Of a stretch of DNA of 64,000 nt, positions 1 to 64,000 are shown piece after piece (positions within the stretch are counted from its first letter, which is position 1; each line of letters starts with the position of its first letter). Under the pieces are notes generated by a model. It saw nothing but the letters and a program-made list of their open reading frames with translations. It made no database searches and was not told where the DNA came from. The DNA lies in the NCBI RefSeq assembly GCF_030656255.1, contig NZ_JAUSOE010000104.1, forward strand, positions 1 through 64,000, in the 5' to 3' direction. This DNA is from Brevundimonas sp. GTDB taxonomy: Bacteria; Pseudomonadota; Alphaproteobacteria; Caulobacterales; Caulobacteraceae. Both the position numbers and the translations under genes were made by a program.

Positions 1-1376
1 CCGCCGTTGGCGGGCAGCTTGCGGCCGACCAAGTCCAGCGCCTGGATGCCGTTCGTGCCCTCGTAGATCATGGTGATGCGCGCATCACGCAGATACTGGC
101 TGGCCGGGAAGTGTTCGGTATAGCCCGAACCGCCGTGGACCTGCATCGCCAGCGAGGCCACGTGGAAGCCCTTGTCGGTCAGATAGGCCTTCAGCACGGG
201 CGTCAGCAGGCCCATGTAGTCCTTGGCCTTGGTCGCCACGGCCTCGTCTTCCGACTTCTCCAGATCGGCGTGCAGCGCGGTCCACAGGATGAAGGCCTGA
301 CCGCCTTCGACGAAGGCCTTGGCCTCCAGCAGCATGCGGCGCACGTCGGGGTGGACGATGATCGGATCGGCCGGACCTTCGGGGTTCTTGGGTCCGGTCA
401 GGCTGCGGCCCTGCAGGCGGTCCTTGGCGAACTCGGCGGCGGCCTGATAGGCGGCGGTGCCGATGGCCAGGCCTTGCAGGCCGGTGCCCAGGCGGGCCTC
501 GTTCATGACCACGAACATGTTGTTCATGCCACGGCCTTCTTCGCCCAGCAGCCAGCCCTTGGCGCCGTCATATTGCATCACGGCGGTGGCGTTGCCGTGG
601 ATGCCCATCTTGTGCTCCAGGCCGGCGCATTCGAGGGTGTTGCGCTCGCCCAGCGAGCCGTCCTCGTTGACCAGGTATTTGGGCACGACGAACAGGGACA
701 GGCCCTTGATGCCCGGAACCGCGCCTTCGATACGGGCCAGGACGGTGTGGATGATGTTGTCCGAGAAGTCGTGCTCGCCCGCCGAGATCCAGATCTTCTG
801 GCCGGTGATCGAGAAGCTGCCGTCGTCATTGCGCACGGCCTTGGTGCGGACCATGCCCAGGTCCGTGCCGCACTGGGGCTCGGTCAGGTTCATGGTGCCC
901 GACCATTCGCCCGAGACCATCTTGGGCAGGTATTTGGCCTTGATCTCGTCCGAGGCGCTGGCGTGGATGCCGGCGTAGGCCGAGGCGGTCAGGCCGGGAT
1001 ACATGGAGAAGGCCGCCGAGGCGCCGGCTGTCATCTGGCCGAAGGCGGAGGCGACGATGCTGGGCATGCCCTGGCCGCCGTAGGCCGGGTCGGCGGCCAG
1101 CGCCATCCAGCCGGCGTCCGACATGGCCTTATAGGCTTCCTTCCAGCCCTTGGGCCCGGTGACGACGCCGCCTTCGGACCAGTGACAGCCTTCCTTGTCG
1201 CCCGGATTGTTGATCGGAGCGATGACCTCGTCGGCGAACTTGCCGCCCTCTTCCAGGATCTGGTTGACCAGGTCGGACGAGACGTCCTGGAAGCCGGGCT
1301 GGTTGGTGTAGCGGTCGATCTCCAGCACTTCATTCAGGATGAAGGTGAAATCGCGGACGGGCGACTTATAGGCCAT
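1..1376 (-). CDS. Acyl-CoA dehydrogenase, 3' end outside window
   Basis: FAD-dependent acyl-CoA dehydrogenase of the long form that carries an extra C-terminal domain (DmdC-like group). I translated it by hand because it runs off the left edge and is missing from the ORF track. It starts MAYKSPVRDFTFILNEVL. The substrate and FAD region reads MNLTEPQCGTDLGMVRTKA and GQKIWISAGEHD. The YEGTNGIQALDLVGRK block holds the Glu that serves as catalytic base in short- and medium-chain members. About 458 residues are visible, and the family is usually near 590, so the C-terminal domain lies beyond base 1. The start is 3 nt after the MerR stop, so the two genes form one operon, probably for fatty-acid or branched-chain acyl-CoA catabolism. 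The exact substrate cannot be told from sequence. Confidence 0.9.
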   Translation of the reverse strand, partial: MAYKSPVRDFTFILNEVLEIDRYTNQPGFQDVSSDLVNQILEEGGKFADEVIAPINNPGDKEGCHWSEGGVVTGPKGWKEAYKAMSDAGWMALAADPAYGGQGMPSIVASAFGQMTAGASAAFSMYPGLTASAYAGIHASASDEIKAKYLPKMVSGEWSGTMNLTEPQCGTDLGMVRTKAVRNDDGSFSITGQKIWISAGEHDFSDNIIHTVLARIEGAVPGIKGLSLFVVPKYLVNEDGSLGERNTLECAGLEHKMGIHGNATAVMQYDGAKGWLLGEEGRGMNNMFVVMNEARLGTGLQGLAIGTAAYQAAAEFAKDRLQGRSLTGPKNPEGPADPIIVHPDVRRMLLEAKAFVEGGQAFILWTALHADLEKSEDEAVATKAKDYMGLLTPVLKAYLTDKGFHVASLAMQVHGGSGYTEHFPASQYLRDARITMIYEGTNGIQALDLVGRKLPANG

Positions 1377-1379
1377 GGG

Positions 1380-1859
1380 TCAGGCTCTCGCTTTGAAGGG
1401 GTGATGGTCGTGGTTGAGGCGTGCGCGCAGCAACTTCTCATAGTCTTCGGCGCCGGGCAGCAGGTCCGGTCGGTGTTCGCCCAGCTTGGACTCCATCCAG
1501 GCGCAGGCGTCCTCCGCCGTCTGGATCGCGCCCTCGATGTCTTCCAGCTGCTGTTTCAACGCTGCGATCTGGGCGCGGTGGCGACGCAGGGCCACCGCCA
1601 TCTGGTGGACGTTGTGATCCTTGCGGTCATACAGGTCCAGCATCTCCTGGATTTCCTGCAGGGTGAAGCCGATGCGGCGGCCTCTCAGGATCAGTTTCAG
1701 CCGCGCGCGGTCGCGCGAATCATAGACGCGCGTCTGTCCCTTGCGGGCCGGCGTCAGCAGACCCTTGTCCTCATAGAATCTGAGGGCGCGGGCCGTGGCG
1801 TCGAACTCGCGGCACAGCTGGCGGATGGAATAGGTGCGGTGGTCGTCGGCGGTGGCCAT
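1380..1859 (-). CDS. MerR-family regulator, LiuR-like
   Basis: DNA-binding regulator of 159 aa. The N-terminal MerR winged helix is visible (YSIRQLCREFDATARALRFYEDKGLL, then RVYDSRDRARLKLILRGRRIGFTLQEI). A coiled-coil dimerisation helix follows (HQMAVALRRHRAQIAALKQQLEDIEGAI). It lacks the Cys ligands of metal-sensing MerR proteins. Its place ahead of an acyl-CoA dehydrogenase gene fits the LiuR-type regulators of branched-chain amino acid or fatty acid breakdown. Two palindromic operators sit 14-55 nt upstream of the start, so autoregulation of the operon is likely. The start is ATG. Assignment to LiuR rather than another MerR subgroup is inference. Confidence 0.85.
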   Translation of the reverse strand: MATADDHRTYSIRQLCREFDATARALRFYEDKGLLTPARKGQTRVYDSRDRARLKLILRGRRIGFTLQEIQEMLDLYDRKDHNVHQMAVALRRHRAQIAALKQQLEDIEGAIQTAEDACAWMESKLGEHRPDLLPGAEDYEKLLRARLNHDHHPFKARA

Positions 1860-1872
1860 GGCGACATCATAA

Positions 1873-1914
1873 CTTTACGTGCGCGTAAAGGAAAGGCTTT
1901 ACGTGCGCGTAAGG
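1873..1914. promoter_or_regulatory. Tandem LiuR-type operators
   Basis: Two copies of CTTTACG-TGCG-CGTAA(A/G)G lie at 1873-1890 and 1897-1914, 24 bp apart. The first is a perfect 7-bp inverted repeat around a 4-bp centre, and the second has one arm mismatch. The TTTACG...CGTAAA form matches the published style of LiuR sites in proteobacteria (recalled, not searched). They are the only such sites seen and lie directly upstream of the MerR gene. Confidence 0.75.
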
Positions 1915-2039
1915 GTAAGCTTTCGCTGAGGCGGGCGGCAGGCAAAGAAAAGCCCGGAGCCTGGGGGGAGAAGGCTCCGGGCGCGACACACCGGGACAGG
2001 AGGGGGGAGAGGGCCCGGCGATCGATCTCTAAATGCGGT

Positions 2040-2513
2040 TCAGGCCGTGCGGCGACCCAGCAGAACCGGGAGGGTGAAGCCCAGCAGAATGAGGTTGACC
2101 ACGGCCAGGCCGATGTCCTGGCTGAGGGCGTGGATGATCAGCATGGTCGATTCCAGCACGATCAGACCGGCGGCCGAGGTCAGCAGCAGGGGCCGTCCGA
2201 CGCGCCACGAGATCAGCGGCGCCAGGACGCCCAGCGCCAGCACCAGTTCGACCATGCCCAGGCCGCGCACCATGTTCTCGGGCGCGACGGCGGGCCAGCC
2301 CATCAGGGTGATGAGGTTGGTCATCGGCTCGGTCAGCTTGGCGTAGCCGGCGGCGATGAAGAACATCGCGATCCAGCCCTGCAGCGTCCACAGGGTGATG
2401 TTCTTGTAGGCGGCGCGGCTGCGGCCTGGGCGACGGGGAGATGTGTTGTGGTCATTGGGGAGGGACCTGATTGGTAACAGTTGCGATATCGGATTGAGCG
2501 TCTCCGTTCGCAA
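2040..2513 (-). CDS. DoxX-like membrane protein
   Basis: Small inner-membrane protein of the DoxX-like group with about four hydrophobic segments: TLQGWIAMFFIAAGYAKL, MVELVLALGVLAPLI, LLLTSAAGLIVLESTMLII and LAVVNLILLGFTLPVLL. The GYAKLTEPM motif after the first helix is typical of the family. The role is unknown. The track start is a TTG (2513) without a visible ribosome binding site. Another frame offers MTTTHLPVAQAAAAPP from an ATG at 2455, which reads like a natural N-terminus, so either the start is internal or a 1-nt shift exists near 2410-2425. The body from residue 36 onward is secure. Confidence 0.75.
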   Translation of the reverse strand: MRTETLNPISQLLPIRSLPNDHNTSPRRPGRSRAAYKNITLWTLQGWIAMFFIAAGYAKLTEPMTNLITLMGWPAVAPENMVRGLGMVELVLALGVLAPLISWRVGRPLLLTSAAGLIVLESTMLIIHALSQDIGLAVVNLILLGFTLPVLLGRRTA

Positions 2514-2542
2514 GGGGGGATGTAGAGGCCCTTTCGATATTT

Positions 2543-2584
2543 GTCATCAGACGATGACATCAATCGATGACATCAGTTGATGAC
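2543..2584. repeat. 13-bp repeats with dyad symmetry upstream of the DoxX-like gene
   Basis: GATGACATCAATC (2553), GATGACATCAGTT (2566) and GATGAC (2579) follow each other at 13-bp steps. They are preceded by GTCATC-AGAC-GATGAC, a 6-bp inverted repeat at 2543-2558. The core GATG-A-CATC is itself an odd palindrome. This looks like an operator array. No dedicated regulator gene adjoins it except the small XRE gene about 90 bp away. Confidence 0.6.
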
Positions 2585-2674
2585 TTTGTGTTTCAGGGGC
2601 GGCGCGAGTGGCCCGATTCGCGCCGCCCCTGCAACGGGTTCGGACGATATTTCGACCGATCAGGGTTCGTCCGG

Positions 2675-2896
2675 TCAGGTCTCTTCAGGCTGGGGGCCCG
2701 GCGTCTGGACGATCAGGTCGCCGGGCTGGCAATCCAGCTCGCGGCACAGGGCGTCCAGGGTCGAGAAGCGGACGGCGCGGGCCTTGCCGGTCTTCAGGAT
2801 CGACAGATTGGCCAGGGTCAGTCCGACGCGGTCGGACAGTTCGGTCAGGGACATGCGGCGTTCGAGCAGCAGCCGGTCCAGTTGGATCATGATCAT
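2675..2896 (-). CDS. Small XRE-family (YozG-like) regulator
   Basis: A 73-aa Cro/CI-type helix-turn-helix protein. The HTH is RRMSLTELSDRVGLTLANLSILKTGKARAVRFSTLDALCRELDCQPGDLI, which is nearly the whole protein. Such short regulators are commonly encoded next to a DUF2975 membrane protein, as here (10-nt gap, same strand). The ribosome binding site GAGGGG before the first ATG overlaps the stop codon of the DUF2975 gene, which suggests translational coupling. It probably represses its own operon through the palindromes at 3492-3528. Its signal is unknown. Confidence 0.85.
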   Translation of the reverse strand: MIMIQLDRLLLERRMSLTELSDRVGLTLANLSILKTGKARAVRFSTLDALCRELDCQPGDLIVQTPGPQPEET

Positions 2897-2906
2897 GGCG
2901 CGCCCC

Positions 2907-3434
2907 TCAGACCGTGGTCAGATGTTCGTCGCGCATGGCCGAGCCCTGGCGGAAGACCTCGGCCAGGATGAAGACCACGAGGATGCCCAGCCAGGACCCC
3001 AGGTCGAAGTCATAGTCGGACGGCGACTGGCCGATGGCTTGAGGCGCGACGAAGACCAGCAGCAAGGCGGTCAACTGGATTCCAATCAGGCCGAAGCCCA
3101 CGGCCTGAAGCCGTTTGACGTTAGCGAACTCGAAGGCGTCGCCCTGATTGACCGACAACAGGATGCGCCGCAGCCGGTTGATGATCCACCAGGTGAAGCC
3201 GCAGGCCAGGAAGGCGCCCAGCAAGGTCAGCCTGCCCGTCATTTCGAAATTGGTATGGGAATCGACGTCTACGCCTTTTAACCCGTCCATCAGGCCTGCG
3301 CCGAAGCTTGGAAAGATCAGGCTGACGACCAAGGCGCCCCCGACCGCGATGGCGCCGATCATCACGAAGATGTTTCCAAAACCCAAGACCAGACGCACTG
3401 CGCTGGCGATGGATCGCTTACCGATCATTTTCAT
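2907..3434 (-). CDS. DUF2975 integral membrane protein
   Basis: A 175-aa inner-membrane protein with four predicted helices (FVMIGAIAVGGALVVSLIF, LTLLGAFLACGFTWWII, LIGIQLTALLLVFVAP, GILVVFILAEVFRQG). The segment NRLRRILLSVNQGDAFEFANVKRLQAVG between helices 2 and 3 is the diagnostic DUF2975 motif (GDPF/GDAF...N..RL..IG). It is the first gene of a two-gene operon with the XRE regulator. Function is unknown for the family, and sensing of an envelope state and relay to the XRE partner is only a guess. Confidence 0.88.
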   Translation of the reverse strand: MKMIGKRSIASAVRLVLGFGNIFVMIGAIAVGGALVVSLIFPSFGAGLMDGLKGVDVDSHTNFEMTGRLTLLGAFLACGFTWWIINRLRRILLSVNQGDAFEFANVKRLQAVGFGLIGIQLTALLLVFVAPQAIGQSPSDYDFDLGSWLGILVVFILAEVFRQGSAMRDEHLTTV

Positions 3435-3491
3435 TTTTCGTCACTCCAATCGGGTCGCCCTCCGCGACGCCTTCATGACTATCGATATGGA

Positions 3492-3528
3492 TTTATCGAT
3501 AAACGGGCAAGAAAATTATCGATAAACG
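3492..3528. promoter_or_regulatory. Palindromic TTTATCGATAAA sites
   Basis: A perfect 12-bp palindrome TTTATCGATAAA lies at 3492-3503. TTATCGATAAACG is repeated at 3516-3528, 23 bp downstream, and a third ATCGAT lies at 3481-3486. The group is about 50-95 bp upstream of the DUF2975 start codon. Placement and symmetry suggest operators of the XRE/DUF2975 operon. The binding protein is inferred from position only. Confidence 0.6.
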
Positions 3529-3553
3529 AGATGAAGCTTTCGTAAGATTCGGC

Positions 3554-4966
3554 TCAGGCGGTGAAGCCCCAGGCCGTGCGGGCGGCTTCCAGACGGGCCA
3601 GCTTGGCGTAGAAGGGCGCCCAGTCGTCGTCGGCGTCTATGGCGGCCCAGATCGTCTCGACCTCGTCGATCCGCATCTCCTCGGGCTCGCGGGCGGCGAA
3701 CATCGGGTGCTCCAGACGTTCGATCCGGTCGGGCTCATGCTCCAGCAGGGCGAAGCGGAAGGCGTCGAAGGCCTCGCCCTGGTACAGTTTCGCGCGCGGC
3801 CCTGACAGGGCGCGGGCGGACGAGGCGAAGCCCCCGAACCAGTCGAAGAAGACCGGCTCCCAGCGCAGGGCCTCGCCGCCTTCCCGCAGCAGGGCCAGGG
3901 TCGCATCCACCAGCCGCTGGTCCGCCGCCTCGCCCAGGCTCAACACGCCCAGCCGCATCAGGAAGGCCGCGCGCAGTTCGCGGATATAGGCGGGGCCGAA
4001 ACTGTTCAGGGCGTCCGTCAGGGGCTCGACCTCCGCCACCAGCTTCAGACAGCCGGCCAGTTGCGTCAGGTTCCAAAACACCGCCTCGGGCTGGCGCGCG
4101 AAGGCGTAGAGGCCCGTCTGGTCGAAATAGGCGGCGGTGAAGCCGGGATCATAGAAGGGCAGGAACCGCCAGGGGCCATAGTCGAAACTCTCGCCCGTGA
4201 CGTTCAGATTATCGGTGTTCAGCACCCCATGGACGAAGCCGGCCGCGATCCAGCGCGCGGTCAGTTTCGCCGAGGCCTCGACGACGGCGCGCAGCAGGCC
4301 GGGCGCGTCCCCGGCGGCGACCGTCGGATGATACAGGGTGCGGACGTGTTCGATCAGCGCCTCGATCTGATCCACGCGGCCCAGATAGGCCGCGCGCTGG
4401 AAGGTGCCGAAGCGGATATGGGAGTGGGACAGGCGCACCAGCACGGCCGAACGGGTCGGCGACGGCTCGTCGCCGCGTTCCAGCGCCTCGCCGGTCTCGA
4501 TCAGGGAAAAGGCCCGGCTGGTCGGCACGCCCTGGGCCTCCAGCATCGCGGCCGCCAGCACCTCGCGCATCCCGCCCTTCAGCGTCAGCCGCCCGTCGCC
4601 GCCGCGCGACCAGGGCGTCGTGCCCGAACCCTTGGTGCCTAAATCCAACAACCGGCCGGAGGCGTCGCGCATCTGCGCGGCCAGAAATCCGCGTCCGTCG
4701 CCCAGGTCCGGATTGTACTGGCGGAACTGGTGCCCGTGATAGCGCATGGCCAGGGGGCCGGGTTGTCCGGGCAGGGGGGCGAACCGGCCGAAGGCGGCGA
4801 TCCATTCGGCGTCGTCCAGCCCCTCCAGCCCCACCTCGGCGGCGGCGCGGTCGTTGCGGAACCTGAGCACGGCCTGCGGGAAATCGGCCGCCTGTACGGC
4901 GTCGGCGAAATCGGGACCCAGATCGAAGACGCGCGGTTCGGGGCGGTAGGCGGGGGAGGGGAGCAT
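3554..4966 (-). CDS. selO: Protein adenylyltransferase SelO (YdiU family)
   Basis: Pseudokinase-fold enzyme that transfers AMP from ATP to protein hydroxyls and acts in redox homeostasis (family knowledge). Diagnostic blocks are visible: YHGHQFRQYNPDLGDGRGF, DLGTKGSGTTPWSRGGDGRLTLKGG, the FSLIETGE strand, HGVLNTDNLNVTGESFDYGPW (catalytic and metal-binding Asn/Asp), and the conserved WNLTQLA. I start at the internal ATG 4966 (MLPSPAYRPEPRVFDLG, about 470 aa), which is the usual family length. The track start at 5065 would run the gene into the leader of the divergent nhaA. The SelO selenocysteine near the C-terminus of some homologues is not present here. Confidence 0.93.
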   Translation of the reverse strand: MLPSPAYRPEPRVFDLGPDFADAVQAADFPQAVLRFRNDRAAAEVGLEGLDDAEWIAAFGRFAPLPGQPGPLAMRYHGHQFRQYNPDLGDGRGFLAAQMRDASGRLLDLGTKGSGTTPWSRGGDGRLTLKGGMREVLAAAMLEAQGVPTSRAFSLIETGEALERGDEPSPTRSAVLVRLSHSHIRFGTFQRAAYLGRVDQIEALIEHVRTLYHPTVAAGDAPGLLRAVVEASAKLTARWIAAGFVHGVLNTDNLNVTGESFDYGPWRFLPFYDPGFTAAYFDQTGLYAFARQPEAVFWNLTQLAGCLKLVAEVEPLTDALNSFGPAYIRELRAAFLMRLGVLSLGEAADQRLVDATLALLREGGEALRWEPVFFDWFGGFASSARALSGPRAKLYQGEAFDAFRFALLEHEPDRIERLEHPMFAAREPEEMRIDEVETIWAAIDADDDWAPFYAKLARLEAARTAWGFTA

Positions 4967-5080
4967 GGGGGCTAGGTGCGACCGCCGCATCTGTTTCGCA
5001 AGTCGCCTATGGTGACGGTTTCTGTTGAACCTCTCGGCCCATGCCGTATTCTTGTCGGCAGACATCAGGTCGCGCTTGCG

Positions 5081-5182
5081 GCCAGGCCGGCGCCGTCTTC
5101 ACACGATGAAGCGGCGAATCCGGTCCGACGCCCGTCGATAACCTGGCGTCACGACAGCTCATCCTTTCGATCGGAGGCCGCC
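5081..5182 (+). promoter_or_regulatory. Structured 5' leader of nhaA, possible nhaA-type riboswitch
   Basis: The untranslated stretch before nhaA can fold. An outer stem GCCAGG (5081-5086)/CCTGGC (5142-5147) encloses two hairpins. One is CGCCG(U)CUUC-ACACGAU-GAAGCGGCG (5091-5116) and the other CGAC-GCCC-GUCG (5126-5137). The RBS lies inside the GC-rich tail GGAGGCCGCC (5173-5182), abutting the GTG start. Structured RNAs upstream of nhaA (the nhaA-I and nhaA-II motifs, reported as Li+ riboswitches) occur in alphaproteobacteria. Whether this belongs to either class was not tested, and GC-rich DNA folds easily by chance. Confidence 0.4.
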
Positions 5183-6421
5183 GTGGCGCGCAAACTGACT
5201 CTCGACTTCCTCAAGACCGAGGCCGCGTCCGGCTCGGCCCTGGCCCTGGCGGCCATCGCGGCGGTGCTGGTGGCCAACTCGCCCTGGTCGGCGGACTATT
5301 TCACCTGGCTGAAGAGCTATCATGTGCTTCAGATCGGTCCGATCCGGCTGGAGGAGTCGATCTCCGACTGGATCAAGGAAGGTCTGATGGCGATCTTCTT
5401 CCTCGTCGTGGGGTTGGAGATCAAATACGAGATCGTGCGCGGCGAGCTCAGCGATCCGCGCAAGCTGGCGACGCCGGTGCTGGCGGCCATCGGCGGCATG
5501 GCCGGGCCGGCCGCCGTCTATCTGGCGCTGTCGGCGACCATGGGGGCGCCCCATGCGGGCTGGCCCATTCCGCTGGCTACCGACATCGCCTTCGCCCTGG
5601 CCATCTTCGGCTTCGTCGGCAAGGGCCTGCCGTCGTCGCTGCGGGTCTTCCTGCTCACCCTGGCCATCGTCGACGACCTGGGCGCCATCGCCCTGATCGC
5701 CGTCCTGTTCAGCGAGGGCGCCAACTGGGCGCCGCTGTTCTGGGCCCTGGGCCTGATCGCTCTAGGGGGAGTGGTCGCGCACCGGATCCGCATTCCGACG
5801 CCCTTCTGGGTGCTGGGCTTTGCGGCGGTCTGGTATCTGACGGTCCTGTCGGGGCTGAGCACCTCGCTGACCGCCGTGGCCTTCGCCATGATCGTGCCGA
5901 TCGCGGCGCGCAAGGAAGATCGCCAGAGCCCGCTGAAGGAGGCGATGCACGACCTGCATCCGTGGAACGCCTTCCTGGTCCTTCCGCTGTTCGCCTTCGC
6001 CAAGGCGGGGGTCTCCTTCGCCGGCCTGACGATGGACCAGGCCTTCGCGCCCCTGGTCATCGCCATCGCCCTGGGCCTGTTCTTCGGCAAGCAGATCGGC
6101 GTGCTGGGCATGGCCTGGCTGGCCTCGGCGTTGCGGATCGGCGCCCGGCCGACTGACGCGACCTGGCTGCAGGTCTATGGCGTGTCGCTGCTGTGCGGGG
6201 TGGGCTTCACCATGAGCCTGTTCATCGGCGTCCTGGCCTTCCCCGGCGCGGTCGACTCGCCCGAACAGGTCGAGGTCAAGCTGGGCGTCATCGGCGGCTC
6301 GATCTTGTCGGCCGTGGCGGCGGCCCTGGTGCTGGGATTGGCAGGCCGGCGCCGCGTGACCGACCCGGCCGCTCTCAAGCCGGAGATTGAGCCGATCGGC
6401 TCGAAATCGGGTCAAAACTGA
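5183..6421 (+). CDS. nhaA: Na+/H+ antiporter NhaA
   Basis: Electrogenic sodium/proton antiporter of the inner membrane, used for pH and sodium homeostasis. Eleven or twelve hydrophobic segments are present. Signature motifs are ESISDWIKEGLMAIFFLVVGLEIKYEI, PLATDIAFALAIFGFVGKGLP and LAIVDDLGAIALIAVLF, whose paired Asp residues bind the ion. The C-terminal GVGFTMSLFIGVLAF block is typical. The ORF track opens at 4976, but the homologous part starts at a GTG at 5183 (VARKLTLDFLK). That start has GGAGG 5 nt upstream, giving 412 aa, close to the family norm of about 390. The gene is divergent from selO. Confidence 0.95.
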   Translation: MARKLTLDFLKTEAASGSALALAAIAAVLVANSPWSADYFTWLKSYHVLQIGPIRLEESISDWIKEGLMAIFFLVVGLEIKYEIVRGELSDPRKLATPVLAAIGGMAGPAAVYLALSATMGAPHAGWPIPLATDIAFALAIFGFVGKGLPSSLRVFLLTLAIVDDLGAIALIAVLFSEGANWAPLFWALGLIALGGVVAHRIRIPTPFWVLGFAAVWYLTVLSGLSTSLTAVAFAMIVPIAARKEDRQSPLKEAMHDLHPWNAFLVLPLFAFAKAGVSFAGLTMDQAFAPLVIAIALGLFFGKQIGVLGMAWLASALRIGARPTDATWLQVYGVSLLCGVGFTMSLFIGVLAFPGAVDSPEQVEVKLGVIGGSILSAVAAALVLGLAGRRRVTDPAALKPEIEPIGSKSGQN

Positions 6422-6639
6422 CGCAACGTCAGCATTTTATGTCGCTTCCTTGTCACAGCAGGGGTGAACTGCGGCGAAAAATCGTCGCGGCGAACAACGC
6501 TCGCTTGTACCCCGGGCCGAAGCGGGCTTAGCCTCCGCCATATTGAGCGCGTCTCCACGTAGAGGCGGGCCGAATGGGAACTAGGAAACGCTGCGGTCGC
6601 GCTCCGCGTGACCGGGCTTCAGAGCCGGGAGGACGCTTC

Positions 6640-9264
6640 ATGCGCCACACTAACCGCTATCTTCGGACCACCGTGTCCGCCGCCGTCGTCGGCGCCGCCG
6701 TGTTCGGCTTCGCCGGCATCGCCGCCGCCCAGGATGCGCCCACCAGCGTGGACGACATCATCGTCACCGCCCAGAAGCGCGAACAGAGCCTGCAGGACGT
6801 GCCGATCGTGGTCACGACTCTGTCGCAGGAGGTGCTGGACGGCGCCGGGGTGCAGGACATCAAGGATCTGCAGATCCTGACGCCGGGCATGACCGTCACC
6901 TCGACCCAGTCGGAAGCCTCGACCACGGTCCGCATCCGCGGCGCCGGCACCGTGGGCGACAACCCCGGTCTGGAATCCTCGGTCGGCGTCGTGATCGACG
7001 GCGTCTATCGCTCGCGCAACTCGGTCGGCTTCGGCGACCTGGGCGAACTGAGCCGTATCGAGGTCCTGAAGGGGCCGCAGGGCACCCTGTTCGGCAAGAA
7101 CACCTCGGCAGGCGTCATCAACATCATCACCGAACGCCCGTCGTTCGATCCGTCGGTTTCGGCGGAACTGACCGCCGGCAACTTCGGCGCCATTGGCGGC
7201 TCGGTCTCGGCGACCGGCCCGCTCAGCGACATGATCGCCGGCCGCATCTTCGTGGCGCACCGCGAGCGTGACGGCTTCTATGACGTCAACGTCGGCGACG
7301 GTCCGCGCACCCTGACCGAAGACAACACCCAGGACTACTGGACCGGTCGCGGCCAGCTGCTGATCCTGCCCAGCGACGAGGTGTCGATCCGCCTGATCGC
7401 CGACTACACCAAGCGCGACGAATACTGCTGCTCGGCGGTCCAGACCCGGGTCGGCCCGACCCAGGCCTTCATCGCCGCCCTGACCGCGCCGAACGGCCCC
7501 GGCCAGACGCCCCCGGTCGCCGGTTACGGCACGGTGCCCTTCAGCCGCACCGCCTATTCGAACCGCGAGACGCCTCAAGAGATCGAGGACATGGGCCTGT
7601 CGGCGGAAGCCACCATCGACTTCCCCAGCATCAACGCCACCCTGACGTCGCAGACCTCGTGGCGTGACTGGTCGTTCCAGCAAGGGATGGATCTGGACTA
7701 CACCGGGGCCGATATCCAGCATCGTGAGAACGACGGGTCGAACGGCTACGGCGTCGACAACCTGACCCAGGAATTCCGCCTGGCGGGCACGACGGACAAG
7801 TTCGACTGGCTGGTCGGCCTGTTCGCCACCAAGGAAGGCGTCTATCGCGACGACTCCTATTCTTACGGCGCGGACTACAACGGCTTCGTCTCCTTCCTGC
7901 TGACGGCGACGGTGCCGGCGACCTTCGGCGGCCCCAGCGCGACTCGCACCGGCTGTTTCACCAATCCGCAAGGCTACGCCGTCGGGACCAGCGGCGCCCT
8001 GCTGGGGCAGCCGCTCTGCACCTTGGGCCTGACGGCGCCCAGCGCCTCGGCGCCCCTGTTCGCCACGGGCAAGGCCTATGAGGACCACTATTCCCAGCGG
8101 TCGGAGTCGGTGGCCCTGTTCACCAACAACACCTGGCGGGTGACCGAGGCCTTCGACCTGAACCTGGGCCTGCGCTACACCTACGACAGCAAGCGCCTGC
8201 TCGGCGTGCAGGATAATCTGGGGACCAATGGCGCGGCCTGCGGCGGCGCCCTGGCCAACCAGAATCCGGCCAACCGCCTGCCCGGCACGACGGCGACCCC
8301 GGCGGCCGCCCTTGGCCTGCTCTGCCTGCCCTGGTCGAACCCGCTCTACGACAATCGCCGGATCCAAGAGAAGTTCAGCGACACCGACATCAGCGGCACG
8401 TTCAAGGGCTCGTACCGGTTCAACGACGCCGTCATGGCCTATGCCTCCTATGCGCGGGGCTACAAGGGCGCCGGCTACAACATGGACCGCGTGCAGACGG
8501 GCGTGACGCCTGACGCCTCGCTGTTCTTCGACGCCGAGACGGTGGATAGCTACGAGATCGGGGTGAAGACGACCCTGTTCAATCGCTCGATGCTGCTGAA
8601 CCTCACCTACTTCGACCAGAAGTTCGAGAACTTCCAACTGAACACCTTCCTCGGGACCGCCTTCGTGGTGGAGTCGATCCCCGAACTGACCTCGCGCGGC
8701 GTCGACGCCGACATGGTCTGGTTCACCCCGATCGAGGGCCTGATGTTCCAGGGCGGCGTTACCTACACCGACGCCAAATACGGCGACTTCGGCGCCAACG
8801 ACCTGTCCAACCCGGCGCGCTTCCCGGCCCTGTCCCTGCTGCCGGGCGCCCGCGCCTCGTTCGCTCCGGAATGGTCGCTGACCGGCGCCCTGGCCTTCGA
8901 CCGCTCGCTGGGCGGCGGCCTGCGCGGCGGCTTCAACCTGTCGGCTAAATATTCGACCGACTACAACACCGGCTCGGACCTGCTGCCGTACAAGGACCAG
9001 GAAGCCTTCACCGTCGTCAACGGCCGCATCTCCATCGGCGCCGAAGACGAACGCTGGACGGTCGATATCTGGGCCCAGAACCTGCTGGAAGAGGAATACA
9101 CCCAGGTCGGTTTCGCCGCCCCGCTTCAGGGCACGGCCTTCACCAACACGACCACGCCGCAAGCCGACGGCACCTATTATAATATCGCCACCGACACGGC
9201 GACCTACAACGCCTACCTCGGCGCCCCGCGCACCTGGGGCGTGACGCTGAAGGTCAAATACTGA
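6640..9264 (+). CDS. TonB-dependent receptor 1
   Basis: Outer-membrane active transporter of 874 aa. The start at 6640 has GGGAGG upstream and gives a signal peptide MRHTNRYLRTTVSAAVV...AAAQDA. A TonB box follows (VDDIIVTAQKREQSLQDVPI), then the plug (LQILTPGMTVTS, RIRGAGTVGDNPGLESSVGVVIDGVY, EVLKGPQGTLFGKNTSAGVINIIT) and the beta-barrel. It ends in a terminal Tyr (WGVTLKVKY), as outer-membrane barrels do. The plug wording is that of the sphingomonad/caulobacter group of receptors of unknown ligand. No adjacent gene reveals the substrate. The 3' end and terminator are duplicated 3.57 kb downstream. Confidence 0.93.
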   Translation: MRHTNRYLRTTVSAAVVGAAVFGFAGIAAAQDAPTSVDDIIVTAQKREQSLQDVPIVVTTLSQEVLDGAGVQDIKDLQILTPGMTVTSTQSEASTTVRIRGAGTVGDNPGLESSVGVVIDGVYRSRNSVGFGDLGELSRIEVLKGPQGTLFGKNTSAGVINIITERPSFDPSVSAELTAGNFGAIGGSVSATGPLSDMIAGRIFVAHRERDGFYDVNVGDGPRTLTEDNTQDYWTGRGQLLILPSDEVSIRLIADYTKRDEYCCSAVQTRVGPTQAFIAALTAPNGPGQTPPVAGYGTVPFSRTAYSNRETPQEIEDMGLSAEATIDFPSINATLTSQTSWRDWSFQQGMDLDYTGADIQHRENDGSNGYGVDNLTQEFRLAGTTDKFDWLVGLFATKEGVYRDDSYSYGADYNGFVSFLLTATVPATFGGPSATRTGCFTNPQGYAVGTSGALLGQPLCTLGLTAPSASAPLFATGKAYEDHYSQRSESVALFTNNTWRVTEAFDLNLGLRYTYDSKRLLGVQDNLGTNGAACGGALANQNPANRLPGTTATPAAALGLLCLPWSNPLYDNRRIQEKFSDTDISGTFKGSYRFNDAVMAYASYARGYKGAGYNMDRVQTGVTPDASLFFDAETVDSYEIGVKTTLFNRSMLLNLTYFDQKFENFQLNTFLGTAFVVESIPELTSRGVDADMVWFTPIEGLMFQGGVTYTDAKYGDFGANDLSNPARFPALSLLPGARASFAPEWSLTGALAFDRSLGGGLRGGFNLSAKYSTDYNTGSDLLPYKDQEAFTVVNGRISIGAEDERWTVDIWAQNLLEEEYTQVGFAAPLQGTAFTNTTTPQADGTYYNIATDTATYNAYLGAPRTWGVTLKVKY

Positions 9265-9344
9265 TCGTCCAGCCGCCCGGGCCGTAAGGCTCCAAGGGGG
9301 GAACGACGAAGGGCCGACCGGGCAACCGGTCGGCCCTTTTTCTT
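9216..9344. repeat. Left copy of ~130-bp direct repeat
   Basis: Covers the last 16 codons of receptor 1 plus its terminator. It matches 12782-12911 with four substitutions and one extra G by my alignment. It brackets the 9345-12781 segment that carries receptor 2. Confidence 0.93.
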
Positions 9345-9350
9345 TTTCTT
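9311..9350 (+). terminator. Rho-independent terminator of receptor 1
   Basis: GGGCCGACCGG-GCAA-CCGGTCGGCCC is a perfect 11-bp stem with a GNRA tetraloop. It is followed by TTTTTCTTTTTCTT. Very strong. Confidence 0.95.
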
Positions 9351-9412
9351 AAGATTTTGGCGGATTGGCGCGGGAGGAGATAGTTTATCCTTTTACAGAA
9401 ATTGTTGGGCCA

Positions 9413-9552
9413 TTCACTCTCTTGAGTGGGGTCGCGAGAGTGAAAAATTTCTCGATTTCGAAAGTTTCCAAAATATTACTGTTTTTTCGAAAATGTCGAA
9501 TATGTGGCTTCATTACGACATGTGAGCGATGATTACATTGCTGGAATGTAAT
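9413..9552. promoter_or_regulatory. Dyads in the AT-rich promoter region of receptor 2
   Basis: The 318 bp between the terminator and receptor 2 are clearly AT-richer than the surroundings and hold no gene. Two inverted repeats stand out. TTCACTCTC-N14-GAGAGTGAA lies at 9413-9444, and ATTACATT-N5-AATGTAAT at 9532-9552. The half AATGTAATG recurs at 27427-27435, upstream of receptor 3. They are candidate operators for nutrient-dependent receptor expression, and no regulator can be assigned. Confidence 0.5.
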
Positions 9553-9662
9553 GTGGTCTAGAAAATCATCGGTATGGGGATAACGTCCCCCATCCGCGTG
9601 CACTGGGGGCGCGGACAAACGTGTGGTCGTCGCCAGAGCGTGATCGACCGCCACTATGAAGG

Positions 9663-12600
9663 ATGGGGATTTTGAGAGTTCGTACCATTCGTGAGCGCCT
9701 GCTGACCGGAACCATGGCGGGAGGGGTCGCCCTTGCGGCTCTGGCCGTCATGCCGGTCGTTCTCGCGCCGACGACAGCGCTTGCTCAGTCTCAGACCGGC
9801 GGGCTGCGTATCGCAGTCACCGGCTCGGACAATCAACCGATCGCGGGGGCGACGGTTGTGGTGAGTTCGCCGAGCAGCCTCGTCAGCCGTACTGCGGTCA
9901 CGGACGCTGAGGGGCGTGTCCGCGTCACCGGGCTAGACCCTGCGACCAACTATACGGTATCGGTTGACGCGCCGAATTACAGCAACTTCAGCGCGAGCAA
10001 TGTTGCCATCGTCAGCGGCCGCGACCTGTCAGTCGGTTACAGCCTCGCTGATCGCAGCGGTGCAACGGACCTGGGCGATATCGTCGTCACTGGCACGTCT
10101 CTGGCCGCGATCGATACGACCTCCGCGACAGTCTCTACGATCCTGACGCTGGAGACGGTGGAATCCCTGCCCACAGGCCGCAGCTATCAGAGCTATCTGC
10201 AACTGGTTCCTGGCACCAAGCCCGGCAACAATCCGTCTTCACGTTCCGGCGTGAACTATTCGGACGTTGGCGGGGCCGTCGGCAGTTCGACCGACAACCT
10301 GTATTATCTCGACGGCGTGGATGTGACGGATCCTGTCTCGGGTACTTTCGGCGCCAACTTCAACTCGGAAATCATCCAGGAACAGCAGGTTCTGGTGGGC
10401 GCCATACCGGCGGAATACGCGGGTGGTTCAGGTCTGATCTCACGGGTCATTACCAAGTCGGGATCAAACGAGTGGCACGGCTCCGCGAACTACTACTTCC
10501 AGAACGATACCCTCGTGCAGGAGGATTACCACAACAACTCCGGCGGCTTCTCTACCTATGACGCCGCAGTAACTCTTGGCGGGCCGATCCTGAAAGATCG
10601 CCTGTGGTTCTTCGGTTCTTATCAGAAGAAAAATCGCGAAGACGAAGTGCTGGATCCGACCACCGGCGAAGTACGCCGTACAGTCGAGCAGGATTCCGAA
10701 TATTCGTTTGGAAAGTTGACGTGGCAAGTCAACGAGGAAAACCGCCTGTCCGCTAGCTTCTTCAATGACCCATATGAGACGACCGGTTCGTCGTCGGCCA
10801 CGGTGTTGAACAACCGCGACACGCGCCGTGTTCAGGGTGGTGACAACTACAAGATCGACTATACAGGCGTGTTCGACGATCTGACGGTCAACGCCTACTG
10901 GTTCCGCCACGAGGGCGAGATTTCGGACTACGCCGCCGACACCTCGATCACCGAAAACGTGATCTATGCTTCGGCAGCGGGCTCGACCTTGGCGCAACGC
11001 TCTCTCGGCGGCGCGGGCGGGGACACGATCCGGAACCGCGATCGGGACGAGTACGGCCTCAACGCCGAATACTTCCTAGAGACAGGCTTCGGCACGCACA
11101 CATTTAAGGCGGGCTACACCTTCACCGAAAACTCGACGATGATCGACAGCTCGGTGCCCAACCCGGATCGTTACACCTCACTGGCGGCGCAATATTCGGG
11201 CACGACCTTCGCGACGGCGGTCAGCAGCGCCCCGGCCTGGACTGCGCGTCCGATCGTGGCGGGCGACATGACCCGGCTGATCACGGGCATCACGGCCAAC
11301 GCCACGGCGCTCGCCGCCGTGGATACCAACCGCGACGGCGTGGTCACGTCAGCCGAAGTCAACGCGCTGACCTTCACGAACACCGCCGACAGTCCCTATG
11401 GCAATGTCGCGCTATATCGTGTGAACCGCGTGGCGACGGGCGCCTATGAGGTGAAGAGCGAAGGACAGAGCGTCTATTTGCAAGACACCTGGACCTTGGA
11501 CAAGCTGACCGTAAACGCCGGCGCTCGCGCCGAGAAGTGGACGCACTTCGACTCCAACGGCGAGGAGATCGCCAACTTCGATTGGGAGATCGCCCCGCGC
11601 TTGTCGGTGGTTTATGACCTCTTCGGCGATGGTCGCAGTAAGGTCTTCGGCTATGCTGGGCGCTATTACGACCCTGTCCGCAACAATATGACAGACTTTG
11701 CGGGCGGTTTGACTGGGCCGGTCGATGAAGAGCAGATCAACGTCGCTGGCGAATGGGTCACCTTCCGTACTCGCGGTGGTGCGTCCACTCCGGACGCACT
11801 GTTCTCTCCGAACACGAAGACGCCGTACACCGACGAGTTCCTGATCGGCTATTCGACCACCTTCAGGTCGGATATCGGCTTCTCGGCGACGGTCACGCGG
11901 CGTCAGACGCGCGACATCATGGAAGACTTTGATCTGGCGCTCTACTCGGATCCGAGTTGCACCGCTGAGGACTGCGGCGTGAATGGTTACGCCTACCCTG
12001 GTTCGTTCTTCTACCTGCCGTATTCGTACTTTGGCTACGACAGTGCGCCGAATTCGAACTACGTCATTGGCACCCTGCCGGGTGGCGAGCGGAACTACAC
12101 GGGTCTGGAACTGACACTGACGAAGTACAAGACAGACAATTGGTTTGGCCAGATATCGTACACGTACAACGACGCTGACGGGAACACGAACTCCGACTCG
12201 AACGCCGATTACCAGGGCGACCTCATCTTCCTGGATCCCCGCGCACCCAACGCCTCTGGGCCGCAGCCCGGAAACATCGAACACCAGTTCAAGGCTTATG
12301 CTGGTTATGAGTTCGACTGGGGCCTGGAACTCGCTGGCGTGTTCAACTGGAATTCGGGCTATCTTTATACGCCAGCCCAGCCCGTGGGCGGACGCTACTT
12401 TGCTCCGACGGCTGACCCTTATGAGTTCGGTGGTGTGACCGATACGTGGTATCTGCCAGGCTATATCGGATCCGAAACTGCGCCATCCTATTGGACAATG
12501 GATGTGAAGGCGACTTACACCGTCGACATGCCGTTCGGTAAAACCGAACTGTTCCTGGACGTGTTCAACCTGTTCAACAAGCAATCGGCGACCGGTGTCG

Positions 12601-12698
12601 AGTCGCGTCTCGCCGGTAGCGGTGTGTACGATTACCAGGAAGCCAATTCCTGGGTCTCGCCTCGTCGCGCCGTGCTTGGAGCCCGCTACTCCTTCTGA
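9663..12698 (+). CDS. Oar-like TonB-dependent receptor with carboxypeptidase-regulatory domain
   Basis: A 1011-aa outer-membrane protein of the Oar/OmpA-related TonB receptor type. In order: a signal peptide (AALAVMPVVLAPTTALAQ), a CarboxypepD-reg-like beta-sandwich (residues about 45-125, GLRIAVTGSDNQPIAGATVVV, TDAEGRVRVTGLDPATNYTV), a TonB-box-like DLGDIVVTGTS, a plug (YLDGVDVTDPVSGTFGANF, EYAGGSGLISRVITKSGSN) and a barrel ending RAVLGARYSF. Such receptors are often linked to import of peptides or proteinaceous material, a general family statement. Codon choice is visibly less GC-ending than in receptor 1 or lepA. With the flanking duplication this suggests later acquisition. The start is ATG 9663, and TTG 9672 is an alternative. 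Confidence 0.9.
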   Translation: MGILRVRTIRERLLTGTMAGGVALAALAVMPVVLAPTTALAQSQTGGLRIAVTGSDNQPIAGATVVVSSPSSLVSRTAVTDAEGRVRVTGLDPATNYTVSVDAPNYSNFSASNVAIVSGRDLSVGYSLADRSGATDLGDIVVTGTSLAAIDTTSATVSTILTLETVESLPTGRSYQSYLQLVPGTKPGNNPSSRSGVNYSDVGGAVGSSTDNLYYLDGVDVTDPVSGTFGANFNSEIIQEQQVLVGAIPAEYAGGSGLISRVITKSGSNEWHGSANYYFQNDTLVQEDYHNNSGGFSTYDAAVTLGGPILKDRLWFFGSYQKKNREDEVLDPTTGEVRRTVEQDSEYSFGKLTWQVNEENRLSASFFNDPYETTGSSSATVLNNRDTRRVQGGDNYKIDYTGVFDDLTVNAYWFRHEGEISDYAADTSITENVIYASAAGSTLAQRSLGGAGGDTIRNRDRDEYGLNAEYFLETGFGTHTFKAGYTFTENSTMIDSSVPNPDRYTSLAAQYSGTTFATAVSSAPAWTARPIVAGDMTRLITGITANATALAAVDTNRDGVVTSAEVNALTFTNTADSPYGNVALYRVNRVATGAYEVKSEGQSVYLQDTWTLDKLTVNAGARAEKWTHFDSNGEEIANFDWEIAPRLSVVYDLFGDGRSKVFGYAGRYYDPVRNNMTDFAGGLTGPVDEEQINVAGEWVTFRTRGGASTPDALFSPNTKTPYTDEFLIGYSTTFRSDIGFSATVTRRQTRDIMEDFDLALYSDPSCTAEDCGVNGYAYPGSFFYLPYSYFGYDSAPNSNYVIGTLPGGERNYTGLELTLTKYKTDNWFGQISYTYNDADGNTNSDSNADYQGDLIFLDPRAPNASGPQPGNIEHQFKAYAGYEFDWGLELAGVFNWNSGYLYTPAQPVGGRYFAPTADPYEFGGVTDTWYLPGYIGSETAPSYWTMDVKATYTVDMPFGKTELFLDVFNLFNKQSATGVESRLAGSGVYDYQEANSWVSPRRAVLGARYSF

Positions 12699-12728
12699 GT
12701 GGGCCTGATCTTCGAGCGAGCAAGGGGG

Positions 12729-12762
12729 AATGCCGGCGCGAAAGCGCCGGCATTCTGCTTTT
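12729..12762 (+). terminator. Terminator of receptor 2
   Basis: AATGCCGGCGC-GAAA-GCGCCGGCATT is a perfect 11-bp stem with a GAAA loop. It is followed by CTGCTTTT and lies 30 bp after the stop codon. Confidence 0.92.
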
Positions 12763-12781
12763 AGCCTCTGAGTATTAACGG

Positions 12782-12830
12782 CCTCGGCGCCCCGCGCACC
12801 TGTGGCGTGACGCTGAAGGTCAAATACTGA
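12782..12830 (+). pseudogene. Remnant of a second copy of the receptor 1 C-terminus
   Basis: Translates to LGAPRTCGVTLKVKY-stop, identical to the last 15 residues of receptor 1 except Trp to Cys. There is no start or upstream reading frame, so this is a fragment, not a gene. Confidence 0.9.
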
Positions 12831-12877
12831 TCGTCCAGCCGCCCAGGCCGTAAGGCTCAAAGGGGGGGAACGACGAA

Positions 12878-12911
12878 GGGCCGACCGGGAAACCGGTCGG
12901 CCCTTTTTCTT
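12878..12911 (+). terminator. Duplicated terminator
   Basis: GGGCCGACCGG-GAAA-CCGGTCGGCCC plus TTTTTCTT. This is the same hairpin as at 9311, with GCAA changed to GAAA, so the GNRA loop is kept. It now stands without its own gene, 180 bp after receptor 2. Confidence 0.9.
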
Positions 12912-12978
12912 GGGTGATGCGGGAGGGCGGGAACGTCTGGTCTCAGTCGGCTTTCGACCCTTTGAGGAAGTTGCAACG

Positions 12979-13212
12979 TCAGAACATCGCCTGCAGAATC
13001 GCCTGCAGAATTGTGACGAAGATCGTCACCACAGCCGCCACGAGCAAACTCCCCCCAAGTACTGCCGTGAGCCAAATTGCAATGACCAGAGTGATGGCTG
13101 GCGCCCGCAACCAGGAAGGCAGCCCTTTGATGGCAGAGAAACGCCGATCAACCGCAGGCTGGGTGAGGTGGCCGGCGATCTCGAGAGATGCCATCAGGAC
13201 GAACTGAAACAT
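12979..13212 (-). CDS. Small membrane protein, unknown
   Basis: A 77-aa protein beginning MFQFVLMASLEIAGHL. It has a charged middle and two closely spaced hydrophobic stretches (APAITLVIAIWLTAVLGG, SLLVAAVVTIFVTILQAIL). I chose ATG 13212 over the track start (13269) because GAGGAG sits 5-10 nt upstream of it. Not recognised. It is either a small inner-membrane protein or a hydrophobic peptide of regulatory kind. It stands alone, just right of the duplicated terminator. Confidence 0.6.
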   Translation of the reverse strand: MFQFVLMASLEIAGHLTQPAVDRRFSAIKGLPSWLRAPAITLVIAIWLTAVLGGSLLVAAVVTIFVTILQAILQAMF

Positions 13213-13519
13213 GATTTCTCCTCGTCGGCATCGCGCGTAAAAACGGTCACCAGACCTAATGCCGAGCATGTAACTGTAAGTCCACTAACCACCCCTAGCT
13301 GACATCGACCGCGACCGCTTTCCGGCCTGGAGGCCAACGTCCGCTTTCGGCCTCGAAGACCAGGACCGAAATCGACCCAAAGGCGACGCCTGCGAAGTCC
13401 GCTTGCGGCTTGTGCCTCGCAACTCGGCTATCGGCACTAAGCCGATGACCGCATTCCACCCCCGGGCCTACACACCGTCTTTCATGCTCGCGCCAACCAG
13501 TCGCCGCAGGCCCTGGCAT
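13213..13519. other. Intergenic stretch without a recognisable gene
   Basis: About 307 bp between two minus-strand genes. Imperfect purine-poor repeats around GTCCGCTT (at 13341, 13396 and 14205) are visible. No convincing ORF, RNA gene or strong hairpin was found. Confidence 0.5.
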
Positions 13520-14110
13520 CTACTGCGGCGTGGCGGGCTGATCAGCGGAAGTTTCAGCCGCGTGACGGGCCTCCTCGGCGGCGCGGGTCGAGACGTTCAG
13601 AACCTTCCTAATGCTGTCGGGAATGAGCGCGTGGTCGAAGGGTTCGCGGGTCGGCCGCTCTCCCCGGCGCACCAGGGTCTGGGTGCCGTATATCTGGGGC
13701 TGCCCGATTTTCTGAAGGTATCGGTCCAGGGTTGCCGCCGCGAGCCAAGGCGACTCGGTCGAACCTTCACCCAAGGCGGCCACGGCGAGGGTGTGGGCCA
13801 TGAGGTAGTCCTGTGCCGTATCACCGTGCTGATAGACTAAGGCGGCGGCATAGAAGTCCGCTGCGGTGCGCAGGGCTCCGGCGTCCAGCAGGGCCTTGAC
13901 CTGCGCCCGACGGACGGCGTCCTCAGCGTGCAGGCGCACCGCGTTTTCTCGACCACCAGCCAGAATGGCCGCAAAGTCCTGACGGACGGCCTGATCGGCG
14001 GCCAGGATCGCAGCCATCTCCGTGTTGTCCGACATGGAGACCGAGTCCTGGGACGCCGCCGGCATAGCGATAGCAAGAGCCATGGCGGTCGCAATCAGCA
14101 GCGGCTTCAT
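13520..14110 (-). CDS. Exported protein resembling DUF6624 family
   Basis: A 196-aa periplasmic protein. The start at ATG 14110 (MKPLLIATAMALAIAMPAASQDS) has GAGG 6 nt upstream and gives a clean signal peptide ending AAS-Q. The C-terminal half contains DFYAAALVYQHGDTAQDYLMAHTLAVAALGEG and LDRYLQKIGQPQIYGTQTLV. Its GQPQIYGTQ signature is the hallmark I associate with DUF6624-like proteins. No catalytic function is known. It lies downstream of the RND operon on the same strand, separated from it by a strong hairpin, so it is probably transcribed separately. Confidence 0.7.
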   Translation of the reverse strand: MKPLLIATAMALAIAMPAASQDSVSMSDNTEMAAILAADQAVRQDFAAILAGGRENAVRLHAEDAVRRAQVKALLDAGALRTAADFYAAALVYQHGDTAQDYLMAHTLAVAALGEGSTESPWLAAATLDRYLQKIGQPQIYGTQTLVRRGERPTREPFDHALIPDSIRKVLNVSTRAAEEARHAAETSADQPATPQ

Positions 14111-14217
14111 TTCCATCCTCACACATCCATCCACGCCGCGACGATGACGAGGACGCGAGACGCGATCAAATGAACTAAAGTTCAGCCGTGAGCACTCGGG
14201 CAAATGTCCGCTTCCCA

Positions 14218-14250
14218 CCCTTTGCGGACCCAACGACGGTCCGCAAAGGG
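14218..14250 (-). terminator. Hairpin after the RND operon
   Basis: CCCTTTGCGGACC-N7-GGTCCGCAAAGGG is a perfect 13-bp stem starting 11 bp beyond the RND permease stop. No long U-run follows on either strand, so termination is likely but not certain. Confidence 0.65.
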
Positions 14251-14260
14251 CTGATCGACC

Positions 14261-17200
14261 TCACTCCACCAACGGCCCTTGCCTCGGCTTGGCCAGCTCC
14301 CGCTGCCCCGCCGTCGACCGGCGCAGGATACGCCGCGCCCACTGGGCCACGTCGTCGACGATGGTGAAGATGGCCGGGATGTAGAGCAGGGACAGGAAGG
14401 TCGAGGAGATCAGTCCCCCCAGCACCGCGATGGCCATGGGCGAGCGGAACTGGACGTCGGCCCCGATGCCCATGGCGATGGGCACCATGCCGGCGCCCAT
14501 GGCGAAGGTGGTCATCAGGATGGGGCGGGCGCGCTTGTGCGCCGCGTCCATGATGGCCTCGTAACGCGGCATCCCGTCCTTCTCGGCCATGATGACATAG
14601 TCGACCAGCAGGATGGAGTTCTTGGCCGCGATCCCCATCAGCATCAGCACCCCGATCAGGGCCGACATGGAGAAGTTGGCGCCGCCGATGGCCAGGGCGA
14701 TGAAGGCGCCCCCGATGGCCAGGGGCAGGGCCGCCATGATGGTGATCGGATAGGCGAAGCTTTTGAACAGCAGGGTCAGAACCGCATACATCAGCAGGAT
14801 GCCGGAGGCGAAGGCGACGCCGAAGCCGGTCAGCATTTCCTGGATGAACTCCGTGTCGCCGGCCGGCACCTGGCGCACGCCGGCAGGCAGGGCCTTGACG
14901 GAGGGCAGTTGGTTGACCGCGATGCCCGCCGCGCCGGTGGTGATCCCGTCCAGTTCGGCGCTGATCGAGGCGATGCGCGACCGGTCCTGGCGGGACACGG
15001 TGGCCGGACCGGCGCCGAACTCGATGTCGGCGACGGCGCTCAACGGCACCGAGGCGCCGTTGTTGCCGGGAACGCGCAGGGTCTTCAGCACGCTCAGGTC
15101 CTGGCGCGCCTCTTCCGTCAGCTGAAGCCGGATCGGGATCTGGCGGTCGCCCAGATTGTATTTGGGCAGGTTTTGATCGACGTCGCCGATGGTGGAGACC
15201 CGGACCGCCTGGGAGATGGTGCTGGCCGAAACCCCGGCCAGGGCGGCTTCGTCCGGACGGGGCGTGACCAGGATTTCCGGACGCGCGATGGCGGCCGAGT
15301 TGACGACGTTGGCCAGACCCGGAACGCCGCGCATCTCTTCTTCCACCTTGCGCGCTGCTGCTGTCAGGGCGACGGGATCGTCGCTCAGGATCGAGAAGGT
15401 GTAGCTGGTGCCGTCGCCCGGACCGCCGCCCGACTGGGCGATGCCGGCGCGAATGCGCGCGCCGGGAATCTGCTTCATTTCGTCGACCATGACCCGCGCA
15501 AAGGCCTGCTGGCTCAGCTCGCGGTCGCCCTTGGGCACCATGTCGGCATAGATGTAGGCTTGGGTCACGTCCTGGCCGCCGATGGCGGCATAGACGGAGG
15601 TGACTTCGGGGCGGGCCTCCAGCTGGCCGGTGATCCGCTGCACCACGGCGTCGGTCTGGCCCAGGGTCGAACCCGGCGGCAGTTCGACCTGGAAGGACGC
15701 GCGCGCCGTGTCGCCCGGCGACATGAACTCGAACGACATCTTGGCCACGACGGAGGTCGCGATCGATCCGACCAGGAACAGGATGCCGATGATGAAGACC
15801 TTCCACCGATTGCTCAGCGACCAGCGCAGGGCCTTCAGATAGCCGCTCATCCAGAACGGATCGCGATCCTCGTGGTGGGTGTGTTTCAGGATGAAGGCCG
15901 CCATCAGCGGCGTCAGGGTCCGCGCCACCAGCAGCGAGAAGGCCACGGAGACGCAGGCCGCCAGGGCGAAGGCTTTGAAGAACTGGCCGATGATGCCCGG
16001 CATGAAGCCGACCGGAGCGAAGACGGCGATGATGGTGGCGGTGGTCGCCACGACCGCCAGGCCGATCTCGTCGGCCGCCTCCAGCGAGGCGTCATAGGGC
16101 GGTTTGCCGTCGCGCATGTGGCGGACGATGTTCTCGATCTCCACGATGGCGTCGTCGACCAGGATGCCGATGGTCAATGACAGGGCCAGCAGGGTCACGA
16201 CGTTCAGCGACTGGTCCAGCGGACCCAGGATGGCGAAGGTCGGGATCAGCGACATCGGCATCGCCGTCGCCGCGATCAGGGTGGCGCGCCAGTCGCGCAG
16301 GAAGATGAAGACGATGATGACCGCCAGGACGGCGCCCAGCAGCAGGGCCTCCAGCGAGGCCAGATAGGATTCCTCGATCTCCTCGACGCTGGCGTTGACC
16401 TGGCTGATCGTCAGCTCGGGATGGGCCTCGTCGATCTTTTTGACCTCTTCGCGGACCTTCTCGGCGACCTTGACCTCGGACGCCGTGCGCGAGCGCAGGA
16501 AGTTGAAGGTCACGGCCTCTTGCCCGTTGTAGCGGGCCAGGGTGCGCGGCTCGCTCCACTTGTCCTCGACCGTGCCCAGATTATCCAGACGCACGGTCTT
16601 GCCGTCGCCCAGCGGCACCAGGGTCTCGCGCAGCTGCGCGAGCGAGGTGGCGGCGCCCAGGGTGCGGACGGCGCGCTCGGCCCCGGCGATGGTGACGCGA
16701 CCGCCGGGCAGGTTGTTGTTGACGTTGTTCAGGGCCTGGCTGACTTCGGCTGCGGTGACGCCGTAGGCGGCGAGCCGCTGCGGATCCAGCTCGACCCGCA
16801 TCTCGCGATCCACCCCGCCCGAGCGGTTGACCTCGCCCACGCCGCCGAGGGCCAGCAGGGCGCGGCTCATCTCGTTGTCGATGAACCAGCTGATCTGTTC
16901 CGGCGTCATGGTCGGTGAACGGACCACATAGGTGATCAGGGCGTCGCCGGTGATGTCGACGCGCTGGACCGTCGGCTCCTGCATGTCCTGAGGCAGGCTG
17001 GCGCGCACGCCGCTCATGGCGTTGCGAACGTCGTTGGTCGCGCGCTCGGTGTCCGTGCCCAGCTCGAATTCGATACTGGTCGAGGAGACGCCGTCGGTGA
17101 CGCTGGAATAGATGTGTCGCACGCCGGACAGGCCGGCGATGGAATCCTCGATCAGCCGCGTGACCTGAACTTCCATTTCCGCCGGGGCCGCGCCGGGCCG

Positions 17201-17353
17201 GGAGGCCGTGACCGAGACCAGCGGGAAGTCAATGTCGGGGTTCTCATTGATCCGCATCCCCGTGAAGCCGACCACGCCGCCGAGCGTCAGCAGCAGGAAC
17301 AGCAGGATGATCGGAATCGGGTTCTTGATCGCCCAGGACGACATCTGGTTCAT
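14261..17353 (-). CDS. RND multidrug efflux permease, HAE1-like
   Basis: Inner-membrane proton-driven exporter of 1030 aa, the normal length for AcrB/MexF-like pumps. It has an N-terminal helix (IPIILLFLLLTLGGVVGFTG), porter-domain motifs (ENPDIDFPLVSVTASRPGAAPAEME) and two bundles of membrane helices. The proton-relay region SLTIGILVDDAIVEIENIVRHMRDG contains the paired Asp of TM4. GLISSTFLSLLYIPAIF closes the second bundle. It is the second gene of an operon with the adaptor (9-nt gap). No outer-membrane TolC-like channel is nearby, so one must come from elsewhere. Substrate unknown. Confidence 0.93.
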   Translation of the reverse strand: MNQMSSWAIKNPIPIILLFLLLTLGGVVGFTGMRINENPDIDFPLVSVTASRPGAAPAEMEVQVTRLIEDSIAGLSGVRHIYSSVTDGVSSTSIEFELGTDTERATNDVRNAMSGVRASLPQDMQEPTVQRVDITGDALITYVVRSPTMTPEQISWFIDNEMSRALLALGGVGEVNRSGGVDREMRVELDPQRLAAYGVTAAEVSQALNNVNNNLPGGRVTIAGAERAVRTLGAATSLAQLRETLVPLGDGKTVRLDNLGTVEDKWSEPRTLARYNGQEAVTFNFLRSRTASEVKVAEKVREEVKKIDEAHPELTISQVNASVEEIEESYLASLEALLLGAVLAVIIVFIFLRDWRATLIAATAMPMSLIPTFAILGPLDQSLNVVTLLALSLTIGILVDDAIVEIENIVRHMRDGKPPYDASLEAADEIGLAVVATTATIIAVFAPVGFMPGIIGQFFKAFALAACVSVAFSLLVARTLTPLMAAFILKHTHHEDRDPFWMSGYLKALRWSLSNRWKVFIIGILFLVGSIATSVVAKMSFEFMSPGDTARASFQVELPPGSTLGQTDAVVQRITGQLEARPEVTSVYAAIGGQDVTQAYIYADMVPKGDRELSQQAFARVMVDEMKQIPGARIRAGIAQSGGGPGDGTSYTFSILSDDPVALTAAARKVEEEMRGVPGLANVVNSAAIARPEILVTPRPDEAALAGVSASTISQAVRVSTIGDVDQNLPKYNLGDRQIPIRLQLTEEARQDLSVLKTLRVPGNNGASVPLSAVADIEFGAGPATVSRQDRSRIASISAELDGITTGAAGIAVNQLPSVKALPAGVRQVPAGDTEFIQEMLTGFGVAFASGILLMYAVLTLLFKSFAYPITIMAALPLAIGGAFIALAIGGANFSMSALIGVLMLMGIAAKNSILLVDYVIMAEKDGMPRYEAIMDAAHKRARPILMTTFAMGAGMVPIAMGIGADVQFRSPMAIAVLGGLISSTFLSLLYIPAIFTIVDDVAQWARRILRRSTAGQRELAKPRQGPLVE

Positions 17354-17362
17354 CGGTCGGTC

Positions 17363-18502
17363 CTACTTGGCCGCGGGCTGGGCGGCGGGGCGGGCCCCGC
17401 CGGGGGCCTGGGCGACGTTGACGCGGTCGCCCTCGTTCAGGAAGCCGGCACCGTCTACGATGACGCGGCCGCCCAGGTTGACGCCGGTGACAGCCGTCTG
17501 GGTGTCGGTCCGCGACAGGATGACGATCGGCTGGAAGTGGACCCGGCCGTCGGCGGCCAGGCTGAAGACCCCCGGCTTGTTGTCCCGGTACAGGACCGCG
17601 CCCGTCGGTACGGTGTTGGCGGGCTGGTCGCCGACGTCGATGTCGGCGCGGGCGAACATGCCCGGCCGCAGCTGGGCGCCGGGCGACAGCGAGATGCGGG
17701 CCAGGCCCAGTCGGGTGTTGGCGTTGACCTCGGGTGTGACGATCCGGACCGTGCCGCTGGTCGTTCCCGCCTCGCTGGATGTCACGGTCGCCGACTGGCC
17801 GGCCCGGACCTGGGCCAGTTCGGTCTCGGGCACCTGGGCGTCCAGCTCCAGACGGCCGTCGCGGACCATGCGGAACAGTTCGGTTCCGGCGGCGATGATC
17901 TGGCCCTTGGTCACGCTGCGGCTGATCACCAGGCCGGCGACGGGCGCGCGGATGGTGGCCTGGGACAGCTGGGTCTGGGTCTGGGCCAGGGTCGCCCGGG
18001 CGGCGGCCAGATTGGCGTTCGACGCGCGCTGGTTGGCCAGAGCGGTGTCCAGCGAGGCCTGACTGAGGAAGCCGCGTTCCTTCAGCTGCTGCGCCCGGTC
18101 CAGGGCGGCGTCGTCGCGCGCCACATTGGCTTCGGCCAGTTGGACCTGGGCCTGCTGCTGGCGCAGCTGGGCGCGCAACAGGACGTCGTTCATCTGCACC
18201 AGGGCCTGGCCCTGACGCACGTAGGAGCCTTCATCGACATAGACGGCGACGGCGGTCAGGCCGCCCGTCTCGGCCGCGACCGGCACTTCCTCCCAGGCGG
18301 AGACGGTGCCCGAGGCGGTGACGGTGCGGCGGAGACTGGTCTGAGACACGGTGGCGGCGGTCACGGTCTGGCGCGAGCCGCCGGCGGCCTTTTCCTCGGT
18401 CGTCTCGTCGCCGTGCCCGCCGCAACCGGCCAGCAGGACGGCCGACAGGGCGACGGCGCTGAGGCCCAGGGAGAGGCGGGCGGTTCGGGTCGTCTTGGAC
18501 AC
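17363..18502 (-). CDS. RND periplasmic adaptor lipoprotein
   Basis: Membrane-fusion protein of 379 aa that couples the permease to an outer-membrane channel. It starts at GTG 18502 behind GAGGAA. The signal peptide ends in the lipobox LLAGCGG, so it is lipid-anchored. Next come an N-terminal lipoyl half (VPVAAETGGLTAVAVYVDEGSYVRQGQALVQMND), an alpha-hairpin coiled coil (LRAQLRQQQAQVQLAEANVARDDAALDRA...LAAARATLAQTQTQLSQA), the second lipoyl half (IRAPVAGLVISRSVTKGQIIAAGTELF) and beta-barrel and MP domains. It is the first gene of the operon and is divergent from lepA. Confidence 0.93.
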   Translation of the reverse strand: MSKTTRTARLSLGLSAVALSAVLLAGCGGHGDETTEEKAAGGSRQTVTAATVSQTSLRRTVTASGTVSAWEEVPVAAETGGLTAVAVYVDEGSYVRQGQALVQMNDVLLRAQLRQQQAQVQLAEANVARDDAALDRAQQLKERGFLSQASLDTALANQRASNANLAAARATLAQTQTQLSQATIRAPVAGLVISRSVTKGQIIAAGTELFRMVRDGRLELDAQVPETELAQVRAGQSATVTSSEAGTTSGTVRIVTPEVNANTRLGLARISLSPGAQLRPGMFARADIDVGDQPANTVPTGAVLYRDNKPGVFSLAADGRVHFQPIVILSRTDTQTAVTGVNLGGRVIVDGAGFLNEGDRVNVAQAPGGARPAAQPAAK

Positions 18503-18697
18503 GGGGGGTCTTCCTCGGTTGCAGGCGAAGCGGACCGCCGGCTCGCGCCGGTGATCTGGAGCCTTCCCATACCGTGTCTGCGAGCCGTCCTCAAACGGCG
18601 ATACACTTTGTTGCTAAGGCTTAATGTGACGCTGTGACATCGCCCGGATACGCCACGCGACTGGCCCCCGACACGCGCGCGTGATAGGGCCGCGCGG

Positions 18698-20506
<1,809 letters not shown>

Positions 20507-20520
20507 CTCCAGCGCCCCGC

Positions 20521-20725
20521 CCTCTCCCTCCCCCTGCGGGGGAGGGGCGTTGCGAAGCAACGGGGTGGGGGCGGCCAGGCAAGGCCGCACAGATCTGATT
20601 TAGGCAGGTCGGTGAAGCGTCGCCCTGCCGTTGTGATTTAGGCAGGTCGGTGAAGCGTCGCCCTGCCGTTCCCACCCGGTCTCGCCTCCGGCTCGCCCCC
20701 CCTCCCCGGAACGGGGAGGGAGAGG
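20521..20725. repeat. Palindrome-bounded intergenic repeat element with internal tandem repeat
   Basis: Arms CCTCTCCCTCCCC (20521-20533) and GGGGAGGGAGAGG (20713-20725) enclose GC-rich hairpins such as CGTTGC-GAA-GCAACG. Inside lies a perfect 37-bp direct repeat beginning TGATTTAGGCAGGTCGG, at 20596-20632 and 20634-20670. The 316-bp lepA downstream region holds no gene. Confidence 0.8.
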
Positions 20726-20822
20726 AATTAGGAGCGCTGGCGGGTTCGAACTGACATATCGACTTGTGTGATTTCAGGCTCTTAACCCCGAATATCACCG
20801 ACTTTCCAGCCAGGGTTTCTCC

Positions 20823-21596
20823 ATGCCCCATACTGGCGGCATGGAAAGACGCAAATACAAGATTCAACCCGCCGAAGTCTGGGACAAGGTGCGCCAGGAC
20901 TATCTGGCCGGCCTGGGCGCCGAAGAGGTCGCGGCCAAATACGGCGTGACCGCCCACGCCCTGCGCGCCCGCGCCACGCGCGACGGCTGGTCCCGCTATC
21001 TGCACGCCCCGGCCGAGCCGGTCGATCCGCCGCCCCCGCCGCCGAGCCTGTTCGACGTATCATCCGACGACGCGGCCGGCGGGGATCCGGCCGTCCTGGC
21101 CGAGGCCGCCGCCCAGGCCTCGGGCCGGGCCATGCGCGCCGGCCGGCTGTTGGAGGCGCGCGCCCTGGCGGGGCTGGCCGCCACCTATCGCAAGCTGGAG
21201 GCGCGGGGCGAGACGGCGCACGGGGCCATGACGGTCGAGAATGCGCCGCTGCAACTGGTGTACGACATACTGATGAACCCTCTGGCGGCGAGCGACCGAT
21301 TGGCCATCCGCCCCGGCGCCGCCGACACCCATCTGGCGCTGAAAGAAGCCTACTGGAACCAGCAGCAGACCCTGGGTGAGAAGAACCAGGAGTTTCGGCA
21401 CGCCCAGCTCCACCGGCGCGCGGCGCTGGATCGTCGGGTCGCCGCCCTGGAGGACCAGCTGAAGGCGGCCGGGATGGAGCCGGTCGCCGAGACGGAAAGC
21501 GACCGACGCATCCGCACCGGGGTCGATATGGTCATCGACTGCTGCGGCAAGGTCATGTCCGCGAAGGACTGGGACAAGACGCTGGACGGGTTGTGA
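20823..21596 (+). CDS. HTH-containing protein of unknown function
   Basis: A 257-aa protein. An N-terminal helix-turn-helix of the terminase-small-subunit or resolvase style is visible (EVWDKVRQDYLAGLGAEEVAAKYGVTAHALRARATRDGWSRY). A Pro run (PPPPPPSLF), an Ala-rich helical region and a coiled coil (HAQLHRRAALDRRVAALEDQLKAAG) follow. No catalytic motif was recognised. The start at 20823 has AGGG 7 nt upstream, and ATG 20841 is an alternative. It could be a DNA-binding protein of phage origin that became fixed, or a lineage-specific regulator. It is flanked by palindromic repeats on both sides. Confidence 0.6.
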   Translation: MPHTGGMERRKYKIQPAEVWDKVRQDYLAGLGAEEVAAKYGVTAHALRARATRDGWSRYLHAPAEPVDPPPPPPSLFDVSSDDAAGGDPAVLAEAAAQASGRAMRAGRLLEARALAGLAATYRKLEARGETAHGAMTVENAPLQLVYDILMNPLAASDRLAIRPGAADTHLALKEAYWNQQQTLGEKNQEFRHAQLHRRAALDRRVAALEDQLKAAGMEPVAETESDRRIRTGVDMVIDCCGKVMSAKDWDKTLDGL

Positions 21597-21603
21597 GCGG
21601 CGT

Positions 21604-21740
21604 CTTCCTTCTCCCCTTGCGGGAGAAGGTGGCCCGCAGGGCCGGATGGGGGGTCGGTTTGGCGTGGATCGTCAGGGCCGGTGAAACCCCTCATCCGTCA
21701 GCCTTCGGCTGCCACCTTCTCCCGCAAGGGGAGAAGGAAG
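21604..21740. repeat. Palindromic intergenic repeat, copy A
   Basis: A perfect 29-bp inverted repeat, CTTCCTTCTCCCCTTGCGGG... at 21604-21632 against its complement at 21712-21740. Each arm is itself hairpin-forming (CTCCC-CTTGC-GGGAG). The interior, including GGCGTGGATCGTCAGGGCCG, is shared with copy B. Confidence 0.93.
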
Positions 21741-21742
21741 GT

Positions 21743-22120
21743 TTAGTCTCGCGTCAGTCTTTCCTCCGTCGCCGCCACAATGGCCGACAGCACCTCTTCC
21801 CGCTGGTTCCCGATCATCCCATTCGGAAACCGCAACACCCGGAACCCCTGTTCGCGCAGCCAGGCGTCCCGCTCGGCGTCCTCGATCCGGTCGTCATGCT
21901 GCGGCCCGTCCGCCTCGACGATCAGCCGATGCCTCAGACAGACGAAGTCGACGATATACCGCCCGATCACCATCTGCCGCCGAAACTTCAGCCCAGCCAG
22001 CCGCCGATCCCGCAATAGTCCCCACAGCCGCCGCTCATAATGGACGGGCTCGCGGCGCATCTGTTTGGCGCGGGATTGCAGCCAGTCGTCCATATCCAGA
22101 TTGTGCGTAACGCTCGCCAA
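21743..22120 (-). CDS. DUF559 (Vsr-like fold) endonuclease-like protein
   Basis: A 125-aa protein of the DUF559 family, which shares the very-short-patch-repair/PD-(D/E)xK nuclease fold. Visible motifs are RRLWGLLRDRRLAGLKFRRQMVIGRYIVDFVC (catalytic Asp in IVDF), LIVEADGPQH (Glu, then Asp) and RDAWLREQGFRVLRFPN. The start is TTG 22120, supported by GGAAGAGG upstream, and ATG 22093 is the alternative. Its stop is 3 bp from repeat copy A, and the half-copy C lies just upstream. The biological role of standalone DUF559 proteins is not established. Confidence 0.85.
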   Translation of the reverse strand: MASVTHNLDMDDWLQSRAKQMRREPVHYERRLWGLLRDRRLAGLKFRRQMVIGRYIVDFVCLRHRLIVEADGPQHDDRIEDAERDAWLREQGFRVLRFPNGMIGNQREEVLSAIVAATEERLTRD

Positions 22121-22134
22121 GATTGCAACCTCTT

Positions 22135-22189
22135 CCTTCTCCCCCTGCGGGAGAAGGTGGCCGAGCGCAGCGAGGTCGGATGAGGGGTC
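22135..22189. repeat. Palindromic repeat, half copy C
   Basis: The reverse complement of the right half of copy B (CCTTCTCCC...GCGGGAGAAGG, then CCGAGCGCAGCGAGGTCGG), without the other arm. It ends exactly at the original stop of the neighbouring DUF3883 frame. Confidence 0.88.
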
Positions 22190-22216
22190 AGAAGGACGCC
22201 CGCCACGCCTCCGGCG

Positions 22217-23086
22217 TCAGCACCACCGCGCTTTCCAACGGTGGCGCGAGGACGAAGAATCCGGCCGGACGGGCAAGCTATGCACGCGGTAAAGCCGCCA
22301 TGCGTCAGGCCGCTCCTGCGCCACCTCGCATTCCGTTCGGGTCAGGAAGAAGTCCGTCGATGCGCCGCCACGCGTGGCCTTCACCTCGATCAGTCGCTCA
22401 CGACCATCCGTCGGGTCGAAGCTGCGAATGTCGTATCCGGCCCCGTCTCCGCGCTCCTGCGACGTCCATTCGATCTTCTTCGCTAGATCCGCCCGATCAT
22501 GGGCGATCAGATGGGCGCGTTCGTGGTGGAAGATGCGCTCCTCGCCCAACAAGCCAAGCTGCCGGTTCCGCTGATCGCGAGCCGCCGGATCGAATTTCCG
22601 AACCAGTCGCGACAGGCCCGCGGGTCGTCGGGGCCTCTCCGCGCCAAGGGGAGGGGCCGAGGTCATCAGCAGGGGCGCCGGCTCAAACGCGGTCGAGGGC
22701 TCCGACACCCCGCTTCCATACGTCGGCTGTTCGGTCGCTTGGGCCCGCAGGGAGTCGCGCAATGGCATCCCGATGTCCCAAGTGGCTGGATTCTGGTCGA
22801 GATGGCGTTCCAGTGCGGAGAAGATGGCTTCTTGGTAGTTCGGCCGACTACCGAAACCATTCAGCTTGGGCATGCCCAGTTCGGTCAGGACGGCGGAGAT
22901 GTTTCCGTATTTCTGACCGACCGAGCCGACCGTACGGCCGATCTGTTGTGACAAGGCCTTGGCGTGACGGGCCTTGACCAGCGGGCGACCAGAGACGGCG
23001 TCGTCGAGCATGGCGAAATAGTCGGCGACGATGAGGTCTAACTCCTCCTCATCCCAGTCGCGGCCATATTTGCCCTGATCGACCAA
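22217..23086 (-). CDS. DUF3883-domain protein, probably frameshifted near its end
   Basis: A 289-aa ORF. The C-terminal DUF3883 domain has a restriction-endonuclease-like core, GDGAGYDIRSFDPTDGRERLIEVKATRGG (Asp and E-x-K), followed by FFLTRTECEVAQERPDAWRLYRV. DUF3883 occurs in restriction and defence proteins as well as alone. The N-terminal half (WDEEELDLIVADYFAML...ALSQQIGRTVGSVGQKYGNIS) resembles a helical substrate- or DNA-recognition module. After YRVHSLPVRP the frame turns to low-complexity SSSSRHRWKARWC. One frame over, the DNA encodes FFVLAPPLESAVVLTPEAWRASF-stop (end 22188), the expected family ending. A 1-nt deletion near 22258-22275, or a sequencing error, is therefore likely. Confidence 0.8.
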   Translation of the reverse strand: MVDQGKYGRDWDEEELDLIVADYFAMLDDAVSGRPLVKARHAKALSQQIGRTVGSVGQKYGNISAVLTELGMPKLNGFGSRPNYQEAIFSALERHLDQNPATWDIGMPLRDSLRAQATEQPTYGSGVSEPSTAFEPAPLLMTSAPPLGAERPRRPAGLSRLVRKFDPAARDQRNRQLGLLGEERIFHHERAHLIAHDRADLAKKIEWTSQERGDGAGYDIRSFDPTDGRERLIEVKATRGGASTDFFLTRTECEVAQERPDAWRLYRVHSLPVRPDSSSSRHRWKARWC

Positions 23087-23154
23087 CCCAGTCTCCCCGC
23101 CAACCTTAGGTTAGTATGACGGCGACGGTCTTTACCAGGGCGCTAATCGCCCTT

Positions 23155-23287
23155 CCTTCTCCCCCTGCGGGAGAAGGTGGCCCGCAGGGCCGGATGAGGG
23201 GTCGGTTCGGCGTGGATCGTCAGGGCCGGTGAAACCCCTCATCCGACCTCGCTGCGCTCGGCCACCTTCTCCCGCAAGGGGAGAAGG
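23155..23287. repeat. Palindromic intergenic repeat, copy B
   Basis: Arms 23155-23180 and 23262-23287 (26 bp, one mismatch) with the same interior as copy A. The rest of the 23087-23521 spacer holds no recognisable gene. A short minus-strand reading frame ending STAMAAWVRP-stop (23308-23352) may be decayed coding sequence. Confidence 0.92.
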
Positions 23288-23521
23288 GATCAGAACGGCG
23301 ATGAAGGCCTAGGGCCTGACCCACGCCGCCATGGCCGTCGAAATGGAGATCAGCCGCACTCAACTAAACCGCTTCTCCGATCAGGAGGCGTTGAGCGTAA
23401 ATGCCGGATCCCCCCGAGCCGTGTAACGCGGGTGTTGGCCACTCGCGGAAGTTGGAGTTGTTTTAAGCGCCGCTTAGATGTGATGGCTTCCAGAATCGGC
23501 TTCAATCCAACCGGAGACGGC

Positions 23522-24976
23522 ATGAAAAAGCGTAAAGCCAAATCACGCAGAGAACCGCTTTCACGAATGAAGGTGGAGAAGGGAAAAATCCCATCTCCTT
23601 GGAATGCCCTAGATAAGATAGCGCCTACCAATTCAGTCTCGTGGTATCACGACCATCTTCCCGACTACCTCTGGCTCGTCCTGCTAACTCGAGCGAAATA
23701 TCGAACGCAGACTTTTGTGGCGTTCAGAGCTGTTCTGGATGTTCTTCATGACAACCGGCAGCAAAACGGTCTGATCGGTTTCAGCCATCAACGGCTAGCC
23801 GATCTAGATATCAATCTATTCGATTCCATTTTCGCTCCAATACTAGCAATCAAAGAATTGAGAGAGGCGTTGCGGCCCCTCGCTGTACTTGATCAACTGC
23901 CTGGTGCGGACCGTTGGCGAGCGAAGCTCGGAGAGGGGGAGAAAGGTGACAACGATCTTATTGAAGCTGCGGTCGCAGAAGCAGCCCCTCAGAATTCTCG
24001 ACCGGCGACTGATATTGCCTTTTTGATGCTAGTCAACTTGATCGTCCAAGACAGAATGTCGTTCAACGCGGGCCTTCTCAATCCTGCGGATCTTGATGCT
24101 TACGCCTTCAATCCGGACTCGGTGCCCAATATTTCTGGCTTGGCGCGATCAATGAGGAACGGTTGGTTAAATCACGACCGGGAAGAGGCTGGCCATAACC
24201 GTGACTGGGTAGACTTCTTCTATAATTGGGGAAGAGAAAGCTCCGTATGTCGCGGGATTTACATCAGTTCGGATGACGACAGTTCCAGCTATGAGGATGG
24301 CGCGCGACGCATAATGGCTCAAATCGTCGAGATACGCGATTGTTGCGCACGTCGGCTGACCGCGGATTTTCAGGCGTCCGGTTACAACGAACAGCGTGAG
24401 GTGTTGGCGGCGCTTGGCCTGTATGCCACAGACATAGCGATATCGGCCGGAATATCGGGGTCTGCGTCCCACGCTCAAGGGGCGATATTGGTGCGATCGC
24501 TAGCTGAAATTAATATCCTGATTAGTCACATCATCAAAGATAACACAGCTGTGGGACGGTACAGATCTTATGGAGCTGGTCGGGCGCGTCTCCTCGCAGA
24601 GAAAGCCGATGAAATCGGAATTTCAGCTAACTACCTATTTGTGGAAGAACTTGAAAACGTTTCAAATGAAAGGCGGGCTGCGATGTTTATCGATATGCCA
24701 GTCAACGCCTTCTACAAGAAAAGCGTAAGAGATACAGCGATCGAGTGTGGTGCAAAAGATGTTTACGATACCTACTATGACGTAGGGTCAATGTATGCGC
24801 ACGCAGAATGGGGAGGTGTAGCAACGTCATCTGTGCAAATGTGCGGAAATCCCCTTCATCTTGGTCATTACATACCGTCTGAGCGTTTGTTCGCAGTTGA
24901 AATGCTAAAAGACGTTGAGTGGCTTGTTAAGAGAATCGCGACCGAACTTGGGGTTGGTTCGACAGCAGAAATTTAG
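23522..24976 (+). CDS. DUF5677-like protein of unknown function, AT-rich
   Basis: A 484-aa soluble protein starting at ATG 23522 (MKKRKAKSRRE, GGAG upstream). The track start at 23432 lacks support. The N-terminal part has PWNALDKIAPTNSVSWYHDHLPDYLWLVLL. The C-terminal part has the helical pattern I associate with DUF5677 (SHAQGAILVRSLAEINILISHII, then YDTYYDVGSMYAHAEWGG with the Tyr...Ser...His set). Codon use and base composition are clearly more AT-rich than in neighbouring lepA and uvrB, indicating recent transfer. It converges on uvrB with 1 bp between the stops. Function unknown. Similar proteins occur as isolated cargo genes in variable regions. Confidence 0.65.
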   Translation: MKKRKAKSRREPLSRMKVEKGKIPSPWNALDKIAPTNSVSWYHDHLPDYLWLVLLTRAKYRTQTFVAFRAVLDVLHDNRQQNGLIGFSHQRLADLDINLFDSIFAPILAIKELREALRPLAVLDQLPGADRWRAKLGEGEKGDNDLIEAAVAEAAPQNSRPATDIAFLMLVNLIVQDRMSFNAGLLNPADLDAYAFNPDSVPNISGLARSMRNGWLNHDREEAGHNRDWVDFFYNWGRESSVCRGIYISSDDDSSSYEDGARRIMAQIVEIRDCCARRLTADFQASGYNEQREVLAALGLYATDIAISAGISGSASHAQGAILVRSLAEINILISHIIKDNTAVGRYRSYGAGRARLLAEKADEIGISANYLFVEELENVSNERRAAMFIDMPVNAFYKKSVRDTAIECGAKDVYDTYYDVGSMYAHAEWGGVATSSVQMCGNPLHLGHYIPSERLFAVEMLKDVEWLVKRIATELGVGSTAEI

Positions 24977-24977
24977 C

Positions 24978-27320
24978 CTACAGCCGCCCCTTCCTAAACG
25001 CCTCCGCCTTCTCCGCCGCCGCTTCCGCGCGCCACTTCTTCGGCGCCGACCGGTCCACCTCTTCCCCCGCCCCCGTCAGGGCCTCGTTGGCGAATTCCAG
25101 GTCCAGCAGCTTCATGCGCTTGATCTCGTCGCGCAGGCGGCCGGCTTCCTCGAACTCCAGGTTGGAGGCGGCTTCGCGCATGCGGCCTTCCAGATCCTTG
25201 AGCGCGGCCTGGAAGTTTGAGCCGACGAAGGGTTTGGAGGCTTCGGCGACGCCGGGGCGGGTCAGGCGGTCCATCTCGCGGGACTCATAGGGGCTGTCCA
25301 TCAGCTCCTTGATGTCGCGCTTGACGCTTTCGGGCGTGATGCCGTGTTCGGTGTTGTAGGCCATCTGGCGTTCGCGGCGGCGGTCGGTCTCGGCGATGGC
25401 GCGCTCCATACTGCCGGTCATGCGGTCGGCGTAGAGGATGACGCGGCCGTCGATGTTGCGCGCGGCGCGGCCGATGGTCTGGATCAGCGACGTCTCGGAG
25501 CGCAGGAAGCCCTCCTTGTCCGCGTCCAGGATGGCGACCAGGCCGCACTCGGGGATGTCCAGACCCTCGCGCAGCAGGTTGATGCCGATCAGGCAGTCGA
25601 AGGATCCCAGACGCAGGTCGCGCAGGATCTCGATCCGTTCCAGCGTGTCGACGTCGGAGTGCATGTAGCGGACGCGGATCCCCTGTTCATGCATGTATTC
25701 GGTCAGGTCCTCGGCCATCTTCTTGGTCAGGGTGGTGACCAGGGAGCGGTAGCCGGCGCGGGTGGTGGCCTTGACCTCGTCGATAACGTCGTCGACTTGG
25801 TTGCGGGTCTGGCCGCTGACCGGGCGGATCTCGACCGGCGGGTCGATCAGGCCGGTGGGGCGGATGACCTGTTCGACGAAGACGCCGCCGGCCTGGTCCA
25901 TCTCCCAGGCGCCGGGGGTGGCGCTGACGTGGATCGTCTGGGGGCGCATGGCCTCCCATTCCTCGAACTTCAGCGGGCGGTTGTCGATGCAGGAGGGCAG
26001 GCGGAAGCCGTATTCGGCCAGGGTGGATTTGCGGCGGTAGTCGCCGCGGAACATGCCGTTGATCTGGCCGATGGTGACGTGGCTCTCGTCCACGAACAGC
26101 AGGGCGTTGTCGGGGATGTATTCGAAGAAGGTGGGCGGGGGCTCGCCGGGGGCGCGGCCGGTCAGCCAGCGGGAATAGTTCTCGATGCCGGCGCAGCTGC
26201 CGGTGGCCTCCATCATCTCCAGGTCGAAACGGGTGCGTTGCTCCAGCCGCTGGGCCTCGAGCAGTTTGCCGTTCTCGATCATCCAGTCCAGCGTCTCCTT
26301 CAGCTCGGCCTTGATGCCGGCGGCGGCCTGGTTCAGCGTCGGGCGCGGGGTCACATAGTGGCTGGCGGCGTAGACGGTGATCTCGGCCAGGTCGGCGGTC
26401 TTCTTGCCGGTCAGGGGGTCGAACTCGGCGATGGACTCGATCTCGTCGCCGAACAGGGAGACGCGCCAGGCCCGGTCCTCCTGGTGGACGGGGAAGATCT
26501 CGATGGTGTCGCCGCGTTTGCGGAACATGCCCCGGTCGAAGGTCAGGTCGTTACGCTTGTACTGCAGCGCGATCAGGTCGGCCCGCAGCTTCGACTCGTC
26601 GATCTGGTCCCCCACCTTCAGGGTGAAGGTCATGGCCGTATAGGTCTCGACCGAGCCGATGCCGTAGATGCAGCTGACGCTGGCCACCACGATCACATCC
26701 TCCCGCTCCAGGATCGCCCGCGTCGCCGAGTGCCGCATCCGGTCGATCTGCTCGTTTATGGACGAGTCCTTCTCGATATAGGTGTCGGTGCGGGGGACGT
26801 AGGCTTCGGGCTGGTAGTAGTCGTAGTAGCTGACGAAATATTCGACGGCGTTGTCCGGGAAGAATGACTTGAATTCGGAATAGAGCTGGGCGGCCAGGGT
26901 CTTGTTCGGGGCCAGGATCAGGGCCGGGCGCTGGGTCTGTTCGATGACCTTGGCCATGGTGAAGGTCTTGCCCGAGCCGGTGACGCCCAGCAGCACCTGA
27001 TCGCGGTCGCCCGCCTCGGCCTGGGCCACCAGTTCGGCGATGGCGGCGGGCTGGTCGCCGGCGGGGGTGTATTTGGTCTCGAGCCGGAAGCGGCCGCCCT
27101 TCTTCTTGCCCTCATGCGAGGGGCGGTGCGGGACCCAGTCGGCGGGCGCGGCGACGGGCTCCTCCGGCGTCAGGCGCGGGCCGGTGACGGGGGCGAACAT
27201 CGGCATTTTCCCGGTGTCGCGCTTGAAGGCCGCGGCGGCCTCGCGCACGCCGGGGTCGGGCGTGTGGACGGGCTTGGCGGGTTTGGCGGCGGCGGGCTTC
27301 GGCGTCGAAGAACGGTTCAT
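24978..27320 (-). CDS. uvrB: Excinuclease ABC subunit UvrB
   Basis: Damage-verification helicase of nucleotide excision repair. Motifs are [19 protein letters not shown] (Walker A), the beta-hairpin [31 protein letters not shown] (Walker B/DESH) and [13 protein letters not shown] with QTIGRAARN (helicase V and VI). A C-terminal UVR motif ([31 protein letters not shown]) binds UvrC. At 780 aa it exceeds the usual ~670 because of a Pro/Ala-rich N-terminal extension of about 80 residues and a basic tail ([21 protein letters not shown]), both common in alphaproteobacteria. No Shine-Dalgarno sequence is visible before ATG 27320, and an SOS-type box overlaps that codon. Confidence 0.97.
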
Positions 27321-27324
27321 GAAC
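27310..27324 (-). promoter_or_regulatory. LexA-type SOS box overlapping the uvrB start codon
   Basis: On the minus strand the sequence reads GTTC-ATGAACC-GTTC. This matches the alphaproteobacterial LexA consensus GTTC-N7-GTTC exactly, with the uvrB ATG inside the spacer. A further GTTC lies 5 nt upstream. SOS control of uvrB is biologically sensible. The position inside the start codon is unusual. Confidence 0.65.
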
Positions 27325-27602
27325 AGAACTTAGTGTGCGGGATGCTGCGGCGCCAGTGAGGGTGGGCGGCGGGCGTCAGTGTTCGGTTCAAGGTCTAAAA
27401 ATGGCAGGAAAACGGCGTGATGTGGAAATGTAATGCTTCATTCCGTCGCAATGTGTGGCCATTGGCGCTTAAATTCTCCTTTTTCCGTACAATTATGCGA
27501 CTTTTTAGTTGCGGTATGTAAATCGTGTGCCTACCAAGGTCACCGAACGGATGTATTTGACATCGCAGTGGTATATATCCGTGATATCCAGCTGTTTCCG
27601 TA

Positions 27603-27618
27603 AGTATTGTTCAATACT
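27603..27618. promoter_or_regulatory. 16-bp palindrome before receptor 3
   Basis: AGTATTG-TT-CAATACT is a perfect inverted repeat ending 8 bp before the first possible ATG of receptor 3. It lies in an AT-rich 306-bp spacer that otherwise holds no gene. It is either an operator or an RNA hairpin that would mask the ribosome binding site. Confidence 0.6.
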
Positions 27619-27626
27619 GTTTGTGA

Positions 27627-30593
27627 ATGAGGCGTATGCGTACTCGTAAAAATCACCTTTTGTCGTCGACCATGGTTGGCGGAATTGTGGCGGCGTCGCT
27701 GTCAATGCTTGCAGCTCCTGCCGCGATGGCTCAGGACGCGGCCGTTGCTCAGGCTGACGGGTCCGCCAGCGTCGAAGACATCGTCGTCATCGGTTCGCGC
27801 ATTCGTCGCGACAACTATAACGCCCCGTCGCCGACCCAGGTCGTGACGCGCGAAGAGGCGACCCTGCAGGGCTTCGCCTCGACCACCGAGGCGCTGCAAA
27901 GCACCGCCGTCACGGGCGGCACCTCGCAGATCAACAACTCGTACGGCGGCTATGTCACCGACGGCGGTCCGGGCGCCAACACCATCGGCCTGCGCGGCAT
28001 GAGCCCCAGCCGCACCCTGGTGCTGCTGAACGGCCGTCGCGTCTCGCCGGCCGGTTCGCGCGGCTCGGTCGGCGCGGCCGACCTGAACGTTCTGCCCACC
28101 GCCATCATCGACCGGGTCGAAGTGCTGCGCGACGGCGCCTCGTCGGTCTATGGCTCGGACGCCGTCGCCGGCGTGGTCAACATCCAGACGCGCCAGAACT
28201 TCGAAGGCGTGACGGTCGAGGCCCAGCGTAACGAGCCGCTGGAAGCCAATGGCGCCGGCGGTTCGACCCGTCTGTCGCTGACGGCCGGCGTGCGTGGCGA
28301 CCGCTGGCGCGCGGCCGGTTCGGTCGAACGCTACGAGCGCGACGAACTGACCCTGCGCGACCGCGAGTTCACGCGTTGCCAGACCGACGGCTTCCGCAAC
28401 GGTCAGGATTCGATCGATCCGCTGACCGGCCAGTCGAAATGCTACCCGATCACCACGACCGGCTCAAACGGCGTGACGATCAACACCATCGCCACGGGCG
28501 CGACAACCGGCGTCGCCGCTCCCGGCGCGGTCGGCACGACCTTCAACCGCTGGCGTCCGAACTCGGCCGTTACGACCGGCCTGGTCGGGTTTGAAGGCGT
28601 CGGCGGCACCGGCAACGACGTCAATGTTCGTGACACCTTCGAAGACCGGATGCTGAACGAGTCGCTGGTCACCCCGGTGGACATCACCACCCTGTACGGC
28701 GAAGTCGGCTACGATCTGCAAGCTCTGGGCAATGCCGAGATCTACGGCGAAGCCCTGTTCAACCAGCGCAAGTCGTCGCAGACCGGCTATCGCCAGCTGG
28801 CGCTGGACTACGCCGTCGGCAGCCCGCTGATCCCGACCAATTTGCAGGGCAGCGTCGCCTTCGCAGACCAAGGCCTGAACCAGGGCGATGACGTCGGCGT
28901 CCGCGCCTTCATCGGCTTCGGCAACGATCATTCCGAACAGGAAGTCGATTTCGGCCGCTATGTCGTCGGCATCAAGGGCGACTTCTTCCTGCCGGAATGG
29001 CGCTATGACGCCTACGCCAGCTATTCGCGCTCCAAGTCGACCTACACCAGCGAACAGTTCCTGACCGATAACCTGATCGCGTCTCTGGACGTGGTCAGCA
29101 ACGGTTCGGGCGGTTTCCAGTGCGCTGATCTGGCGTCGAACCCGGGCTGTATCGCCGCCCCGGCCCTGACAACCCAGACCATAGCCGGCGCCCTGCCGCA
29201 GGATTGGGTCGACTATGTCTTCCGTCCGGTGACCGGCACGACCGAGTTCATCGAGAAGGTGGTCAGCTTCGGCATCGACGGTCCTCTGTTCAGCCTGCCG
29301 GCCGGCCGCGTCATGGGCTATTTCGGAGCCGAATGGCGCGAGTCCGAGATCGACGACACCCCTGGTCTCGATTCCCAGCTGGGCAACACCTACAACTACT
29401 CGACCTCGGCCATCACGCGCGGCTCGGACTCGGTGAAGGAAGTGTTCGGCGAAATCGAAGCGCCGATCCTGGTCGATCTGCCGGGCGTGCGCGAACTGAC
29501 CCTGAACGGTTCGTTCCGCTATACCGATTATGACTCCTACGGCGACGACACGACCTACAAGGTCGGTCTGGTCTATCGTCCGATCGACTGGATCACCCTG
29601 CGCGGCACCTATGGCACCTCGTATCGCGCCCCGGCGCTGTTCGAGCAGTATGTGGGCGCCACCTCGGGCTTCCTGTCGAACGCCAGCGACGCCTGCAACG
29701 AGTTCGGCGCAGACGGCGTAAACGCCAACCGGGTCGCCAACTGCCGGGCCGAAGGCCTGCCGGACACCTATGAGGCGACCACCGGCGTTCAGGTCATTAC
29801 CGAAGGCGGCGCCGACGCCGGCCTGTCGGCCGAGACTTCGACCAACATGACCGTCGGCCTGGTGATCCAGCCGCCGCTGCCCTCGGGTTGGGGCGATCTG
29901 GCCTTCGCCGTCGATTATTACGAGATCGAGGTCGAGAACGGCGTGTCGCGCACCGGCGCCGCGGAAATCCTGGACCGTTGTTACGACTCCAATCCGGAAG
30001 ATTTCGCGGCCGACGCCGGCTTCTGCCGCCTGGTGTCGCGTGATCCGGCCGACAACGGCCTGACCGTCTCGGACAGCTACGTCAACCTGGCCACCGACAA
30101 TGTGAAGGGGCTGGATTACACGGTCCGTTATCGCAAGGACGTCGGCCCCGGCACGGCGCTGTTCAACCTGGCGGTCACCCAGTACACGGAAATTTCGAGC
30201 AAGCTGTTCGCCGAAGATCCGCTGGAAGACTACACCGGCATGATCAACAATCCGGAGTTCACCGGAACGGCTGACGTCTCCTACGCCTGGGACAAGTGGC
30301 GCGTGCGCTACGGCGTCGAATGGATCCAGGGCACCGACAGCTACGCCTATTACGAAGAAGATCCGGCGACCTCTGACCTGGACCTCGAGACCGACGACTA
30401 CTGGTTGCACAACGCTTCGGTCCAATATGCGTCCGACGGTTGGACCGCCACGCTCGGCGTTCGCAACCTGTTCAACGAAGACCCGCCGACCATCTCGTCT
30501 GGCTATTACAACCGGGTCGGCAACGCTCCGCTGTACTCGGGCTACGACTACCTGGGCCGCACGGCCTTCGTGAACCTGACCAAGTCCTTCTAA
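27627..30593 (+). CDS. TonB-dependent receptor 3
   Basis: A 988-aa outer-membrane receptor. The signal peptide is MRRMRTRKNHLLSSTMVGGIVAASLSMLAAPAAMAQ. The TonB box is VEDIVVIGSRIRRDNYNAPSP. The plug reads GANTIGLRGMSPSRTLVLLNGRRVSPAGSRG and DRVEVLRDGASSVYGSDAVAGVVNI, and the barrel ends YDYLGRTAFVNLTKSF with the terminal Phe typical of outer-membrane barrels. The IGSRIRR and GRRV wording places it in the large receptor group often associated with oligosaccharides or peptides, but the ligand is not deducible. The start is ATG 27627 or ATG 27636. Cys pairs in the barrel (for example ACNEFG...NCRAEG) suggest disulfides in extracellular loops. Confidence 0.93.
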   Translation: MRRMRTRKNHLLSSTMVGGIVAASLSMLAAPAAMAQDAAVAQADGSASVEDIVVIGSRIRRDNYNAPSPTQVVTREEATLQGFASTTEALQSTAVTGGTSQINNSYGGYVTDGGPGANTIGLRGMSPSRTLVLLNGRRVSPAGSRGSVGAADLNVLPTAIIDRVEVLRDGASSVYGSDAVAGVVNIQTRQNFEGVTVEAQRNEPLEANGAGGSTRLSLTAGVRGDRWRAAGSVERYERDELTLRDREFTRCQTDGFRNGQDSIDPLTGQSKCYPITTTGSNGVTINTIATGATTGVAAPGAVGTTFNRWRPNSAVTTGLVGFEGVGGTGNDVNVRDTFEDRMLNESLVTPVDITTLYGEVGYDLQALGNAEIYGEALFNQRKSSQTGYRQLALDYAVGSPLIPTNLQGSVAFADQGLNQGDDVGVRAFIGFGNDHSEQEVDFGRYVVGIKGDFFLPEWRYDAYASYSRSKSTYTSEQFLTDNLIASLDVVSNGSGGFQCADLASNPGCIAAPALTTQTIAGALPQDWVDYVFRPVTGTTEFIEKVVSFGIDGPLFSLPAGRVMGYFGAEWRESEIDDTPGLDSQLGNTYNYSTSAITRGSDSVKEVFGEIEAPILVDLPGVRELTLNGSFRYTDYDSYGDDTTYKVGLVYRPIDWITLRGTYGTSYRAPALFEQYVGATSGFLSNASDACNEFGADGVNANRVANCRAEGLPDTYEATTGVQVITEGGADAGLSAETSTNMTVGLVIQPPLPSGWGDLAFAVDYYEIEVENGVSRTGAAEILDRCYDSNPEDFAADAGFCRLVSRDPADNGLTVSDSYVNLATDNVKGLDYTVRYRKDVGPGTALFNLAVTQYTEISSKLFAEDPLEDYTGMINNPEFTGTADVSYAWDKWRVRYGVEWIQGTDSYAYYEEDPATSDLDLETDDYWLHNASVQYASDGWTATLGVRNLFNEDPPTISSGYYNRVGNAPLYSGYDYLGRTAFVNLTKSF

Positions 30594-30619
30594 GGACGGC
30601 GTCAAGCGAACCGGACTAA

Positions 30620-30650
30620 GGGCGGCGGACTTCGGTTCGCCGCCCTTTTT
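30620..30650 (+). terminator. Terminator of receptor 3
   Basis: GGGCGGCGGAC-TTCG-GTTCGCCGCCC is an 11-bp stem with a UUCG tetraloop, one G-U pair, and TTTTT after it. Confidence 0.95.
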
Positions 30651-30692
30651 CGTTCTTGAAAGCGTAGAGAACGTCACGAACTTGACTCCCTC

Positions 30693-30730
30693 ATACAGTA
30701 TGTCCCATACACTGTGTGTCACACACTATA
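30693..30730. promoter_or_regulatory. Promoter/operator region of the PadR operon
   Basis: A -35-like TTGACT at 30682 is followed by overlapping inverted repeats. CAGTATG-TCC-CATAC covers 30696-30710, and TGTGTG-T-CACACA is centred at 30719. PadR regulators bind such ATAC/GTAT and TGT/ACA dyads at their own promoters. The assignment is positional. Confidence 0.5.
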
Positions 30731-30756
30731 CGACGTCGTCAGTCGGGAGCGCGGGT

Positions 30757-31089
30757 TTGAGCCAGGATGAGGAACTGCTGTTCGAGAGCCTGCGGCTGGA
30801 GCTGCGGCGGGGGTCGTTGATCCTGGCCGTGCTGGCGAGCTTGCGGCGCGAGCAATACGGCTATTCGCTACGGGTCGCGCTGGGCGAAGCCGGGATCGAG
30901 ATGGAGGAGAGCACCTTGTATCCGCTGCTGCGTCGGCTGGAGAGTCAGGGGCTGCTGGACAGCGAGTGGCGCGAGGAGGAGCGGCGCAGGAAGCGGTTCT
31001 ATCGTCTGTCGCCGCGCGGGGAGGCCATGCTGGCGCGGCTGGCGGCCGAATGGCGGGGCCTGTCGGCCTCGCTGGAGAAGATGCTGTGA
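30757..31089 (+). CDS. PadR-family transcriptional regulator
   Basis: Winged-helix regulator of about 110 aa: LRRGSLILAVLASLRREQYGYSLRVALGEAGIEMEESTLYPLLRRLESQGLLDSEWREEERRRKRFYRLSPRGEAML. The first half is the PadR HTH and the rest the wing and dimer helix. I prefer the TTG at 30757 (LSQDEELLFE), which has GGGAG upstream. The track ATG at 30682 lies inside the promoter-like region. It is directly followed by, and probably co-regulated with, a HAAS-domain membrane protein, a widespread PadR partner arrangement. Confidence 0.85.
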   Translation: MSQDEELLFESLRLELRRGSLILAVLASLRREQYGYSLRVALGEAGIEMEESTLYPLLRRLESQGLLDSEWREEERRRKRFYRLSPRGEAMLARLAAEWRGLSASLEKML

Positions 31090-31115
31090 ACATCGGGAAA
31101 GAGGGAGAGCGTGGG

Positions 31116-32228
31116 ATGGACCTGGTTGAATCCTATCTGAAGGCCGTGGCGGCCCAGCTGCCGAAGGCGACGCGCGACGACATCGTCGCCGAGCTGCGTG
31201 ACGAGATCATGGGGCGGCTCGAGGCGCTGGAAGAGCGGCTGGGCCGGACGCCGAGCGATGACGAGGTCGAGGCCCTGCTGCGCGAGGTCGGGCACCCGCT
31301 GACCGTGGCGGCGCGCTATCGGTCGGGGCCGCAGGCGCTGATCGGGCCGGAGCTGTATCCGTGGTGGCTGTTCGCGGTGAAGACCGCGCTGCTGGTGATG
31401 GCGTGCGTCACCCTGGTCGGGGTGGTGGCGCGGGTGCTGGGGGGCGACCTGTATGTGGGGCAGTCCCTCGGCGATGTCGTCGGCGGCCTGGTCAGCGGGG
31501 CGGTGTCGGTGATCGGGGTGGTGACCTTGATCGGCTTCGTGCTGGAGCGGCAGGAGAAGAAGCCGGACTTCATCGCCAAATGGCGGGTCAAGGACCTGGG
31601 CCTGTTCGAATTGGGCGGCGACATCGACGCCGAGACCTGGGGCCAGAGGCTGGCGCGCGGCGGGGCGGCGCTGCGCGAGGGCGCGGCCGCCAAGTCGGGG
31701 CCGGCGGTCAGGAAGAGCGCCGAGATGTCGCCGGTGGCGCGGGCGGTGTCCAGCGCCATCGCCTGGGCGGTCCTGCTGCTGTGGTGGACCGGTCTGCTGC
31801 CGGTCGCCTCGATCCGGCCCGACGAGGTGGCGGGGGTGCTGGACGGCGTCGACTACGGCCGGATCCTGGGACAGATCGTGGAGGCCGCCTATTGGCCCGT
31901 GACCCTGTTCGCGGCGGCCAAGGTGGTGTTCGACCTGATGCGGGCGGCGTCGGGCGGCGATGTGCGGCTGACGGCCCTGGGCGACATCGGGTTTGGGGCG
32001 GCGGCGGCCTGGGGTCTGCTGTGGCTGTGGTTCTGGTCGCCGCTGACGCCGGTGATCTGGGTCGGAACGGTGACGGAGTTCGCCGAGCGCCTCCAGTCGA
32101 CCTTCCATCGGACGGCGGGCGACGGCGGCGGGCTGGCGGCGATCCTGATGCTGATCGTGGTCTGGGCCTTCCTGGGCGAAATCTGGCGGATGGTGCGGGC
32201 GGCGGGGCGACTGGTCGCGGGACGTTGA
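31116..32228 (+). CDS. HAAS-domain (DUF1700-like) membrane protein
   Basis: A 370-aa protein. The N-terminal HAAS-like helical domain is MDLVESYLKAVAAQLPKATRDDIVAELRDEIMGRLEALEERLGRTPSDDEVEALLREVGHPLTVAARY. About six membrane helices follow (WWLFAVKTALLVMACVTLVGVV, LVSGAVSVIGVVTLIGFVL, AVSSAIAWAVLLLWWTGLL, FGAAAAWGLLWLWFWSPL, GLAAILMLIVVWAFLGEIW). The start at ATG 31116 has GAGGGAGAG upstream. GTG 31086, overlapping the PadR stop, is possible too. In known PadR-HAAS pairs the membrane protein is the main regulated target. Its molecular activity is unknown. Confidence 0.82.
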   Translation: MDLVESYLKAVAAQLPKATRDDIVAELRDEIMGRLEALEERLGRTPSDDEVEALLREVGHPLTVAARYRSGPQALIGPELYPWWLFAVKTALLVMACVTLVGVVARVLGGDLYVGQSLGDVVGGLVSGAVSVIGVVTLIGFVLERQEKKPDFIAKWRVKDLGLFELGGDIDAETWGQRLARGGAALREGAAAKSGPAVRKSAEMSPVARAVSSAIAWAVLLLWWTGLLPVASIRPDEVAGVLDGVDYGRILGQIVEAAYWPVTLFAAAKVVFDLMRAASGGDVRLTALGDIGFGAAAAWGLLWLWFWSPLTPVIWVGTVTEFAERLQSTFHRTAGDGGGLAAILMLIVVWAFLGEIWRMVRAAGRLVAGR

Positions 32229-32306
32229 AGGGGCGTTGAACCTCCGGCCGGTTTCGCCGTTGCTGTCCATCGGCGGCGCTGGGCGGCCGGGGGCGAGAGC
32301 GACTGA

Positions 32307-34082
32307 GTGACTTTACAACAGGGTTTGGCCTTCGGCCTGGTGGGCCTGACGGTCGCGGCCTTCATCTGGGGGCGGTTCCGCTATGACCTGGTCGCCGTCG
32401 CGGCCCTGGTGGCGGGGTTGGCCATCGGGGTGATCCCGGCCGAGGCGGCGTTCGAGGGGTTCTCCAACGATGTGACGGTGATCATCGCCTGCGCCTTGAT
32501 CGTGTCGGCGGCCTTCGCCAAGTCCGGCATCGTCGAAATGGCCCTGAAGCGGATCATGCCGTATCTGAAGACTGAGCGGTCTCAGGTGCCGGTGCTGACC
32601 ACGGCCGTGACCCTGTTGTCGATGGTGACGAAGAACGTCGGCGCCCTGGCCATCATGATGCCGGTCGCGCTGCAGGTCAGCCGGCGCACGGGGACCAAAC
32701 AGTCGCGGCTGCTGATGCCCATGGCCTTTGGCGCCATGGCTGGGGGGATGGTGACCCTGGTGGGGACCGCGCCCAACATCCTGGTCGCCGAGGTGCGCCA
32801 GGACATGATCGGCGAGCCGTTCCAGATGTTCGACTATGCGCCGGTGGGTCTGATCCTGACCGGCGTGGCCCTGGTGTTTCTGGCCTTCGGCTATCGGCTG
32901 CTGCCCAAGGACCGGACGGGGAGCATCGGCCTATCGGCGGCCCTGTCGGCCAACGCCTATCTGACCGAGGCGCGGGTGCCCGACGACTGGACCCTGGAGG
33001 TCAGGCCGATCAGCGCCCTCAGGGCCATGGCGCCGGACGATATCCAGGTGATGGCCCTGATCCGTGACGGCAAGCGCAAGACCCGGCCGCGCGGCAACAC
33101 CCTGGTGCGGGCCGGGGACACCCTGCTGATCAAGGGCGATCAGGAAGCGCTGGAAGAATTCATCGTCGCGACCAAGCTGAAGCTGGTGCGCGGCGACCGG
33201 CCGGTGCTGCTGGAAGAGGCCAAGGACGAGGTCCATCTGGTCGAGGCGGTGATCGGGGCGGACTCGTCCCTGACGGGGCAGTCGGTGCGGTCGCTGGACC
33301 TTTACGGCCAATACGGGCTGAACCTGCTGGGCGTGTCGCGCAGCGGCTATGAACTGACCCAGCATCTGCGGACGGCCAAGCTTCAGGCCGGGGACGTGCT
33401 GCTGTTGCAGGGATCGGAATCCGGCCTGCCGGGGCGGCTGGCGACCCTGGGCCTGCTGCCGCTGGCCGAGCGCGAGATGCGGCTGGGCGGCAAGCGGCGC
33501 AAATTCCTGCCGGCCGTGGTGCTGGCGGCGGCCATGGTGATGGTCGGGTTCGGCCTGATCCCTGTGGCCATCGCCTTCTTCGGGGCGGCGGTGGTGATCG
33601 TGGCCATGGGCGGGCTGAAGATGCGCGAGGCCTATGCCGCGCTGGACGGGCCGCTGCTGGTGCTGATCGCCGCCCTGATCCCGGTGTCGGACGCGATCCA
33701 GCAGACGGGTGGGGCGGACCTGATCGCCGGGGGGCTGAAGTCGGTGTTCCAAGGCATTCCGCCCGTGGTGGCGGTGGCGGGCATGATGTTCGCGGCCATG
33801 GCGGTGACGCCCTTCCTGAACAATGCCGCGACGGTTTTGGTGGTGGCGCCCATCGCCGCGACCCTGGCCCAGCAGTTGGGCTACCGGCCCGACCCATTCC
33901 TGATGGCGGTGGCGGTGGGGGCGGCGTGCGACTTCCTGACCCCCATAGGGCACCAGTGCAATACGCTGGTCATGGGGCCGGGGGGATACAAGTTCTCAGA
34001 CTATCCCAAGCTGGGGGCGCCGCTAAGCCTGCTGGTGCTGGTGATCGGTCCGCCGGTCATCCTGCTGTTCTGGCCGATGTGA
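32307..34082 (+). CDS. SLC13/ArsB-type permease with two TrkA_C domains
   Basis: A 591-aa ion transporter of the DASS/CitT-ArsB superfamily. It has an N-terminal membrane half (VIIACALIVSAAFAKSGIVEMAL, SMVTKNVGALAIMMPVALQV, GGMVTLVGTAPNILVAEV). The TAPN motif is the family's substrate/Na+ site. A cytoplasmic insert follows with two RCK-C (TrkA_C) domains (WTLEVRPISAL...GNTLVRAGDTLLIKGDQEALEEF and LTGQSVRSLDLYGQYGLNLLGVSR...LQAGDVLLLQGSE). The membrane half then repeats (AVTPFLNNAATVLVVAPIA, FLTPIGHQCNTLVMGPGGY). The start is GTG 32307. Likely a Na+-coupled anion transporter (sulfate or dicarboxylate), but the substrate is not determined. Confidence 0.88.
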   Translation: MTLQQGLAFGLVGLTVAAFIWGRFRYDLVAVAALVAGLAIGVIPAEAAFEGFSNDVTVIIACALIVSAAFAKSGIVEMALKRIMPYLKTERSQVPVLTTAVTLLSMVTKNVGALAIMMPVALQVSRRTGTKQSRLLMPMAFGAMAGGMVTLVGTAPNILVAEVRQDMIGEPFQMFDYAPVGLILTGVALVFLAFGYRLLPKDRTGSIGLSAALSANAYLTEARVPDDWTLEVRPISALRAMAPDDIQVMALIRDGKRKTRPRGNTLVRAGDTLLIKGDQEALEEFIVATKLKLVRGDRPVLLEEAKDEVHLVEAVIGADSSLTGQSVRSLDLYGQYGLNLLGVSRSGYELTQHLRTAKLQAGDVLLLQGSESGLPGRLATLGLLPLAEREMRLGGKRRKFLPAVVLAAAMVMVGFGLIPVAIAFFGAAVVIVAMGGLKMREAYAALDGPLLVLIAALIPVSDAIQQTGGADLIAGGLKSVFQGIPPVVAVAGMMFAAMAVTPFLNNAATVLVVAPIAATLAQQLGYRPDPFLMAVAVGAACDFLTPIGHQCNTLVMGPGGYKFSDYPKLGAPLSLLVLVIGPPVILLFWPM

Positions 34083-34084
34083 GA

Positions 34085-34114
34085 AGCGCCGGTCCCTGTG
34101 CTGGGACCGGCGCT
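34085..34114. terminator. Bidirectional hairpin terminator
   Basis: AGCGCCGGTCCC-TGTGCT-GGGACCGGCGCT is a perfect 12-bp stem between the converging permease and CVNH genes. There is no U-run. Confidence 0.7.
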
Positions 34115-34122
34115 AGCGGCCG

Positions 34123-34440
34123 TTAGGTCGAGCGGGAGGGCGCGACGGCGCAGGTCAGTCGGCCGTTGTCGTTCTGGATCTGGGCCCCCCGGCAGCTGCG
34201 GACGCTCAGGGTCGAAGAGACCGACTGGCCGTCCTTGGCGATGCAGCGCGCGCGCAGGCGGTCGCCATTCAGGCTGATGCTGCGGCAGGTCTCGCGATAG
34301 GCGCCCACCGGCAGGGCGCGGCCCGAGGCGGCCGGTTCCGGGCTCGGACGGTCCTGGGCCGTGGCGGTGAAGGCGACCAGGCCGGCGGCCCCGATGGCCG
34401 CGCTGATGGTGGCGAGGGTGGAAAGAGACAGTCGTATCAA
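34123..34440 (-). CDS. Secreted CVNH-like (cyanovirin-N homology) protein
   Basis: A 105-aa exported protein. The signal peptide ends ...AGLVAFTATAQ-D. The mature part shows the CVNH pattern GAYRETCRSISLNGDRLRARCIAKDGQSVSSTLSVRSCRGAQIQNDNGRLTC, with four Cys and the closing NxNGxLxC signature. CVNH domains bind carbohydrates in characterised members. It stands alone between a permease and a peptidase gene, so its target is unknown. Only one half-repeat of the cyanovirin double fold is present. The assignment is pattern-based. Confidence 0.72.
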   Translation of the reverse strand: MIRLSLSTLATISAAIGAAGLVAFTATAQDRPSPEPAASGRALPVGAYRETCRSISLNGDRLRARCIAKDGQSVSSTLSVRSCRGAQIQNDNGRLTCAVAPSRST

Positions 34441-34532
34441 GGCGTAGCTCCCGTTTTTCTATTTGCGCCTCTGCGGGCGAAAAACGAGGTTATGCCTGTC
34501 TGGGCCTGTGTCCAGCCCTGATCGCCGGGTCG

Positions 34533-37163
34533 TTACCAGCGGGGCGAGACGTGGGCCGGCCCCTTGAACACCGCATTGGCGAACAGAGGTTTCAGCCCCT
34601 CCAGATAGCCGCGCACCGTCGGGTCCTGGGTGAAGGCGATCAACTGGCCCGATCCGAGGGTCTCGACCATCACGACCGGCTTGAAACCGAGCTGGGCCTG
34701 GTTCTCGGCCCACAGCTGGCCCGAGGCTAACAGTCGGTCGGAACCTTCGAACCGCACGGCGTTGACGCCCTCGCCGCGCATCAGCGGGGCGTAGATGTCG
34801 GCGCCCCGCACCAGGACATTCAACTCGGACGGCAGGCCGGCGCCGATCCAGTGGTCGGGATCGACATGGGCGCGGGCCAGGACGCCGGCGACCGAGTCCG
34901 GGCCGTGGTCGCTGTGGGCCAGCAGGGCGGCGTAGTCGGTCTGGTTGGCGATCCGGGCGGGGCTCTCGGGCTTGTCGTCGTCCTTGTCCGAGGCGCCGTC
35001 CTCGCGACGCGACGCCAGCATGTCGCTGTCGGGGTCGGTCAGCAGGCGGGTGGCGGTTCCCAGGCTGATCAGGGTGCCGCCGCGCGAGACCCAGTCGTGG
35101 AGCGCCTTGACCCCGTCCTCGCCCAGGACGGACTTGTAGTCCCGGCCCTCGGGCAGGATCAGGACCTGGTATTGCGACAGGTCGGCCTCGCCGAAGCTGG
35201 CGGCGCGGATGGCGGTGACGGGATAGCCTAGGTCGCGTTCCAGCAGCCAACGGGTCGCGCCGGCGGCGTCGGGGGCGGCCGGGCTGTCCCAGGCCAGAGC
35301 GATGCGCGGCGCGCGCAGCCGCACCACGTCGCTGGAGCCGAAGCCGGCGCCGCGCTCGACCCAGGACTCGTCCACGCCCACGATCTCGGCGCCCGTGGCG
35401 GCGGCGAGACGGTTCAGGGTTGCGACCAGGTAGGCGGGCGCGCCGGCTTTCGGCAGAACCAGGGTGCCTGCGGGCCAGTCGCGGCCGTTCTGAGTGAAGG
35501 CCTGGTCGGCGGAGCTGATCGTCAGCCCGGCCTGGAGGGCGGCGGCGAGGAAACGCGGCTGGCTCGAACCGGGGGCGACGAGGAAGCCGTAGCGGGCCTC
35601 GGCGTTCTGGACGGCGGCAGGCGTGACCAGTTCGGGGCCGCGCGCATCGACGGCGACGCCGGGCGCGCTGCTGCAACGGGCGGCGTCGACGCCGAACATC
35701 AGGGGCAGGGACCAGGCGGTGACGTCATAGATCTCGTCGCCCAGGCCGCGCGCGCGACGGCGCTCCTGTTCGGCCAGGAAGGCGGGCGGGACGGGCACGT
35801 CGCGGGTCAGCAGCACCTCGGCCATCCGGCGCTGGGGCTGGGCCAGGTTGATCACATAGTCGCCCGCACGGTGCTGACCGGCGCAGGAGAAGGCCTGGCG
35901 CGCGACCCCGACCTCGATCCCAGAGCGGACCAGCAGTCCCGCCAGACGGTCGGCGGCGGCGGGATCCGACGCGCGCGACAGGACATAGGCGCCGCGTCCC
36001 GCCACCCCGTCGCGGTGATAGGCGTAGAAGTCGTTCAGCAGCCGGTCGTGATTGCGCGAGGCCGTCTCGATGGTGGCCAGGGTGGCGGTCAGATGGGCGC
36101 GGACCGTGTCGGCATAGGTGAAGACCTCGCCCGAGCTGCGCCGCGCGGCCAGACCCCGGGCCGAACCGGCCTCATAGGTCATGGAGACCGCGCCCAGATA
36201 GCCGGGCCAGCCGTCGCCATAGCCCGGATAGAAGGCGTCATAGACCTTGCGGTTGAAGTAGGGCAGGCCCGCCGCGTCGAACCGGGCGCCGGTATTGCGG
36301 CCGAACAGGGCGCGGTTCTCCAGAGTGCGCGGCCATATCCACGGGTTCAGGGGCTCGGCCTCGGGCGGGAAGAAGAAGGTCTCGTCCGAGCCCATCTCGT
36401 GGCTGTCGACGACCACCTGGGGCCGCCATTCGCGGACCTGGGCCGAATGGCCCTGGGTCTCCGGCTGGGTCTGGATGAACCAGTCGCGGTTCAGGTCGAA
36501 CAGATAGTGGTTGTAGCGGCCGCTGGGCCAGGGCTCGTCGCGCTCGGCCGAGGCGGGGTCTGGATTGGGCGCGGACCCACGGCCCGAGGCGAAGCTGTTG
36601 AGGAAACGCTCGCGCCCGTCCGGGTTCTGGGTCGGGACGAAGACGACGACGGTGTTGGCCAGCCAGGCCTGGGCGGTCGGGTCGGTCAGCAGGCGGCGGG
36701 CGGCCTCCATGGCGGCGTCGGCGGGGCTGATCTCGTTGCCGTGGACCGAATAGGCCATCCAGACCAGGACCGGCTGATCCGCGATCAGGGCGGCGGCCTG
36801 CTGGGGCGAGGTGCGGCGCGGATCGGCGAGGGCGCGGGCGTCGGCCTTGATCCGGTCCAGCCGGGCGATGTTGGCGGGCGAGCCGACGGCGGCCCAGAAC
36901 AGGGGCCGGCCCTCCCAGGTCGTCGCATAATCGCCCATCGCCATCCGATCCGGAGCGGCGGCGCGCAGGGCCTCGAAATAGCGGCGCACGTCGGCGGCCC
37001 GCGTGATCTCCTGACCGCTGTCATAGCCCAGGGTCTGACGCACCGTGGGGATGTCGGCGTCCGTCTGGCGCGCGGCGGCGGGCTGAACCGCCAGCAGGGC
37101 GGCGGCGCAGGCGCCGGCCAGGCTGAAGGCGAGCGGACGCACGGAACGACGATGACTGGACAT
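34533..37163 (-). CDS. M14-family zinc carboxypeptidase, exported
   Basis: An 876-aa periplasmic metallopeptidase. The start ATG 37163 (MSSHRRSVRPLAFSLAGACAAALLAVQPAAA) has GGGGGG upstream and gives a proper signal peptide. The track start at GTG 37190 lacks a binding site. Zinc ligands appear in VHGNEISPADAAMEA (H and E) and VDSHEMGSD (H), and NPDGRERFLN is the substrate-contact block. The C-terminal third (LILPEGRDYKSVLGEDGVKALHDWVSRGGTLISLG) resembles a type-1 glutamine-amidotransferase-like fold common in these large bacterial M14 proteins. It probably trims peptides taken up through TonB receptors, an inference from family habits. Confidence 0.9.
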   Translation of the reverse strand: MSSHRRSVRPLAFSLAGACAAALLAVQPAAARQTDADIPTVRQTLGYDSGQEITRAADVRRYFEALRAAAPDRMAMGDYATTWEGRPLFWAAVGSPANIARLDRIKADARALADPRRTSPQQAAALIADQPVLVWMAYSVHGNEISPADAAMEAARRLLTDPTAQAWLANTVVVFVPTQNPDGRERFLNSFASGRGSAPNPDPASAERDEPWPSGRYNHYLFDLNRDWFIQTQPETQGHSAQVREWRPQVVVDSHEMGSDETFFFPPEAEPLNPWIWPRTLENRALFGRNTGARFDAAGLPYFNRKVYDAFYPGYGDGWPGYLGAVSMTYEAGSARGLAARRSSGEVFTYADTVRAHLTATLATIETASRNHDRLLNDFYAYHRDGVAGRGAYVLSRASDPAAADRLAGLLVRSGIEVGVARQAFSCAGQHRAGDYVINLAQPQRRMAEVLLTRDVPVPPAFLAEQERRRARGLGDEIYDVTAWSLPLMFGVDAARCSSAPGVAVDARGPELVTPAAVQNAEARYGFLVAPGSSQPRFLAAALQAGLTISSADQAFTQNGRDWPAGTLVLPKAGAPAYLVATLNRLAAATGAEIVGVDESWVERGAGFGSSDVVRLRAPRIALAWDSPAAPDAAGATRWLLERDLGYPVTAIRAASFGEADLSQYQVLILPEGRDYKSVLGEDGVKALHDWVSRGGTLISLGTATRLLTDPDSDMLASRREDGASDKDDDKPESPARIANQTDYAALLAHSDHGPDSVAGVLARAHVDPDHWIGAGLPSELNVLVRGADIYAPLMRGEGVNAVRFEGSDRLLASGQLWAENQAQLGFKPVVMVETLGSGQLIAFTQDPTVRGYLEGLKPLFANAVFKGPAHVSPRW

Positions 37164-37228
37164 GAACTGAACCCCCCGGGAGAGGGACACCTTAATCGGG
37201 GCACGGAAAAAGAAAACGGCCTTGACGT

Positions 37229-37262
37229 GTAACCTATAGGTGATATGTCACCTCAAGGTTAC
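37229..37262. promoter_or_regulatory. Doubly nested palindromic operator
   Basis: Four related half-sites share one centre (37245/37246): GTAACCT, N2, AGGTGA, N4, TCACCT, N2, AGGTTAC. Inner and outer arms are both perfect and the spacing is symmetric. A -35-like TTGACG lies at 37222, so the palindrome covers the promoter spacer and -10 region. The SD AGGAGGG follows, before ATG 37277. The likely binder is the XRE protein encoded at the end of this operon. Confidence 0.75.
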
Positions 37263-37276
37263 GTCAGGAGGGCGAC

Positions 37277-37978
37277 ATGAGCAACATCGACGATCAAGCG
37301 ATCCAGCGCGTGAAACTGGAAAGAAAACGGTGCTGGTGGACGGCGATCGCCCTGGCCGTCGTCGGCGCCGCAGCCATGGTCGGCGGCGCGGGGTTCGCGA
37401 TGGTTTCCGGCGTAGAAGGCGACCAGGCGACGGCGGCCGGCGTGGCGACGGGGATCGGATTTGCTCTGACGCTCATCGGGGCGATCTGGGCGTGGAGCGC
37501 GCGTCCGGGCCAGTCAATCATCGTGGCGGCGAGCGGCGAAGGAGCGCGGCGTGACAAGCTGGAGCGTGCGCGCACCCAACAGCTGGTGATGCTGCCCGTC
37601 GTGCTGCTGCTCTTCATGGCGCAGGCGCATCAGGCGATGGGGCGGATCCTGGGCGGGGACCATAATCTGGGCGCCTATGTGCAGGTGCTGCTGCCGGTTC
37701 TGTACGGCTGGCTGATCCCGCTTATCGTCATGGGTTGGGACGCGCACACACGCAAGAACCGCCGGTTCCTGGAAGACGAATTGACCCAGTTGATGCGGGC
37801 CAGATCGATGATCCTGGCCTTCGTCGTGCTGATGACGGGTCTGACCGTGGCCCTGGGCCTGGGGTTGTGGCGTGCCCAGTACGGGGTCATGGCCTTGCCC
37901 TATGTCCTGGCCTTGGGCGGGGCCTCGGCGGGGCTGCGGTTCGCCTGGCTGGATCGGGAGGCCGGGCGCGATGGCTGA
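37277..37978 (+). CDS. Membrane protein A of the XRE-linked operon
   Basis: A 233-aa inner-membrane protein with about six hydrophobic segments in three pairs (WWTAIALAVVGAAAMVGGAGFAMV, ATGIGFALTLIGAIWAW, LVMLPVVLLLFMAQA, LPVLYGWLIPLIVMGWDA, AFVVLMTGLTVALGLGLW, LPYVLALGGASAGLRFAWL). It ends in LDREAGRDG. The same plan and ending (RFALLDREASGDG) recur in the next gene, so the two are paralogues from a tandem duplication. KNRRFLEDELTQLMRARS between helices 4 and 5 matches KMKKFLDDELSRHIRARA in the paralogue. No named family recognised. It has the strong SD AGGAGGG. Confidence 0.8.
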   Translation: MSNIDDQAIQRVKLERKRCWWTAIALAVVGAAAMVGGAGFAMVSGVEGDQATAAGVATGIGFALTLIGAIWAWSARPGQSIIVAASGEGARRDKLERARTQQLVMLPVVLLLFMAQAHQAMGRILGGDHNLGAYVQVLLPVLYGWLIPLIVMGWDAHTRKNRRFLEDELTQLMRARSMILAFVVLMTGLTVALGLGLWRAQYGVMALPYVLALGGASAGLRFAWLDREAGRDG

Positions 37979-38022
37979 TTTGCAATCGGATTGCGGCGCG
38001 AAAGTCTTGAGGAGCGGCGCCT

Positions 38023-38706
38023 ATGGATGAGGATGAAAAGCAGGCGACCCTGGCGCGTGAACGTCGCCGCCGCCGTCGGCATGGGTTTGCTCTGTTGGTC
38101 TTCATGCTGGGCGTCATCGGAATCGGCGCGCTGGCCCTCGGCGAAGACGGTCCTTATCCGCAATGGGCCGTAGCGGTCGCAGGGGCAGGCGGCGCCGCCA
38201 TGCTAGTCGGGGCGATCCTGGCTTGGTTCAGCAAGCCCGGCGAAGATCGGCGACGGCTGGACGCGATCATGACGTATCGGGATCGCGTTCAACGGAACCG
38301 CACAACCCAGTTGTTCACCATGAGCCTGATGGTTCTGGTTGAGGGGATCATGATCGTCGGCTTCTCGGACGATCTGCTCGCCGGGCGTGTCAATGAGGCT
38401 GTGGCGCCTTTACTGATTGTCGTCACGTTCAGCTGGCTCATTGTTATGACGGTGATGGAGTGGGACGGCGGTTCGCGGAAGATGAAGAAGTTCCTGGACG
38501 ACGAACTGTCCCGTCATATCCGAGCGCGCGCGACGGGCTTGGCCTTCATCGTCCTGATGGCGGGCGCCACCCTGGCGCTGGCCGCCAGCGTGTGGGCGCC
38601 GAACTGGACGCCGCTGGTGCTGGCCTTCTCTCTGCTGGCTTCGGCGGGGGCGGCGGCCTTGCGGTTCGCGCTTCTGGATCGAGAGGCGTCCGGCGATGGG
38701 GAGTAG
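38023..38706 (+). CDS. Membrane protein B, paralogue of protein A
   Basis: A 227-aa protein with the same six-helix layout as its upstream neighbour. It has an Arg-rich N-terminus (LARERRRRRRHG), and the shared middle element is SRKMKKFLDDELSRHIRAR. The 3' end overlaps the start of the XRE gene by 11 bp, so the two are translationally coupled. The paralogues keep the cytoplasmic FLxDEL...RAR loop best, making it the likely functional or interaction site. Function unknown. A membrane sensor that titrates the XRE regulator is one possibility. Confidence 0.8.
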   Translation: MDEDEKQATLARERRRRRRHGFALLVFMLGVIGIGALALGEDGPYPQWAVAVAGAGGAAMLVGAILAWFSKPGEDRRRLDAIMTYRDRVQRNRTTQLFTMSLMVLVEGIMIVGFSDDLLAGRVNEAVAPLLIVVTFSWLIVMTVMEWDGGSRKMKKFLDDELSRHIRARATGLAFIVLMAGATLALAASVWAPNWTPLVLAFSLLASAGAAALRFALLDREASGDGE

Positions 38707-38905
38707 TCGGCTGGGGTTGAGGCTGAAGGAGGTCCGCACGGCGGCTGGTCTTACCCAGGCCCAACTGGCCGACGCCGCCAAGGTGTCGCGCAAGACGATC
38801 AATACGGTGGAGAACGGAGTCTTCATCCCCTCGACCATTGTGGCCCTGGATCTGGCGCGGGCGCTGAACACGACGGTCGAGGCGATCTTCTATCTGAAGG
38901 ACTGA
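38696..38905 (+). CDS. Small XRE-family regulator
   Basis: A 69-aa protein consisting of one HTH: RLGLRLKEVRTAAGLTQAQLADAAKVSRKTINTVENGVFIPSTIVALDLARALNTTVEAIFYLKD. The VSRKTINTVENG recognition helix and the C-terminal VEAIFYL are typical of the short XRE regulators that pair with multi-helix membrane proteins. It overlaps the upstream membrane gene. It probably autoregulates through the nested palindrome at 37229-37262. Inducing signal unknown. Confidence 0.88.
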   Translation: MGSSRLGLRLKEVRTAAGLTQAQLADAAKVSRKTINTVENGVFIPSTIVALDLARALNTTVEAIFYLKD

Positions 38906-38962
38906 GCATCCATGTCCGAAAACCGCGAGACATCGCCGGGCTGAACCGCCATCCTGCGGGCC

Positions 38963-40042
38963 ATGGAACAGACGCTGGATCAGGAGGCTTGCTGGCGGGC
39001 CTTGGGGGCGCGGGACGCCCGGTTCGACGGGCGGTTCTTCACGGGCGTGACCTCGACCGGCATCTATTGTCGGCCGGTCTGTCCGGCGCGGACGCCCCGG
39101 CGCGAGAATGTGGTGTTCCACCCCACGGCGGCCTCGGCAGAGGCGGCGGGGTTTCGCGCCTGTCTGCGCTGCCGCCCCGAGACGGCGCCGGAGATGGGGG
39201 CGTGGCGGGGCACGTCGAACACCGTCAGCCGGGCCCTGGCCCTGATCGAGGCGGGGGCGCTGGACGGGGGCGACGCCGAGACCCTGGCGGCGCGGCTGGG
39301 GGTGGGGGAACGGCATCTGCGGCGGCTGTTCCGCCAGCATCTGGGGGCGGCGCCCGTCAGCGTGGCCCAGACGCGCCGCGTGCTTCTGGCCAAACAGCTG
39401 ATCCATGAGAGCGACCTGTCGATGGCCGAGGTGGCGATGGCCTCGGGCTTCGGCAGCGTGCGGCGGTTCAACGAGACGTTTCAGGCCCTGTACGGCCGGC
39501 CGCCGTCCGAGCTGCGTCGGCGCAAGGTGGAGAGCGAGGGCGGGGGCGCGGTGAAACTGGGCCTGGCCTATCGCCCGCCCTATGACTGGACCGCGATGAT
39601 GTCGGCCCTGGCGGCGCGGGGCGCGCCGGACGAGGCGGTGGCCGACGGGGTCTGGCGGCGCAGGTTGCGGGTCGCGATGGATGGGACGGACGGCGAGGTT
39701 TCGGTGCGCGCCGGGGCGGAGGGCCGGGCGGCGGTCGAGGCGCGGGTGGACGAGTTGAAAGCCCTGCCCGGGGTGCTGGCGCGGGTGCGGCGGGTGTTCG
39801 ACCTGGCCGCCGATCCCGAGGCGATCCGGCGCGATCTGTCCGGCGATCCGGACCTGCGCGCGGCCGTTGAGGCCTGGGCCGGACTGCGGCCTGCGGGCGA
39901 CTGGATCGACGCCGGAGAAGATGCGCCCAGCGACCGGCTTGAGACAACGGATGCGGCCCTGATGGCGCGGGCCGAGCGGTGGCGGCCGTGGCGGGCCTAT
40001 GGGGCGCTGTACTGGAAGATGAAGGAGACGGGCGATGTCTGA
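38963..40042 (+). CDS. Ada-type regulator fused to a core-deleted AlkA-like domain
   Basis: A 359-aa fusion. Residues 1-80 form the Ada metal-binding methyl-phosphotriester acceptor with four Cys (GIYCRPVCPAR, CLRCRPE; C36, C40, C67, C70). Residues 85-185 are an AraC HTH (RLGVGERHLRRLFRQHLG, VAMASGFGSVRRFNETFQALYGRPPSELR). Residues 195-300 are the AlkA N-terminal domain (LGLAYRPPYDWTAMMSALAARGAPDEAV to VRRVFDLAADPEAI). After AWAGLRPAGDW the sequence jumps to LMARAERWRPWRAYGALYWKM, the last helix of AlkA. The HhH-GPD catalytic core with its Asp is missing (roughly 130 residues against full-length Ada-AlkA fusions). It can sense methyl damage and activate genes but should not excise bases. The end overlaps the methyltransferase gene by 8 bp. 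Confidence 0.88.
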   Translation: MEQTLDQEACWRALGARDARFDGRFFTGVTSTGIYCRPVCPARTPRRENVVFHPTAASAEAAGFRACLRCRPETAPEMGAWRGTSNTVSRALALIEAGALDGGDAETLAARLGVGERHLRRLFRQHLGAAPVSVAQTRRVLLAKQLIHESDLSMAEVAMASGFGSVRRFNETFQALYGRPPSELRRRKVESEGGGAVKLGLAYRPPYDWTAMMSALAARGAPDEAVADGVWRRRLRVAMDGTDGEVSVRAGAEGRAAVEARVDELKALPGVLARVRRVFDLAADPEAIRRDLSGDPDLRAAVEAWAGLRPAGDWIDAGEDAPSDRLETTDAALMARAERWRPWRAYGALYWKMKETGDV

Positions 40043-40604
40043 ACAGATTGAAGCGAAGGCGGTGCTGCGGCCCGTGACCCAGAGCTTGAGCCTGGCCCTG
40101 ACCCTGGATCGGATCGGTTCGCCGCTGGGCCAGGTGCTGGTCGTCACCGACGCCGAGGGGGCGGTGCGGGCGCTGGATTTCCACGACTATGAGGACCGGA
40201 TGCGGCGCCTGCTGCGTCGCCATTACGGCCCGGTCGCCCTGACGGAAGGACGGGCGCCTGAGCCGGTGCGGGCGGCGGTCGCGGCCTATTTCGACGGCGA
40301 TCTGGCGGCGTTCGACGCGGTGGTGGTGAAGACCGGCGGGACCGTGTTTCAGCAGGCGGTGTGGGCGGCGTTACGGGCCATTCCCGCCGGCGAAACACGC
40401 AGCTATGGCCAGCTGGCCGCCGCCGTCGGATCGCCCAGGGCGGTGCGGGCGGTGGGGCTGGCCAACGGCTCCAATCCGGTCGGGGTGATCGTGCCTTGTC
40501 ACCGGGTGATCGGGGCGAACGGAACCCTGACAGGCTATGCGGGCGGGCTGGAGCGCAAACGCTGGCTGCTGGCGCACGAGGGCGCCGGCGGGCGACTGAT
40601 CTAG
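40035..40604 (+). CDS. ogt: Methylated-DNA-protein cysteine methyltransferase
   Basis: A 189-aa suicide repair protein that takes the alkyl group from O6-methylguanine onto Cys155 in VGVIVPCHRVIG. The HTH/Arg-finger block is TVFQQAVWAALRAIPAGETRSYGQLAAAVGSPRAVRAVGLANGSNP. The C-terminal end GGLERKRWLLAHEG is standard. It follows the Ada-like regulator with an 8-bp overlap, so in this organism the two Ada activities are split over an operon. The symbol ogt is used in the general sense, and adaB would fit equally. Confidence 0.94.
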   Translation: MSEQIEAKAVLRPVTQSLSLALTLDRIGSPLGQVLVVTDAEGAVRALDFHDYEDRMRRLLRRHYGPVALTEGRAPEPVRAAVAAYFDGDLAAFDAVVVKTGGTVFQQAVWAALRAIPAGETRSYGQLAAAVGSPRAVRAVGLANGSNPVGVIVPCHRVIGANGTLTGYAGGLERKRWLLAHEGAGGRLI

Positions 40605-41311
40605 CGCCGGGTGAACCGTTCGGGCGGCAGGGCGGCGGGGGTGAACCGGGCCTGGCGGACGGCGCCGTTGAAATAGTTCAGCCGGTTGATGCGACAGCCG
40701 ACAGAGGCGCGGCCGGGGCCTTGCGCCGTGAAGGCCAGGGGCGCCTCGCCCTGAAGCACGCCGTCGACATAGGACCGGTACAGCCGCCCGTCGAAGGTCT
40801 GGGCCACATGGAACCACTGGCCGCAGGGATGGAGGCGTTCGGGGAAGATCAGGGTGTGGTTATAGCCGGGGCCGCGCGTGAAGGCGTCCAGGTACCAGCG
40901 GTCCTGAACCACGCGGATCTCGAACAGGAACCGGGTCTGGGACGGCGGCTGGCCGGGTGGAGCCTCTTCGGCCAGATGGAGCCAGCGTTGTTCAAAGGCG
41001 CCGCCGTCGGGCCGGAACAGAGCCTCGAAGGTGAAGGTCTCGGCGCCCGCCAGAGGGTGCTGGTCTATGAACAAGGCGTCGTCCACCCCGTCGAACCGCA
41101 CGGCCCGTCCATAGGGGCTGTCGATCAGGACCGGAGCGCCCTCGACCTTGGTCGCGACGCCGCCGATGTCGGTCAGCCGGTCGAAGGTCCAGACGGCCTG
41201 GGGCGGCGTCTGATGCAGCGTCGGGGCCGGCAGGGCGGCGCAACCCGGCAGACTTAGGCCGACCGCGCCCGTCAGGAGGCTTCGACGGTCAAGGCGGGCA
41301 GGCGGGATCAT
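40601..41311 (-). CDS. LamG/concanavalin-like lipoprotein
   Basis: An exported protein of about 236 aa. I start at ATG 41311: MIPPARLDRRSLLTGAVGLSLPGCAALP has a DRRSLL twin-arginine-like motif and a lipobox LPGC. The mature part is one LamG/jelly-roll domain (GRAVRFDGVDDALFIDQHPLAGAETFTFEALFRPDGG, WFHVAQTFDGRLYRSYVDGVLQGEAPLAFTA, CRINRLNYFNGAVRQARF). Such domains bind glycans or act as accessory modules, and there is no catalytic residue set. Its stop codon shares the CTAG tetramer with the stop of the convergent ogt. Confidence 0.8.
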   Translation of the reverse strand: MIPPARLDRRSLLTGAVGLSLPGCAALPAPTLHQTPPQAVWTFDRLTDIGGVATKVEGAPVLIDSPYGRAVRFDGVDDALFIDQHPLAGAETFTFEALFRPDGGAFEQRWLHLAEEAPPGQPPSQTRFLFEIRVVQDRWYLDAFTRGPGYNHTLIFPERLHPCGQWFHVAQTFDGRLYRSYVDGVLQGEAPLAFTAQGPGRASVGCRINRLNYFNGAVRQARFTPAALPPERFTRR

Positions 41312-41419
41312 GCAGAGGCTCGCATCGGCTGGCCCGCGACACCAGGTCATCGCAATGGATAGGCAACGGCCTGGCTCCGGGATCGTTACCCTAGACCATA
41401 GACCGAAAGAGTATCGACG

Positions 41420-41818
41420 ATGAAACTATCCAATGGCGCGCTGGTGGCGGTGGTCGACGGCGAAAAGCTGGTCCTGTTCAAGAACACGAACGCCCAGGAA
41501 ATCCGGCTGTCGCCGCTGGAGATTCCGGCGATGGAGGATCGGGTGTCCGGCTCGTCCGGCCGTCGCTCCAGCGAGGCCAACCCCGATAACGACACCCAGG
41601 CCGAAGACGGTTTCGCCATGGGCGTGGCCGAGGTTCTGAACAAATGGTCGGTCACCAACAAGATCGATGAACTGCTGGTGATTGCGGCGCCCAAGACCCT
41701 GGGTGAGCTGCGCAAACACTGGCACAAGGACCTGGAGTCCAAGCTGGCCGGCGAAATCGCCAAGGATTTGACGGGACACAGCACCGATCAGATCGCAGCT
41801 GCGATCGAAAAAGCCTGA
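41420..41818 (+). CDS. Host-attachment (baeRF-like) family protein
   Basis: A 132-aa protein of the 'protein required for attachment to host cells' family, related to archaeo-eukaryotic release-factor domains. Motifs are ALVAVVDGEKLVLFKNTN near the start, a polar middle (SSGRRSSEANPDNDTQAEDGFA) and LLVIAAPKTLGELRKHWHKDLESKLAGEIAKDLTGHSTDQIAAAI. The family name comes from Agrobacterium. A ribosome-linked role is only inferred from fold similarity. Single gene with its own terminator. Confidence 0.85.
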   Translation: MKLSNGALVAVVDGEKLVLFKNTNAQEIRLSPLEIPAMEDRVSGSSGRRSSEANPDNDTQAEDGFAMGVAEVLNKWSVTNKIDELLVIAAPKTLGELRKHWHKDLESKLAGEIAKDLTGHSTDQIAAAIEKA

Positions 41819-41838
41819 ATTAAATCAGGTTGATTTGA

Positions 41839-41868
41839 GGGCGGCGGCTGGAAACGGTCGCCGCCCTT
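41839..41868. terminator. Bidirectional terminator
   Basis: GGGCGGCG-N12-CGCCGCCC lies between the host-attachment gene and the convergent ilvA. Confidence 0.75.
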
Positions 41869-41875
41869 GGCGTGT

Positions 41876-43390
41876 CTAGACGCCGTCCAGGAACAGGCGG
41901 CAGGCGGGGTTGGCGGTTTCGTCGACGTAGGGGTAGCCGAGGTCGGCGAGGGCGGCGGACAGCTGGGCCTGTTCTTCGGGGGGGACGCTGACGCCGGCCA
42001 GCACCCGGCCGACGTCGTCGCCGTGGTTGCGGTAGTGGAACAGGGTCAGGGCCCAGGCTGGCTGGAGGCTGTTCAGGAAGCGCAGGAAGGCGCCCGGCCG
42101 TTCGGGGAACTGGAAGCGCAGGATCCGTTCGTGGGGCAGGCCGACGGTGCGGCCGCCGACCATGTAGCGGACGTGCAGCTTGGCGGTCTCGTTGTCGCTC
42201 ATGTCCTCGACGGCGTAGCCGTTGGAACGCAGGGTCGCGATCAGGTCGTCGCGCTCGTGCGGGCCGTTGCGCAAGGCGACGCCGACGAAGATCTGGGCCT
42301 CGCCGTCGCCGGACCAGCGGTAGTTGAACTCGGTCACCGAACGACCGTCGAGGCTGTCCAGGAAGCGGCGGTAGTCGTCGCGGTCGTCCTTCATGGCTAC
42401 GGCCAGCAGGGCCTCGGCGCCCTCGCCGATCTCGGCCCGTTCGGCGACATGGCGCAGCCGGTCGAAGTTGAGATTGGCGCCCGAGTTGACGGCGATCAGC
42501 GTTCCCGCGCCGGGATGGGCGGCGGCCCAGGCCTTGAGGCCCGCCAGGGCGACGGCGCCCGAGGGTTCGGCGATGGCGCGGCTGTCGTCGAAGATGTCCT
42601 TGATGGCGGCACAGATGGCGTCGGTGTCCACCAGGACGATTTCGTCCAGCAGGTCCTTGCACAGGCGGAAGGTGTGATCCCCGGCGCGGCGCACGGCCAC
42701 GCCGTCGGCGAACAGGCCGACTTCGTTCAAGGTCACGACTTCGCCGGCGTCGATGGCGGCCTTCATGGTGGGGGCGTCGACCGGCTCGACGCCGATGACG
42801 CGGGTCTCGGGGCGCAGGAATTTGAGGATGGCCGCCATGCCGGCGGCCAGGCCGCCGCCGCCGATGGGCACGAAGACGGCCTCGATCGGGTCGGCGTGCT
42901 GGCGGGCGATCTCAAGCCCCACCGTGCCCTGACCGGCGATCACGTCGGGATCGTCGAAGGGGTGGATGAAAGCCGCGCCGGTCTGGCTCTCCAGATGGCG
43001 GGCGTGGGCGTAGGCCTCGTCGAAACTGTCGCCGTGCAGGACCACCTCGCCGCCCAGGGCGCGGACGGCCGCAACCTTGATTGCGGGGGTGGTGGTGGGC
43101 ATGACGATGACGGCGGGGATGTTGCGGCGGGCAGCGGCCAGGGCCACGCCCTGGGCGTGATTGCCGGCCGAGGCGCAGATCACGCCCTTTGACAGTTCGG
43201 CCTGCGACAGGCCGGCGATCTTGTTGTAGGCGCCGCGGATCTTGAACGAGAAGACGGGCTGCAGGTCCTCGCGCTTCAGCAGCACGGGCCGCGCGAGCCG
43301 CGCCGACAGGCGACGCAGCGGATCGAGGGGCGTTTCCTCGGCCACGTCATAGACGCGGGCGGTGAGGATGCGGCGGATGGTGTCTTGCAT
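41876..43390 (-). CDS. ilvA: Threonine ammonia-lyase, biosynthetic
   Basis: PLP enzyme that converts threonine to 2-oxobutanoate, the first step of isoleucine synthesis. At 504 aa it has a catalytic domain (KREDLQPVFSFKIRGAYNK, Lys50 binds PLP; SAGNHAQGVALAA; VPIGGGGLAAGMA; EPSGAVALAGLKAW). Two C-terminal ACT-like regulatory repeats follow (FNYRWSGDGEAQIFVGVALRN and ILRFQFPERPGAFLRFLNSL...LTLFHYRNHGDDVGRVLAGVSVP), as in the feedback-inhibited biosynthetic form. I start at ATG 43390 (MQDTIRRILTARVYDVAEETPL). The track extension to 43579 runs into the nadA promoter and is not conserved-looking. Confidence 0.95.
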   Translation of the reverse strand: MQDTIRRILTARVYDVAEETPLDPLRRLSARLARPVLLKREDLQPVFSFKIRGAYNKIAGLSQAELSKGVICASAGNHAQGVALAAARRNIPAVIVMPTTTPAIKVAAVRALGGEVVLHGDSFDEAYAHARHLESQTGAAFIHPFDDPDVIAGQGTVGLEIARQHADPIEAVFVPIGGGGLAAGMAAILKFLRPETRVIGVEPVDAPTMKAAIDAGEVVTLNEVGLFADGVAVRRAGDHTFRLCKDLLDEIVLVDTDAICAAIKDIFDDSRAIAEPSGAVALAGLKAWAAAHPGAGTLIAVNSGANLNFDRLRHVAERAEIGEGAEALLAVAMKDDRDDYRRFLDSLDGRSVTEFNYRWSGDGEAQIFVGVALRNGPHERDDLIATLRSNGYAVEDMSDNETAKLHVRYMVGGRTVGLPHERILRFQFPERPGAFLRFLNSLQPAWALTLFHYRNHGDDVGRVLAGVSVPPEEQAQLSAALADLGYPYVDETANPACRLFLDGV

Positions 43391-43559
43391 CAAAATGTCG
43401 GGCGAAGCGGGGGTGAGGAAATGAAGTCGCCGTCCGTCTAAGCGATATTGCCCCGTTTGTGAAAGGTTCGTGCGTTGATGGCGGCGAACTCTCCCATGCG
43501 TGAGAGGGGCGCAATGGATTTCTCTTGCGCGCGGCCCCCATCGGCCTACATTGGATTTG

Positions 43560-43582
43560 CTTATGCTAACTTTGAGCATAAG
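43560..43582. promoter_or_regulatory. NadQ-type operator before nadA
   Basis: CTTATGCT-AACTTTG-AGCATAAG is a perfect 8-bp inverted repeat with a 7-bp spacer, 17 bp before the nadA ATG. ATGCT...AGCAT dyads are the predicted sites of the alphaproteobacterial NAD repressor NadQ (recalled from comparative genomics). No nadQ gene is in the window. Confidence 0.7.
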
Positions 43583-43599
43583 GGTCTAGGGAGACGGTC

Positions 43600-44691
43600 A
43601 TGGCGGAGGGTTCGACCCTTGGGGCCTTTGGTCTGACGAAGGAACTGGAGCGGGAGACCGCCGGGGTGTGGGCGAAGGTCAAGGACCACGTCACGCCGCT
43701 GGAGTGGCCCGAACAGGCGCGGTTGATCAGCGAGATCAACCGGCTGAAGCGCGAGCGCGACGCCGTGATCCTGGCCCATAACTATATGACGCCCGAGATC
43801 TTCCACGGGGTCGGCGACTATGTCGGCGACAGCCTGGGCCTGGCCAAGGAGGCCGCGCGGTCGGATGCGAAGGTGATCGTCCAGGCCGGCGTGCACTTCA
43901 TGGCCGAGACCTCGAAGATCCTGAGCCCGGAAAAGACCGTGCTGATCCCCGATCTGCGGGCGGGATGTTCGCTGGCCTCGTCCATCACCGGGGCGGACGT
44001 GCGGCTGATCAAGCAGCGCTATCCGGGCCTGCCGGTCGTGACCTATGTGAACACCACGGCCGATGTGAAGGCCGAGACCGACATCTGCTGCACCAGCGCC
44101 AACGCCGTCCAGGTGGTCGAATGGGCGGCCAAGGAATGGGGCGTGGATCGGGTCATCCTGATCCCCGACGAATATCTGGCGCGCAATGTCGCGGCCCAGA
44201 CGACAGTCGGGATCATCGCCTGGAAGGGCCGCTGCGAGGTCCACGAGCGGTTCACGGTGGACGACATCGCCGAGATGCGGGCCGCCTATCCGGGCGCGGA
44301 AATTCTGGCCCACCCCGAATGCCCTGAAGACGTGCTGGCGGCGGCGGACTTCGCCGGTTCGACGGCGGCCATGACCGACTACGTCGAGGCGCGTCGGCCC
44401 AAACAGGTGGTGATGATCACCGAATGTTCGATGGCCGCGAATGTGGCCGGGGACGTGCCGGGCGTGCAGTTCATCGGCCCGTGCAACCTGTGCCCGCACA
44501 TGAAGCGGATCACGCTGCAGAACATCCACGACTGCCTGCTGCACATGCAGTTCGAGGTGACGGTTCCGGCCGACATGATCGAACGCGGACGCCTTGCCGT
44601 GCAGCGGATGATCGACCTGCCGCCGCCGGCGGTCCCGGCCCGCTATGACCTGGTCAAGGCGCGCCATCACGTCGATGTGGAGCTGATCTGA
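43600..44691 (+). CDS. nadA: Quinolinate synthase A
   Basis: [4Fe-4S] enzyme that condenses iminoaspartate with dihydroxyacetone phosphate to quinolinate. At 363 aa it shows LAHNYMTPEIFHGVGDYVGDSLGLAKEA and HFMAETSKILSPEKTVLIPDLRAGCSLA. The cluster Cys candidates are RAGCSLA, DICCTSAN, TECSMAANV and GPCNLCPHMKRITL. SD AGGGAGA precedes ATG 43600. First gene of the NAD operon. Confidence 0.97.
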   Translation: MAEGSTLGAFGLTKELERETAGVWAKVKDHVTPLEWPEQARLISEINRLKRERDAVILAHNYMTPEIFHGVGDYVGDSLGLAKEAARSDAKVIVQAGVHFMAETSKILSPEKTVLIPDLRAGCSLASSITGADVRLIKQRYPGLPVVTYVNTTADVKAETDICCTSANAVQVVEWAAKEWGVDRVILIPDEYLARNVAAQTTVGIIAWKGRCEVHERFTVDDIAEMRAAYPGAEILAHPECPEDVLAAADFAGSTAAMTDYVEARRPKQVVMITECSMAANVAGDVPGVQFIGPCNLCPHMKRITLQNIHDCLLHMQFEVTVPADMIERGRLAVQRMIDLPPPAVPARYDLVKARHHVDVELI

Positions 44692-44749
44692 GCGTGACGC
44701 GGCGATCGGTCTCGTGGTCGGGACCGGTTGCTGCGCCCATCTGGACGCC

Positions 44750-45607
44750 ATGAGCAATATCGACACCCCGAACCGCACGCCCGATCGCATCCCCGGCCCT
44801 TGGGATCCCAAGCCCGAGGACCCGGCCGTGCGCGCCGCCCCCGCAGCCCCGGCCGAGATTCCGGTCGAGAAGGATCAGAGCCTGATCTGGGCCCTGCTGT
44901 CGACGGCCCTGATGGGCGGCTTCCTGTGGTGGATCACCGGTAGCGCCATCGTGGCCGGCGCAGTGCTGATCGGTCTGTTCGTCCATGAGGCGGGGCACGC
45001 CCTGGCGATGAACAGGATGGGGATGGGGCCGGCGCGGATTTATATCATTCCCTTCCTGGGCGGGCTGGCCAAGGCGCGACGGGAGCCGAAGAGCGAATGG
45101 GACGGGGTTCTGGTGTCCCTGGCCGGGCCGGCCTTCGGCCTGTTGGCCATGATCCCGTTTGTCGGGGTGTGGCTGGCCACAGGGCAGGGGGAGTGGCTGA
45201 TGGGCGCCTTCTTCATCGCCATGCTGAACCTGGTGAACCTGGTCCCCGCGCCGCCGCTGGACGGGTCCAGGGCCTTGGGACCGGTGCTGACGCGGGTGCA
45301 TCCGCGGCTGGAGCAGATCGTGCTGCTGGTCATCGGCGTGGCCGTGGTCTGGTGGGGACTGTCCACCGGGCGGTTCATCCTGGCCGCCTTCCTGGCCCTG
45401 TCGGTCTTCGCCCATCTGAAGCGCGGCGTCTGGCGCGCGGCCTGGGGCACGCTGAGCTGGCCCGAGGCGGGCAAGAGCCTGGCCCTCTACCTTCTGACCC
45501 TGGTCGTGTGCGCGGCGGCGGCCCTGGGCGCCCTGTTGCCCATGGTCGGGGGCGATCCGGCCGGGGCGGTGAGCCTGGGCCTGAACTATCTGGGAGTCGG
45601 GCGATGA
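44750..45607 (+). CDS. Site-2-protease-like M50 metallopeptidase within the nad operon
   Basis: A 285-aa intramembrane zinc protease-like protein. It starts at ATG 44750 (MSNIDTPNRTPDRIPGPWDP), 58 nt after nadA, with a Pro-rich cytoplasmic N-tail. The helices contain LFVHEAGHALAMNRMGMG (HExxH-type, with HEAGH) and NLVNLVPAPPLDGSRALG, whose Asp is the third zinc ligand. Additional helices at the C-terminus bring the total to six or seven. It overlaps nadB by 4 bp (ATGA), so it is firmly in the operon. There is no known link of M50 proteases to NAD synthesis. The motifs say it is catalytically intact. Confidence 0.9.
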   Translation: MSNIDTPNRTPDRIPGPWDPKPEDPAVRAAPAAPAEIPVEKDQSLIWALLSTALMGGFLWWITGSAIVAGAVLIGLFVHEAGHALAMNRMGMGPARIYIIPFLGGLAKARREPKSEWDGVLVSLAGPAFGLLAMIPFVGVWLATGQGEWLMGAFFIAMLNLVNLVPAPPLDGSRALGPVLTRVHPRLEQIVLLVIGVAVVWWGLSTGRFILAAFLALSVFAHLKRGVWRAAWGTLSWPEAGKSLALYLLTLVVCAAAALGALLPMVGGDPAGAVSLGLNYLGVGR

Positions 45608-47136
45608 ACCGAACGCGACATGACGGGCCCTTGATCGTCGGCGCTGGTCTGGCGGGCCTGTCGGCCGCGCTGGAGGCGGCGCGGGCGGGGGCTGAGGTTC
45701 TGGTGCTGACGCCGGAGCCTTTGCTGAACGCCTGTTCGTCCGCCTGGGCTCAGGGCGGGATGGCGGCCGCGCTGACGGCTGTGGATTCGCCGGAGCTGCA
45801 CGCGAAGGACACCGAGGCGGCGGGCGCGGGCCTGGTCGAGCCCACGGCGACGCGGGCCTTGACCGAGGCGGGGCGCGAGACGGTGGAATGGCTGGCGGCC
45901 CTGGGCGCGCCGTTCGACCGGGATGCGGACGGCGGCTTCGTGGTCAGTCTGGAGGCCGCCCATTCGGTGGCGCGCGTGGCGCGGGTCGGCGGCGACGGGG
46001 CCGGACGGGCCATCCTGTCGGCCGTGGTAGCGGCCGTGCGGGCCGAGAAGCGGATCACGGTCTGGGAAGACGCGCGGCTGAAAGCGCTTGTTCAGGACGC
46101 CGACGGCCGGGTGGTCGGGGCGGTGGCGGCGCGCGGGCCGGGCGGGCGTCTGGTCGAGATCACGGCGACGGCGGTGGTGTTGGCCACCGGCGGGGCGGGC
46201 GGTCTGTTTGCGGCCACCACGACGCCGGCGGCGCTGAAGGGCGAAGGCCTGGCGCTGGCGGCCCGGGCGGGGGCGGAAATTCTGGATCCCGAGTTCGTGC
46301 AGTTTCACCCCACCGCCATCGACGTGGGTCTGGATCCTGCGCCGCTGGCGACCGAAGCTTTGCGGGGCGAGGGGGCGCGTCTGATCGACGGCGAGGGCCG
46401 GTTCCTGCTGGGCGAGGCGCCCGATGCGGACCTGAAGGCGCGCGACGTGGTGGCGCGGGCGGTCCATGCGGCGCGGATGGAGGGACGGGGCGCCTATCTG
46501 GATGCACGCGCGGCCATCGGCGAGGCCTTCCCGCACGAGTTTCCAGCCGTCTTCGCCGCCTGTATGCGCAGCGGCCTGGACCCGCGCATCAGTCCGATTC
46601 CGGTGATGGCGGCCTGTCATTATCATATGGGCGGGATCGCCGCCGACGCCGACGGGCGCACCACGGTGGCGGGCCTGTATGCGGTCGGCGAGTGTGCGGC
46701 CGCCGGGGTGCATGGGGCGAACCGGCTGGCGTCCAACTCCCTGCTTGAGGCGGCGACCTTCGGGCGGCGTGCGGGACAGGCGGCGGCGCTGGAGACCGGC
46801 GGCGGACGGCCATTACCGGTCGAGATTACGCCGGACCTGCCCGAGGCGGTCCTGGCCGAGCTGAGAACCGCGATGACGGCCCATGCGGGGGTGGTGCGGG
46901 ATGAGGCGGGCCTGTCGGGCCTGATCGCCCTTATCGACCGGCAGGAGACCCAGCATGGCCCGGCGGCGGCGCTGGAGGCGGCGCGTCTGGTCGTGCAGGC
47001 GGCGCTGGATCGGCGTGAGAGCCGGGGCGGCCATTATCGCTCGGATTATCCGCAGACGGCGGCCGTGGCGGACCATACGCGGGTGCGGAATGTGCGCTCT
47101 GCGATGCGTCCGGCCGTGCTGGAGCCCGCCGCATGA
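45604..47136 (+). CDS. nadB: L-aspartate oxidase
   Basis: FAD enzyme of 510 aa that oxidises aspartate to iminoaspartate, the substrate of NadA. The FAD motif is LIVGAGLAGLSAALEAARAG. The succinate-dehydrogenase-like active site includes SAWAQGGMAAAL, EFVQFHPTAID, HYHMGGIAADADGRT and GLYAVGECAAAGVHGANRLASNSLLEA. The start at ATG 45604 overlaps the protease stop. The ORF track begins far upstream at 45097 within the protease gene, which is spurious. It overlaps nadC by 4 bp. Confidence 0.97.
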   Translation: MNRTRHDGPLIVGAGLAGLSAALEAARAGAEVLVLTPEPLLNACSSAWAQGGMAAALTAVDSPELHAKDTEAAGAGLVEPTATRALTEAGRETVEWLAALGAPFDRDADGGFVVSLEAAHSVARVARVGGDGAGRAILSAVVAAVRAEKRITVWEDARLKALVQDADGRVVGAVAARGPGGRLVEITATAVVLATGGAGGLFAATTTPAALKGEGLALAARAGAEILDPEFVQFHPTAIDVGLDPAPLATEALRGEGARLIDGEGRFLLGEAPDADLKARDVVARAVHAARMEGRGAYLDARAAIGEAFPHEFPAVFAACMRSGLDPRISPIPVMAACHYHMGGIAADADGRTTVAGLYAVGECAAAGVHGANRLASNSLLEAATFGRRAGQAAALETGGGRPLPVEITPDLPEAVLAELRTAMTAHAGVVRDEAGLSGLIALIDRQETQHGPAAALEAARLVVQAALDRRESRGGHYRSDYPQTAAVADHTRVRNVRSAMRPAVLEPAA

Positions 47137-47993
47137 GCCGGTCCTTGCCGGATGTTCTGATCGAGCCGGTGGTGCGGATGGCCCTGGCCGAGGATCTGGG
47201 CCGGGCGGGCGATGTGACGGCCATGGCCTGTATTCCCGCAGACGCCCGGATGAAGGCGGGTTTTGTGGCGCGCAAGCCCGGCGTGTTGGCGGGGATCGAC
47301 TGCGTGCGGTTGGCGGTGCTGGCCATGGACCCGAAGGCTTCGGTCGATCGGCGGCTCAAGGACGGCGCGGCCTTCGAGGCCGGGGCGGTGCTGGCGGTGG
47401 TCGAGGCCGAGGCGCGGGCGTTTCTGTCGGCCGAGCGGACGGCGCTGAACCTGGTCGGGCGCCTGTCGGGCGTGGCGACCCTGACGCGGGCCTATGTTCA
47501 GGCGGTGGACGGGACCAAGGCGCGGATCGCGGATACGCGCAAGACCACGCCGGGCCTGCGGGCGCTGGAGAAACATGCGGTGGCGTGCGGCGGGGGGATG
47601 AACCATCGCTTCGGCCTGGATGACGCCATCCTGATCAAGGACAACCATGTGGCCGTGTGCGGCGGGGTGGCCGAGGCCGTGCGGCGGGCGCGGGCCTTTG
47701 CGCCCCATCTGATGAAGGTCGAGGTCGAGGTGGATGGGCTGGATCAGCTGGAGATCGTGCTGGACCTGATCGCCGAGGGCGCTGCGCCGGACGTGGTCAT
47801 GCTGGACAACTTCGGCCTGGACGACCTGAGGACCGCCGTGGAGCGGGTCGCGGGGCGGCTGATGCTGGAAGCCTCGGGCGGGGTCGATCTGACGACCGTG
47901 CGCGCCATCGCCGAGACCGGGGTGGACGTGATCTCGGTCGGCGCCCTGACCCATTCCGCGCCGGTGCTGGACATCGGCCTGGACGCGCTGTGA
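47133..47993 (+). CDS. nadC: Nicotinate-nucleotide pyrophosphorylase
   Basis: Quinolinate phosphoribosyltransferase of 286 aa that makes nicotinate mononucleotide from quinolinate and PRPP. Motifs are [84 protein letters not shown] and [38 protein letters not shown] closes the active site. Last gene of the operon, followed by a terminator hairpin. Confidence 0.97.
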
Positions 47994-48003
47994 GGACGTA
48001 GCG

Positions 48004-48031
48004 CGGGAGCGGCTTCGAAAAGACGCTCCCG
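48004..48031. terminator. Hairpin between nadC and the cell-wall hydrolase
   Basis: CGGGAGCG-N12-CGCTCCCG is an 8-bp stem between convergent genes. Confidence 0.65.
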
Positions 48032-48038
48032 GCTGCGA

Positions 48039-49199
48039 TCAGACCGGGTTTGAAACGTCCGTGGCCTCGACCTTGGCGGACGTGGACACGGGCCGAGCCG
48101 TGCGGGCGGCGGTCTGGTTGGCCGGCTGCGACGCGGGCTGGGCGCGCGGCGCGGTCGTTTCGGCTTGAGGCGTCGTCTGCGGGCGCGGCTGGGGCGCCGG
48201 GGCGGTCGGTTCCGGAGCGGTCAGGCCTTCCTGGGCCAGGACCAGGGAATAGGCGACGGCCTGGCCGGCCTGGCGGGCGGCCTCGACCGGATCGAGCCCG
48301 GCCTGGATCAGGCGGGGCTGGTCGCCCGAGGTGGAAGGACGCGCGGCGTAGGTGAAGGCCCCGCTGGAGCCCGACCGACCGCCGAAGCGATAGAAGAGGT
48401 GGCTGCCGACCTGGTTCACCCGGATCAGCGAGTTGCGCCACACGGGCGAGACGCCGGTGGTGTGGAAATGGGTGGCGTTGCCGACGGCCGAATAGACCGA
48501 GCCCGACAGGGCGCCCGAGGCGATGCTCTTGGCGCGGTTCCAGGCCGCCGAGTTCACCCGACCGCGCATCGCGCCGTTGCAGGTGAACGAGAACTGGCAG
48601 CCGGTACGGCGCGCGGCGCCCTGATAGACGACGCCGCAGATGGTCTTGGGGAAGGCGGGGTGGCGGACGCGGTTCAGGACCACCTGGGCCACGGCCTGCA
48701 TGCCGTCGCGGCCTTCGCCGCGGGCTTCATAATAGACGACCTGGGTCAGGCAATCGAGATCGCGGCTGGCGTCCAGGGCGTTGGCCATGCGGAAAGGCTT
48801 GGCGCCGACCGGCGTGGTCAGATTGGCGCGACGCAGGTTCGGGTCGCGGTTGTCGTTCAACTGGTCGAGGCGGGCGGCCAGGAGTTCCGCCTGGCGGTCG
48901 CGCTGGGCGGAGCCTGCGCTGGTGTAGGGATCGTGTCGACGTGCGATCGAGAGCGCGCTGGCGTCCAGGCCCCCGGCGGCGGCCGAGAGGGCTTCTTCGG
49001 TGAAGCCGGCGGCGGTGGCGCCCTGAATCCGTTCGGCCTGGGCGCGCAGCGTATTCGCCTGCGCCAGGGTTCCGCCCAGATAGGCGCCGCCGATCGCCAG
49101 TCCCACCAGACCGCCAAAGGCCGCTGCAGCCGTCATGGGCTTGATCTTCGCCACACGATCGGCGCGCGACGCGGCGCGCGTCTGAGAGGAATGCGACAA
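48039..49199 (-). CDS. SleB/CwlJ-type cell-wall hydrolase 1
   Basis: Envelope hydrolase of the Hydrolase_2 (SleB catalytic) family, about 386 aa. An N-terminal membrane anchor (AAAAFGGLVGLAIGGAYLGGTLAQA) precedes the catalytic domain DLDCLTQVVYYEARGEGRDGMQAVAQVVLNRVRHPAFPKTICGVVYQGAARRTGCQFSFTCNG. The Glu in YYEARGE is the catalytic residue. HFHTTGVSPVW is the second conserved block. The C-tail is Pro/Ala/Thr-rich low complexity. I choose TTG 49199 (LSHSSQTRAA), with AGGA upstream, over the track GTG at 49304, which lacks one. ATG 49136 is also possible. The family cuts peptidoglycan, here probably in growth or division since no spores exist in this group. Confidence 0.85.
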   Translation of the reverse strand: MSHSSQTRAASRADRVAKIKPMTAAAAFGGLVGLAIGGAYLGGTLAQANTLRAQAERIQGATAAGFTEEALSAAAGGLDASALSIARRHDPYTSAGSAQRDRQAELLAARLDQLNDNRDPNLRRANLTTPVGAKPFRMANALDASRDLDCLTQVVYYEARGEGRDGMQAVAQVVLNRVRHPAFPKTICGVVYQGAARRTGCQFSFTCNGAMRGRVNSAAWNRAKSIASGALSGSVYSAVGNATHFHTTGVSPVWRNSLIRVNQVGSHLFYRFGGRSGSSGAFTYAARPSTSGDQPRLIQAGLDPVEAARQAGQAVAYSLVLAQEGLTAPEPTAPAPQPRPQTTPQAETTAPRAQPASQPANQTAARTARPVSTSAKVEATDVSNPV

Positions 49200-49642
49200 C
49201 GAGTTAGTCCTGTTCAGCAGGGCGAGAAATGCTGCCCCCGGGTAGTCTCGCCTGCTGGGCGACTCTGACGGTCGCGTTCCAACTGCGTTCAACGCTCGGC
49301 TCACTGTGCCCGACGTCGAGGACGGGCCTATATAGCGAAGTTTGTGACCTGAATGTGGCTGATTCGCAAGCCTGCGGTTAAGGCGTCGAAACGATTAGGT
49401 ATTTTCACTGTATCACACAGAGGGAATGACAATCCGGGCTGGAATGTGACAGTCATGATATCGAATACTGTATTGCATTGCAGTAGGTCTTCGTTCGCAA
49501 ATGTGACAGTCGGCGATGTCAGCTAAAACGCCTGTGGGGTTCTGTTCATTTTACGATCAGGGATCGTATTCGCGACTTGGTTCTGGTTCGGGAACCTGTG
49601 CGTTGCGGTCGCGTTGAAGCGTCACCTTTGGAGAGAAGCCTC
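49200..49642. other. AT-richer intergenic region with repeated AATGTGACAGTC
   Basis: About 440 bp without a gene. AATGTGACAGTC occurs twice (49443-49454 and 49500-49511). CTGTATCACACAG and AATACTGTATT dyads lie nearby. These are probably divergent promoters with regulator sites, and I could not assign a regulator. Confidence 0.5.
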
Positions 49643-49828
49643 ATGTCGAAACCCCTAGTGATGGCGGCCGTCGCCGCCGCAACCCTGGCCCTGGCCGCCT
49701 GCGGAACCACGATCGAACAGAAGGCGGCGAGCGGCGCAGTGGCCGGCGCCGTCGTCGGCGGACCGGTCGGCGCGGCTGTCGGCGGGGCCGCCGGAGCGGC
49801 CGTCGGTCAGGCCCAGAAACCGAACTAG
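49643..49828 (+). CDS. Small glycine-zipper lipoprotein
   Basis: A 61-aa entericidin/YMGG-like lipoprotein. MSKPLVMAAVAAATLALAACGTT has a lipobox (LAAC), and the mature part GAVAGAVVGGPVGAAVGGAAGAAVGQ is a glycine zipper. SD GGAGAG precedes ATG 49643, and the track start at 49577 is not supported. Such proteins insert in envelope membranes, and no precise role is known. Confidence 0.82.
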   Translation: MSKPLVMAAVAAATLALAACGTTIEQKAASGAVAGAVVGGPVGAAVGGAAGAAVGQAQKPN

Positions 49829-50060
49829 AGTGGACCGCGCCCTTGTTTCGGCAGGGGCGCGACCTATCTGCATCACTGGACGGGCGATGCGCGACATATG
49901 CGCGTCAAATCGTGCGTCCGTCCGATTTCGCTGCGGTGAACCTTGCTTTTGGCGCGCGTATCGGCTTTGTGCGGCCCGCTTCTGGCCGTGCGTTTTTTCG
50001 TCGCCGCCCGATCCCCGATAGCCGCCCCTGGCTGTTCACAAGGAACCCTGACGCTTTCGC

Positions 50061-50417
50061 ATGAAAGATCTGAAGACCGGATTTTCCGACCGCATTACCG
50101 CCCAGCAGGAGGCCAAAAAGGCCCTGCTCGCCAAATTCAAGCCGAAGGCCGCCGCCCCCGACCCTGAATTCGAACGCCTGGCCGAAAAACGCGCCGCCGA
50201 GAAGGAAGCCCTGCGCCAGCAGCACGAGCTGGCCAAGGCCGAACAGCGCCGCGAAAAGGCCGAGAAGGACGCGGCCCGCATGGCCGCCGATCTCGAAGCC
50301 CAGGAAGCGGTCGAGGCCGAGAAGCGCGCCGACCGCAAGGCGCGCAAGCAACTGACCAAGGAAGAGCAGAAGGCCAAGCGCGACGCCCGCTATGCCGCCC
50401 GCAAGGCGCGTCGCTAA
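50061..50417 (+). CDS. DUF6481 family charged coiled-coil protein
   Basis: A 118-aa, almost fully helical, Lys/Glu/Ala-rich protein (MKDLKTGFSDRITAQQEAKKALLAKFKPKAAAPDPEFERLAEKRAAEKEALRQQ...). The first 35 residues are the DUF6481 signature. It is common in sphingomonads and caulobacters, and I have no functional knowledge of it. The leader of about 230 bp is free of other genes. Confidence 0.8.
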   Translation: MKDLKTGFSDRITAQQEAKKALLAKFKPKAAAPDPEFERLAEKRAAEKEALRQQHELAKAEQRREKAEKDAARMAADLEAQEAVEAEKRADRKARKQLTKEEQKAKRDARYAARKARR

Positions 50418-50445
50418 GTCTCTGAAGGCTCTGCTCTGAAGATCG

Positions 50446-50476
50446 ACGCGTCGCGGGTTTCTGCGGCGCGTTTTTC
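50446..50476 (+). terminator. Terminator of the DUF6481 gene
   Basis: ACGCGTCGC-N8-GCGGCGCGT with one G-U pair, then TTTTTC. Confidence 0.82.
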
Positions 50477-50494
50477 TTTGCCCGGCGGCCGGGC

Positions 50495-53400
50495 CTATTC
50501 GGCGGGAAGGGCGGCGCGGCCGTCGATGATGCTGCGCAACTGGTCCGTCGAATAGGGTTTGCGCAGGAAGGGCCAGGGGGTGTCGGCCAGAACCTGATCC
50601 ACGTCGTCGCCGACATAGCCCGAGGTCAGGGCGATGCGCATGTCCGGCCAGTCTCGCGCCGCCTGCCGGGCCAGGTCGACGCCGCTCATGCCGCCCGGCA
50701 TGACGATGTCGGTCAGCATGATGTCGAAGCGCGCCGCCTGTAAGGCCTTCAGGGCGTCGGGTCCGTTTTCAGCCAGCACGACCTCAAGGCCGAAACTCTC
50801 CAGGAGATCCAGAGCGACGGCCGCCACGCTGGCGTCGTCCTCGACCAGAAGCATGCGGCGGCCCGTGGCGAACGGGTCTTCCGCAGCGGCGGGCGCAGCG
50901 GCGGGCGTGGCGGTTTCCTGAGCGACCAGGGGCGGCAGGTAGAGGCGGATCTCGGATCCACGCCCGACCGTCGAGGCGATATGGACCCCGCCGCCCGACT
51001 GGCGTGCGAAGCCATAGACCTGGCTGAGGCCCAGTCCCGTACCCTTGCCGACGGGCTTGGTCGTGAAGAAGGGTTCGAAGACGCGGTCGATGACCTCGGC
51101 CGACATGCCGGATCCGTTGTCCGAGACCGACACGCAGACATAGTCGCCGGGGGCCAGTTCCGCGACCTGACCGGGTTCGACCGCACAGGCCATGGTCTGG
51201 ACGGTGATCCTCGCCCCCTCGCGGACCTGCGCGTCCGAGGCTGAATCCCTTGAGCCGCCGTCGCGTAGCGGACCGCCGGTGACGTCGCCCAGGGCGTCGC
51301 GGGCGTTGACGATCAGATTCAGCAGGGCGGCCTCGAACTGGGCCGGATCCACATTCACGCGGACGCCCCCGCGCTTCAGCTTGACCTTGAAATCGACCGC
51401 CTCGCCGACGGCGCGACGCAGCAGGGGCTCGCCCTCGCGGATCAATCCGTTCAGATCGATGGCTTCAGGGCGCAGCGCCTGGCGACGCGAGAAGGCCAGC
51501 AACTGATGGGTCAGGCTCTCGCCCCGCCGAGCGGCGGCCAGGGCGGCCTCGCCCAGCTTCTTCTTCTTGGCCGGATCGTCCGAGCGCAGGATGATGTCCA
51601 GGGCGCCGATGACGACGGTCAGCAGATTGTTGAAGTCGTGGGCCACGCCCCCGGTCAGGCGGCCCACGGCCTCCATCCGCTGGGCATGCATCAGGTGGGC
51701 TTCGGCGGCGGCCTTTTCCGTCAAGGCTTCGGCCACCCGGTCCTCGAGCAGTTCGTTGATGCGTTTCAGGTCGTCCTCGGCCCGTTTGGCGTCGGTGACG
51801 TCCAGGCTGGCGCCGACATAGCCCTGGAACACGCCCGAGGCGTCGAAGCGCGGCACGCCCTCGGTGCGGATCCACCGCAGGCCCAGGGTGGGATGATTGA
51901 CCCGGCTCAGCGCCTCGAACCGGTCACGGGCCTGGAAGGCGCGGGCGAAGGCGGCGTCGAACACGGTCTCGTCGTCGGGGTGGATCAGCCGGCGCCAGGC
52001 GTCGGCCAACTGCCGGCTGGAGCGGATGCCGCAGAAGATGCGATAGCGTTTGTTGCCGAAGACGATCAACGGCGTGGCGTCCGTCATCCAGATCAGGGCC
52101 GGGGCGCTGTCGGCGACGGTGCGGAAGCGGACTTCCGATTCGGTCAGCCGCGCCTGGGCCTCGCGCATGTCGGTGACGTCGAAGGCGACGCCGACGAAAC
52201 CGACCACCCCTGGTCCCGTCAGGCGGGGGCGCGAAAAGGACTTGAGCCAGCGCCATTCGCCGTCATGGCGGCGATAGCGGGCCTCCATGGAAAAGGGCTG
52301 GCCGGTCGCCTCGCCGTCGGCCGATTCCTGGACAATGCGGGCGACGTCATCGGGATGAAGCGCCGAGCGCCAGTCGGCGGCCCGCGCCGATTCATAGTCG
52401 GCGCCGAAGAAGTCGACATAGGCCTGGTTGACGAAGGAGCGCTGGCGATCCTGATCCGTGACCCAGATCAGCACCGGCGCCGTATCGGCGATGGCCCGGA
52501 ACCTCTGCTCGCTCTCGCGGGTCTGGATCTCGGCGCGGGCGCGCTCGATTTCGGTCCAGGTACGGGCGGCGACCTCTTCCAGAAGGCGCGCCTCGGCCTC
52601 GGTCCACCGACGGGGACCAGAGGCGTGGGCGAACAGGAAGGCGCGCAGACGACCCGCGCGGATCAGGGGCGCACGGATCAGGGCGCGAGTCCCGATGGCG
52701 TCGAAGGCGTCCGCGGCCTCGGCGGTGCGCGGATCCTCGTAGACGTCGTCGATTTTGACAGTGCGGCCTTGGGCGAGGTCGGCGATCAGGCCTTCGCCAA
52801 AGGCCCCGAGGCTCATTTTTTTCCAGACGTCCACGTCTTCGGCGGTCCACTGGCCGGTCACGGAAACAAGGCCGGAATCCGGATCGATCTCGCCATAACC
52901 GACACGGTCGGCCGTGATCAGAGCCCTGACCGACGCCTCGACCTCGTTCATGATGAGACAGGGGTCGGACAGGTCGCGCAGCCGGTCGCTGAGGGCCAGA
53001 AGGAAAGCCTGCTGCCGTTCTGCGCGGGCGGCGGTTTCCAGCGCCTCACGGTTCTCGGTGGTGTCGAAGGAGATGCCGGCGTAGCCAAGAAAGACGCCGG
53101 TCTTGTCGAAGCGCGGCTCCACGGCGACGCGCATCCAGCGCCATTCCCCGTCGTGACGCCGGAACCGAGCCTCGAATCCATAGGGGCGAAGATCAGGCCG
53201 GGCGGCGGCCTGGGCGGCCTCGACCTGCGGCTGATCGTCGGGATGGATAGTCTGTTTCCAGCCCTGGCCGCTCAAGGGAGCGGCCGTGCCGCCATAGAAG
53301 TCGGTCAGGGCGATATTGGCGAATTCGACCGCCCCTTCGACATCCGTCAGCCAGATGGGCGAGGGGGCCGTGTCCGCCAGAAGACGGAAGCGGATTTCGC

Positions 53401-54232
53401 TGTCGCGCAGGGCGGCTTCGGCTGCGCGGGCTTCGGTGACGTCGATGTTGACGCCGATCATGCCCATGAAGCGGCCGTCGGCGTTCAGACGAGGCCTGGC
53501 CTCGCTGCGCAGGACGCGCCATTCGCCGTCGTGGCGACGATGCCGCCCCTCGACGACATAGGCGACATGGTCGTGATTGGCCTGATCGCAGACGGTCAGC
53601 ACATGGTCCCGGTCGTCGGGGTGAAGGAAGGCGTCGGCGTCGAAATCACCGAGATCGTCCAGCCCGCCCCAGAACAGTCGCTGGTCGTTGTTCAGATGGA
53701 TGACATGGCCAGTCTCGTCGGTCATCCAGAGCATGACGGGGGCCAGTTCGCTGACGATCTGCAACCGCCCTTCGGTCTCGTCGATGCGGGCGTTGGACAG
53801 GGACAGCGCAGAGACGGTTGCATCCAGCCGCGCCAGAGTCGCCCGCAAAGAGGCGCCCAGCCAGGCGCAGAAAAGGCCGACGACGATGAAGTTGAAGGTG
53901 GCCACGGCGCTGAGGCCGGGGGGCATGCGCTGTTCAGAACCGGTGCTGACGATCACCACGGCCCAGCCCCCGATCAGGCCTGCCGCCAGGGCCGTGGCGC
54001 CCGAAAGCCGGCCCCCTGCCAGGGCCGCCAGGATGACGCCCGGCAGAAGGATCATGAAGCCGGTGATTTCACCGTAGAAGGCGGCCCCGGCCGCGCGCAG
54101 CAACAGGGCGGCGCCGGCCCCGATCACGCCGATGATAATACGGCTCCAGATCGAACCTGGCTTGAGCCGAGCGAGCGCCAGCAGACCGCCGTCGGCGTCC
54201 CGAAGTCGCCTGAAGACCGAGCCTGGGTCCAT
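50495..54232 (-). CDS. Hybrid sensor histidine kinase with four PAS and a GAF domain
   Basis: A 1245-aa membrane-linked hybrid kinase. Residues 25-140 hold about four N-terminal helices. PAS1 (about 155-275, ELAPVMLWMTDETGHVIHLN) and PAS2 (285-405) follow, each ending in a PAC motif RRHDGEWR. A GAF domain (about 420-565, DRVGYGEIDPDSGLV), PAS3 (575-695) and PAS4 (700-820) come next. The HisKA box is MEAVGRLTGGVAHDFNNLLTVVIGALD (His at HDF). The HATPase has NLIVNARDA, SDNGSGM and GKGTGLGLSQVYGFARQSGGG. The C-terminal receiver spans 1125-1240 with Asp1175 (DIMLTDIVMPGGMSG). It stands alone with no output regulator adjacent. Signal unknown. Confidence 0.93.
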   Translation of the reverse strand: MDPGSVFRRLRDADGGLLALARLKPGSIWSRIIIGVIGAGAALLLRAAGAAFYGEITGFMILLPGVILAALAGGRLSGATALAAGLIGGWAVVIVSTGSEQRMPPGLSAVATFNFIVVGLFCAWLGASLRATLARLDATVSALSLSNARIDETEGRLQIVSELAPVMLWMTDETGHVIHLNNDQRLFWGGLDDLGDFDADAFLHPDDRDHVLTVCDQANHDHVAYVVEGRHRRHDGEWRVLRSEARPRLNADGRFMGMIGVNIDVTEARAAEAALRDSEIRFRLLADTAPSPIWLTDVEGAVEFANIALTDFYGGTAAPLSGQGWKQTIHPDDQPQVEAAQAAARPDLRPYGFEARFRRHDGEWRWMRVAVEPRFDKTGVFLGYAGISFDTTENREALETAARAERQQAFLLALSDRLRDLSDPCLIMNEVEASVRALITADRVGYGEIDPDSGLVSVTGQWTAEDVDVWKKMSLGAFGEGLIADLAQGRTVKIDDVYEDPRTAEAADAFDAIGTRALIRAPLIRAGRLRAFLFAHASGPRRWTEAEARLLEEVAARTWTEIERARAEIQTRESEQRFRAIADTAPVLIWVTDQDRQRSFVNQAYVDFFGADYESARAADWRSALHPDDVARIVQESADGEATGQPFSMEARYRRHDGEWRWLKSFSRPRLTGPGVVGFVGVAFDVTDMREAQARLTESEVRFRTVADSAPALIWMTDATPLIVFGNKRYRIFCGIRSSRQLADAWRRLIHPDDETVFDAAFARAFQARDRFEALSRVNHPTLGLRWIRTEGVPRFDASGVFQGYVGASLDVTDAKRAEDDLKRINELLEDRVAEALTEKAAAEAHLMHAQRMEAVGRLTGGVAHDFNNLLTVVIGALDIILRSDDPAKKKKLGEAALAAARRGESLTHQLLAFSRRQALRPEAIDLNGLIREGEPLLRRAVGEAVDFKVKLKRGGVRVNVDPAQFEAALLNLIVNARDALGDVTGGPLRDGGSRDSASDAQVREGARITVQTMACAVEPGQVAELAPGDYVCVSVSDNGSGMSAEVIDRVFEPFFTTKPVGKGTGLGLSQVYGFARQSGGGVHIASTVGRGSEIRLYLPPLVAQETATPAAAPAAAEDPFATGRRMLLVEDDASVAAVALDLLESFGLEVVLAENGPDALKALQAARFDIMLTDIVMPGGMSGVDLARQAARDWPDMRIALTSGYVGDDVDQVLADTPWPFLRKPYSTDQLRSIIDGRAALPAE

Positions 54233-54366
54233 GCTTCGCCCGCTCCCGACGCGTCGTTCTAAAGTGACGCTTGTTCATGCAACGCTCGCTCGCGCTTCGC
54301 GTTCCTGACAGCCATATTCGACCGGACCTACTCCGGCGTAAAGTTAATCCACCCATGGAGCGCAAC

Positions 54367-54846
54367 ATGACTGACACGATCGACACCGGCCTGTCCCAGA
54401 CCGAACGGGGCGACGTCGCCGAACAGCTGACGCGCGTCCTGGCGGACGCCTACGCCGTCTATCTGAAGACCCACGGCTATCACTGGAACGTGCGGGGGCC
54501 GGAATTCTTCGCCCTGCACAATCTGTTGGAGCAACAGTATCGCGATCAGTGGGAGGCGCTGGACGACATCGCCGAACGTATTCGGGCCTTGGGCGAGTTC
54601 GCGCCCCAGGGCTATGGCACCTTCGCCAACCTGACCAGCATCCGTGACGGGGATCCCCAGAAGGACGCGCCCGAAATGTTGCGCGAACTGATGCGCGACC
54701 ACGAGACCCTGATCGCCACCATGCGGGCGGCCCTGGACGTGGCTGACGGCGACGGGGACGACGTGACCGTCGATCTGCTGACCCAGCGCCTGGGCTCGCA
54801 CGAGAAGTTCGCCTGGATGTTGCGCTCCACGCTCGGCGGCCGATAA
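54367..54846 (+). CDS. dps: Dps-family ferritin-like protein
   Basis: DNA-protecting mini-ferritin of 159 aa. The Dps ferroxidase signature is KTHGYHWNVRGPEFFALHNLLEQQYRDQWEALDDIAERIRALG (His, His, Asp, Glu at inter-subunit sites). Start: ATG 54367 (MTDTIDTGLSQTE) has GGAG 6 nt before it, and the track start at 54271 and ATG 54355 are less likely. It detoxifies iron and peroxide under stress. It is divergent from the hybrid kinase and followed by a terminator. Confidence 0.93.
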   Translation: MTDTIDTGLSQTERGDVAEQLTRVLADAYAVYLKTHGYHWNVRGPEFFALHNLLEQQYRDQWEALDDIAERIRALGEFAPQGYGTFANLTSIRDGDPQKDAPEMLRELMRDHETLIATMRAALDVADGDGDDVTVDLLTQRLGSHEKFAWMLRSTLGGR

Positions 54847-54903
54847 CATCGGTCTGCGGGCGCCCGAAAACCGCCCCGAAGTCCGCGCATAGGGCTGATG
54901 ACG

Positions 54904-54930
54904 ACGACGCTCCGGCTCACGGAGCGTCGT
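54904..54930 (+). terminator. Terminator of dps
   Basis: ACGACGCTCCG-GCTCA-CGGAGCGTCGT is a perfect 11-bp stem followed by CTCGTTT. Confidence 0.85.
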
Positions 54931-54947
54931 CTCGTTTCTGGATTTGA

Positions 54948-56045
54948 ATGACACTGGTCCACTGGAAGACGATCTGGACGGCGCTGAGGCGCTCGGCGGC
55001 GGCTCTGCCCGCGGCCGGCGCCGTGCTGGGCGTCGCCATGGCGGCCGGGTCCAGCGTGCGTCCCGACGCCGACCGCACGGCAGAGGCCGTGGCCCGGATC
55101 ACCGGCGGCGATATGAGCGCTCAGGGGCTGGACGCCGTGAAAGGGCGTCTGACGCCGTCGCAGCTGGCCGTGGCCCAGCGTCATGATCCCAGTCTTCTGC
55201 AGCCGGCGGCCTATTCCACAGACGGGGCGATCCTGGCGACCGCCGCCCTGCGTCCCGCCCAGTCCTTTGTCTTCAAGGGCAGCGCCGAAGATCGGCGTCG
55301 CGCCCTGCGGTGCCTGACCCAGGCCGTCTATTTCGAAGCGGCGCTGGAGCCGGACGCCGGTCAGGCCGGCGTGGCTCAGGTGGTGTTGAACCGGGTGCGC
55401 GATCCCAACTACGCCAACACCGTATGCGGCGTGGTGTTCGAAGGCGCCGAGCGGACCACGGGTTGCCAGTTCAGTTTCACCTGCGACGGCTCCCTGTCCC
55501 AGACGCCGGTCGCCTGGGCCTGGGAGCGGGCGCGCAAGGTGGCGGAGAGGGCGCTGAACGGCGCGGTCGCCCAGCAGGTCGGGACGGCCACCCATTATCA
55601 TGCCGACTATGTGAACCCCTGGTGGGCGCCGTCGGTGGCCCGGGTCAACAAGATCGGCCTGCACGTCTTCTATCGCTGGAAGGGTCTCTACGGCGAAACC
55701 GCCGCCTTCCGCACCGTCTACAAGGGTCATGAGCCGTTGATCGACGAGGCGCGGTTCTCGCGGCCGCGGCCGGGCGTTCAGCCCGGTCAGGCGACCGGCG
55801 GCGCCGATCCCGACAGTGTGGCTGGGCCCGACGGGGAGGCGCCGATCAAGACGGTCGAAATCGACGGCCAGCAGCGTGTCGTCGGCGTCGTCAGCCTGGG
55901 CGGCCGTCGTCTGCCGACCCAGGAGGAAGTCGTCGCCATAAACGCCCGGCTGCGCGCGCTGGAACAGCCGGCTGCGGTCGTTACGGTCGCGCCGGAAGGC
56001 GTTGCGGACATGCCTGTCGAAGAAGTCGGCCGACCGGCATCCTGA
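54948..56045 (+). CDS. SleB/CwlJ-type cell-wall hydrolase 2
   Basis: A 365-aa paralogue of the hydrolase at 48.0-49.2 kb. It has an N-terminal anchor (ALPAAGAVLGVAMAAGSSV) and the catalytic domain RRALRCLTQAVYFEAALEPDAGQAGVAQVVLNRVRDPNYANTVCGVVFEGAERTTGCQFSFTCDG. The Glu of YFEAA is kept, but Arg-Gly-Glu of the family motif is replaced by Ala-Leu-Glu. HYHADYVNPWWAPS follows. The C-terminal 100 residues are a Pro/Gly/Val-rich linker (EVGRPAS end). Two such hydrolases 6 kb apart suggest different envelope sites or growth phases. Confidence 0.88.
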   Translation: MTLVHWKTIWTALRRSAAALPAAGAVLGVAMAAGSSVRPDADRTAEAVARITGGDMSAQGLDAVKGRLTPSQLAVAQRHDPSLLQPAAYSTDGAILATAALRPAQSFVFKGSAEDRRRALRCLTQAVYFEAALEPDAGQAGVAQVVLNRVRDPNYANTVCGVVFEGAERTTGCQFSFTCDGSLSQTPVAWAWERARKVAERALNGAVAQQVGTATHYHADYVNPWWAPSVARVNKIGLHVFYRWKGLYGETAAFRTVYKGHEPLIDEARFSRPRPGVQPGQATGGADPDSVAGPDGEAPIKTVEIDGQQRVVGVVSLGGRRLPTQEEVVAINARLRALEQPAAVVTVAPEGVADMPVEEVGRPAS

Positions 56046-56132
56046 AATTAGCCGACCTGCGCATTGCAACGCTTCGCGGGATTAGGGCGTTGATATATTG
56101 ACCGGAACACCCGGCCCAGCGAGGACGCCTGC

Positions 56133-58070
56133 TTGACCCACGCCGATAAAGACAGTCCGCGGTGGGACGAGTCCAAGCGTCTGGCGACCCTTAGAGACTA
56201 CGGGGTTCTGGATACCGACCGAGAGGCCGCCTTCGACGACATCGTCGCTCTGATCGCGCGCATCTGCGAGGCGCCCATCGCCGTGGTCAATCTGATCGAC
56301 GCCGACCGCCAGTGGTTCAAGGCCGAGACGGGGCTGGGCGTGCGCGAGACGCCCCTGGCCACCTCCTTCTGCGCCCATGCGCTGTTGCAGGCGGATGGGA
56401 TGGTGGTGTGCGACGCGTCCCTGGATCCGCGCTTCGCCGCCAATCCCCTGGTGACGGGCGAACCCCATTTGCGCTTCTACGCCGGGCGACTGCTGAAGAC
56501 GCAGGACGGCCTGCCGCTGGGCACCCTGTGCGTGCTCGACACCAAGGCCCGTCCCCAGGGGTTGACCGATCTGCAGGAGATGGCGCTGCAGACCCTGGCC
56601 GACCAAGTCATGTCCCAGCTGGAGCTCCGCCGCGTCCTGCGCCAGCGCGAGGAAAGCGAGGACACCACCCGTCGGGCGTTGCAGGCGTCGAACTATGTCG
56701 GCGCATGGGATTGGGACATCGTGGCGGACCGGGTGGTCGCCGACGAACGGTTTGCGGCCATGTACGGCGTCGATCCCGCCGTGGCCCGCACGGGCGCGCC
56801 GATCGCCGACTTCACTCGATCCGTGGATCCCCAGGACGAGGCGCGGGTCCACGCCGAGATTCAGGCCGCCATGTCCGGGGAGGGCCGTTTCCACAGCGAG
56901 TACCGGGTCCGTAACGCCCAGGACCAGGTGCGCTGGATCGTGGCCCGCGGCCAGGTCTATTTCGATCAGGACGGCGCGCCCATGCGTTTTCCGGGCGTCG
57001 TCGTCGACATCACCGACCGGAAACAGGCGGACGCCGAGCTGGAAGCCGTCGCCGCTCGGCTCAGCGCCAGCGAGGCCCAGTTTCGGGTTTTGGCCGACGC
57101 CATGCCCCAGATGGTGTGGTCGACCCGGCCGGACGGTTTCCACGACTATTACAATGCGCGCTGGTACGAGTTCACCGGCGTGCCCGCCGGATCGACCGAC
57201 GGCGAGGGCTGGAACGACATGTTCCACCCCGAGGACCAGCCGAAAGCCATGGACCGCTGGCGGCGTTGCCTGGCGTCCGGCGAGCCTTATGAGATCGAAT
57301 ACCGACTGAAACACCATTCCGGCGTCTATCGCTGGACCCTGGGACGGGCGGTGGCTGTGCGGAACCCGGACGGCGAGATCACCCGCTGGTTCGGCACCTG
57401 CACCGACATCGATGAACTGAAGCGGTTGGAGCAGGGCCGCGAACTGATCAGCCAGGAGCTGAGCCACCGGATCAAGAACATCTTCGCCGTCATCACGGCC
57501 CTGGTGGCCCTGTCGGCGCGGCAGTATCCGGAGGCGCGGGCGTTCGCCGCGTCCTTGCGGACGCGGATCGCGGCCTTGGCGCGCGCCCACGAGTTCGTGC
57601 GGCCGCACACCGAGACGTCGCAGCCGACAGTCGGCGCCAATACGCTGCACGCCTTCCTCTCGGACCTGTTCCAGGCCTATGCCGATGACGCGGGCGTGGC
57701 CCGGGTCAATATCGCCGGCGAGGACGCGGTCTTCGACGATCAGGCGGCGACCTCGGTGGCCCTGCTGTTTCATGAGCTGGCGACCAACGCCGCCAAATAC
57801 GGAGGCCTGTCCCGGGTCGGCGGACGGGTCGATCTGGCGACGCGGCGGGAAGAGGACCGGTTCATCCTGACCTGGACCGAGACCGGCGGCCCTCCGGTGA
57901 CCGAGCCGCCGACGAGAACGGGCTTCGGATCGTCTCTGGCCGCCCTGTCCGTCGAAGGTCAGCTGGGCGGGCGGCTGGTTCGGGAATGGCGTCCCGAAGG
58001 CCTTCGAATTGTGGTGGATTTGCCATCCACGGCGCTTTCCCGTCGCCGGGCGGCCGAAAAGGCGCATTAG
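56133..58070 (+). CDS. HWE-type sensor histidine kinase with GAF and two PAS domains
   Basis: A 645-aa soluble kinase. The GAF domain spans about 25-165 (DDIVALIARICEAPIAVVNLIDADRQWFKAETGL, ATSFCAHALLQADGMVV). PAS1 is at about 180-305 and PAS2 at about 315-435, with PAC motifs YRVRNAQDQVRWI and YRLKHHSGVYRWTLGRA. The HWE phosphoacceptor is ELISQELSHRIKNIFAVITALVALSARQ, with RTRIAALARAHEFVR. The ATPase has LLFHELATNAAKYGGLS and TGFGSSLAALSVEGQLGG. The start is TTG 56133 behind GAGGA. The single-domain response regulator 69 bp downstream is the probable partner. There is no LOV Cys motif, so light sensing is not indicated. Confidence 0.92.
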   Translation: MTHADKDSPRWDESKRLATLRDYGVLDTDREAAFDDIVALIARICEAPIAVVNLIDADRQWFKAETGLGVRETPLATSFCAHALLQADGMVVCDASLDPRFAANPLVTGEPHLRFYAGRLLKTQDGLPLGTLCVLDTKARPQGLTDLQEMALQTLADQVMSQLELRRVLRQREESEDTTRRALQASNYVGAWDWDIVADRVVADERFAAMYGVDPAVARTGAPIADFTRSVDPQDEARVHAEIQAAMSGEGRFHSEYRVRNAQDQVRWIVARGQVYFDQDGAPMRFPGVVVDITDRKQADAELEAVAARLSASEAQFRVLADAMPQMVWSTRPDGFHDYYNARWYEFTGVPAGSTDGEGWNDMFHPEDQPKAMDRWRRCLASGEPYEIEYRLKHHSGVYRWTLGRAVAVRNPDGEITRWFGTCTDIDELKRLEQGRELISQELSHRIKNIFAVITALVALSARQYPEARAFAASLRTRIAALARAHEFVRPHTETSQPTVGANTLHAFLSDLFQAYADDAGVARVNIAGEDAVFDDQAATSVALLFHELATNAAKYGGLSRVGGRVDLATRREEDRFILTWTETGGPPVTEPPTRTGFGSSLAALSVEGQLGGRLVREWRPEGLRIVVDLPSTALSRRRAAEKAH

Positions 58071-58139
58071 ATCGCTTCGACCTGAAACCGATCCCTTCGG
58101 TCTGCGTTCTGTCCGTTCCCGCACACAAGTTCAGTACCC

Positions 58140-58547
58140 ATGACCGCGCGTATCCTCATCATCGAAGACGAAGCCCTGGTCGCGATGGAACTGCGCTTCG
58201 TCCTGGAGGATCTGGGTCATGAGGTCGTCGGGGTGGCCGCGACGGCGAAGGTCGCGCGCGACATGGCGCGAGAGATCGATGTGGATCTGGCCCTGGTCGA
58301 TATTCACCTGTCCGACGGCCCTACCGGCATCGGCCTGGGGCGAGAACTGGGTCAGGACATGGGGGTGACCGTCCTGTTCATGACGGCCAATCCTGGCATG
58401 GTGCGCGGCGGCGTGGCCGGCGCCATCGGAGTCCTGTCCAAGCCGACCGACGAGCGATGCGTGCAGACGGCGGTCGATTACGCCCTTCGCTGCAGACACG
58501 GCGAGCCGGTGCAATATGCGCCGCCCGGCCTGCAACTGTTCGCCTGA
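58140..58547 (+). CDS. Single-domain response regulator
   Basis: A 135-aa receiver domain: MTARILIIEDEALVAMELRFVLEDLGHEVVGVA with acidic pocket D10/E11, phospho-acceptor Asp54 in ALVDIHLSDGPTGIGL, Thr in VLFMTAN, and Lys in VLSKPTDE. No output domain. Such CheY-like proteins with HWE kinases often act by phosphotransfer or protein contact. It sits directly after the kinase and is likely cotranscribed. Confidence 0.92.
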   Translation: MTARILIIEDEALVAMELRFVLEDLGHEVVGVAATAKVARDMAREIDVDLALVDIHLSDGPTGIGLGRELGQDMGVTVLFMTANPGMVRGGVAGAIGVLSKPTDERCVQTAVDYALRCRHGEPVQYAPPGLQLFA

Positions 58548-58554
58548 CGTCTTT

Positions 58555-58579
58555 CCGGCCCTGAGCTTCAGACGGCCGG
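58555..58579. terminator. Bidirectional hairpin
   Basis: CCGGCC-CTGA-GCT-TCAG-AC-GGCCGG lies between the response regulator and the convergent trxB. No T-run. Confidence 0.6.
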
Positions 58580-58590
58580 GCGTAAGACCT

Positions 58591-59604
58591 TCACCAGACC
58601 CCGATCTTTTCCGCTTCCTTGTGGCTGATCGGGTTGTGGGCCTTGGCGTGGTCCTCTTCGGCCAGGAAGCGGCTGACCTCCAGCGCGGCCATACAGCCCA
58701 TGCCCGCAGCGGTGACGGCCTGGCGATAGACGTCATCGGTGACGTCGCCCGCGGCCCAGACGCCTTCGATGGCGGTGGCGGCCGTGCCCGGCTTGACCCG
58801 CAGATAGCCGCCCGAGTTGGTCTCCAGCTGGCCCTTGAACAGTTCCGACGACGGGGCGTGGCCGATGGCGATGAAGACGCCGTCCGCCGGGATCTCCTGA
58901 GTCGATCCGTCCTGGACGTTCTTGAGCCGGACGCCGGTGACGTTCTTGGCCATGCCGTCGACGACGCCGACGATTTCCTCGATCGCCGAGTTCCAGATCA
59001 CCTCGACCTTGGGATGGGCGAACAGGCGGTCCTGCAGGATCTTCTCGGCGCGGAACTCGTCGCGGCGGTGGACGACCGTGACCTTGGCGGCGAAATTGGT
59101 CAGGAACAGCGCCTCTTCCACGGCGGTGTTGCCGCCGCCGACGACCACGACAGTCTTGCCGCGATAGAAGAAGCCATCGCAGGTGGCGCAGGCGGAGACG
59201 CCGAAGCCCTGATAGGCGGCCTCCGACTCCAGGCCCAGCCATTTGGCCTGGGCGCCGGTGGAGATGATGATGGTCTCGGCCAGGATTTCGTCGCCGCCGT
59301 CCAGCTTCAGCCGGAACGGGCGCTGCGACAGGTCGGCGGAGACGACGATGTCGTGAATGACCTCGGTTCCCACGTGCAGGGCCTGGGCCTGCATCTGTTC
59401 CATCAGCCAGGGCCCCTGGATGGTGTCGGCGAAGCCGGGATAGTTCTCGACATCGGTGGTGATGGTCAGCTGACCGCCGGGCTGGATGCCGGCGATGACG
59501 ACGGGGTTCAGCGAGGCGCGGGCGGCGTAGATGGCGGCGGTCCAGCCGGCGGGGCCGGAACCGATGATGGCGACGCGGACGGTACGAGCTTGGGTCATGG
59601 CCAC
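58591..59604 (-). CDS. trxB: Thioredoxin reductase
   Basis: NADPH-dependent flavoenzyme of 337 aa that reduces thioredoxin. The FAD motif is VAIIGSGPAGWTAAIYAARA, the redox pair Cys-Ala-Thr-Cys is in GVSACATCDGFFYRGKT, and the NADPH motif is VVVVGGGNTAVEEALFLTNFA. GVWAAGDVTDDVYRQAVTAAGMGCMAA closes the FAD site. Single gene, standard length. Confidence 0.96.
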   Translation of the reverse strand: MAMTQARTVRVAIIGSGPAGWTAAIYAARASLNPVVIAGIQPGGQLTITTDVENYPGFADTIQGPWLMEQMQAQALHVGTEVIHDIVVSADLSQRPFRLKLDGGDEILAETIIISTGAQAKWLGLESEAAYQGFGVSACATCDGFFYRGKTVVVVGGGNTAVEEALFLTNFAAKVTVVHRRDEFRAEKILQDRLFAHPKVEVIWNSAIEEIVGVVDGMAKNVTGVRLKNVQDGSTQEIPADGVFIAIGHAPSSELFKGQLETNSGGYLRVKPGTAATAIEGVWAAGDVTDDVYRQAVTAAGMGCMAALEVSRFLAEEDHAKAHNPISHKEAEKIGVW

Positions 59605-59667
59605 TATTTAGGGGCTGATTCCCGTTTGCGCGATGTTAGTCTCGCCTGACGAGAAGGGGAGATGGGG

Positions 59668-59967
59668 ATGAGCGACAATAAGGCGGCCAATTTGTCGATC
59701 GGCATAGGCGTGGGGATAGCGATCGGGGTGGCTTTGGGCGTGGCCATGGACAATCTGGCCCTCGGCATCGCTCTGGGTGTCGCCATCGGCGCTGGACTGG
59801 GCGCTGCCTCCAGCGCGAAAGCCAAACCCAAGAAGGGCGACGGTTCGGACGGCGGCGGGGCGGTGATCCCAGCAGGAGATACGCATCGTCACGACCCTGA
59901 CGGGGGTTCCGACGGAGGCGGGGATGGCGGTGGAGACGGCGGAGGCGGGGGCGGGGGCGGCGACTGA
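59668..59967 (+). CDS. Glycine-zipper/Gly-rich small membrane protein
   Basis: A 99-aa protein. The N-terminal half is a glycine-zipper membrane segment (LSIGIGVGIAIGVALGVAMDNLALGIALGVAIGAGLGAA). The tail is Lys-rich and then almost pure Gly/Asp (GGGDGGGDGGGGGGGGD). The start at ATG 59668 has GGGGAG 6 nt upstream. Similar short proteins annotated as 'glycine zipper family' are common in the group, and no function is known. Confidence 0.65.
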   Translation: MSDNKAANLSIGIGVGIAIGVALGVAMDNLALGIALGVAIGAGLGAASSAKAKPKKGDGSDGGGAVIPAGDTHRHDPDGGSDGGGDGGGDGGGGGGGGD

Positions 59968-59978
59968 CGAGCCCTGTT

Positions 59979-60105
59979 CCGCTCATCCCGGCGAAAGCCG
60001 GGACCCAGTTCTTTCGCTCGGCAGTGCGCTGGAACAACAGCGGCGGGCCCTCGCTATATCTAAACGCCCAAAGCCCTGGGTCCCGGCTTTCGCCGGGATG
60101 AGCGG
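59979..60105. repeat. Perfect 30-bp inverted repeat element
   Basis: CCGCTCATCCCGGCGAAAGC... at 59979-60008 is exactly complementary to 60076-60105, with 67 bp between. Each arm contains the hairpin TCCCGGC-GAAA-GCCGGGA. It is of a different family from the 21.6-23.3 kb elements. It may also terminate the Gly-rich gene and the ELM1-like gene that converge here. Confidence 0.93.
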
Positions 60106-60117
60106 AGTGTAGAGACG

Positions 60118-61104
60118 TTATCGCGTCCGCATCGCCTCAAGCACCGCTCGCGCCGCGCGCTCGGTTTCGGCCAGGGGTTCGTAGGTCCAGCCGTCCAGGG
60201 CGCCGTTGAAGGGGCGGGTGGCGCCGCTTTCGGCCAGATCGTCATGCAGCCGGGCGAACTTGTCGCCGGACTTCAGCGCGATCATGGGCAGGATATGGAC
60301 GGGACGGCCGGTCGAGGCGGCCTCGGCGGCCATGTTGGCGCTGTCCTCGGTGACCAGGATGTGGTCGGCGAAATGCAGGAAGCCGAACATCGGGTTTTCG
60401 CCAGCGCCATCCCAGATCCAGCCGGGCAGGTCCGACAGCCGCGCCGTCATCACGGCCTTGGCGGCCTCTGGCGTGCGGCGTGAGAAGGTCAGCATCAGCG
60501 ATCCCCCGGACGCGCGGACGGCGTCCGCGATCTGGTCGGCCAGGTCCGCCGCATGGGCTTCGGTCAGGTCGAAGGCCTTGGACTTGCCGCCGATCAGCAC
60601 GGCGACCCGGGGGTGGGGCAGGGGGGCGATCCGGTCGGCGAAGGCCGGGGCGGCCTGGGCGATCCGGTCGGGCGTGATGCGGTGGGGCGAGCCGGTGATC
60701 TCGAAGACATTGTCGCCCGACAGGCCGTCGTGGGCGGGGGCGACGACCATGTCGTAACGTTCCGTCGCCCAGCGCGGGTCCTGGGTCTGGACCACGAAGG
60801 TGCGGTTCTGGCTCCAGGCCTTGACGCGGGTCGAGAGCGGCAGGGTGGCGCGGCCGGTGGCGATCCACAGATCGGGCCAGGGCGCGGTCAGCGGGTCGGA
60901 CGTCGGCGCCAGCATGGCCGGGGTCTTGAAGGCCGATGGCAGGCGGTCGAACAGGGGACGCCAGCGGATGTGTTTGACGGCAATCTCGGCCGGGGTCAGG
61001 CGTTCAACCGCCTCGGCCAGGCCCAGGGCCTGGTTCTCGATGCCTGCGCGGCCGTCCGAGACGACCCAGATGGTCAGGACGTGGGAAGACGAGGGGGCGG
61101 TCAC
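60118..61104 (-). CDS. ELM1-like (DUF1022) protein
   Basis: A 328-aa protein of the mitochondrial-fission-ELM1-like family, which has a glycosyltransferase-B-like fold. Motifs are IWVVSDGRAGIENQALGLAEAV, IATGRATLPLSTRVKAW, VVQTQDPRWATERYDMVVAPAHDGLSGDNVFEITGSPHRI, VAVLIGGKSKAF and VTEDSANMAAEAASTGRPVHILPM. I start at GTG 61104, which overlaps the VOC stop (GTGA). The bacterial function is unproven, and envelope glycan work is often supposed. Confidence 0.88.
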   Translation of the reverse strand: MTAPSSSHVLTIWVVSDGRAGIENQALGLAEAVERLTPAEIAVKHIRWRPLFDRLPSAFKTPAMLAPTSDPLTAPWPDLWIATGRATLPLSTRVKAWSQNRTFVVQTQDPRWATERYDMVVAPAHDGLSGDNVFEITGSPHRITPDRIAQAAPAFADRIAPLPHPRVAVLIGGKSKAFDLTEAHAADLADQIADAVRASGGSLMLTFSRRTPEAAKAVMTARLSDLPGWIWDGAGENPMFGFLHFADHILVTEDSANMAAEAASTGRPVHILPMIALKSGDKFARLHDDLAESGATRPFNGALDGWTYEPLAETERAARAVLEAMRTR

Positions 61105-61523
61105 GCGTCGATCGACGCCGGCCTGACCCATGTCATGGCCTCGAGCTTGTTTCCGTCAGGGTCGCGCAGGAAGGCGGCATAGTAGCCTGGCGCATAGTCG
61201 GGCCGGAAGCCGGGGGCGCCGTCATCGCGGCCGCCCGCCGCCAGACCCTGGGCGTGGAAACGATCAACGGCGCCCCGATCGGATGCGGCGAAACAGACAT
61301 GCACGCCATTGCCGGCCGAGCATGGCTGGCGATCATGGGGGATGGAGGCCCAGAACTCGGGAAAAGCGCGGCCATAGGCCACGCCCATGACATGCTCCAT
61401 GACCCTGCTGATCCCCAGTGCGCCGAGCGCGGCGTCATAGAAGGCGCCCGCCTTCTCAAGGTCGGAGACGCCCACAGAAACATGCGACACCAGAGGCGGG
61501 CGTGTTTCTGCGGCGTCGGTCAC
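61101..61523 (-). CDS. VOC-family (glyoxalase-like) protein
   Basis: A 140-aa vicinal-oxygen-chelate fold protein: VSHVSVGVSDLEKAGAFYDAALGALGISRVMEH in the first half and AFLRDPDGNKLEAMTWV at the end, with metal-ligand-like His and Glu. The gene overlaps the ELM1-like gene by 4 bp and starts 4 nt... downstream of greA's region on the same strand order greA is next lower-coordinate neighbour at the 5' side. The exact substrate is unknown. Likely a lyase or a resistance/binding protein. Confidence 0.85.
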   Translation of the reverse strand: MTDAAETRPPLVSHVSVGVSDLEKAGAFYDAALGALGISRVMEHVMGVAYGRAFPEFWASIPHDRQPCSAGNGVHVCFAASDRGAVDRFHAQGLAAGGRDDGAPGFRPDYAPGYYAAFLRDPDGNKLEAMTWVRPASIDA

Positions 61524-61527
61524 GATC

Positions 61528-62001
61528 TTACTTCCACTCGACCTTGAGGATCTCGTAGGCCTTGACGCCGCCGGGGGTGTTGACCTCGACCACGTCGCCG
61601 ACTTCCTTGGAAATCATGGCGCGGGCGATGGGCGAGGCGATCGAGACCTTGCCCTTCTTCACGTCGGCTTCGTGTTCGCCGACGATCTGATAACGGGCCT
61701 CATCCTCGGTGTCCTCGTCGACCACGGTGACCGTGGCGCCGAACTTGACCTGGCTGCCCGACAGTTTCGACACGTCGATGACCTGGGCGCGGCTGATCTT
61801 GTCCTCGATCTCGGCGATCTGGCCTTCGATCCAACCCTGACGCTCCTTAGCGGCATGGTATTCAGCGTTTTCGGACAGGTCGCCATGCTCGCGGGCCTCA
61901 GAGATGGCCGCAATGACGCTCGGCCTTTCGACCGATTTCAATTGCTTCAGTTGATCGTCGAGGGCGCGATAGCCCTCGGCCGTCATCGGCACTTTTTCCA
62001 T
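61528..62001 (-). CDS. greA: Transcription elongation factor GreA
   Basis: Binds the RNA polymerase secondary channel and stimulates cleavage of backtracked RNA. At 157 aa it starts [30 protein letters not shown]. The coiled-coil tip acidic residues are in [28 protein letters not shown] (the D and E of GDLSENAEY). The C-terminal FKBP-like domain ends [34 protein letters not shown]. The track start (62058) is 19 codons too early. The VOC gene follows 4 bp downstream, so greA, VOC and ELM1-like genes form one transcription unit. Confidence 0.97.
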
Positions 62002-62147
62002 TGGTGTCGTGATTTTTCTGGTTCGCCCGGAGACTGGAAAGACGCGGAGTAGGCACACAAAAGGCCGCGGGGCGGGCGCGGCCGGGCATCAATATTAGGG
62101 TTTCTCGTTCAGGAATTCAAGAGCGAGCCCCGTTATCGATGGAGGCG

Positions 62148-62348
62148 TCAGGCGCGGGCGGGCGGTTCGGACTTGTTGTCGCGGCGCAGGACGCCCTTGA
62201 TCAGGCTGTAGGCCAGCCAGGCGACGGCGGCGAGACCGGCCAGCATGAAGAGGCCGGACACAAGGGCGGCGCCGGCGGCCATGAAGGCCAGGACGAAGGC
62301 TACCGCCGCCGTCAGGCCCGCTACGATCTGGATGGTTCGAAACTGCAT
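62148..62348 (-). CDS. Small two-helix membrane protein
   Basis: A 66-aa protein, MQFRTIQIVAGLTAAVAFVLAFMAAGAALVSGLFMLAGLAAVAWLAYSLI, with two hydrophobic helices and a basic tail (KGVLRRDNKSEPPARA). Not recognised. It stands alone between greA and a GST gene. Confidence 0.6.
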   Translation of the reverse strand: MQFRTIQIVAGLTAAVAFVLAFMAAGAALVSGLFMLAGLAAVAWLAYSLIKGVLRRDNKSEPPARA

Positions 62349-62401
62349 GAACCCTTAACGTCCGGGACGGCGTGAGGTTGCGTCCGACGCCCCTGTTCGC
62401 C

Positions 62402-63067
62402 TCAGGCGTAGCTGTAGGCCCCGCCCCGTTCCAGCGCGCGGCGGTAGGCCGGACGGGCGTGGATCTTGTCGAGGAAGGCCTTCAGCCGGGGCTTGGTCGC
62501 GGCGTCGAAGGCCCGGTCGGCGCCGGCCTCGACGGGGAAACTCATCATGATGTCGGCGGCGGTGAACTGGTCGCCGGCGAACCATTCGGACCGACCCAGT
62601 TCGTCCTCCCAGAAGCCCACATGGGTGCGAAGCTGGGGATCGACGAAACTGGTCAGGGCCTTGGTCGCGATGCTGTTGACCAGAGGCTTCAGCAGAGCGG
62701 GCGCCCGACGGGGCAACATGCCGAAGACCAGTTTCAGCAGCAGGGGCGGCATGGCCGACCCCTCGGCGTAATGGAGCCAATAGGTGAAACGTCGGCCGTC
62801 CTCGGTCCCGGCGGCCGGGCGCAGACGGCCCGCGCCATAGGTCTCCAGCAGATATTCGACCACGGCGCCGGTTTCGGCGACCTTGACCCCGCCGTCCTCG
62901 ATCACGGGGGACTTGCCCAGCGGGTGAATGGCCAGCAATTCGGGCGGCGCCAGGCGGCTGGACGCGTCGCGTTCGTAACGGATCACCTCATAGTCCAGCC
63001 CCAGTTCTTCCAGCAGCCACAGCACGCGCTGAGAGCGGCTGTCGTTCAGGTGGTGGACTTTGATCAT
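62402..63067 (-). CDS. Glutathione S-transferase
   Basis: A 221-aa GST. The thioredoxin-fold N-domain is IKVHHLNDSRSQRVLWLLEELGLDYEVIRYERD, with Ser residues near the glutathione thiol and cis-Pro in GKSPVIEDGG. VKVAETGAVVEYLLETYG holds the Glu-Thr glutathione contacts. The helical C-domain has FAGDQFTAADIMMSFPVEAG (N-capping box). The LKLVFGMLPRRAPALLKPLVNSIATKAL insert resembles the yeast Gtt1-like subgroup. Detoxification or redox role, substrate unknown. Confidence 0.92.
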   Translation of the reverse strand: MIKVHHLNDSRSQRVLWLLEELGLDYEVIRYERDASSRLAPPELLAIHPLGKSPVIEDGGVKVAETGAVVEYLLETYGAGRLRPAAGTEDGRRFTYWLHYAEGSAMPPLLLKLVFGMLPRRAPALLKPLVNSIATKALTSFVDPQLRTHVGFWEDELGRSEWFAGDQFTAADIMMSFPVEAGADRAFDAATKPRLKAFLDKIHARPAYRRALERGGAYSYA

Positions 63068-63126
63068 GGGGGAACTCCGTTCGAACGGCGACGACTATTC
63101 CCCGCCGCCGTCGGGGAAGTCCAGAC

Positions 63127-63327
63127 CTATCGCGGGGTGCGGCCGCTCCAGCGGGTGCGGGGTTGCGGGCGCGCCTTGGGGGCTGCGCCTTCGCGGCGAT
63201 TTCGCCAGACCTCATAGGCCAGGGTGGCGAGGGCCAGCTTGCCGGCGTGCCGGCCGGCGACGCGGCGGCCGCCCCTGGACAGCAGCAGGCCGCCGAGCAG
63301 TGGGACGAGTTTGTGCAGACGGGACAT
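63127..63327 (-). CDS. Small basic protein, unknown
   Basis: A 66-aa ORF, MSRLHKLVPLLGGLLLSRGGRRVAGRHAGKLALATLAYEVWRNRREG, with one hydrophobic patch at the N-terminus and an Arg-rich tail. SD GGACAGAC is weak. Codon use is ordinary for the genome. Possibly a short membrane-associated protein, moderate to low certainty that it is expressed. Confidence 0.45.
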   Translation of the reverse strand: MSRLHKLVPLLGGLLLSRGGRRVAGRHAGKLALATLAYEVWRNRREGAAPKARPQPRTRWSGRTPR

Positions 63328-63453
63328 GGGTCTGTCCTTCGTCGGCTCAACGCGTCGGCGGGCGGTGCGTTTCGACCTGCGACGACATGAACTGAAGGCC
63401 GGTCACAGAAGGTTTGGCGCGCGCGACGACGAAAGCGATGCTAGCCGTGCGTC

Positions 63454-64000
63454 ATGAACAGATCTCGCGTCGCCGCCTTCTTCACCTCCCTGAGCTTTTT
63501 CGTCATTGCGGCCCTGGTCGCCGGCGTCGTGGTCGGCGCCCTGGCCCAGGAGACCGACGCCCCCTGGCTGACCGGAACATTGGGCGTGGTCGAGAGCCTG
63601 GGCCAGGTGTGGCTGAACGCCCTGCGGATGACGGTCATTCCCCTGGTGTTCAGCCTGCTGGTGACGGGCATCGTCTCCATCGCCGACGCCGCCTCCACAG
63701 GGCGGATCGCCGTGCGGGCGTTGATGGTGTTCGGCGTGCTGCTGGTCGGGGCGACGGTCTATGCGATCCTGGCGGGTCTGGGGCTGCTGGCCCTGTGGCC
63801 GATCGATCCGGAGGCGGGGCGGGCCCTGCTGGCCGGGGTTCCGGCGGACTCGCTGGCGACCGTGGGCGAGGCGGCGCGGACCGACGGGCTGCGGGCCTTC
63901 CTGGCCAGTCTGGCGCCGGCCAATCTGATCAAGGCGGCGGCCGACGACGGGGTGCTGGCCGTGGTGGTCTTCGCCCTGGCCTTCGGCTTCGCCGCGACCC
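63454..64000 (+). CDS. Dicarboxylate/amino acid:cation symporter, 3' end outside window
   Basis: N-terminal 182 residues of a DAACS/GltP-DctA-type secondary transporter. My translation: MNRSRVAAFFTSLSFFVIAALVAGVVVGAL, then LGQVWLNALRMTVIPLVFSLLVTGIVSIADA (the WLNALRMTVIPLVF block is diagnostic of the family) and RALMVFGVLLVGATVYAILAGLGLLALWP. LAPANLIKAAADDGVLAVVVFALAFGFA matches the NLIxAAxxxxxLxVxVFAxxFG family segment. It is absent from the ORF track because it has no stop in the window. The substrate pocket lies beyond the edge. Confidence 0.88.
   Translation, partial: MNRSRVAAFFTSLSFFVIAALVAGVVVGALAQETDAPWLTGTLGVVESLGQVWLNALRMTVIPLVFSLLVTGIVSIADAASTGRIAVRALMVFGVLLVGATVYAILAGLGLLALWPIDPEAGRALLAGVPADSLATVGEAARTDGLRAFLASLAPANLIKAAADDGVLAVVVFALAFGFAAT

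Follow-up and report, generated by a model that had tools for sequence, protein, structure and literature searches.

TonB-dependent receptors set what Gram-negative bacteria take up, and phages and bacteriocins commonly enter through them. In the 64,000-nucleotide stretch of a Brevundimonas genome analysed here (the window), two such receptor genes follow one another on the forward strand, and the end of the first occurs twice, once where that gene stops and once more behind the second. How did receptor 2 come to stand between two copies of its neighbour's tail? An earlier sequence-only reading had offered two histories: either an ancestral tandem copy of receptor 1 was overwritten by an incoming gene through homologous recombination at the shared ends, or the insertion itself duplicated the 3' end. 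In both cases, receptor 2 was regarded as a swappable cassette. We examined these proposals by comparison with related genomes.

The end of receptor 1 is duplicated

Receptor 1 (6574..9264, plus strand), a TonB-dependent receptor with Plug and beta-barrel domains (PF07715, PF00593), is the recipient neighbour and is kept at this place in the nearest relatives. Its final 48 coding bases, its stop codon and its 3' UTR with the terminator form the left copy of a 130-bp direct repeat (9216..9344, plus strand), for which a two-stem terminator fold is predicted with z = -5.5. The right copy (12782..12911, plus strand) is the truncated tail of receptor 1 with its terminator, and it runs on into the ancestral downstream flank. 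Between the left copy (129 nt) and the right copy (130 nt), 125 of the 130 aligned columns are identical (96%); the differences are four substitutions and one inserted G, the longest identical run is 41 nt, and the two-stem fold is retained in both. Outside the copies, the DNA on either side is unrelated. Such a repeat is far beyond chance, and alignment and whole-genome search bear out the duplication of about 96% that had been read from the letters. The same search, made with the repeat block, hit only two places in the genome, at 100% and 96%, which rules out a widespread dispersed repeat. Rfam gave only sub-threshold matches to terminator hairpins for a known RNA within the repeat. Among 131 Brevundimonas genomes, a second copy of the receptor 1 tail occurs in the window's genome and in none of the 130 others.

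The insert reads as a complete receptor unit

Between the two copies, positions 9345-12781 make up one transcription unit, with an operator-like motif, a receptor gene and a terminator of its own. Receptor 2 (9663..12698, plus strand; 1011 aa as an ATG open reading frame) carries PF13620 at residues 50-124, PF07715 at 154-255 and a PF25183 barrel; that is, an N-terminal carboxypeptidase regulatory-like domain, a plug and a large beta-barrel. In domain order and size it resembles the Oar-like TonB-dependent receptors (OMP_b-brl_4 with CarboxypepD_reg); unlike these, it lies by itself at a new site, as a full transcription unit. The true start is probably the TTG at 9672, because alignments with orthologues begin at residue 3-4 and AAGGA lies upstream. 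The terminator of receptor 2 (12725..12766, plus strand; AATGCCGGCGCGAAAGCGCCGGCATT-T) is kept in most orthologues.

The leader (9345..9662, plus strand) is essentially unmatched in the 131 genomes, where only matches of 20-38 bp were found. By eye, it shares with the leaders of orthologues the motif GTGGC-N5-(T/A)CGACA ... ATTACA-N-TGTAAT (the first part also given as GTGGC-N5-TGCGACA). In its strict form, all three matches in the 12 genomes searched precede a receptor of the receptor 2 type, and the controls gave 0; the window copy is spaced differently and falls outside this strict form.

Less GC-biased codons and an AT-rich promoter had been taken as marks of the incoming gene. Both are real: GC3 is 0.739 and GC 0.597 in receptor 2 vs 0.897 and 0.665 in receptor 1, and GC is 0.45 at 9300-9599. 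However, the lower GC bias is partly a family trait, with GC3 of 0.75-0.90 in the orthologues and GC of 0.50-0.63 in their upstream regions vs 0.64-0.71 in their flanks. Because the orthologues are also lower in GC than their flanks, composition by itself says little about a foreign origin. The argument for an insertion rests on the empty sites.

The insert does not look like a transposon or an integron cassette. On the coding strand, no open reading frame of recombinase size was found besides the receptor, and the long minus-strand frames are antisense to it. The terminator pair is the sole inverted pair joining the two ends of the insert; an attachment site was likewise not seen, in a search that used no dedicated integron attachment-site model.

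The site is empty in the nearest relatives

Five related genomes (G027, G028, G067, G023 and G045) show the order receptor 1, one repeat copy, a short variable stretch and the same AcrB-type gene; in the window, this right-hand marker of the empty site is the conserved RND transporter at 14261..17353 (minus strand, PF00873). The final 845 bp of receptor 1 are 90-94% identical between the window and these genomes, and receptor 2 was not found anywhere in the five at the cut-off used. The left repeat copy is continuous with the ancestral receptor 1 side. In the variable intergenic stretch behind the right copy (12912..14217), the first ~40 bp agree with the DNA just after the single copy in G023 and G027, so the right copy lies on the ancestral downstream side. 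The comparison, made with one genome per species and a draft assembly for the window, supports receptor 2 as a lineage-specific insertion. The earlier reading had proposed to look for strains with one repeat copy and without receptor 2, and had taken both receptors, both repeats and matching codon use in all relatives as evidence against it; the nearest relatives do have one copy and no receptor 2, and their flanking genes are those of the window.

Each close relative has 0.8-1.3 kb of largely different DNA in the interval from the receptor 1 terminator to the AcrB gene (window 12912-14217; L051-L054, L057). This interval is a second variable spot, with a different small open reading frame in most close relatives. 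In the window, a 77-aa small membrane-protein frame (12979-13212, minus strand) lies directly behind the right repeat and has no NCBIfam match.

Receptor 2 belongs to a Brevundimonas family

Orthologues of receptor 2 occur in 15 other Brevundimonas genomes at 62-70% identity. The DNA homology with them spans the gene and its terminator only. Outside the genus, homologues at 61-63% were found in one sister genus, and the other sampled members of the class gave no match at the cut-off used. A donor was not found, the best identity being 70%, and no record in the plasmid and viral collections carries the gene. In the protein tree, receptor 2 groups inside the family of receptors that occupy a slot beside metH (cluster 1), on a long branch of 0.44. 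By identity and grouping (at least 50%, within cluster 1) it is a member of that family, although it lies behind receptor 1 and not between the metallo-hydrolase gene and fam4/metH.

In three genomes (G127, G061 and G126; L065-L067), the orthologue lies near uvrC, and the receptor type in their metH slot is the one that the window's genome has there. In G022, the orthologue is also outside the slot and is broken by a stop.

How the insertion may have arisen

We propose a single additive insertion of 9345-12781 in which the receptor 1 3' end was copied, preferably through break repair or template switching, and we rate this reading as slightly more likely than not. After the lineage had split from its closest sampled relatives, a complete receptor transcription unit would have been placed directly behind the receptor 1 terminator, and its source may have been an unsampled Brevundimonas holding a member of the metH-slot family. 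A staggered break near the terminator hairpin could have been repaired, or the template switched there, with re-entry 130 bp upstream, thus leaving the 130-bp end of receptor 1 on both sides. The duplication would most likely have been made by the insertion itself, without an earlier tandem. This is the second of the two histories put forward earlier, and it fits the observations. Ku is present in the window's genome, and the stretch just past the terminator, which differs among the nearest relatives, suggests a recurrent breakpoint. No microhomology that would identify a route was found at the repeat junctions.

The main rival is Campbell-type integration, in which a ~3.57 kb circle of the insert plus the 130-bp tail entered by one crossover at the receptor 1 end and could leave again as the same circle. 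It predicts the full gene, the insert, a truncated gene end and the flank in this order, as observed, and the shared segment is indeed directly repeated on either side of the insert. There is a close parallel in the HFIR study of Escherichia coli, where 56 of 60 integrants had the additive layout by PCR, and where sequenced integrants had 109-950 bp of the gene end duplicated, an outcome ascribed to a shortened circle that entered by a single crossover (PMC3240628). There too, the full gene lies on one side of the insert and a truncated 3' piece on the other, and 130 bp falls within 109-950 bp; unlike those integrants, the window event is natural, its circular intermediate is hypothetical and a donor-borne tail is not known. 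However, the circle must already have been joined to the receptor 1 tail, while in the genomes with both genes (G127, G061, G126 and G022) these lie far apart or on different contigs, and plasmid and viral records lack the gene. We regard integration of such a circle as rather unlikely. Break repair or template switching and a circle crossover give the same layout and are inseparable from one sequence.

The divergence of the two copies bears on a further possibility, a tail that came with the donor. In this case, receptor 1, receptor 2 and the tail already stood in this order in a related species and arrived by homologous transfer. With 4 substitutions and 1 indel between them, the copies are about as distant from one another as each is from G027, which such a transfer would allow. 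The right copy agrees with G027 and G028 at two sites (CTCAAAGG; GGGAAACC) where the left copy differs; three other changes are private to the right copy, among them a W-to-C change in its dead reading frame. Yet a transfer merely shifts the original event to another lineage, and no genome with this arrangement is among the 131; we consider it improbable. For the insertion, the 4 substitutions in 129 between the copies vs 0.15 at four-fold sites between receptor 1 and its G027 counterpart suggest a younger event. We claim no date for the duplication, because this block has only ~3 differences from G027.

The overwritten tandem, the other history of the sequence-only reading, does lead one to expect a bare 3' end, the tail being all that remains of a second receptor 1. 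It found no support, however, as none of the 131 genomes has a tandem receptor 1. Receptor 2 also ends with a C-terminus and terminator of its own, and the receptor 1 tail starts mid-gene ~15-20 bp beyond; the right-hand join therefore lies outside any homology and is not a crossover in shared receptor ends. This makes the history quite improbable. Lastly, an assembly artefact in the 170-contig draft is very improbable, since the insertion lies well within one contig of 68 kb, five differences separate the copies, and the left and right flanks both match the same relatives at ~90-93% identity.

Receptors are swapped at a slot beside metH

In ten genomes, the receptor 2 orthologue lies between the metallo-hydrolase gene and the small secreted-protein gene fam4, adjoining metH. 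The window's genome has this slot on contig C167 (L103:1271-6823), occupied by another TonB receptor (L103:1965-5093). We surveyed the slot in about 80 Brevundimonas genomes (other loci L058-L064, L069, L070 and L104-L186). Most hold one receptor-size gene, some two and a few none; at a threshold of 50% identity, on which the clusters hinge, the occupants in about 75 genomes fall into about ten non-orthologous receptor types, and Pfam identifies representatives of nine of these as TonB receptors. When the types are placed on a tree of MBL and MetH, the flanking proteins (76 rows), they require at least 41 changes, a parsimony count on a quick tree of linked genes, vs 43-50 (mean 47.7) for shuffled labels. 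The receptor types are thus scattered almost at random over the flank tree.

In G000, G027 and G028, identity of 87-92% extends to both edges of the slot, and the DNA between the edges is unrelated; the left edge lies at the stop codon of a small open reading frame. G004 and G081 have slot flanks that are mostly 97-100% identical, and their receptor types differ. The metH slot is a swap site where related species exchange unrelated receptors. Conserved flanks enclosing non-orthologous genes in close relatives are also the mark of replacement flexible genomic islands (PMC4033161), and the slot resembles these in that unrelated surface-protein genes are replaced between conserved flanks, a pattern that exchange by homologous recombination in the flanks would be expected to give. 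The slot differs in holding one receptor gene of ~3-4 kb, sometimes two, in place of a large gene cluster, and the window event is unlike such islands in being an addition, not a replacement (PMC4033161). The notion of a swappable cassette is a fair one for the family, with swapping seen at the metH slot, but it was not seen at the window site. There, the repeats through which the earlier reading expected loss of receptor 2 share at most 41 bp of perfect identity. We found no direct link of the ends of the window insert to the slot flanks; nor did duplicated tails emerge as a general signature of two-receptor slots, which gave just matches between related receptor genes. Nothing specific on receptor swapping in Caulobacterales was found in the literature.

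Two tandem pairs were seen in the slot region. G058 (L070) has two paralogues of the receptor 2 type, and G069 (L058) has the receptor 2 type with another Oar-like receptor.

Possible consequences

If both receptors are expressed, as we infer, the cell has probably gained a further uptake specificity under separate regulation while keeping receptor 1; the added receptor may perhaps alter the target for phages or bacteriocins. More broadly, and tentatively, Brevundimonas might maintain a pool of complete single-receptor units that circulate among species by homologous exchange at the metH slot and occasionally land behind other receptor genes, the duplicated end marking one such jump and permitting its reversal; we rate this generalization as possible but on the unlikely side. 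If true, it would amount to a receptor cassette system without a recombinase. A swap locus with near-identical flanks, together with a scarred addition elsewhere, offers a tractable system for receptor exchange without mobile elements.

The most atypical gene of the window is a different one: it encodes a 514-aa DUF5677 protein (23432-24976; GC 0.50, GC3 0.50) and adjoins uvrB.
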